Assembly (NCBI GenBank): GCA_030668615.1
Contig: DAOUTQ010000014.1
Location: 1 to 37,027, forward strand
Reading direction: 5' to 3'
Length of the DNA: 37,027 nt
Source of the DNA: Bacteroidales bacterium
Lineage (GTDB): Bacteria; Bacteroidota; Bacteroidia; Bacteroidales; UBA12077
The notes beneath the pieces were generated by a model. That model saw only the letters and a list, made by a program, of their open reading frames with translations, ran no database searches and was not told the DNA's origin. Within the stretch, counting starts at the first letter, position 1. Every line of letters begins with the position of its first letter. Below are positions 1 to 37,027 of this stretch, piece after piece. Both the position numbers and the translations under genes were made by a program.

Positions 1-11
1 GACTTGGTTGA

Positions 12-452
12 TTTTGCTATAAACTTACAGCAGGCTCATTTCTTAACACAGGCAGTTTGTATTTTGCAGACTATAAGCACTTTGTAACAAACTCTCCGTT
101 TTTAATTGGTGCTTCGGAGGGAAGCATGTTCAGACTGTTGGATTATTATGATTACAGTACAAACAAAAGCTATTTTGAAGGACATGCAAGATTAGAGAAT
201 GATAGAATGATCCTGAAACGATTACCTGTTTTGAACAAAACTTTAATGAGAGAAGTAATTTATTTTAATTACCTGGCGACAACCGGAAATAAGCCATATT
301 ATGAGATAGGCTATGGATTAAATCAAATTTTCCTCATGTTTAATGTAGAAATTTTTGCAGGATTTAGTGGCTCAAAGCATGAGTACACCGGAATTAAAAT
401 TGGAATTCCTTTCGTGGGCCGCAGTGGCAATTCGATTACCATTGGAGGTTAA
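12..452 (+). CDS. C-terminal fragment of DUF5686 (TonB-dependent-like/carboxypeptidase-regulatory-domain) family protein, 5' end outside window
   Basis: Frame-3 reading gives FCYKLTAGSFLNTGSLYFADYKHFVTNSPFL...KLPVLNKTLMREVIYFNYL..., resembling the DUF5686 C-terminus; TAA at 450-452; an in-frame TGA sits at 9-11. Confidence 0.65.
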   Translation, partial: FCYKLTAGSFLNTGSLYFADYKHFVTNSPFLIGASEGSMFRLLDYYDYSTNKSYFEGHARLENDRMILKRLPVLNKTLMREVIYFNYLATTGNKPYYEIGYGLNQIFLMFNVEIFAGFSGSKHEYTGIKIGIPFVGRSGNSITIGG

Positions 453-473
453 TCGTCGGGTTTCCCTTGAGTT

Positions 474-497
474 GTCATTCCCGCGCAGGCGGGAATC
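474..497. repeat. REP-like palindrome GTCATTCCCGCGCAGGCGGGAATC
   Basis: Perfect 8-bp inverted repeat ATTCCCGC-GCAG-GCGGGAAT at 477-496 in intergenic DNA; unusually GC-rich for its surroundings. Confidence 0.75.
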
Positions 498-675
498 TAA
501 ATACAAAATAAAACAAACGAAATTCTCCAATGGAAGCGACAGGAAGATAGATTATTTCAAGGATTTTTTTATTTTCACCAAATTTTTTAAAAGATGTTTT
601 TTTATAAGTTTTGGCAATAAAAAAAGCTTACCCGATATCAGGCAAGCCCTCTATGTTATTTTTTTAATTATAATA

Positions 676-1338
676 TTAAAAATTTACACCTAAAGTAATT
701 GCAAGAGAACCAACCTTCTGATCAAATTTTTCTGTTCGGGAATTGCCGTCTGGATCAGTTATAACGCCCTTTAACTCTGGTTCGCCTAATCCAAAATATC
801 TAAAACCGACATTAAAATGTTCGTAAAAAATAAGTCCGCCGCCTACAGAAAACCCAAATGAAGTATATATATCAAATTCCATCCCCCAGGTTTCTTCGCC
901 CACGGTTATGCCACGGTTACCTGGTTTTATAAAGTTCAGACCTGCTTGAAATGCACCAAAAATTTCTATGTGGTCCAATATTTCTGTTTGATACTTTAAA
1001 CCTGTAAGTATTGGAAAATTCGATGTAAATTTTGTTGAGACGATACCATTATCAGGCATACCAAGTTCTTCTATAAGAAGTTCTTCTATATAAGATTCAT
1101 CATGTGTATTCAAAATCATAGTAATGCTGGTAACCCATCCAAGTTCAAGAGCACCAATAGATTTAGTGTATTCTGCACTAAAACCAAATCCTATTTTTGC
1201 ATATCCTGCACCTTCGCCACTATTATCACCAAAATCGCCGGTAGGAAGAGCTAAAAAACCATATATTAATTCCTGAGAATAGACATTAATGTTATAAAAC
1301 AAAATAAAGCAAAAAAATGAAACAAGAATTTTTTTCAT
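676..1338 (-). CDS. Outer-membrane beta-barrel protein (signal peptide)
   Basis: MKKILVSFFCFILFYNINVYS signal peptide; alternating strands ending ...SLAITLGVNF; ATG at 1338 preceded by GGGAGGA. Confidence 0.75.
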   Translation of the reverse strand: MKKILVSFFCFILFYNINVYSQELIYGFLALPTGDFGDNSGEGAGYAKIGFGFSAEYTKSIGALELGWVTSITMILNTHDESYIEELLIEELGMPDNGIVSTKFTSNFPILTGLKYQTEILDHIEIFGAFQAGLNFIKPGNRGITVGEETWGMEFDIYTSFGFSVGGGLIFYEHFNVGFRYFGLGEPELKGVITDPDGNSRTEKFDQKVGSLAITLGVNF

Positions 1339-1528
1339 ATTAATTCCTCCCAAGGATTAATAGTTAATTAACAAGTTACACCTAAAAGGGTGAAAAGCAA
1401 AATTTTACAAAAGTATTTGATTAAAAGTAGGGTTTGTAATTAAAGTTAGAAATTACTGCAAAGTGAATAATTTACAGGTATACTGAATCTTTTTATTATT
1501 TTTACAGATTCTAATATTTTAATAAAGA

Positions 1529-2065
1529 ATGAATACCATTGATCTCGTATTTGCAATTTTATTGCTTTGGGCAGCATATCGCGGATATACAAAAGGTTTT
1601 ATTGTACAATTGGCAACGTTAGCTGCGTTATTGTTGGGAATCCTTGGAGCGATAATGTTTTCTGACTTTACTTCTGGGCTAATTATTAAACAATTTGATG
1701 TTGCTGGTCAGTATTTGCCTATTTTATCTTTTGCCGTTACGTTTATTGTAATTGTGATAGCGGTGCACTTATTAGCAAAAATGCTTAATAAACTTATTGA
1801 TGCTATAGCTCTTGGGATTGTTAACCGATTATTAGGAGTGCTGTTCTCAGTTTTGAAAATTGCATTTGTTGTAAGTATAATTTTGGTTTTAATAAATAAA
1901 GCAGATAATAGATATAATTTTATTCCCGACGAAACAAAGGATAATTCATTATTATATAAACCATTATCTAATTTTGCACCAATGATTTTCCCATATCTGA
2001 ATTTTGAAAAGATAAAGGAAAAGTTTGAAGAAGAAGAACAGAAAATACCAAATATATCAGTATAA
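1529..2065 (+). CDS. CvpA family protein
   Basis: Four hydrophobic segments with MNTIDLVFAILLLWAAYRGYTKGFIVQL, typical CvpA N-terminus. Confidence 0.9.
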   Translation: MNTIDLVFAILLLWAAYRGYTKGFIVQLATLAALLLGILGAIMFSDFTSGLIIKQFDVAGQYLPILSFAVTFIVIVIAVHLLAKMLNKLIDAIALGIVNRLLGVLFSVLKIAFVVSIILVLINKADNRYNFIPDETKDNSLLYKPLSNFAPMIFPYLNFEKIKEKFEEEEQKIPNISV

Positions 2066-2096
2066 AAACAAACAAAAAACATATAAAATAAAGAAA

Positions 2097-3278
2097 ATGG
2101 ATACAAAAAAATTAGGATTCGACACAAAGCTAGTACATGCAGGAGATTTTGAAGATGCAAATGGCAGTGCAGTTACACCAATTTATCAAACATCAACATT
2201 TGCTTTTAAAAACGCCAAACATGGTGCAGATTTATTTGCAGGTCGCGAAAAAGGATTTATATATACTCGTATTGGAAACCCTACTATTGGAGCATTAGAA
2301 GATAAGCTTGCTGAATTAGAAAATGGTTGTGGAGGAATAGCTTTAGCTTCAGGAATGGCTGCTGTAACTACGGTTTATATGGCATTTTTAGGTCAGGGTG
2401 AGCATATAGTTTGTACAAGCGCAGTTTACGGTCCTAGTCGGGCTGTTTTGGAAAGTCATTTTGCTAAATTTGGTGTTGAAGCTAGTTTTGTTGACACAGC
2501 TAACCTTGAAGCAATAGAAAACGCCATAAGACCAAACACAAAAGTGCTTTATCTGGAAACTCCGGCAAACCCAACAATTGCTTTAACAGATATTAAAAAA
2601 GCAACTGAAATTGCACATAAAAAGGGGATAATCGTTGTTGTTGATAATACTTTTTGTAGTCCTTATTTACAAAGACCATTAGATCTTGGTGCTGATGTTG
2701 CTTTACATTCATTAACAAAATTCATTAACGGACATGCTGATATCGTTGGTGGAGCTTTAATAGCAAAAGATCCTGAAGTATACCAGAAACTTAGAAAAAC
2801 TATGATTTACATGGGAGGAAACATGGATCCTCATCAAGCATATTTAGTAATACGTGGTGTAAAAACATTGAGTATTAGAATTGACAGAGCACAAGAAAAT
2901 GCTATGAAAGTTGCTGAATATCTTGAAAATCATCCTAAAGTTGACTGGGTTAAATATCCTGGATTAAAATCATTCCCACAATATGAATTAGCTCAAGAGC
3001 AAATGAGTGGTCCTGGTGCTATGATAAGCTTTGAGCTTAAAGGAGGATGTGAAGCCGGAATAACATTAATGGATAACGTTCATTTAGCATTAATAGCAGT
3101 TTCCTTGGGTGGTGTTGAGTCGTTAATTCAGCATCCTGCTTCAATGACACATGCTGGCGTACCAAAAGAAGCAAGATTAGAAGCAAATATTACTGAAGGT
3201 CTTGTAAGATATGCTGTTGGTATTGAAAATGTGGATGATATTATTGCCGATTTAGATCACGCATTAGCTAAAATATAA
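2097..3278 (+). CDS. Cys/Met metabolism PLP-dependent enzyme (methionine gamma-lyase / cystathionine gamma-lyase-like)
   Basis: TKLVHAGDFEDANGSAVTPIYQTSTFAF, YTRIGNPT, SLTKFINGHADIVGG; ATG at 2097 more likely than 2025, which overlaps cvpA. Confidence 0.93.
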   Translation: MDTKKLGFDTKLVHAGDFEDANGSAVTPIYQTSTFAFKNAKHGADLFAGREKGFIYTRIGNPTIGALEDKLAELENGCGGIALASGMAAVTTVYMAFLGQGEHIVCTSAVYGPSRAVLESHFAKFGVEASFVDTANLEAIENAIRPNTKVLYLETPANPTIALTDIKKATEIAHKKGIIVVVDNTFCSPYLQRPLDLGADVALHSLTKFINGHADIVGGALIAKDPEVYQKLRKTMIYMGGNMDPHQAYLVIRGVKTLSIRIDRAQENAMKVAEYLENHPKVDWVKYPGLKSFPQYELAQEQMSGPGAMISFELKGGCEAGITLMDNVHLALIAVSLGGVESLIQHPASMTHAGVPKEARLEANITEGLVRYAVGIENVDDIIADLDHALAKI

Positions 3279-3287
3279 AAATTGTTT

Positions 3288-3363
3288 TGTCATTCCGGTT
3301 CCGGATAGGTATCTGGATACCAGAATCTTTAAGTTTTAGATTCCTGCATGCGCAGGAATGACT
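3288..3363. repeat. Intergenic palindromic element with terminal GTCATTCC/GGAATGAC
   Basis: Outer inverted repeat GTCATTCC (3289-3296) / GGAATGAC (3355-3362); inner hairpin ATTCCTGC-ATGC-GCAGGAAT (3340-3359). Confidence 0.75.
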
Positions 3364-3400
3364 TAAAATATATCAATGTTAATAAATTTATAATTGAAAA

Positions 3401-4693
3401 ATGAACTTCGTTGAGGAATTAAAATGGAGAGGCATGTTACACGATATTATGCCCGGAACAGAAGAGCAATTACAAAAAGAAATGACAGGTGCTTACGTAG
3501 GTATTGATCCTACTGCAAATTCTTTACATATAGGTCATTTAGTTAGTGTTATGATGCTTAAACATTTTCAAGCAGCAGGGCACAAGCCTTTTGTTTTAGT
3601 TGGTGGTGCAACAGGAATGATTGGTGATCCTTCAGGAAAATCACAGGAAAGAAACCTGCTTGACGAAAAAACTTTACGATATAATCAGGATTGTTTGAAA
3701 AAACAATTGGAAAAGTTGCTTGATTTTAATTCTGATATTGAAAATAGAGCCGAAATGGTTAATAATTACGATTGGATGAAAGAATATTCATTTCTGGAAT
3801 TTATTCGTGATATTGGCAAGCATATTACAGTAAACTACATGATAGCAAAGGATTCTGTAAAAAAACGAATTGGCGAAGAATCAAAAACTGGAATGTCATT
3901 TACCGAGTTTTCATATCAACTTGTTCAGGGAACCGATTTTTATCATTTGTATAAAGAAAAAAATTGTAAGCTTCAAATGGGAGGTTCCGATCAGTGGGGA
4001 AATATTACTACAGGAACTGAACTTATTCGTCGTAAATTAGGAGGCGAAGCTTTTGCACTTACTTGTCCGTTAATTACAAAAGCCGATGGTAACAAATTTG
4101 GAAAAACAGAAGAAGGAAATGTTTGGCTTGATGCGGAATTAACTACTCCATATAAGTTTTACCAGTTTTGGTTAAATGTTTCTGATGATGATGCTGAAAA
4201 GTACATCAAAATATTTACCATGCTTTCAAAAGAAGAAATTGACGCATTAATAGTTGAACATCGTGCAGAACCTCACCGCAGAGCATTGCAGCAGAGACTT
4301 GCAAAAGAAATGACCGTAATGGTTCATTCTGAAGCAGACCATGATACAGCTGTTTCTGCTTCAAAAATATTGTTTGGTAAATCAACAACCGAAGAATTAA
4401 AAACAATCGATGAAAAAACTTTTCTTTCTGTATTTGATGGCGTTCCAATGTTTGATGTTGAAAAATCAAAATTAGATGCAGGAATAAATATTTTGAATTT
4501 GTTGGCCGAAGAAACTCAAGTATTTCCTTCGAAAGGAGATTTAAGAAGAACAATTAAGGCCGGAGGAGTTAGTCTTAACAAGGAAAAAGTTGCAGGCGAA
4601 GAAATAACAATCAGTTCTGAACGTTTACTCAATAATAAATACCTTTTGGTACAAAAGGGAAAGAAAAATTACTTTTTAATAAGAGCAATTTAA
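3401..4693 (+). CDS. tyrS: Tyrosine--tRNA ligase
   Basis: [11 protein letters not shown] (HIGH), KFGKT (KMSKS-like), [14 protein letters not shown]-terminal S4-like domain. Confidence 0.97.
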
Positions 4694-4729
4694 TTAATTC
4701 TGAATTAATCACAATTTAAATAGTTCATC

Positions 4730-5626
4730 ATGCAGGAACAGCCTTATAATTATGATTCAACTGATATTGTGCGGTTTATGTTTAAGCATAAGTGGCCGAT
4801 AATAATTGTTACACTGGTTGCGGCAGTTGCAGCTATAATTGTTTCATATACAATTACTCCTAAATTTAAATCATCCGTAATTTTATTTCCAAAAACTCAA
4901 GTTGCAATTTCACATGCTCTTACAACCTCAGAATTATTAGATCCTGATGATCATATATTGAATTTTGGCGACGAAGAAGCAACAGAACAACTTATTCAAA
5001 CGCTATATTCAGAAGATATCCGATTTAAGATTATCGAGAAATATGATTTAATTAATCATTATAAAATTGATTCTGACAGTGAATATCCAATGACAAAACT
5101 GCATGAAGAGTTTACAGATAATATCAAATTTAAAAGAACAGAATATCAGGCAGTAGAAATAAATGTGATGGATGCTGATCCTGTAATGGCAGCAAATATT
5201 GCTAACGAAATAGCATCTTTACTTGACTCTGTTTTAAACCGAATGCAAAATGAAGTTGCAGTAGAAATACTTAAGGTTGTTGAGGAAGAATACAATTTAT
5301 TGGAGGCTGAAATTCAAGGTATTGAAAATGCTTTAACTAAGTTTAAAGGAAAATCATCAGATCCAAAATATATTTCTTTGTCTGAACAACTTGTAAATGA
5401 AAACAAACGGTTTAGTGATATTAAATCAAAACTAACTGAAGCAAGAGTAAATGCAAATCAGAATTTACCTCGAAAGTTTCTGGTAACAAAAGCATATGTG
5501 GCAGAAAAAAAATCCTATCCTGTTCGTTGGTTGATATGTGTTGTTTCAACCGTCTCTGCTTTTATCTTTGCAGTTTTAATGATGCTTTTTATAGAGCGAT
5601 ATAAAGATCTTTTAAAAACTAAATAA
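4730..5626 (+). CDS. Wzz/chain-length determinant domain protein
   Basis: N- and C-terminal TM helices flanking a coiled-coil domain; YNYDSTDIVRFMFKHKWPIIIVTLVAAVAAIIVSY; P-rich second TM (FLVTKAYVAEKKSYPVRWL). Confidence 0.85.
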   Translation: MQEQPYNYDSTDIVRFMFKHKWPIIIVTLVAAVAAIIVSYTITPKFKSSVILFPKTQVAISHALTTSELLDPDDHILNFGDEEATEQLIQTLYSEDIRFKIIEKYDLINHYKIDSDSEYPMTKLHEEFTDNIKFKRTEYQAVEINVMDADPVMAANIANEIASLLDSVLNRMQNEVAVEILKVVEEEYNLLEAEIQGIENALTKFKGKSSDPKYISLSEQLVNENKRFSDIKSKLTEARVNANQNLPRKFLVTKAYVAEKKSYPVRWLICVVSTVSAFIFAVLMMLFIERYKDLLKTK

Positions 5627-5633
5627 TCGGACA

Positions 5634-6959
5634 TTGTTAAAGGATAAAAATAAAACAGTTTTTTTTCTTATTTCTTTTTTATTTATTGCTTTAAACCTGG
5701 TATTTATTGCATATGATTTTTATTATATCGCATTCTTACCTGTTCTGATTTTATTTTTATTTACAGCTATTGTTTCTATCGATAAGATATTTTTAATAGC
5801 CGTTTTTTTTACTCCACTTTCAGTTCGTTTAGATGAATTTATACCCGGAATCCCGGTAAACCTGTCATTACCAACAGAACCTTTACTTGCTGGAATTTTG
5901 GTTTTATTTATATTCAAATTACTTCTGGATGGAAAGTTTGACAAAAAAATTCTTTTCCATCCGGTTTCTATTGCAATATTTATAAATCTTCTGTGGATAT
6001 TTATTACCAGCATAACAAGTACAATGCCAGGAGTTTCATTTAAATTCTTTCTTTCTAGGCTTTGGTTTGTTGTTGGAGCTTATTTCTTAGCAACACACAT
6101 ATTCAATAATTACCGGAATATTGAAAGATTTATCTGGCTGTATATCATTCCGTTAGTTATAGTAATAATATATACAAATATTCGCTTGTCTGGTTATGGG
6201 CTTGATAATCAGAACGCCTCAAATTGGGTTGTAACACCCTTCTTTAATGATCATACCTCTTATGGAGCTATGCTTGTAATGTTTTTTTTCCCTTTGATTT
6301 ATTTCGCAACCAAGAATAAAAAGAATACTCTTCTAAAATTTTTATCAATTAGTGTCTTTCTGATTTTTTGTATTGCAATTGTATTGTCGTATACACGTGC
6401 AGCGTGGTTAAGTTTATTTGCAGGAGTCGGTTTGTGGATTTTAATAAAACTAAGGATTAAAATCAGGTATGTAATTATTGCCGGAATTACTTTAATTGCA
6501 TTGTTCTTTGTTGTGCAGAATAAAATAATTTATAATCTTGAAAAGAACGAATCTGAATCTTCCGGGAAATTTTCTGAGCATATAGAGTCAATGGCAAATA
6601 TTACTTCCGATGCTTCAAATACGGAACGAATAAACCGTTGGAAATGTGCATATAGAATGTTTAGAGAAAGGCCAATCTTTGGTTGGGGACCCGGAACATA
6701 TACGTTTCAATATGCACCCTTTCAGTTTTCGTACGATAGAACCATTATTAGTACAAACTTTGGTGATTTAGGGAACGCTCATAGTGAATATTTAGGGCCT
6801 CTGTCTGAGTCAGGTGTATTAGGAATGTTGTCGTTTATGTTTGTTGTTTTTATGGCTTTTAGAACCGGATATAAAGTATTTCACAAAACAAAATCAAAAC
6901 AAATACGAAACATTACTTTGTTTATTATTCTTGGATTAGCAACGTATTTCATCCACTGA
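5634..6959 (+). CDS. O-antigen ligase / Wzy_C-like polytopic membrane protein (possibly disrupted; same-frame coding continues to 7079)
   Basis: Polytopic protein with YTRAAWLSLFAGVG and FGWGPGTYTFQYAPFQ...NAHSEYLGPLSESGVLGM; first start is TTG; TGA at 6957-6959. Confidence 0.8.
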   Translation: MLKDKNKTVFFLISFLFIALNLVFIAYDFYYIAFLPVLILFLFTAIVSIDKIFLIAVFFTPLSVRLDEFIPGIPVNLSLPTEPLLAGILVLFIFKLLLDGKFDKKILFHPVSIAIFINLLWIFITSITSTMPGVSFKFFLSRLWFVVGAYFLATHIFNNYRNIERFIWLYIIPLVIVIIYTNIRLSGYGLDNQNASNWVVTPFFNDHTSYGAMLVMFFFPLIYFATKNKKNTLLKFLSISVFLIFCIAIVLSYTRAAWLSLFAGVGLWILIKLRIKIRYVIIAGITLIALFFVVQNKIIYNLEKNESESSGKFSEHIESMANITSDASNTERINRWKCAYRMFRERPIFGWGPGTYTFQYAPFQFSYDRTIISTNFGDLGNAHSEYLGPLSESGVLGMLSFMFVVFMAFRTGYKVFHKTKSKQIRNITLFIILGLATYFIH

Positions 6960-7084
6960 TTTTTAAACAATTTTCTGGATACGGATAAAGCATCAATTCC
7001 TGTTTGGGGATTTATTGCGATATTGGTGGCTTTGGATATTAATAAAGAAAGTATTATAGAGCAACAAGGGCAAAAATAAAAGCA

Positions 7085-7121
7085 TAAAAAAAGCCTTTCA
7101 ATTGAAAGGCTTTTTATTTTT
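7085..7121. terminator. Rho-independent terminator (bidirectional)
   Basis: Palindrome AAGCCTTTCAATTGAAAGGCTT flanked by A-run and T-run. Confidence 0.9.
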
Positions 7122-7132
7122 TATGGGTTTCA

Positions 7133-7924
7133 TTAGAAATGAAATAACAATACCAAAGCGCCGCTTGCCGTATTAGATATAGAAAATTCAGAAGAACCTG
7201 CATCATAAATTTCGGTTGTTCCAGTTTCCGGATCATAGCTTCTTTCACCAGTATTTTGGTATCCTAAACCAAGTCCAAATTCACCTGCAAGAGATATTTT
7301 AGGAGCGAAAAAGTATTCAGCACCAACAAGGAGTCTTGCAAAAACTTCAATTGTGTTTCCTCCTTCTTCGGTATAGCCACCATTATTAATAACAGCATCT
7401 TCAAACGTTACTATACCGGTAACATCATTGCCAAAATAATCTGCTCCTGTATAAGGAATTTTATTAAAACCGGCTTCATAACCCCAAAAACCAACTAAAC
7501 GATTTCTGATAGGCCTGTGCTTTTCAACGCCTAATGAAAGGCCAATATTAAGAGAGTTTTGTTTTAATACATCAATTTCACTTGCATCAACAGGATTCCC
7601 GTCTTTTATTGATGAAGATGTATAACCAATTCTTAAGCCCATTCTAAAAGCCTTGTTTTCCTGCACATAATATTTTGCAAATAACTGTCCAGGTCTTTGA
7701 GCTGTAAAAGCAAATTCGGGAGCTACGTTAGTGCTGCCAGAAACAAGAGCTAAGTTTCCAACGTAATCCAAAAACGGAACCGCATCTATTCCAATAACCC
7801 AATCACCTTTTTCAGGTAAAATTGCTATGTTTTTTTTATTGTAAATCTGATTAGAACTATTCTCTTGCGCATTAATCGAGAGGAATAGAAAAGCCAATAG
7901 GGTTAATAATAATATTTTTTTCAT
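7133..7924 (-). CDS. Outer-membrane beta-barrel protein (signal peptide)
   Basis: MKKILLLTLLAFLFLSINAQE signal; barrel-like C-terminus ...ASGALVLLFHF. Confidence 0.75.
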   Translation of the reverse strand: MKKILLLTLLAFLFLSINAQENSSNQIYNKKNIAILPEKGDWVIGIDAVPFLDYVGNLALVSGSTNVAPEFAFTAQRPGQLFAKYYVQENKAFRMGLRIGYTSSSIKDGNPVDASEIDVLKQNSLNIGLSLGVEKHRPIRNRLVGFWGYEAGFNKIPYTGADYFGNDVTGIVTFEDAVINNGGYTEEGGNTIEVFARLLVGAEYFFAPKISLAGEFGLGLGYQNTGERSYDPETGTTEIYDAGSSEFSISNTASGALVLLFHF

Positions 7925-8007
7925 ATTAATTTAAATTAGTTTATTTTCGTGTGAAATTAGGTTTAATAATTGATTCAACAAAAACATAATAAAAGTAATT
8001 AATAACA

Positions 8008-8442
8008 ATGAGAAAAATTCTTTATTTATTTTTAGGGTTAATATTTTTAACTACTATTTCGTGCGAAAAAGATGACGATGCTATTTACGTTAGTCACAAG
8101 CTGATACTTAATGCAGAAAGAACCACAGAGTATTATTATGATCTCATAGTTTTTTCTTGGAACGAAGTAACAATGGTTAATCATGAAGGATATCTTTTAG
8201 TTAAATTCTATGAGGAACATGACATTACTTTATATGATGATATTGTTGACTATTATATAAATAATGAAGGCTATTACGATTATCCTGATTGGACTGATGA
8301 TTGTAACGTTTATACAATTTCCACAAATTCAACGTCATATCAATTATATGATTATTCAACAACTGAGGACAAGGACTATTTTACTTTATTGGCATATAAT
8401 AGTAACGGGAATTATATAGTAAGCAACACTATATATTTTTAG
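8008..8442 (+). CDS. Small hypothetical lipoprotein
   Basis: MRKILYLFLGLIFLTTISCEKDDD, signal peptide with lipobox-like ISC followed by acidic residues; TAG stop. Confidence 0.7.
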   Translation: MRKILYLFLGLIFLTTISCEKDDDAIYVSHKLILNAERTTEYYYDLIVFSWNEVTMVNHEGYLLVKFYEEHDITLYDDIVDYYINNEGYYDYPDWTDDCNVYTISTNSTSYQLYDYSTTEDKDYFTLLAYNSNGNYIVSNTIYF

Positions 8443-8506
8443 TTTTAAAAAACTAGTAAGGTTCATAAAATCGGTTTATTTAAACCCTTTCTTATTTTAA
8501 CAATCT

Positions 8507-8514
8507 TATATTTG
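8507..8514 (+). promoter_or_regulatory. Candidate Bacteroidetes -7 element TATATTTG upstream of the reductive-dehalogenase-like gene
   Basis: Matches TAnnTTTG 20 nt before the ATG at 8534; no exact -33 TTTG seen. Confidence 0.45.
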
Positions 8515-8533
8515 TTCAAAACAAATTAGGGAA

Positions 8534-9910
8534 ATGTTAAATCTTATCTGGTTAAATCAAAGTACAATTGATTTTGCGTTACTTATTACAGGAATATTAA
8601 TTTCCGGCGTTTTATTTTATGTAAGTTTTGTTTCAATTCTCGAGAAAGAATATCGAGCCGCAAGAGTTTCATTTTTGCTTTCAGTAATACTATTTATTCC
8701 CCTTATATTTATTTACATATATGATTTTCAGTTTAAAGAGATCGTTTCGAATATTCTTCTTGCTTTTATTGTATTACCCTCATTATTATTATTCTTACCA
8801 ATTAGGCCCAAAGTAAATGGTGGGTTTCAAATACCTAAACAAAAACATGACGAGCGAGATGTTATGTTTTCACGAAATGAATTAAAACCCGAAACCGAAA
8901 ACTTCAACATATATTATTCAAACAATCCTGACAAAAAGGATTTAGACGATAAATTCAGAGAAAAGCCAGGCCTGATGTCTTCAGTATCTACTATGTATCA
9001 TCCTTTTTCATTTGCATCTGCGCATGCAAATTTAGAAGTAATTGAAACCTTAAAACCCATTGTTGATGGTATAGTAAATGAACAGAAAATTAATGTTAAT
9101 GCTTCCGAAATAAGTAATTACATAAAAATATGGAGTAAGAAACTGGGAGCACATTCTGTTGGAATAACTGAATTAAAAGATTACCATTTATATTCACACA
9201 AAGGTCGTGGCGATTTATATGCTAAAGAAATAAACAACAAACATAAATATGCCATTGCCATAACTATTGAAATGGATCATGAAATGATTCAAACTGCACC
9301 TAAAGGTCCTGTAGTTATGGAATCGACACAGCAATATTTGAATTCTGGAACGATTGCAACTCAAATTGCATATTTTATCAGAAATCTTGGATATTCGGCA
9401 CGTGCACATATAGATGGAAATTATGAACTTATTTGTCCTTTAGTTGCACGTGATGCTAGTTTAGGAGAAATCGGAAGAATGGGATTGTTAATGACTCCAA
9501 AGTTAGGTCCAAGAGTTCGAATAGCAGTTGTAACAAGCGATATTCCATTGATAGTTAGTAAACCAAAGGACTTAACTTCAATTATTGATTTTTGTGGCAT
9601 TTGTAAAAAATGCGCAGATATTTGTCCTTCACGTTCAATTTCTTTTAATGATAGAGATAATGTTGATGGTGTTCTTCGCTGGAAAATTAACTCTGAAAGT
9701 TGTTTTACATATTGGTGCACATCAGGAACCGATTGTGGTCGCTGCATGGCTGTTTGTCCATATTCACACCCGAATAATTTTATGCACAACTTTATTCGTT
9801 GGGGAATTAATAATTCTTACATTTTCAGACGATTTGCACTCTATATGGATGATTTATTCTATGGAAGAAAACCAAAATCCGGAAATCTTCCTTCGTGGAT
9901 TGATATCTAA
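8534..9910 (+). CDS. Reductive-dehalogenase-like protein with N-terminal TM anchor and two 4Fe-4S motifs
   Basis: Three N-terminal TM segments; CGICKKCADICP and CFTYWCTSGTDCGRCMAVCP; GYSARAH...ELICPLVARDASLGEIGRMGLLMTPKLGPRVRIAVVTSDIPL typical of RdhA/QueG-like folds. Confidence 0.85.
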   Translation: MLNLIWLNQSTIDFALLITGILISGVLFYVSFVSILEKEYRAARVSFLLSVILFIPLIFIYIYDFQFKEIVSNILLAFIVLPSLLLFLPIRPKVNGGFQIPKQKHDERDVMFSRNELKPETENFNIYYSNNPDKKDLDDKFREKPGLMSSVSTMYHPFSFASAHANLEVIETLKPIVDGIVNEQKINVNASEISNYIKIWSKKLGAHSVGITELKDYHLYSHKGRGDLYAKEINNKHKYAIAITIEMDHEMIQTAPKGPVVMESTQQYLNSGTIATQIAYFIRNLGYSARAHIDGNYELICPLVARDASLGEIGRMGLLMTPKLGPRVRIAVVTSDIPLIVSKPKDLTSIIDFCGICKKCADICPSRSISFNDRDNVDGVLRWKINSESCFTYWCTSGTDCGRCMAVCPYSHPNNFMHNFIRWGINNSYIFRRFALYMDDLFYGRKPKSGNLPSWIDI

Positions 9911-9952
9911 ACAAAAGTATTATACTTTTATACTGAATTAAATTTACATAAA

Positions 9953-12154
9953 ATGATAAAAAGACTTTTTCATGTTTTTTTGATCTTTCTGGTATTTCAT
10001 GTTTTTACATATGGAAATCAGACAGACACATTAATTACATATTCTTCAGAAACCGAAGCGATTCAAAAAATTAATGAATTAATAGAGTTGTCAGAATCAA
10101 ATAGAAACCGAAACCCTGAAAAATCGGTTATTTGTGGCTTATCTGCTATAAAAATTTGTGAAGAAATTGAAAATAGCGAATTGCGATATTTGGCAGAATT
10201 TTCAACAGGCTTCGCATACTATATTCAGAATGATTTTGAAAATGCTTTGATTTATCTTAATAATTCGTTGGAATTGAGCAGGATGAGTGAAAATTCTGAA
10301 GGAGAAGCGTCTTCGCTAAACCGCATAGGTAATACATATCAGTTAATGGGCGAATTTGAAAAATCATTGCATTACTATGAGCAGGCTATTACCATTAACA
10401 GAGGCTTACAGAACCATCAGGAAATAGCAAGAACATTAACAAACCTTGGAAGTGTTTACAGACTATATGGTAATTATGAATTGGCTATTAATCAGCATCT
10501 TGAGGCTCTTGGCATGTACGAAGGGCTTCAAAATAACGAAGGAATAGCGTGGTCGGCCTTAAATATTGCGAGATTGTTTAAAATGATGAAGAATTATCAA
10601 AAAGGTATCGAATATGTAAATCAATCATTAAATATTTATAAAAAAATTGAAGGTGAACAAGAGCTAAGTACCGGAGTTACTTTATGCCTAAAGGAATTAG
10701 GGAGTATTTACTATGAAATGGGAAATTTAATTATTGCTGCAGATTACAGTGAAAAAGTTCTTGAAAGAAATAAAATAAATAATAACAGACTTGGAATAGC
10801 AAATTCATACAGTACTCTAGGTAAAATATATTTTGATGAGAGAAATTATAAAAAAGCTGAGAGTTTTTTAATTCAGGCAAAAGAGCTAAAAGATTCTCTA
10901 AACGACAATACCGAAACAGCATCAATTTTACGGTATTTAGGAAATATATATTTAATGCAGGGACAAACAACTAAAGCGAGAAGTTATTTAAAAAGCAGCC
11001 TTCTTTTTGCTCAAGATCACAATCTGAAAGAAGATATTAAAGAAGCTTATCTTGCTTTATCAGATTTACACGAAAAATTAAGTGATCGGAAAAAGGCTCT
11101 TTTCTATTTTAAAAGATACACAAGATTAAAAGACAGTCTTGATAATCAAAAGATTAGTGAGCTGGAATTGCAGTATGAGTTTGATAAAGAGCAACGCCGT
11201 GTTGAGTATGTGCAACAACAAAAAGAAATAGAACAAAAGGCAAAACTTCAAAAACAAAAAATTTTCACATTGGTATTTATAGGCGGATTTCTTTTTATGA
11301 TTGTTTTAGCCATTGTTATCTTTAAAAGCTATCAGGGAAAGAAAAGAACAAACATAATTCTTACACAGCAACGTGATCAGATCTCACACCAAAACAATAT
11401 TATTACAGACAGCATTGAATATGCAAAAAGAATCCAAACAGCTTTATTTCCTCAACAGAAATTTATGGAAAAAAGTCTGGGAGAGCATTTTATATTCATG
11501 AAACCTAAAAACATTGTTAGTGGTGATTTTTATTGGATGGCAGAAAAAGACGATAAAATTGTTATTACTGTCGCAGATTGCACGGGTCATGGAGTTCCGG
11601 GAGCATTTATGAGCATGCTTGGAATAGCATTTTTAAACGAAATAGTAAATAAATCCGTTGAATTAACACCGGGGAATATTTTAGATCAACTTCGTGAGAA
11701 TATTATTGATTCTCTGCACCAGGAATATGGACTTAGGGGTTCTAAAGATGGCATGGATATGGCATTGTGTATTATTGATAAAAAGACATTTGAAATGCAA
11801 TATGCCGGAGCATATAATTCTGTTTTTATAGTAAGAAAAAAAGAGGTTCAAGAGCTTAAGGCTGATAAAATGCCGATAGGAATTCATGCTGTAAAAATTG
11901 AAAAAAGCTTTTCAAATCAAGCATTTAAGCTTGAAAAAGACGATATGATTTATCTTTTTTCTGATGGCTATGTTGATCAATTTGGAGGTGAAGAGGGAAT
12001 GAAATTTAAACAAAAACAGTTTAAGGAGTTATTAATTAATATTTCTGAAAAGCCTGTTGATACACAGCAAAAATCAATTGAAGAGACCATTGCAAAGTGG
12101 CAAGGAGATCAGTCTCAGCTTGACGATATGATGATAATGGGAATTAGAATTTAA
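9953..12154 (+). CDS. TPR - transmembrane - SpoIIE/PP2C-type serine phosphatase
   Basis: Signal, about 7 TPRs, one TM (FTLVFIGGFLFMIVLAIVIF), then SpoIIE: SGDFYWMAEKDDKIVITVADCTGHGVPGAFMSMLG...FSDGYVDQFGG. Confidence 0.93.
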   Translation: MIKRLFHVFLIFLVFHVFTYGNQTDTLITYSSETEAIQKINELIELSESNRNRNPEKSVICGLSAIKICEEIENSELRYLAEFSTGFAYYIQNDFENALIYLNNSLELSRMSENSEGEASSLNRIGNTYQLMGEFEKSLHYYEQAITINRGLQNHQEIARTLTNLGSVYRLYGNYELAINQHLEALGMYEGLQNNEGIAWSALNIARLFKMMKNYQKGIEYVNQSLNIYKKIEGEQELSTGVTLCLKELGSIYYEMGNLIIAADYSEKVLERNKINNNRLGIANSYSTLGKIYFDERNYKKAESFLIQAKELKDSLNDNTETASILRYLGNIYLMQGQTTKARSYLKSSLLFAQDHNLKEDIKEAYLALSDLHEKLSDRKKALFYFKRYTRLKDSLDNQKISELELQYEFDKEQRRVEYVQQQKEIEQKAKLQKQKIFTLVFIGGFLFMIVLAIVIFKSYQGKKRTNIILTQQRDQISHQNNIITDSIEYAKRIQTALFPQQKFMEKSLGEHFIFMKPKNIVSGDFYWMAEKDDKIVITVADCTGHGVPGAFMSMLGIAFLNEIVNKSVELTPGNILDQLRENIIDSLHQEYGLRGSKDGMDMALCIIDKKTFEMQYAGAYNSVFIVRKKEVQELKADKMPIGIHAVKIEKSFSNQAFKLEKDDMIYLFSDGYVDQFGGEEGMKFKQKQFKELLINISEKPVDTQQKSIEETIAKWQGDQSQLDDMMIMGIRI

Positions 12155-12170
12155 GCAATTTGATAATAAA

Positions 12171-12207
12171 AAAAAGCCCGAAACAATTTGATTGTTTCGG
12201 GCTTTTC
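12171..12207. terminator. Rho-independent terminator (bidirectional)
   Basis: AAAAGCCCGAAACAAT-ttg-ATTGTTTCGGGCTTTT perfect stem. Confidence 0.92.
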
Positions 12208-12217
12208 ATTTTAATGT

Positions 12218-13933
12218 CTATTTATTTATTTCTTCAATAGCTTCAGAAACATTAATAGTAAAATCAGCTAATTTTTCGCATTCACAAAAAAGATCATTAT
12301 AGATAATGCCTGTTTGATAATCATATTCCTTCTTCTCAACACTTTTCAGGTGTTCTTTTTTAAGTTTTGTTCTGAATCGGTTTATCTTTTCTTCTAACTC
12401 CAAAGCAGGATTGATATTGATGTTTTTATATCCATGTTCCATATTTTTTTCCATTTCTGTTAATGACTTTTTAGCCAATTCTAACATCTGAATCACATTC
12501 TCTGTAACTGGAGTATTAAAATAAACCTTTTTCTCACTTAATCTCATTAAAGTTTTAGCCAGATTGTAACAGGAATCTCCAATACTTTCAAGGTCTGTTA
12601 CAACATTAAGCATGGCAGTTATTCTTTTTGATCCTAAAATACTTAATTCTCCTTCAGAAATTTTTGTAAGGTAATTAGCTATCTCTTCTTCCATTCTATC
12701 GCAAATCCCTTCGTATTTTTCTATTTTGTCGAAAAGTTTATAGAATTTCTTTTCATTGGTTTCATCAAACATATTTTCTACATAACCATACATTTTTTCT
12801 ATTCTTTTAGAGAAAACCATTGATTCTTGTTTAGCCTGATGTATAGAAAGTTCAGCAGTTGATAATAGTCCAGTATTGATAAACTGCAAACGAAATTCCT
12901 CAGCATCTTCCTGCATTGGAACCATTTTAGTTACAATAAGCTGAATAAATTTTGTAAACCAGATAAAAATTAAAACATTGGCAATATTGAAAGTTGTATG
13001 GAAAATAGATAATGCAACAGGAATAGCATGAGGAGATTCATAAGGCGAATTTCCACCAATTTTTAAAATAAACCAGTTAATTCCGGATAAAAAATGTGAA
13101 AATATAATAGTTACCCAGATAACGCCCAATATATTAAATATTAAATGGGCTCTGGCAGCTCTTTTTGCCGAGACATTTGCTACTGCAGCTGCAATATTTG
13201 CCGTTACTGCTGTTCCAATATTTTCACCAAGAACCATTGCGGCAGCCATATCAAAAGGAATCCATCCAAAATTACACATAACTAAAGTTAGTGCCATTGT
13301 TGCACTGGATGATTGAATAATCATGGTTAGAATAGTTCCAATCGCCAAGAAAAGCAAATGAGAAAATATACCATGAGATGTATAATTTGATAAAAAAGCT
13401 AATATTTCAGGATGACCATTAATATCAGGTACAGAGCCTTTTAGGAAGTCAAGACCCAAGAAAATCATAGCAAATCCGATAATAAACTCGCCCCACGATT
13501 TCTTTTTACTTGTTTTAGAAAAAAGCAAAGGAAATCCTAAACCTATTAAAGGCAATGAAATAACACTTATTTTAACTTTAAATCCTAAAATTGAAATTAA
13601 CCAGGCAGTAACTGTTGTGCCAATATTTGCACCCATTATTACACCAATAGATTCTGTTAATGAAAGTAAACCAGCATTTACAAAACTAACCATCATTACT
13701 GTTGTAGCAGATGACGATTGAATAATTGCTGTTATTAATAATCCCGTAAAAACACCTTTTACAGGATTAGAAGTCATTTTTGCAAGAATAGTTCGCATTC
13801 TATCACCAGCAACCTTCTGTAAAGCTTCACTCATTAGTTTCATTCCATATAGGAAAAAACCTAGAGAACCAACAAGGGTAAGTATATCAAGAAAACCGTA
13901 TTCCATTGATTTAAGTTTTAAAGTATGATACAA
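12218..13933 (-). CDS. Na/Pi cotransporter family protein with PhoU-like C-terminal domain
   Basis: Duplicated QSSSATT/QSSSATM motifs, GANIGTTVTAWL and GENIGTAVTAN; PhoU-like helices at C-terminus; likely ATG at 13903 (MEYGFLDIL). Confidence 0.93.
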   Translation of the reverse strand: MYHTLKLKSMEYGFLDILTLVGSLGFFLYGMKLMSEALQKVAGDRMRTILAKMTSNPVKGVFTGLLITAIIQSSSATTVMMVSFVNAGLLSLTESIGVIMGANIGTTVTAWLISILGFKVKISVISLPLIGLGFPLLFSKTSKKKSWGEFIIGFAMIFLGLDFLKGSVPDINGHPEILAFLSNYTSHGIFSHLLFLAIGTILTMIIQSSSATMALTLVMCNFGWIPFDMAAAMVLGENIGTAVTANIAAAVANVSAKRAARAHLIFNILGVIWVTIIFSHFLSGINWFILKIGGNSPYESPHAIPVALSIFHTTFNIANVLIFIWFTKFIQLIVTKMVPMQEDAEEFRLQFINTGLLSTAELSIHQAKQESMVFSKRIEKMYGYVENMFDETNEKKFYKLFDKIEKYEGICDRMEEEIANYLTKISEGELSILGSKRITAMLNVVTDLESIGDSCYNLAKTLMRLSEKKVYFNTPVTENVIQMLELAKKSLTEMEKNMEHGYKNININPALELEEKINRFRTKLKKEHLKSVEKKEYDYQTGIIYNDLFCECEKLADFTINVSEAIEEINK

Positions 13934-14012
13934 AACTATAAAAAAGAGTAAATTATCATAACATTAAATCGATATTTAATTAAAAATATAGTGAAATAGC
14001 TGTATTTATTTG

Positions 14013-14043
14013 TTTGTGAAATCAGGATATAATCATAATTTTG
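14013..14043 (+). promoter_or_regulatory. Bacteroidetes-type promoter (-33 TTTG, -7 TAATTTTG)
   Basis: TTTG at 14013-14016, TAATTTTG at 14036-14043, 19-nt spacer, ATG at 14066. Confidence 0.6.
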
Positions 14044-14065
14044 AAAAGAATTAAAACTGAGATAA

Positions 14066-15040
14066 ATGTTTTCTATTAAAGAATTGCAGGAAATAATAAA
14101 TACTAAAATTGCAAGCGAAAAAATTGGTCGTGAACCATTTTCCTTATACGATCCAATAAACTATACATTGGAGGCTGGAGGAAAAAGAATTAGACCAACC
14201 CTAGTTTTAATGGCATGTAATTTATTTTTGGAGGATATTGAACAAGCAATAAATCCGGCAATAGGATTAGAAATATTTCACAACTTCACATTGCTTCACG
14301 ATGACATTATGGACCATGCGGATATTCGTCGTGGAAATCCTACAGTACATAAAAAATGGAATGAAAATACAGCTATACTTTCGGGAGATGCAATGTTTAT
14401 TAAAGCATACGAATATTTCTTAGATTGTGAATCGCCGAGTTTTCGTGAGGTATTGAAGGTTTTTAATGAAACTGCACTTGAAGTGTGTGAAGGCCAGCAA
14501 TACGATATGGAATTTGAAAATAGAGAATTTGTTTCGGAAGATGAATATCTTCAAATGATCAGATTAAAAACATCGGTTTTATTGGCGGCAGCTCTAAAAA
14601 TAGGAGCACTCATAGGTGGTGCAGGACAGCAAGATGCAGAATTGTTGTATGAATTTGGAATAAATTTAGGACTGGCTTTTCAATTACAAGACGATTTGCT
14701 TGATGTTTATGGAGACGTTCATGTTTTTGGGAAAAAACCAGGAGGTGATATTGTAGCTAATAAAAAAACATTTATGCTAATTAAAGCCTTAGAAATTTCC
14801 AGTTACAACGAGCGTAAAACACTAAAAACCTTATTGTCTGATAAACAGATTAAAAACGAAAAAAAGATACAGGCTGTTACTCAAATATATAACAAAATAA
14901 ATATTAAGCAGATAGTTGAAGGCCGAATTGAACAATTTAATCAAGAAGCTATTGCATTTCTTGAAAAAGTTAATGTTGATAAGGATAAAAAATTTGAACT
15001 TAGAATGCTTGCAGAAAAACTGATAAAAAGGATAAGTTAA
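14066..15040 (+). CDS. Polyprenyl synthetase family protein (all-trans prenyl diphosphate synthase)
   Basis: GGKRIRP, LLHDDIMDHADIRRG (FARM) and FQLQDDLLDVYGD (SARM). Confidence 0.95.
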   Translation: MFSIKELQEIINTKIASEKIGREPFSLYDPINYTLEAGGKRIRPTLVLMACNLFLEDIEQAINPAIGLEIFHNFTLLHDDIMDHADIRRGNPTVHKKWNENTAILSGDAMFIKAYEYFLDCESPSFREVLKVFNETALEVCEGQQYDMEFENREFVSEDEYLQMIRLKTSVLLAAALKIGALIGGAGQQDAELLYEFGINLGLAFQLQDDLLDVYGDVHVFGKKPGGDIVANKKTFMLIKALEISSYNERKTLKTLLSDKQIKNEKKIQAVTQIYNKINIKQIVEGRIEQFNQEAIAFLEKVNVDKDKKFELRMLAEKLIKRIS

Positions 15041-15609
15041 AACTCATATATTAACCCAGGACTAAAAACAAGTTGATTTGTTTTAGCGATTACATATTTT
15101 ACTTCTGCAAAAAACAAGGTTCTTGTGCCAACATTAAATTGCATTCCCGCGCCAACATTTCCTCCTGGAACAAACGTAAATTCATTTACATCAAGCTGTG
15201 GAAGACCAACAGAAGAAACGAGGGTGTTTGTTATGTTCCATCCACTTATATGGCCACCTACAAGCAAATAAACATGATAATTACTTCTTGTTTTTGAATT
15301 TAATATGTAATGAGCATTTAAATTAAATACAAATACGGTTGTTTTAGATTCACCTCCAGCAATAAAAACTTCCTTATTAGGCAGATAGAATTTAAAATCA
15401 GGCACAAATTTTATTTTTTTATTAAAGTCATAACTTGCTCTTAAATCAATACCAAAAGATTTATTGTAATAGTAATAATTGTCAAACTCATATTCGCCAC
15501 CTGTAGTCAGAGCAATTCCACCACCAATATAATTAAACTGAGCATTTGCAGCGTTTGCAGAAAACAATATTGCAACAAACACAGAGAAGAAAACAATTAT
15601 TTTATTCAT
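15037..15609 (-). CDS. Outer-membrane beta-barrel protein
   Basis: MNKIIVFFSVFVAILFSANAANAQ signal; amphipathic strands; terminal YEF. Confidence 0.75.
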   Translation of the reverse strand: MNKIIVFFSVFVAILFSANAANAQFNYIGGGIALTTGGEYEFDNYYYYNKSFGIDLRASYDFNKKIKFVPDFKFYLPNKEVFIAGGESKTTVFVFNLNAHYILNSKTRSNYHVYLLVGGHISGWNITNTLVSSVGLPQLDVNEFTFVPGGNVGAGMQFNVGTRTLFFAEVKYVIAKTNQLVFSPGLIYEF

Positions 15610-15672
15610 ATTACTAAATTAAAAAGGGGATATTCTGAATTGAATATCCCCGCAAATTTATATGATAAAAAC

Positions 15673-16188
15673 TTATAATTCAAATAAAACACCAAATGTA
15701 ATTTCTGCTTGATCGTAGCTACTCATAACATACTTGAACTCACTAAAAGCCTTCATTTTATCTCCAAAATTATAAATAGCTCCAACACCGGCATTAAATC
15801 CTGGTTTCGTACCAGAAACTCTTGTTGAAGTGCCCAAAATTGTTGTTTTGGCAGTATAACTGGCAATATTTAAGCCACCTAAAGCATAAAACTCAAATTC
15901 CGACATTTCATAAAATTTATAATGTCCATCAATATCAACACCCCATCTGTTATAAGTAGTGTTAACTGTTGTTGAAGGAACAAATAATGTAAAAGCAGCT
16001 GACGCACTTAAATTCTCAAGTAAAAAACCCATTCCGTATGTTCCGTTTAATTTTAATCCAATATTAGGACGATCGGTTCCAATTACCACACCACCACCAA
16101 TATTAATAGGTTGAGCATTTACTTTTACAATTAATAAAGTGCTTAGCACTATAGTTGAAATAGTTAATTTTAAGCCAAGTTTTTTCAT
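15673..16188 (-). CDS. Outer-membrane beta-barrel protein, paralog-like neighbour of 15037-15609
   Basis: MKKLGLKLTISTIVLSTLLIVKVNAQ signal; IGGGVVIGT..., FSEFKYVMSSYDQAEITFGVLFEL parallels FAEVKYVIAKTNQLVFSPGLIYEF. Confidence 0.75.
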   Translation of the reverse strand: MKKLGLKLTISTIVLSTLLIVKVNAQPINIGGGVVIGTDRPNIGLKLNGTYGMGFLLENLSASAAFTLFVPSTTVNTTYNRWGVDIDGHYKFYEMSEFEFYALGGLNIASYTAKTTILGTSTRVSGTKPGFNAGVGAIYNFGDKMKAFSEFKYVMSSYDQAEITFGVLFEL

Positions 16189-16325
16189 TTTTTGATAAAT
16201 TTAAAATGTTAAAAAGTTTCTTCTTTTTCTGTATACACAAATACCATGCTACAAAAAAAGAAAACGAAAATATTAAAAAAAACGTATCGATGTATCTAAA
16301 AAGTGATTTAATCGTATAAAAATTA

Positions 16326-16333
16326 TAAATTTG
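16326..16333 (+). promoter_or_regulatory. Candidate -7 element TAAATTTG upstream of atpD
   Basis: TAnnTTTG match 37 nt upstream of ATG 16370. Confidence 0.45.
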
Positions 16334-16336
16334 TAA

Positions 16337-17890
<1,554 letters not shown>

Positions 17891-17915
17891 CTTACATTCT
17901 AATTATTAGATTTTT

Positions 17916-18161
17916 ATGTATTTAGAAATTGTAACACCAGATAAAAAAGTATTTTCAGGAAAGGTTAATTCTGTTCAGGTTCCGGGGAGCAAAGGTTCTT
18001 TTGCTGTGTTGGAGTTTCATGCGCCTATTATATCAACCCTTGAAAAAGGACGAATAAAAATTACAGAAGGAAGTGCAGAAACTTTTTTTAAAATTAGTGG
18101 TGGTGTTATTGAGGTAAAAGACAACAACGTAATTATTCTTGCTGAATCTGTATTAATGTAA
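17916..18161 (+). CDS. atpC: F0F1 ATP synthase subunit epsilon (short form)
   Basis: LEIVTPDKKVFSGKVNSVQVPGSKGSFAVLEFHAPIISTLEKG; directly downstream of atpD. Confidence 0.95.
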   Translation: MYLEIVTPDKKVFSGKVNSVQVPGSKGSFAVLEFHAPIISTLEKGRIKITEGSAETFFKISGGVIEVKDNNVIILAESVLM

Positions 18162-18171
18162 TTTACTGCAA

Positions 18172-18891
18172 ATGAGATTTGTATTTATTTTCATATTTTC
18201 ATTATTGTTTTTTGTTTCCGAAGCTCAGGAAAAGGTCACTTTTGCTGCTTCTGACGGACTTCAAATAACTGCAGACCTATACGAATCAAATAAAGACAAA
18301 CCATATATTTTACTTTTTCATCAAGCTGGATATAGCAGAGGAGAATACAAGCAGATTGCAGAAAAAATCATCAAATTTGGGTATAACTGCCTTGCTGTAG
18401 ATCTTAGAGCCGGAGGAGAGGTTAATTATATTCAAAATCACACAGCGTTATTAGCTATACAACAAGGATATCCTGCAGATTATTTAAGTTCTAAACAAGA
18501 TATTCTTGCAGCAATAAAATGGGTTAAAGAACGTAGTGAGGAACCTGTTATTTTATTTGGCAGCTCATTTTCTGCCTCTTTATGTTTGCTTATTGCTAAG
18601 GATAATTCTGATGTTAAAGCTGTAATTGCTTTTAGTCCCGGTGAATTTTTTGAACCAGCCTTAACCATTCAAACAGAACTGTCAAATCTGAACAAACCTG
18701 TTTTTGCAGCTTCATCAAAACGTGAAAATTCGTACGTAAACAAAGTTTTAAAGAGTATTTCTTCCGAAAACAAAACAATATTTACTCCCGAAAAAGGAGG
18801 AGAACATGGTTCAAAGTCTTTATGGAAAAGCAATCCCAATAATCAAGAATACTGGCTCGCACTTACCATGTTTTTTAGTAAAATTCGGTAA
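18172..18891 (+). CDS. Secreted alpha/beta hydrolase (dienelactone-hydrolase-like)
   Basis: Signal peptide; YILLFHQAGYSRGEYKQIAE...FGSSFSASLCLLIA (nucleophile elbow GSSFS); GGEHGSK. Confidence 0.85.
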   Translation: MRFVFIFIFSLLFFVSEAQEKVTFAASDGLQITADLYESNKDKPYILLFHQAGYSRGEYKQIAEKIIKFGYNCLAVDLRAGGEVNYIQNHTALLAIQQGYPADYLSSKQDILAAIKWVKERSEEPVILFGSSFSASLCLLIAKDNSDVKAVIAFSPGEFFEPALTIQTELSNLNKPVFAASSKRENSYVNKVLKSISSENKTIFTPEKGGEHGSKSLWKSNPNNQEYWLALTMFFSKIR

Positions 18892-18910
18892 TTGAATTAA
18901 TAATACATGA

Positions 18911-18951
18911 ATAAGTCAGAATTAATAATTAAGATATTCTGGCTTTTTTTA
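18911..18951 (+). terminator. Rho-independent terminator
   Basis: AGTCAGAAT...ATTCTGGCT stem (one G-T pair) followed by T7. Confidence 0.7.
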
Positions 18952-19039
18952 TTTTCTCTATGTAACTACAAAAAATTAAAAGCTTTTTTATCTTTACATC
19001 ATTACAAAAAGACTAATAGAATTCTTTTAATATTACAGA

Positions 19040-20026
19040 ATGAATAAGATAAAATTTTTAATACTCCGATTTAGCTCTATAGGAGATATTGTGCTTACAA
19101 CACCCGTAGTTAGAAATCTGAAAAAACAGGTTGAAAATGCAGAAATTCATTATCTTACAAAACCTCAATTTAAATCAATTGTTGAGAGTAATCCGTACAT
19201 AGATCAAGTACATGTATTAAAAAGTTCTGAAAAGGAAACGATAAGAGAATTGAAATTAATGCATTTTGATTATATTATTGATTTACACAGAAATATAAGA
19301 ACTGCAAGATTTAAAAATCGAATTAAGATTATTTCTTTTTCTTTTGATAAACTGAACTGGGAAAAGTGGCTCTTGGTCAACTTTAAAAAGAATAATATGC
19401 CCGACATTCATATTGTTGATCGGTATTTAGAAACTCTGAAAGTTTTTGATGTTAAAAATGACAAAAAAGGATTAGATTATTTTATTCCTGAAAAAGATGA
19501 AGTTGATCTTTCAGATATATCAGAAGAATTAAAAGATGGTTTTGTGGGAGTTGTTGTAGGAGCATTTCACAGTACCAAAAAACTCACCAAAGAAAAGATT
19601 ATTTCGATATGCAATAAGCTTGAGAAGCCAGTATTGTTAATCGGTGGCAAGGAAAATAGAGAGGAAGCAGAAGAAATAAAAAATGCTGTAGATAAAAATA
19701 TCTATAACACGTGCGGAAATTATAATATCAATCAATCTGCATCTTTAGTAAAACAGGCAAATGTAATTTTAACTCCCGACACTGGTTTAATGCATATAGC
19801 AAGTGCTTTTAGAAAGAAAATAATATCTGTTTGGGGAAATACAATTCCTGAATTTGGTATGTATCCTTACTTACCGCATCCAGATTCAGAAATCATGGAA
19901 GTAAAAGGCTTAAAATGCAGACCATGTACAAAAATAGGATTTACAAAATGCCCTAAAAAGCATTTCAAATGCATTAACGACCTGGATGATAATTACATAT
20001 CGGAAAAAATAAAGGCTGTATTTTAG
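19040..20026 (+). CDS. Glycosyltransferase family 9 (ADP-heptose:LPS heptosyltransferase-like)
   Basis: KFLILRFSSIGDIVLTTPVVRNLKKQ; LLIGGKENREEAEEI; TPDTGLMHIASAFRKKIISVWGNTIPEFGMYPY. Confidence 0.93.
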   Translation: MNKIKFLILRFSSIGDIVLTTPVVRNLKKQVENAEIHYLTKPQFKSIVESNPYIDQVHVLKSSEKETIRELKLMHFDYIIDLHRNIRTARFKNRIKIISFSFDKLNWEKWLLVNFKKNNMPDIHIVDRYLETLKVFDVKNDKKGLDYFIPEKDEVDLSDISEELKDGFVGVVVGAFHSTKKLTKEKIISICNKLEKPVLLIGGKENREEAEEIKNAVDKNIYNTCGNYNINQSASLVKQANVILTPDTGLMHIASAFRKKIISVWGNTIPEFGMYPYLPHPDSEIMEVKGLKCRPCTKIGFTKCPKKHFKCINDLDDNYISEKIKAVF

Positions 20027-20039
20027 GATTATTTACTTA

Positions 20040-20047
20040 TATTTTTG
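20040..20047 (+). promoter_or_regulatory. Candidate -7 element TATTTTTG
   Basis: TAnnTTTG 42 nt upstream of ATG 20090. Confidence 0.35.
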
Positions 20048-20089
20048 TAATTTACCCCAATGCCCCATAGTTTAAATAAAATTTTATAG

Positions 20090-20467
20090 ATGATAACATA
20101 TAATTTTAATAATGAAACAGGAATGCTTGAAACAACATTTGAGGGTAAGATTACTGTTGTAGAACTTATTGATTATATAGAATCAGTTAGAGATGATAAT
20201 ACTCTTCCTAAAAAGTTAAAGATTTTCTCAGATGGTTCTAATGGAAGGTTTGCAACTAAGGTTAATCCAAAAGAGCTGAAGCGATTTTTAGATATAAACA
20301 AGGTAACATTAAAACAAAAGGATTTTATATATGATGCTTATGTTGTTTCAGGCTCAGTTGAAATGGCTTTAGGAATGCTGTATAAGAATTTAATAAAGAT
20401 TAAGAATTATAAGTTTAATATTTTCTCAACCAAAGAAGCAGCGTTAAATTGGCTTAATGAGGTTTAA
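20090..20467 (+). CDS. STAS/SpoIIAA-like small protein
   Basis: ITYNFNNETGMLETTFEGKITVVELIDYIESVRDD...IFSTKEAALNWL; size and pattern of SpoIIAA-like domains. Confidence 0.6.
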   Translation: MITYNFNNETGMLETTFEGKITVVELIDYIESVRDDNTLPKKLKIFSDGSNGRFATKVNPKELKRFLDINKVTLKQKDFIYDAYVVSGSVEMALGMLYKNLIKIKNYKFNIFSTKEAALNWLNEV

Positions 20468-20469
20468 TT

Positions 20470-21642
20470 TTAAAAGCTATATCTAAACCGTAAAAACATC
20501 ATTGTCATTTTATCGTATTTATCTCCAAAAGTTCCTTCAAATCGTTGTCCGTATATAGCAAATCTAAAATTATCACTAACCGAATAGTTAAGTGAAGGCA
20601 TTATAAAGTATCCATTACCCAAAGAAGGGAAATACATAACAGAAATACTACCTGAGAGTAATGGATGAATAGGATAAGATATTTGCCCAAACCATGAGAA
20701 CTTGCTATATGATGTTGTTTTTACTGATAATGGCATAAAATATAAATCGTTAAAGCTATTTAAGTTTAATTTGTCAAAATAACCATTGTAATTAGCTTCT
20801 AAAGAAATGTTTAGTGAATTTGAAAACAAATAACTAAATCCGGCTGAAACAATAGCAACACCTGTTGAATCTGAAAAATTTTCTTGTGGATGGAAATAGC
20901 TTATTTCACCATTAAATCCAAAATCCATTATGCTTCCAGACCAACCTGCTCCAATCACATAATCAGATGTATCAATTATTCCACCAATTAGTTGAAAGTC
21001 GTAGCTCCACTTATTGAATCGATATAATCCGGCAGCTGTAATATTATTATCTTTATCAATCTTTACTGCAGCTTCTGCAATAGAAGTATAATTAGGATAA
21101 TATTGAATTCTTAAAGCATCACTTCCTGCTCGTTCTTCGTAATCGAAATCAAAAAACGAATAAGAATTAAAAATGTCGTTTGGATTCCAGGCGAATGATT
21201 GACCCCAATTTATTCTTTGTCTCCCCAAAGTAATTACCCACTTATTAAGGTTTAGTTCAAGATAAGCTCTGTCAAATGTGGTATTTAACACATATGAATT
21301 ACCATCGGTAATATTATTTGTTAGAAAATTTAAATAACCATTATCTTCTTCAAGTGAATTAGCGTAATTAGGCATAAACTTTACTAAATCACCATATATT
21401 AATCTGTTTCGCATATCTAAAGCAAAGGTTAGTTTATCATTCACATACCATTTGTAATTCAGTCGATTATGAATTAAATTATCAACCAGCCAAACAGAAT
21501 CAACACTATTGAACATGGCGGTATTCATATACTTTACATAACCGTTTAATTGCATGTTTGAAAAAACGGATTGCTGGCTATTAGCATTATAAGCTATTAT
21601 TAGTAGAAACATTATTATTAAAAGCTTTTTCACAATTTTCAA
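20470..21642 (-). CDS. Outer-membrane porin-like protein (DUF1302/alginate-export-like)
   Basis: Signal peptide MKIVKKLLIIMFLLIIAYNANSQ; LGRQRINWGQSFAWNPNDIFNSYSFFDFDYEERAGSDALRIQYY; terminal RFRYSF; TTG start. Confidence 0.8.
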   Translation of the reverse strand: MKIVKKLLIIMFLLIIAYNANSQQSVFSNMQLNGYVKYMNTAMFNSVDSVWLVDNLIHNRLNYKWYVNDKLTFALDMRNRLIYGDLVKFMPNYANSLEEDNGYLNFLTNNITDGNSYVLNTTFDRAYLELNLNKWVITLGRQRINWGQSFAWNPNDIFNSYSFFDFDYEERAGSDALRIQYYPNYTSIAEAAVKIDKDNNITAAGLYRFNKWSYDFQLIGGIIDTSDYVIGAGWSGSIMDFGFNGEISYFHPQENFSDSTGVAIVSAGFSYLFSNSLNISLEANYNGYFDKLNLNSFNDLYFMPLSVKTTSYSKFSWFGQISYPIHPLLSGSISVMYFPSLGNGYFIMPSLNYSVSDNFRFAIYGQRFEGTFGDKYDKMTMMFLRFRYSF

Positions 21643-21647
21643 GTTTT

Positions 21648-21679
21648 ACAAGATGCATGATTTAAGATACAAGATGCAT
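21648..21679. repeat. Short direct repeat ACAAGATGCAT x2 flanking the four-helix-bundle gene
   Basis: ACAAGATGCAT at 21648-21658 and 21669-21679. Confidence 0.8.
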
Positions 21680-21688
21680 CGCTGATCT

Positions 21689-22063
21689 TTATTTATCTGA
21701 AATATGTTGTTTTAATACTGATTGAGAAAAATTGTATATCATCTTACTTCGTTTGATATACTCAGAATTTAGGTAGTTGTATTTTTCCTTATCAATTAAT
21801 GATTTCGTTGCAAAAAGGATATCAAGATGGTAAATTGTTTCATCACATACAGCATGAGAAATAGTTAAAGATCTCAAGAAGTCTTTTTTATGTGAACGTT
21901 TGCCAAACCCTTCTACTATGTTAGCACCAACAGATTTTGATGATCTGCGAATCTGACTTCCTTCTTCGAAAAGTTCAAATTTTGGAAGTTTTAGAGTTAT
22001 ATTATGTATTTCAACAGCTAATTTAAAAGCCAACTTATAAATTTCTAAGTCTCTATAATTCAT
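21689..22063 (-). CDS. Four helix bundle protein (IVP / S23-like, TIGR02436-type)
   Basis: MNYRDLEIYKLAFKLAVEIHNIT...EGSQIRRSSKSVGANIVEGFGKRSHKKDFLRSLTISHAVCDETIYHLDI. Confidence 0.93.
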   Translation of the reverse strand: MNYRDLEIYKLAFKLAVEIHNITLKLPKFELFEEGSQIRRSSKSVGANIVEGFGKRSHKKDFLRSLTISHAVCDETIYHLDILFATKSLIDKEKYNYLNSEYIKRSKMIYNFSQSVLKQHISDK

Positions 22064-22089
22064 TATTTATATTTTAATATTGCACTTTT

Positions 22090-22120
22090 TATCCTGAAGC
22101 CTGTATCCTCTATCCTGAAT
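22090..22120. repeat. Degenerate short tandem repeat TATCCTGAAG/TGTATCCTC/TATCCTGAAT
   Basis: Three related about 10-bp units, ending at the ATPase stop codon (22121). Confidence 0.75.
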
Positions 22121-22807
22121 CTATAGCCTCCGTTCATCAGAAACCACATGTCCATCTTCAACTGTTATTACTCTTCGAGCTTTGTTTACAACTCTTTGAT
22201 CATGAGTAGAGAAAATGAATGTTATATTTTCTTCTTTATTAAGTGCTTCCATTATGTCAAGTAAAGTTTCTGTTGATTTAGAATCAAGATTTGCTGTGGG
22301 CTCATCAGCCAGAATAAATTTAGGTTTTGAAGCCAAAGCTCTTGCAACAGCAACTCTTTGTTGTTGTCCGCCAGATAATTTGGATGGTCGGCTATTTGCT
22401 CTGTCAGCAATTCCAACTGCAATTAGCAATTCCATTGCACGCTTTCTTCTTTCGGCTTTCTTTTTACCTTGAAGTTCCATAATGAATTCAACATTTTCTA
22501 TTGCAGTTAAAACGGGAATTAAATTATAAGCCTGAAAAACAAAACCAATATTTTGTAATCTGAAATCGATTAGTTTTGAAGAGCTAAACTCTCTAATGTT
22601 TTCATCGTTTACTATTATATCACCCTCAGTTGGATTGTCTAAGCCTCCAATCATGTTTAATAGGGTTGTTTTTCCTGATCCTGATGGACCAACAATTGCG
22701 GCAAATTCGCCTTGTTCGAATGATAAATCGATATGGTCAACAGCTTTTACTTGTATTTCTGAGTCATTGTATATTTTAACGAGATTCTTTAATTCTAATA
22801 CTTTCAT
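22121..22807 (-). CDS. ABC transporter ATP-binding protein (LolD/MacB type)
   Basis: GPSGSGKTTLLNMIGGLD (Walker A), LSGGQQQRVAVARAL, ILADEPTANLD; start MKVLELKN at 22807. Confidence 0.95.
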   Translation of the reverse strand: MKVLELKNLVKIYNDSEIQVKAVDHIDLSFEQGEFAAIVGPSGSGKTTLLNMIGGLDNPTEGDIIVNDENIREFSSSKLIDFRLQNIGFVFQAYNLIPVLTAIENVEFIMELQGKKKAERRKRAMELLIAVGIADRANSRPSKLSGGQQQRVAVARALASKPKFILADEPTANLDSKSTETLLDIMEALNKEENITFIFSTHDQRVVNKARRVITVEDGHVVSDERRL

Positions 22808-22915
22808 CTTTTTGAGTTTTTGGCTCTTTGCTGTTAGCGAAAACAAAGAGTTATGTTTTTATTTTTAAAATTCATTGTACTTATTGCTAAAGGCTAATAG
22901 CCTTTAGCTTGTAAT

Positions 22916-24133
22916 TTACTCTATTCTTAATGCTTCTGCAGGATTTAATTTAATTGCTTTTCGTGCAGGATATATAGCAGATAGGATACCGGTAATTATT
23001 ACTAATATGGTTACAGTAATTACAGAATCTATTCCTATTGTTGGATAAACCATGGTGTCAAAACCAGCAGAGCTTAATCCGTCGGCCCATAATGATAAAT
23101 CAAGTCCGGTTTTACCGGTAATAATTGTTAAACCAACAGCCAACGCTATCCCTATAACGCCACCTACCAGAGAAAGAAATATGGTTTCGAGAACAATCAT
23201 TGTAAATACTCGTAATTTATTCATCCCAACAGCCATTAACATCCCTAATTCTTTAACTCGCTCAAGAATAACCATTAGCATGGTGTTAACTATACCAAAA
23301 CCTAAAGCTAATAATATAATAATAACGAAAATATAAATCATAAACTCCATACTTTCGTTCATCATTTTCATGTCGGGCATAAGTTCTGTCCATGTAAGAG
23401 TTTGTAAGTTGGGATATTCTGATTTCAACTGAGTAGCCAATTCATTTTCCATATTATTCTCGGTCATTCGAATTGCTAATTCATGAGCAACATTATCTTC
23501 TATCTTAATTAAATTTTGAAGATCTTCTACTCTGACAAAAGCACGCATTTCATCATAAGTTGAATTTGCAGTTTTAAAAATCCCAGCAACCCTGAAAGAT
23601 CCACCGGAAAGTGTTCCGTCCATTTCAGTAACAGTAACTACAATTTTTGACCGAACCTTAACTTTTAACTTCTTAGCGAGTTTTTCTCCAATAACAATTG
23701 GATTCCTTTTTACTCCTTCGAAATAGGCTCCATCAATTATTTTAGTGTGTAAGTTGGTTACCCTTTGTTCGTTTTCTGGATCTATTCCAACCATTTGTAC
23801 ACCGGAACCTGTTTCAGCTGATGAAATCATACAGGTTGCAATAATACGAGTAGAAACACCTGCAACATTGGGTTTCGATTCAATGTTTTCTTTAATTGTA
23901 TTTATATCAGTGATGTAATCTTCTACTTCACTTGTTTGTATATAATCGGCGTGATGAATTTGAATGTGAGAAACTTCAGTTTTTATTACATTATCTACTT
24001 TTTGGTTAAGCCAACCAAGCATAAATGCAATTGTAAAAACTCCTGCAAAAACACCTAATGCAATTGCTGAGATTATTACTAAACTTCTGGTTCTGCTTCT
24101 CCACACATTTCGCCATGATACTGCCCAAATCAT
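22916..24133 (-). CDS. ABC transporter permease, FtsX/LolC-E family
   Basis: AVSWRNVWRSRTRSLVIISAIALGVFAG; C-terminal VMLILERVKELGMLMAVGMN-type region; YPARKAIKLNPAEALRIE. Confidence 0.93.
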   Translation of the reverse strand: MIWAVSWRNVWRSRTRSLVIISAIALGVFAGVFTIAFMLGWLNQKVDNVIKTEVSHIQIHHADYIQTSEVEDYITDINTIKENIESKPNVAGVSTRIIATCMISSAETGSGVQMVGIDPENEQRVTNLHTKIIDGAYFEGVKRNPIVIGEKLAKKLKVKVRSKIVVTVTEMDGTLSGGSFRVAGIFKTANSTYDEMRAFVRVEDLQNLIKIEDNVAHELAIRMTENNMENELATQLKSEYPNLQTLTWTELMPDMKMMNESMEFMIYIFVIIILLALGFGIVNTMLMVILERVKELGMLMAVGMNKLRVFTMIVLETIFLSLVGGVIGIALAVGLTIITGKTGLDLSLWADGLSSAGFDTMVYPTIGIDSVITVTILVIITGILSAIYPARKAIKLNPAEALRIE

Positions 24134-24158
24134 AATTTCTAATTTATATGGTTATTTT

Positions 24159-25379
24159 TTAAGCTCTAAGAGCTTTTGTAACTTTTAAGTTTTTTACCTT
24201 AAATATTGGATATAGCGATATAATTAATGTCATAATAAATACTGCTAACACCTGATTTGTAAATACCGCCGGTGCTGTTCCAAAACACATGAAAGGTTCA
24301 AAACCAAACTGTACATATGCATCGGCAAGATCTGGAGGTAGTTCAATAGGGTTTTGTACAAGCAATAATATAAGCGGGATACTTGCTATAAATCCTGATA
24401 TAACTCCAACTATTCCAATAAGAATTGTTTCGTAAAAAAGAATAACAGCAAGTTTATATTTCTGCATTCCTACAGCAACCATAACCCCTAATTCTCTTTT
24501 ACGTTCGGCAACCATCATAATAATAGTACCGAAAATTCCAAATCCAATTACTATGTAAAGAATAGCTTTCATTACAATTCCGCCAGACTTATCACTGTCG
24601 ATAAATTGAACTACTGCAGGATTCAGCTCTTGCCAGCTCAAAACATTATAATTGTCGCTTAAAGATTTATCCAGTTTTCTAATTGCCGGAGCAACATCGG
24701 TATAATCATCAACCATTATCATTAATGATGTTATCATATCCTCGGCAGAATAGAATTGTTGAGCAAGATTAATATCCATAAAGACACCTAAACTATTCAT
24801 TTGTGGAGTAGAAAATTTTAAAATTCCTTTTACAGGATACGCACCTGCAGCAGTAACTCCATGATATCCTTGACTAATTAAGATGATTGTATCGTTAACA
24901 TCTAAATTTAAGTGTTCGGCAATATTATAAGTAAGTAAAATTCCCTGATCACCGGTTGTAATAAATTCACCTTCGTGAATCCAGTTTTTAAGATTTGATG
25001 TCATATTGTCCTTTTCAGGTTCAATTCCAATTACAGCACCGCCACGAGTGTTTGGTCCTGATGAGAGTAAGGCAAAAGATTCTAATCTTTTTGCTGTAGT
25101 AGTAATTTCTGGAATTTTGTCTACTGAAGCTATCAATTCTTCCGTAGGTGAAAATATATTATTGATAGATTTATTATCTTGAAATTCCGGATGTTGAATT
25201 TGTAAATATCCGGAAGATAATTTAACAGACATATCAATCATACTTCCATAAGTGCCATCTTGGAGAGAGCTCATTACTGTTGATATAAGTACACCAAAGA
25301 ATATGGATGCAACAGTTATCAGAGTTCTTCTTTTATTCCTCCAAAGATTTTTCCAGGCCATTGAAAATGATTTCATCAT
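24159..25379 (-). CDS. ABC transporter permease, FtsX/LolC-E family
   Basis: SMAWKNLWRNKRRTLITVASIFFGVLIS; MMVAERKRELGVMVAVGMQKYKLAVILFYETI; LYPIFKVKNLKVTKALRA. Confidence 0.93.
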   Translation of the reverse strand: MMKSFSMAWKNLWRNKRRTLITVASIFFGVLISTVMSSLQDGTYGSMIDMSVKLSSGYLQIQHPEFQDNKSINNIFSPTEELIASVDKIPEITTTAKRLESFALLSSGPNTRGGAVIGIEPEKDNMTSNLKNWIHEGEFITTGDQGILLTYNIAEHLNLDVNDTIILISQGYHGVTAAGAYPVKGILKFSTPQMNSLGVFMDINLAQQFYSAEDMITSLMIMVDDYTDVAPAIRKLDKSLSDNYNVLSWQELNPAVVQFIDSDKSGGIVMKAILYIVIGFGIFGTIIMMVAERKRELGVMVAVGMQKYKLAVILFYETILIGIVGVISGFIASIPLILLLVQNPIELPPDLADAYVQFGFEPFMCFGTAPAVFTNQVLAVFIMTLIISLYPIFKVKNLKVTKALRA

Positions 25380-25469
25380 TTTAATTAATAATTTATAGTT
25401 AATAATTAGTAATTTTTAGATTCTTTCGATGATTTATAGTTGTTGTTTAAAATGTGTGTAACAATCATA

Positions 25470-25530
25470 TTTCGACAGGCTCAATATGACATTACACAAA
25501 TTTCAAAGTGTCACACTGAGTTTATCGAAG
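25470..25530. repeat. Imperfect inverted repeat (TTTCGACAGGCTCAATATGACA ... TGTCACACTGAGTTTATCGAAG)
   Basis: About 22-bp arms at 25470-25491 and 25509-25530; resembles the widespread CTTCGACAGGCTCAGTGTGACA intergenic repeat. Confidence 0.75.
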
Positions 25531-25559
25531 TGTGCTTTTATTGTATTATTCATTAATAA

Positions 25560-26336
25560 TTATCTTAGTCTTTTCATGTTTTGTTGTGAGAAAAATGAGT
25601 TTTGTATAGAAACGTTAAATTTGATTTCATCAATAACTACAATAGTTTTCTGATTTTCTTTATCAGCAGGAATAATTTCTATTCTCGATGGAATTTTTCT
25701 ATCGTCCATCATTTTAACTTCTGTCCCGAGTTCAGTTTTTACCAAATATTCATCTTCATCGTAATATTCCGATTTCATCATTAAATATTCATCTTTACTT
25801 ATCCATTTAATGATTTTTCCCCAAACAACAGCAGCTTCTTCTTTTGGAAGCATTTCAATTTTCCAGCAATCCCAGCCATCAATAGTTTCAGAACCAATCA
25901 TTTTATGATCGAAATCAACTACTAAGGATGATTCTTTAAGAATGTCATCATTGGTATAATCAGAGCCCATCCAACCGTCAACCATCATTGATGGAGGAAG
26001 TTTTATCATTCTACTAATTGTTGGCATCCAGTTCCACATTTCTGTTTCGCGTTTTAAAAATGCTTGTCCCTTTTCTTTAGCAGGGGCTGTTATAAGTGTC
26101 ATCGAATAATCTCTTTCTAAAGTCCATATTTTAAATTGAATGGTCCGTTCCCAGGTCGGTCGTACAATGGTCATTGTCATTGTTCCCTGACTTGACTTTT
26201 CGCCATTCCATTTTTCATCAGCTTTTCTAACAATCTCTTTTGCATCTTGTCCAAATGCTGATGTTAAGTTAAATAAAATCATTACCACAAGCAGTACTGA
26301 TTTTAGTGTTTTAATTGTTTTCATAGTGTTTAACAT
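25560..26336 (-). CDS. Outer membrane lipoprotein-sorting (LolA-like) protein
   Basis: Signal peptide; GTMTMTIVRPTWERTIQFKIWTLERDYSMTLITAPAKEKGQAFLKRETEMWNWMPTISRMIKLPPSMMVDGWMGSDYTNDDI. Confidence 0.9.
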   Translation of the reverse strand: MLNTMKTIKTLKSVLLVVMILFNLTSAFGQDAKEIVRKADEKWNGEKSSQGTMTMTIVRPTWERTIQFKIWTLERDYSMTLITAPAKEKGQAFLKRETEMWNWMPTISRMIKLPPSMMVDGWMGSDYTNDDILKESSLVVDFDHKMIGSETIDGWDCWKIEMLPKEEAAVVWGKIIKWISKDEYLMMKSEYYDEDEYLVKTELGTEVKMMDDRKIPSRIEIIPADKENQKTIVVIDEIKFNVSIQNSFFSQQNMKRLR

Positions 26337-26914
26337 TTTTTTGAATACATTGATATTATTTTCTTTTCTACCGCATCAATAGGGTAGTTATCCGGATCTG
26401 AAACATAAGTCATTCCAACACCATCGAGCATTGACTGGAAAAAGTAAACTTCGGCTTGAGGATCTTCGTAACCCTCGCGCTCGAAATATTCATATAAAGT
26501 TTTGAAGAAAGGCTCAAACATTGCCCATAATTCATTTTCAAATAGTTTCAATACTGGAGTTTGAGCCATTAATGAAAAATACAATCTATAATAAACAACA
26601 TGTTCCTTTATGGTTTTAACCATTTGTTTTATGAAATGGATTAATTCTTCTTTGGTTAATATTCCAACATGGTTTGGATCGAAAAAATCCATTAAGCTTT
26701 CAATTCCATGAAGAATAATAGCTTTTAATAAATCTTCTTTGCTTTCGAAGTAATTATACATTAAGCCCTTAGATATTCCAGCCTGTTTTGCTATTTTACT
26801 GATAGGCGTTGGATAATACCCATCGTTAGCAAAAAGCTCCAAAGCCACTCCCATTATTTTTTGTTTAGTGGCTTCCCTTATTTCTTCAAATTTTTCTGGT
26901 GTTCTCGGCGACAT
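26330..26914 (-). CDS. TetR/AcrR family transcriptional regulator
   Basis: ATKQKIMGVALELFANDGYYPTPISKIAKQAGISKGLMYNYFESKEDLLKAI; start MSPRTPEKF at 26914. Confidence 0.93.
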   Translation of the reverse strand: MSPRTPEKFEEIREATKQKIMGVALELFANDGYYPTPISKIAKQAGISKGLMYNYFESKEDLLKAIILHGIESLMDFFDPNHVGILTKEELIHFIKQMVKTIKEHVVYYRLYFSLMAQTPVLKLFENELWAMFEPFFKTLYEYFEREGYEDPQAEVYFFQSMLDGVGMTYVSDPDNYPIDAVEKKIISMYSKKC

Positions 26915-26966
26915 AGTATATATTATTATTCGATCAAGCGTAAATTCAATATTTGCAAACACTTTA

Positions 26967-26984
26967 TGAATGAACGGTTGGTCA
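26967..26984. promoter_or_regulatory. Candidate TetR-type operator TGAATGAACGGTTGGTCA
   Basis: Imperfect dyad upstream of the tetR-like gene. Confidence 0.35.
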
Positions 26985-27103
26985 AAGATAAATATATTTT
27001 AATATAGCAAACAAGTTTTTTGTAATATTTTTTTGGAAAATTTAGTAATCCTTGAAATAATTGCTTAATTTTTAAGTGTTTAATTTCTGTTTAATGTTTT
27101 ATC

Positions 27104-29935
27104 ATGAAAATTAAATTGATTTTTTTCATATTAATATTTTCAACTCATAGTCTTTTTTTAAAAGCCTTCGAAGAAAATGATGCGGATAGCATAAAGAAAA
27201 GATCAGATGTTCAGTCAGTTGATTATTTACTTAACATTGTTAGAGAAAAAAGAATTCAGAATTTTGATTCAGCAGAACTAATATTATTGGCTGCAAATAA
27301 TTTAGCAGATAGTTTACAAGAAAAAGATAACCAAATTAAAGCATTAATTCTTTTAGGGAATTTATACTTTGAGAATGCGTATTTCGAAAGTGCTGAAGAT
27401 ATATTTAATAGAGTTTTAACAGAGTTTCAGCAAGACTTAACCGATGATCAGTTAGCAAGTGTTAATCACACCATTGGATTAAATCATATTAAATTCAGTA
27501 ATTATGATAAAGCTATTAACTTGTTTCAGGAAGCATTATTCTATTATGAAAAAACGAATAATAAATCTGAAATAGCAAGAGCTTTAAAGGATATTGGTGC
27601 TGTTTACTATTATCTTGGAAATGAGAACTCTGCATTAGATAATTATCAAAAAGCCTTGCTAATATACAGAGAGGTGAATGATAGCGATGGTATTGCCAGA
27701 TCCTATAATAATATTGGGATGATTTTCAGGGATAAAGGAAATATAGAACTCGCACTTGAATACTTGAATCGTTCACTTGAAATAAAGAGAACGCAAAACA
27801 ATCAATATGGCATAGCTAATACATTAGGAAACATTGGGGATGCATATGTAAGAGCAAATGAATATGAAAAAGCAATAGAATACTTTAATGAAGCTCTTGA
27901 AATGTGGCTTCAATTAAATTATTTGCATGGCTTAACAGAGGTTTATAATTATTTGGGCGATGTTTATATAAAAAAAGGAGAGCACGAGAAAGCGATTGTA
28001 AATTTATTAAATGGACAAGAGATTTCTGCAGAAAATAATTTCAAACAACGTCTTCTGGTTAATTACCAATTATTATCTGAGGCGTATTCACAAAAAGGTG
28101 AATATGAAAATGCGTTAAAAAACTTCAGACAATATAATTCATTACAAGATTCTGTTTATGAGTCTATAACGAATCAGAGAATAGAGGAATATATTACAAA
28201 ATATGAAAATATAAAAGCAGAGAAAGAGCTGTTAGATCAGGAAAAGAAAATAATGAATCAGCGATATCAGATAATATTAACCCTGATTGTTTTAATAGCT
28301 GTTGTTATTTTTCTGATAATACTTATTCTGCAAAACAAATTTATTAGACGAAAGAGCAGGAAAATCCAAAAAATAAATAAGGAACTTGATAATAGGGTAG
28401 GTGAAAAAACCAGCGAACTGAGGATTTCGCAGTTTTCAATAGAAATTGCGGCGGATTCAATTTTTTGGATTAATAAAAGTGGAGAATTTATTTATGTAAA
28501 TAATTCAGCAATCACAATGCTCGGTTATTCAAAGGAAGAACTTCTTAGAATGACTGTTTTTGATATTGTTCCTGAGTTTTCTGGTGATGTGTGGATTGAA
28601 TACTGGGAACAGCTAAAAAAGAAGGGGTCATATGTAATTCAGCTTTATTATAAAACCAGGATGGGTAATGAAATTCCCGTTGAAGTAGCTTTCAATTTTA
28701 GAGAATTTGAAGGAGAAGAATTTAATTTTGTGTTTAGCAGGAATATTACTGAAAGGAAAATTTCCGATGAAAAATTGAAAAATGCCAAAGAAAAAGCTGA
28801 AAGGTCTGATAAGTTAAAATCGGCATTCTTGGCAAACATGTCTCATGAGATTAGAACTCCTATGAATGCTATCATTGGTTTCATAAATTTATTAGGAGAT
28901 CAGGATATTACACAGGAACAAAAAGAAGAAATAATAGAACTTGCACAGTCCAGTAGTAGTGATTTGTTGAATATTCTAAATGACATTATTGATATATCTA
29001 AAATTGAAGCTGACGAACTAGCTGTTAGTAAATCACTAAATTATGTAAATAGCTTGTTGTCAGAGATTTTTAGGTTCTACTTGAAAAACATTGATTTTAA
29101 TAGTAAGGAAGATCTAAAGTTAAGCGTAGACTTAGAATCCAATAGTGAAAGAGTAGCAATATTCACCGACAAAGCACGGTTCCGTCAGATAATGAATAAC
29201 TTTATTAATAATGCAATAAAATTTACAAATTCTGGAGAGATTGTAATTGGATATAATCAAATAACATCTGGAGGGCGAAAACTGCTTAGGTTTTTTGTAA
29301 AGGATACTGGTGATGGAATACCTGAAGATAAAATGGATTATATATTTGATCGCTTTAACCGAATTGATGATAGCCGACAAAAACCGTTAAAGGGGACAGG
29401 CTTAGGACTATCAATTTCAAAAAAACTGGTTGATTTACTTGGTGGAACAATTGGAGTTGAATCAAAACAAGGTGTGGGTTCAGAGTTTTATTTTACATTG
29501 CCATATCAGTTATTAGACAAGCCTTTCGAAACGGGTAAAGATGTAAAGTCAGTCAAAAAAACAATAAATTGGGGAGATAAAAACATCTTAATTGTTGAGG
29601 ATACTCCATCAAACTATTATTTAATTGAAAATTATCTGAAATCAACCCATATTAATCTTGTATGGGCTAAAACAGGAAGAGATGCTCTGGATTTTTTTAA
29701 AGGTGAAAATAATTTCGATTTGGTTTTAATGGATATTCAATTGCCTGGAATTAATGGATATGAAGCAACAAAATTAATTAAAGCTCATAATACAAGTATC
29801 CCAGTTATTGCACAAACTGCTTATGCATTGTCCGGAGAAAGAGAATACAGTATTAGTGAAGGTTGTGATGATTATATTTCGAAACCCATTAAAAAAGAAG
29901 CCCTGATTGAAATTCTAAACAAATACTTAAAATAA
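27104..29935 (+). CDS. TPR - TM - PAS - hybrid histidine kinase with receiver domain
   Basis: TPR array; TM; FLANMSHEIRTPMNAIIGFINLL (HisKA), DTGDGIPEDKMDYIFDRFNR...GTGLGLSISKKLV (HATPase), VEDTPSNYYLIENYL...LVLMDIQLPGINGYEAT (REC). Confidence 0.95.
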   Translation: MKIKLIFFILIFSTHSLFLKAFEENDADSIKKRSDVQSVDYLLNIVREKRIQNFDSAELILLAANNLADSLQEKDNQIKALILLGNLYFENAYFESAEDIFNRVLTEFQQDLTDDQLASVNHTIGLNHIKFSNYDKAINLFQEALFYYEKTNNKSEIARALKDIGAVYYYLGNENSALDNYQKALLIYREVNDSDGIARSYNNIGMIFRDKGNIELALEYLNRSLEIKRTQNNQYGIANTLGNIGDAYVRANEYEKAIEYFNEALEMWLQLNYLHGLTEVYNYLGDVYIKKGEHEKAIVNLLNGQEISAENNFKQRLLVNYQLLSEAYSQKGEYENALKNFRQYNSLQDSVYESITNQRIEEYITKYENIKAEKELLDQEKKIMNQRYQIILTLIVLIAVVIFLIILILQNKFIRRKSRKIQKINKELDNRVGEKTSELRISQFSIEIAADSIFWINKSGEFIYVNNSAITMLGYSKEELLRMTVFDIVPEFSGDVWIEYWEQLKKKGSYVIQLYYKTRMGNEIPVEVAFNFREFEGEEFNFVFSRNITERKISDEKLKNAKEKAERSDKLKSAFLANMSHEIRTPMNAIIGFINLLGDQDITQEQKEEIIELAQSSSSDLLNILNDIIDISKIEADELAVSKSLNYVNSLLSEIFRFYLKNIDFNSKEDLKLSVDLESNSERVAIFTDKARFRQIMNNFINNAIKFTNSGEIVIGYNQITSGGRKLLRFFVKDTGDGIPEDKMDYIFDRFNRIDDSRQKPLKGTGLGLSISKKLVDLLGGTIGVESKQGVGSEFYFTLPYQLLDKPFETGKDVKSVKKTINWGDKNILIVEDTPSNYYLIENYLKSTHINLVWAKTGRDALDFFKGENNFDLVLMDIQLPGINGYEATKLIKAHNTSIPVIAQTAYALSGEREYSISEGCDDYISKPIKKEALIEILNKYLK

Positions 29936-29939
29936 AAGC

Positions 29940-30731
29940 TTAGTATCCTATTATATTTTTCTTTCTGAGTTCGTATTTTTCCTTGTTTGTTAAATCTCTA
30001 TTGTTTTCAAATACAGCATTTTCCCAGTTTCCGTACATGGGATTAGGTAAAACAATATATTTATTACCAAACTCTGATTTATTCTTTTCTACTTCATCAA
30101 AACCAAAATTATTCGATCTGTCCTCGAAGATATCCGAGAAATCACCCATATTATCTCCAATAAGTAAAATGATTTCATAATTTTCTTTTACAATGTTTCT
30201 TCTTTCAGTTTTAACGCTCGTTGTTGTTTTTAAAATCAAGTGTGCACTATCTGCGAATGCAAAATTCTCATTCTGAAGATTTTTTAAAGTAACATCAAAT
30301 TCGTCAATGCTTCTGTTCGAAATATAAAATACTTCAACACCAACCGATTTAGCATATTCTGAAAATTCAACAGCTCCGGGTAATGGTTTTGCACTAATCT
30401 TAGAAGTCCATTCTCTCCAGCTTTCTTTTGTGTACCCAGTGCCTGTATTAATACAATTACCTTCAAACGGACTGTTATCAAGCATGGTTTCATCTATGTC
30501 AACAACAACAGCCTTTTTTATATCTGAGGGATTATTTTGCAAATCCATATCAATACGTAACTTCGCAATATTGAAACTCTGATAATAAAGAGCTTTCATT
30601 TCGCTTGATGTTTGGTACCATAATACCGACATTATTAAATGATCCTGCAACTTACTTTCATCAAAATCAGTATGTTTACATGAATTTAGTAGAATAATAA
30701 TTCCAATAACTAATAACGCAGATTTTTTCAT
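29940..30731 (-). CDS. 5'-nucleotidase, lipoprotein e(P4) family (HAD acid phosphatase)
   Basis: Lipobox LLNSCKH; KKAVVVDIDETMLDNSPFEG; LIGDNMGDFSD. Confidence 0.92.
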   Translation of the reverse strand: MKKSALLVIGIIILLNSCKHTDFDESKLQDHLIMSVLWYQTSSEMKALYYQSFNIAKLRIDMDLQNNPSDIKKAVVVDIDETMLDNSPFEGNCINTGTGYTKESWREWTSKISAKPLPGAVEFSEYAKSVGVEVFYISNRSIDEFDVTLKNLQNENFAFADSAHLILKTTTSVKTERRNIVKENYEIILLIGDNMGDFSDIFEDRSNNFGFDEVEKNKSEFGNKYIVLPNPMYGNWENAVFENNRDLTNKEKYELRKKNIIGY

Positions 30732-30804
30732 AGCAAAAAATTTAAATTTGAATAAGAGGATAAAGATAAAATTATATTAATCATGAAAAAATTTAATTTT
30801 TCCT

Positions 30805-30829
30805 GTAACTTTTAAGGTATATAAACGTC
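30805..30829 (+). promoter_or_regulatory. ECF-type promoter GTAAC-N16-CGTC (putative autoregulation)
   Basis: GTAAC 30805-30809, CGTC 30826-30829, 26 nt before the sigma-factor ATG. Confidence 0.65.
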
Positions 30830-30854
30830 ATAGTTTCGAAATAGAGTAATTTGA

Positions 30855-31340
30855 ATGACAGTAGAAGAATTTAATAAAAGTGTTGATTTGTATTCCGATG
30901 GTATTTTTCGATTCATTTTAAAAAACATAAAAGATGAAGACGAGGCAAAAGATGTTGTTCAGGATACGTATGAAAAAATGTGGATTCGTTCTTCAGAAGT
31001 TTCTTATGAAAAAGTGAAGTCGTATTTATTTTCTACAGCTTATCATACAATGATTGATAAAATTAGAAAAAACAAAAGAATGTCTTTTTCTGATAATATG
31101 TCAGACTATATTGGCACGCATACAGATTCTTATACTGGTTTAAATGAAGTGTTAGATGAAGCACTGGGGAGGCTTTCAGACATTCAAAGATCTGTTATTT
31201 TATTAAGAGATTATGAGGGTTATGCATATAATGAAATAGCTGAAATTACTGAGCTTACAGAATCTCAGGTAAAAGTATATATATACAGAGGTCGGCTTGC
31301 ATTAAAAAAGTATATTGGTAGTATTGAAGCTTTAGTATAA
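30855..31340 (+). CDS. RNA polymerase ECF-type sigma factor
   Basis: Sigma-70 region 2 (DEAKDVVQDTYEKMWIRS...YLFSTAYHTMIDKIRKNKR) and region 4 (LGRLSDIQRSVILLRDYEGYAYNEIAEITELTESQVKVYIYRGRLALKKYI). Confidence 0.95.
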   Translation: MTVEEFNKSVDLYSDGIFRFILKNIKDEDEAKDVVQDTYEKMWIRSSEVSYEKVKSYLFSTAYHTMIDKIRKNKRMSFSDNMSDYIGTHTDSYTGLNEVLDEALGRLSDIQRSVILLRDYEGYAYNEIAEITELTESQVKVYIYRGRLALKKYIGSIEALV

Positions 31341-31354
31341 TTAATATAGAATAA

Positions 31355-32440
31355 ATGATTGATATTAACAGAAATAATTACGAAGAATATTTTCTTGATT
31401 TTTTAGAAGGGAGCCTTTCTCCTTCTGAAGAAGATCTGTTAATGTCATTTTTAAACAACAATCCTGATCTAAAGGAAGAGTTGGAATTGTTAAATGATAT
31501 TCCGGAAATTAAAACAGAAGAAACATTTCTGGAAAAAACAGCTTTAAAGAAATCTGTAAACAATGTCGGTAATAATTCCGATAATTTTAACGAATTGTGT
31601 ATAGCAAGAATTGAAGATGATTTAAGTAAAGAAGAATGCAATGAATTTGATTCTTTTATTAACGAAAACAATAAAAGAAAAAACGAATTTGAACTTTTTA
31701 AATTAACAAAAGTAAAAGCAGATCATAATATTGTTTTTAAAAATAAGCAGGAACTTAAGAAAAGCACTTTCGGTTTATTTATGATAAAAAACCGTTATTC
31801 TATAATATCTGCTGCTGCATCTATTATAATTGCATTAGCACTTTTTACTCTTATTCCTAAAAATACAAATGATATACCATTAAATATTGCAGAAGTCGAA
31901 AAAACTGAGGATAAAAAAGCGGTTTATAAAGAAGTAAAAGAAGAACAATCTTCAAACGAACAAATTGCCGAAGTTGTTGAGCCTGTAATAAAAGTAAAAG
32001 AAGAGCAGATATATAAAACTGAAAATACGGGAAATGTAGGTTTAATTGATTCTGTTAATATAGTTGAACAGAAAAACATTTACTATCAATATGAGAAATT
32101 AACTGCTCGTGTAATAGAATTGGATTATCAACCATTAAATAAAAGCATAGTTTATCCTGAATATGTAATTTATCAACTTGCTGAACCCGAATCAAATAAA
32201 AACAGACATTTCTCAGTAAAATCATTAATAGCAGGCGTAATTAATAAAGAGGTTTTTAACAGAGATAGAAAAGAAAAGATTGAAATGTTTGATGTAGCAC
32301 AAGCAAGTCTAAATGGAATAAATAGAATAACAGGAAGTAATATGACACTTACCAGAATTTATGATGAAAATGGTGTTCCTGACAAAACAGAATTTAACTC
32401 TAAACTTATTGCATTTTCTACTCCTGCAAAAAATGATTAG
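31355..32440 (+). CDS. Putative anti-sigma-like single-pass membrane protein
   Basis: Directly downstream of the sigma gene; cytoplasmic N-terminus, one TM (YSIISAAASIIIALALFTLI), C-terminal extracytoplasmic region. Confidence 0.7.
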   Translation: MIDINRNNYEEYFLDFLEGSLSPSEEDLLMSFLNNNPDLKEELELLNDIPEIKTEETFLEKTALKKSVNNVGNNSDNFNELCIARIEDDLSKEECNEFDSFINENNKRKNEFELFKLTKVKADHNIVFKNKQELKKSTFGLFMIKNRYSIISAAASIIIALALFTLIPKNTNDIPLNIAEVEKTEDKKAVYKEVKEEQSSNEQIAEVVEPVIKVKEEQIYKTENTGNVGLIDSVNIVEQKNIYYQYEKLTARVIELDYQPLNKSIVYPEYVIYQLAEPESNKNRHFSVKSLIAGVINKEVFNRDRKEKIEMFDVAQASLNGINRITGSNMTLTRIYDENGVPDKTEFNSKLIAFSTPAKND

Positions 32441-32448
32441 ATAGAACT

Positions 32449-32474
32449 GTAACAAATAAGCATGTTCATCCGTC
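32449..32474 (+). promoter_or_regulatory. ECF-type promoter GTAAC-N17-CGTC upstream of the OMP gene
   Basis: GTAAC 32449-32453, CGTC 32471-32474; ATG at 32518. Confidence 0.6.
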
Positions 32475-32517
32475 TCACTAAAAAATAATCAAAAGTATAA
32501 ATATATTAAATTATAAA

Positions 32518-33411
32518 ATGATGAAAAAAATAGCACTAACATTAGTTACCTTAATTATTGCATTAGGTGTTTTTGGTCAGGATCCTGAGCCAAATGTTGA
32601 TGAAATGAAAGAAGAACTAAAGAATCAACAAGATGATACTACCAACATCAGATTCAAAAGAAAAACAGTAAAAATCATTGAAGATGATGGAGAAACTCAA
32701 ATATTTGTGAAAAAACACAATAGAAATGACGATTGGGACTGGATGTGGGACGATGATGACGGATTTACAGGCTCTTGGTCAGGATTCTCAATGGGTTTAA
32801 GTAATCTTGTTGATCAAAATTTCTCATTTAGCCGTGATGCTGCAATAGATGGATATATGGATTTAAATACTGGGAAATCCTGGAACATGAATGTGAACTT
32901 TGCACAATACAGTATTAATTTTGTAAACGAGCAGTTTGGATTAGTTACTGGTTTAGGAATTGAATGGAACTACTATCGTTTTGATGGGGATAATTCAATA
33001 CAAGAAAATGCAGCTACAGGAGAAATTGAGCCGGTTGATATATTAATTACTCACCCAGATTGGAATATAGAAAAGTCAAAACTTTCAACTACATATGTAA
33101 CTCTACCAATTTTACTTGAAGTTCATAGCTCATCATATCAACACAGCGGAATAGTGTTTTCTGCAGGAGTTATTGGAGGTGCTAAACTTGGTTCAAACAC
33201 TAAAATTGTATACAAACAAAACGGAAATAAAAATAAAGATAAAACAAAGGATGATTTTAATTTGTCGCCTTTCAGATATGGTGTTCATGCACGACTTGGT
33301 GTAGGAGACTGGATGATTTATGGAACATATTACTTTACTCCAATGTTTGAAAGTAATAAAGGACCAGAACTATACCCACTATCAATTGGGTTTGCCCTGT
33401 CTTTTGAATAG
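32518..33411 (+). CDS. Outer-membrane beta-barrel protein (porin/PorT-like)
   Basis: Signal peptide MKKIALTLVTLIIALGVFGQ; barrel-like strands; terminal SIGFALSFE. Confidence 0.75.
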   Translation: MMKKIALTLVTLIIALGVFGQDPEPNVDEMKEELKNQQDDTTNIRFKRKTVKIIEDDGETQIFVKKHNRNDDWDWMWDDDDGFTGSWSGFSMGLSNLVDQNFSFSRDAAIDGYMDLNTGKSWNMNVNFAQYSINFVNEQFGLVTGLGIEWNYYRFDGDNSIQENAATGEIEPVDILITHPDWNIEKSKLSTTYVTLPILLEVHSSSYQHSGIVFSAGVIGGAKLGSNTKIVYKQNGNKNKDKTKDDFNLSPFRYGVHARLGVGDWMIYGTYYFTPMFESNKGPELYPLSIGFALSFE

Positions 33412-33430
33412 ATAAAAATCACTTAAAATT

Positions 33431-33462
33431 AAAAAGCCGTCTTTTTTAAGACGGCTTTTTTT
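33431..33462. terminator. Rho-independent terminator (bidirectional)
   Basis: AAAAAGCCGTCTT-tttt-AAGACGGCTTTTTTT. Confidence 0.92.
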
Positions 33463-33495
33463 GTATCTCTAAAATATTTTAATTAAAATTTTAGT

Positions 33496-33618
33496 TTAAT
33501 CTTTCTTTGGAGGAACATCATCATCATCGGTTGTTGAATAAATAAAAGCATCCATAGCTTTTTTAGCATCAGCTCCGCCTTTAACATATTGCATTTGTTT
33601 AATAGTTAAAATTTCCAT
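33496..33618 (-). CDS. 40-aa double-glycine leader peptide (putative secreted signal/bacteriocin-like precursor)
   Basis: MEILTIKQMQYVKGGADAKKAMDAFIYSTTDDDDVPPKKD; residues -12 L, -11 T, -8 Q, -7 M, -4 V, -2/-1 GG fit the GG-leader pattern; not in supplied ORF track. Confidence 0.65.
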   Translation of the reverse strand: MEILTIKQMQYVKGGADAKKAMDAFIYSTTDDDDVPPKKD

Positions 33619-33646
33619 AATTTTATTTATTAGGTTAATAATCTAA

Positions 33647-33654
33647 CAAATGTA
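33647..33654 (-). promoter_or_regulatory. Candidate -7 element TACATTTG for the GG-leader peptide
   Basis: TAnnTTTG on the minus strand, about 28 nt upstream of the ATG at 33618. Confidence 0.45.
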
Positions 33655-33822
33655 ATATTATTTCATGACAATATAAGCCGCTTAGTAAACAGTCAATGAA
33701 GCGATAATAAGGATAATAATCCATAATTAATCATGATGATTCCGTATATTTATGGATATAATTAAATTGATTGTTTATTTATAGATTTTTATTATTGTAA
33801 CTTTTAGCATAACCTATTTATC

Positions 33823-35871
33823 ATGAGAGTTTCGTTTTTATTTCTTTTCTTATTCCCGAGTATTCTATTTGCACAAACATCTAAAATTGATAGTTTAAAA
33901 ACCCTACTAAACCGCCCTGATGATTCTTTAAAAGTAGAATTGTTACTTGATATTTATGAGGAACATGAACAGGGAAAAATCTTATTAGGAAAAGAATATT
34001 TAGACCAAGCATATGAACTTACAGAAGATTTAGATGATAAATATTTAGAAGCTTCTGTGATGCTGCGATATGGAAATTTTTATAATATCACGGGTGACTT
34101 CGAAAATGCAATTACTTACATTACGAAAGCAAAAGAAATTTGTGAAGAAGAGAATTATCATAAAGGAATTGGCAATGCATATAACAACTTAGGCAACACA
34201 TACGAAAAACAGGGCAAATATGATGAAGCTATGGACTGTCTTATTAAAGCCCTTAACATATATGAGAGCATGCATGATTCTATGGGTATGGCAAAAAGCT
34301 TGTTAAATATTGGCCTCTTGTACTCAAGGCAAGAAGACTATGAAAAAAGCTTAGAGCTTTATAATAGATCATTGGACATTAGAGAAAAAATAAACGACAA
34401 AGAAGGAATTGCTCTTCTTTATAACAATATCGCCATAGTAAATTATTATTTAAATGATTTTGATAATGTAAGAAGTTATTTTGAAAAGGCGTATAAAATA
34501 TATGTTGAAATAGGAAATCAGAGACGACAATTAATGGCTTTGTCAAACATTGCCGAAGTCCATCATATGATAGGGCAAAAAGAAAAGGCTCTTGCGACAT
34601 ATTTTAAAATCCTTGAATTAGAAAAAGAACTTGGTCATAAAGCTGAGTTAGCGCAAACTCATTTTCAGATAGGAAGCTTATATGAATCAAGGGGCGATTT
34701 TCAAAAGGCAAAGAAACATTATTACTTAAGTCTTGAAATTGCGAAGGAAATAGGAACATTAGTTGATACTCGTGATGCTTACGGGCAATTAATGGAGATT
34801 TTTAAAATTGAAAAGAATTTTGAAAAGGCATTATGGTATAACGAAATGTATTTTGCACTAAACGATTCTATTTTTAATGCTGAAAAATCAAGACAGATTC
34901 AAGAAATAGAAACTCAATATGAAACAAAGAAGAAAGAGCAGCAAATTAAAAACTTGGAAAACGAGCAATTAATTAGTGATCTAAAGATTAAGAAACAGAG
35001 GATTTTCGCATTTTCTTTTTTCATGGGATTTGTCTCTATTTTTGTATTTCTATTAGTACTATTTTATCAGATAAGAAAAATTAGAAAAGCAAAAGATTTG
35101 CTTACGTTTCAGAAAAAACAAATTACAGATAGTATTGAGTATGCAAGCCGAATTCAAACTGCAGTGCTGCCACCAGGTGAATATATCTCTAAGCTTATAC
35201 CTGAACACTTTATTTTTTATAAACCAAGAGATATTGTTAGCGGAGATTTTTACTGGATAACACACAAAGAAGGAAAAACAATAATAGCAGCTGTAGATTG
35301 TACCGGGCATGGAGTTCCTGGAGCCTTTATGAGTATGCTTGGTTTTGCATTCTTAAATGAAATTGTAAATAAAAGCACAGAAATAAAAGCCAGTGCTATA
35401 TTAAATCAACTCAGAGATTATGTGAAAAAATCCTTACATCAAACCGGAAAAGATGACGAAACAAAAGATGGGATGGATATTGCACTTTGTATAATTGATA
35501 CAGATAAGCTTAAATTACAATATTCAGGAGCATATAATCCTTTATACCTTATTAGAAATGAGAAGCTTATTTCATTAAAAGCAGATAGAATGCCAATAGG
35601 CATTCATTTAATAGAAAAAGAATCTTTTACAAACCATGAAATAGATATTCAAAAAGGTGATACAATTTATGTTTTTACTGATGGCTATGTAGATCAGTTT
35701 GGTGGACCAGATGCAAGGAAGTTTAAGTTATTGCCATTTAAAGAAATGCTCTTAAAAATTAAAGATCAATCAATGGATGAGCAAAAAAGAATGCTTGAAG
35801 AACAATTCTACGCATGGAAAGGAGATTCTGAACAAATTGATGATGTTTTAGTCATGGGAATTAAAATATAA
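33823..35871 (+). CDS. TPR - transmembrane - SpoIIE/PP2C-type serine phosphatase
   Basis: Signal; TPR array; TM (FAFSFFMGFVSIFVFLLVLFY); SGDFYWITHKEGKTIIAAVDCTGHGVPGAFMSMLG...FTDGYVDQFGG. Confidence 0.93.
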   Translation: MRVSFLFLFLFPSILFAQTSKIDSLKTLLNRPDDSLKVELLLDIYEEHEQGKILLGKEYLDQAYELTEDLDDKYLEASVMLRYGNFYNITGDFENAITYITKAKEICEEENYHKGIGNAYNNLGNTYEKQGKYDEAMDCLIKALNIYESMHDSMGMAKSLLNIGLLYSRQEDYEKSLELYNRSLDIREKINDKEGIALLYNNIAIVNYYLNDFDNVRSYFEKAYKIYVEIGNQRRQLMALSNIAEVHHMIGQKEKALATYFKILELEKELGHKAELAQTHFQIGSLYESRGDFQKAKKHYYLSLEIAKEIGTLVDTRDAYGQLMEIFKIEKNFEKALWYNEMYFALNDSIFNAEKSRQIQEIETQYETKKKEQQIKNLENEQLISDLKIKKQRIFAFSFFMGFVSIFVFLLVLFYQIRKIRKAKDLLTFQKKQITDSIEYASRIQTAVLPPGEYISKLIPEHFIFYKPRDIVSGDFYWITHKEGKTIIAAVDCTGHGVPGAFMSMLGFAFLNEIVNKSTEIKASAILNQLRDYVKKSLHQTGKDDETKDGMDIALCIIDTDKLKLQYSGAYNPLYLIRNEKLISLKADRMPIGIHLIEKESFTNHEIDIQKGDTIYVFTDGYVDQFGGPDARKFKLLPFKEMLLKIKDQSMDEQKRMLEEQFYAWKGDSEQIDDVLVMGIKI

Positions 35872-35873
35872 TC

Positions 35874-36069
35874 ATAGATTTATTTTCTATAATTGTTTTA
35901 TTTCTTCCGTTAATGTTATTCTCTCAAATAAACGCTCAAGTTGTAGATTTGATTTTTTTTGGCAAATCGCATGAATATTCTTGGCTGTTAATATGTAATT
36001 GAAAAAGTTGACTCTATAGTTTTAAAACAATTAAAGAAGCTTTTATATCATTTTAAGAATTTAAAATGA
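35874..36069 (+). pseudogene. Frameshifted remnant of a small secreted protein
   Basis: IDLFSIIVLFLPLMLFSQINAQVVDLIFFGKSHEYSWLLI in frame 3, then VIEKVDSIVLKQLKKLLYHFKNLK in frame 1; no ATG before the signal-like segment. Confidence 0.35.
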
Positions 36070-36078
36070 CTTAATACT

Positions 36079-36104
36079 GTAACTGAATAATTGTTTTGTA
36101 CGTT
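36079..36104 (+). promoter_or_regulatory. ECF-type promoter-like GTAAC-N17-CGTT upstream of the last TPR gene
   Basis: GTAAC 36079-36083, CGTT 36101-36104; ATG at 36134. Confidence 0.5.
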
Positions 36105-36133
36105 TAATAAAACTTAAACAAGAAACACAAGTT

Positions 36134-37027
36134 ATGAAGAAAAGTATTTATAATACTCTCAGAATTATTATTGCAATAGTGGCATTGTTTTTTTTATCTT
36201 TTACTGTTACTGGAAATGAATTAGAAAGAGAGCTAAACAAAATTGAGTTATACATTGAAAATGATATTGATTCAGCATTACTAATTCTTAATAATATATA
36301 TGAAAAGTATAGGCGTTCAGCCACAGATTGGGAAATAGCAAGAATGTATCATTTTTACGCAAACATCTACGCAGATAAGGAGGAAAATCAAAATGCGCTT
36401 GAGTATTATTTAATGGCAAAAGAAAAATATGAATCAATTGATTCATTAAAACGAGCGGCCTCATTGTATCCCGACATTGGAGTAATTTATTATTGGTTGG
36501 GTGATTATGAAAAAGCCATAGCTGCTTATATGGAAGGTGTAAAAGCTGCTGAGCTTAACAACGATAAGATATCCATGGCCCGTTGTTTTCAAAACATGGG
36601 TTTGGTCTATAGTGAAATAGGCGAAATTGATTTAACTCTAAAATATTATAATAAAGTCCTTGAACTCTCAAATCAAATACCAAATTTTGACTCAGAAAAA
36701 GCAGGTGCTCTGCAGAATATTGGAGTTGAATATTCTAAACAAGGAGAATTAGAAACTGCTATCAACTATTATCAACAGTCTCTTAAGATTTATGAAGAAT
36801 TGAATGAACTTGGTAATATGGCAATAACATATAATAATATTGGAGTTTTATTTTCGCAAAAACAGCTAAGCGATTCAACCATTACTTATTATAAAAAAGC
36901 GCTAAATGTTTTTTATAGTATTGATTTCAAAAGAGGGATTTCTATTTCTTTATATAATATTGGTCAAATATACAGGCAAGAAATGAAGAACGAATTGGCC
37001 CTTGAATACTTTTATAAAAGCCTTGAA
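36134..37027 (+). CDS. TPR-repeat sensor protein, truncated by window end
   Basis: MKKSIYNTLRIIIAIVALFFLSFTVTG signal; repeated TPRs (ALQNIGVEYSKQGELETAINYYQQSLKIYEEL); open to position 37027. Confidence 0.9.
   Translation, partial: MKKSIYNTLRIIIAIVALFFLSFTVTGNELERELNKIELYIENDIDSALLILNNIYEKYRRSATDWEIARMYHFYANIYADKEENQNALEYYLMAKEKYESIDSLKRAASLYPDIGVIYYWLGDYEKAIAAYMEGVKAAELNNDKISMARCFQNMGLVYSEIGEIDLTLKYYNKVLELSNQIPNFDSEKAGALQNIGVEYSKQGELETAINYYQQSLKIYEELNELGNMAITYNNIGVLFSQKQLSDSTITYYKKALNVFYSIDFKRGISISLYNIGQIYRQEMKNELALEYFYKSLE

Follow-up and report, generated by a model that had tools for sequence, protein, structure and literature searches.

Peptides made with a double-glycine (GG) leader usually act as signals or bacteriocins, and their cores are unrelated. 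Among the closest known systems are the bacteroidetocins, PCAT-exported GG-leader bacteriocins of the Bacteroidetes (PMC6671954). RaxX of Xanthomonas is a GG peptide that works by imitating another organism's peptide (PMC6637879), and the DNA-packaging protein HU (DNABII) is present outside cells and on extracellular DNA (PMC9445418).

Here we analysed a small GG-leader gene in a 37,027-nucleotide stretch of Bacteroidales DNA (hereafter the window). A sequence-only reading had proposed a GG-leader gene of uncertain role at this position; the gene itself stands, but that reading had missed that its core matches the cell's own HU, and its overall interpretation is only partly supported.

Results

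The gene is a 40-aa ORF on the minus strand with an ATG start (33496–33618; leader MEILTIKQMQYVKGG, core ADAKKAMDAFIYSTTDDDDVPPKKD), identified by ORF checking and a leader-pattern scan, and its translation is exactly the one that had been quoted. The 15-aa double-glycine leader (33574–33618, minus strand) shows the canonical spacing previously claimed for it (L-12, S/T-11, E/Q-8, L/M-7, I/V-4, GG). Across window ORFs of 24–110 aa, this pattern matched once, compared with 0 per window in 60 order-2 Markov surrogates, in which a relaxed version of the pattern reached 0.017 per window. ORFs of the form MAEWSNAAVLKTVV...GTGGSNPSFSAK that were caught by the leader pattern look, by eye, like translated tRNA genes and were dropped. 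The predicted 25-aa mature peptide is free of cysteine, as had been noted, and consists of an HU-like part (33529–33573, minus strand) followed by an acidic tail, DDDDVPPKKD (33499–33528, minus strand). This tail is not HU-derived and looks similar to the DDDLWPP tails borne by GG peptides of the genus that are linked to an exporter.

Profile searches placed the precursor in no described family: no Pfam or NCBIfam model scored above cut-off for the 40-aa ORF, a weak match to PF19154 (DUF5836) covered the leader only and was uninformative, and the curated precursor models for modified RiPPs (lanthipeptide, rSAM TIGR04149) gave no match. Within the window no modifying enzyme adjoins the ORF, the flanks being OMP and TPR-SpoIIE genes, and a plasmid tblastn returned no match. 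While the window leader itself has no NCBIfam match, its sister leader in the MAG GLR59 scores 18.6 bits against TIGR01847 (bacteriocin_sig; cut-off 15.7).

Comparison with the HU encoded in the same genome (L022, 868–1140) revealed that the predicted mature peptide begins with ADAKKAMDAFIYSTT, a near-copy of HU residues 19–33 (ADAKKALDAFITSTT; 13/15 identical). The window peptide thus has the arrangement by which we recognise the family, a GG leader directly or shortly before a near-copy of an HU segment; it does not contain the full 90-aa HU fold, as HU 19–33 alone is present. Taken by itself the match is modest, with E 0.05 for the 40-mer in a whole-genome search and E 0.6 in the reverse search with HU as query, and it would be suggestive alone, becoming convincing only through its joint pattern with relatives. 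Residue 16–31 matches in ORFs of 94–106 aa were at one point regarded as chance HU hits, a view that was dropped once syntenic peptides proved to carry HU C-termini.

We collected the loci around the neighbouring OMP gene from congeners, all genomes compared being MAGs or drafts, and scanned them for GG-leader ORFs. In four related MAG species, this site, flanked by the OMP and TPR-SpoIIE genes, likewise holds a GG-leader peptide on the same strand, with a different piece of HU from that in the window. The cores of G001 (leader MKNFEQLSACQMQQIKGG, core DNPVVIISDGTSGFKAGSDLNGKVQ), G016 (leader MKKFKKLTIAQLQKIKGG, core DDSGTTPKKVVKFKAGNDLADEVS) and G011 (leader ending in VTGG, core KSIVKFKAGSDLADAVNKI) end in the HU C-terminus; the G011 contig stops before the TPR-SpoIIE gene, leaving the OMP side alone visible. 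In GLR59 (L121), the core NPTTGKPITIKGKI carries HU 62–74 behind a leader, MKKLTIKQMQNVKGG, that is almost identical to the window leader. Further HU-fragment genes lie away from the shared site: G017 has a GG peptide about 4 kb downstream of it (leader ending in IRGG, core VKFKAGSDLADAVQAP), and the window genome has a second HU-fragment gene on contig C5 (L021 1534–1695; leader MKLEILTSDELRKIKGG, core DAGSDLSNTVQEPIVDPDPDETVKFKAGSDLSNTVQ) with two copies of the HU C-terminus. An acidic PDPDE linker separates these two copies. Across the HU-fragment GG peptides, the segments used are HU 19–33, 62–74 or the C-terminus, 74–90, sometimes in tandem, which we take to correspond, in that order, to helix alpha-2, the arm that binds DNA and the strand/helix at the C-terminus. 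At the DNA level, the G011 locus (contig C132, L072 368–453) contains a perfect tandem copy of the HU C-terminal core (AAAATTTAAAGCAGGAAGTGATTTAGCTGACGCAGTCAATAAAAT twice) whose second unit is out of frame; either the sequence was duplicated very recently or the assembly is at fault here.

The distribution of these peptides is patchy. Most of the 17 species compared lack a peptide at the shared site, and presence is scattered on the OMP-protein tree (5 changes for 6 carriers), which implies that gain, loss or both are frequent. A lack of conservation beyond close strains, which the sequence-only reading had named as counting against the gene, holds for the exact ORF, which has no full-length homologue in 97 relatives; since four related species have GG-leader peptides at this site, it does not hold in the relevant sense. 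Outside the genus, no HU-C-type peptide was found in 394 order-level and 398 phylum-level genomes at the thresholds used. A GLR59 peptide query against 116 relatives retrieved HU genes only, and no report of HU-fragment GG peptides turned up in the literature searched.

The local context and upstream sequences fit an independent gene. The ORF is convergent to an OMP beta-barrel gene (OMP_b-brl_2; 32518–33411, plus strand; profile and relative loci) and divergent from a TPR-SpoIIE phosphatase gene (33823–35871, plus strand; ORF list and profile), which together serve as syntenic anchors. This arrangement, along with a C39 exporter in the genome, agrees with the free-standing GG-leader precursor gene proposed earlier. 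The TPR-SpoIIE gene adjoining the peptide site is degenerate in GLR59 (L121 7330–7645) and G009 (L030/L125). The promoter-like element that had been reported upstream of the ATG is present as TACATTTG (33647–33654, minus strand), which by sequence reading is a candidate Bacteroidetes -7 element 28 nt before the start codon; TATCTTTA occupies a similar place in G001, G017 and GLR59. Upstream comparison also uncovered a 5′-leader motif common to HU-fragment peptide genes, GATTATTAACCT in the window (33632–33643, minus strand), with counterparts GTTATTAACCT in the C5 gene and G017 and ATTATTAACT in GLR59. Upstream of most HU-fragment GG-peptide genes stands TAtcTTTA and, after it, GTTATTAACC or a sequence like it. 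On the 3′ side, a hairpin scan recovered the strong bidirectional hairpin described before, at 33431–33460 between the OMP gene and the ORF, terminator-like on both strands (shuffles give 0.1). Because it lies 20 nt past the OMP stop codon, it may serve mainly the OMP gene.

Statistical comparisons set the HU-fragment cores apart from other GG peptides of the genus. Seven HU-fragment cores aligned to HU with z 7.2–13.6 (0/20,000 shuffles as high), compared with z ≤ 3.0 for 29 other GG cores. The broader proposal of housekeeping-protein mimicry by every GG core was set aside as far as HU is concerned, as these 29 do not match it. Conversely, when HU was used as query against 20 congener genomes, the matches besides HU and its full-length paralogues were four short ORFs (E ≤ 1), all of them GG-leader ORFs. 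Six cores pooled against their own HU genes gave pS 0.71, near synonymous saturation, and pN 0.10, a low value that owes something to ascertainment because amino-acid similarity was how members were identified; with that qualification, the values argue against a neutral ORF with a ratio near 1, another outcome that had been named as counting against the gene. The saturation of synonymous sites alongside few amino-acid changes indicates that the cores are not recent DNA copies and that HU-like amino acids have been kept.

These data bear on whether the peptides are non-functional debris, produced by chance insertion of HU pieces behind a GG leader or left as remnants of a fusion of a GG leader to full HU. 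Their patchy presence, the frameshifted perfect tandem copy in G011 and the degenerate neighbours in GLR59 and G009 would fit such an origin. It is nevertheless disfavoured by the amino-acid constraint, visible also in the C5 tandem copies, which are the same in protein but not in DNA (10/10 amino acids identical, 5 synonymous changes), and by the fact that no gene joining a GG leader to full HU was found in 20 genomes; in several genes, moreover, the HU piece is joined in frame just past the GG. We therefore regard debris as highly improbable.

As the sequence-only reading had stated, the window contains no C39 gene. It had pointed to the rest of the genome for C39-ABC and HlyD genes, and one complete C39-ABC exporter with an HlyD neighbour lies there, on contig C113 and so unlinked to the window peptide gene. 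The exporter (733 aa, C39 E=1e-33) aligns over its full length with PCAT1 (4ry2) and ComA (8hf4), and the motifs QLDAMDCG, NHFVVV and DPARG were recognised by eye. An HlyD-like adaptor follows (TIGR01843, 5e-26, below the model cut-off), and a kinase-like protein and two LytTR-like proteins are encoded upstream (domains by eye). C39 exporters occur in 18/20 congeners. In several of these, a DDDLWPP-tailed GG peptide is encoded no more than about 8 kb from the exporter, for instance in G017 (contig C119) and G019 (contig C134), where the distance is about 3 kb.

The window genome also has a DDDLWPP-type GG peptide, at the end of contig C154, whose tail the DDDDVPP tail of the window peptide resembles. 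This peptide (L166 365–521; leader MKTLRNTFGNNENKKSMIIFSDILNMNEMILIKGG, core EGDPDDDLWPPTDDDDN) is interrupted by the contig end and is likely the main exporter substrate of the genome. The leader of the G011 HU peptide is of a type that recurs in two GG peptides from contig C13 of that genome, about 5 kb from a C39 exporter. GG peptides with this leader type and the core GKVGGFAVSGRSPS are located at L073 7764–7892 and 8201–8329 (G011 C13) and at L079 547–675 (G015 C84). At L074 (G008 C116), L162, L077 and L165, GG-leader peptides occur in clusters and end in short, conserved tails, for example TSRDNDFD or TQKDNDFD.

Another conceivable role is that of a signal or decoy, in which a receptor would sense HU fragments, for example from lysed kin, and the peptides would trigger or block it. 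Plasmid-coded inhibitor peptides that block enterococcal pheromones derived from lipoproteins offer a parallel. Different HU pieces on one leader type would suit epitope-like recognition, and a histidine kinase and two LytTR proteins adjoin the exporter (domains by eye); yet no receptor is linked to the peptide gene, and we consider this role quite improbable.

Discussion

Building on the ORF, leader, HU match, shared site and exporter genes read directly from the DNA, we infer that the window ORF probably encodes the precursor of an exported HU-mimic peptide, one member of a genus-level family of HU-fragment GG peptides. The C39 domain of the PCAT, acting with the HlyD adaptor encoded beside it on another contig, would cut off the double-glycine leader, and cleavage and export would release a 25-aa peptide whose first 15 residues reproduce the alpha-2 helix of the HU made by the same cell. 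Across the genus, different HU pieces follow GG leaders, at a single favoured site and in two or more other locations. Mimicry is the likeliest mode of action: the exported peptide would replace HU at a surface used by HU or by an HU-recognising partner, whether that surface lies in the extracellular matrix or in closely related cells whose HU is nearly identical. More tentatively, the family may constitute a secretion system for interchangeable HU fragments maintained by selection, a form of peptide presentation or self-mimicry that offers different epitopes per species at one slot.

Two specific versions of where such peptides could act deserve consideration. They might poison competitors, as narrow-spectrum, bacteriocin-like peptides that enter close kin and prevent HU from dimerising or from binding DNA by passing for one of its segments. 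HU is 86–100% identical among congeners in which a canonical HU was found, and the pieces carried take in the DNA-binding arm as well as helix alpha-2 and the C-terminal strand/helix. The GLR59 leader scores above the bacteriocin_sig cut-off, and bacteroidetocins, themselves PCAT peptides, also have leaders of 15 aa (PMC6671954). However, no immunity gene or import route was seen, the cores have neither cysteine nor an evident amphipathic killing motif, and the various HU pieces would each have to block in a different way, making poisoning unlikely.

The peptides might instead compete with or modulate HU on extracellular DNA in biofilms, thereby altering matrix stability. HU occurs outside cells and in the biofilm matrix of many bacteria (reviewed in PMC9445418), where PCAT export would bring the peptides, but an isolated alpha-2 helix is no DNA-binding element and the host genus is uncultured; we judge this role, too, to be improbable.

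If exported HU mimicry is real, cores that swap HU segments while their amino acids appear to be constrained would mark HU, or a molecule that recognises it, as an extracellular bacterial target. The family could also tie peptide secretion to the HU found on extracellular DNA, or to competition among kin. Our comparisons suggest that exported peptides imitating a housekeeping protein form a family not described before. They also yield a search rule, a GG leader followed by part of a housekeeping protein, that is usable on any genome.

Set against known systems, the window peptide shares parts with each. With bacteroidetocins it has in common a 15-aa GG leader, a Bacteroidetes host and a C39-ABC exporter in the genome, whereas bacteroidetocins contain cysteines in the mature peptide and sit in a four-gene cluster with a TM protein, a thiol oxidoreductase and the exporter; the window gene has neither the cysteines nor the cluster, and its core is an HU copy. 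Class II bacteriocins and ComC-type signals (PF10439, PF03047, TIGR01847) are alike in leader type, with weak profile matches to leaders of the family, but the window core is unrelated to bacteriocin or competence peptides and matches HU (PF00216). HU itself supplies the core segments, as near-copies of residues 19–33, 62–74 or 74–90, although the peptides hold only 13–17 of its 90 residues behind an export leader and cannot form the HU fold. RaxX offers a parallel in principle: it is a GG-leader peptide processed by its exporter (RaxB), and in its mature form it imitates a peptide that derives from a protein and has another function. RaxX, however, mimics a plant hormone, is tyrosine-sulfated and is clustered with its exporter, whereas the window family draws on different segments of the cell's own HU. 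We propose that these HU-fragment cores represent a new form within the known PCAT/GG peptides.
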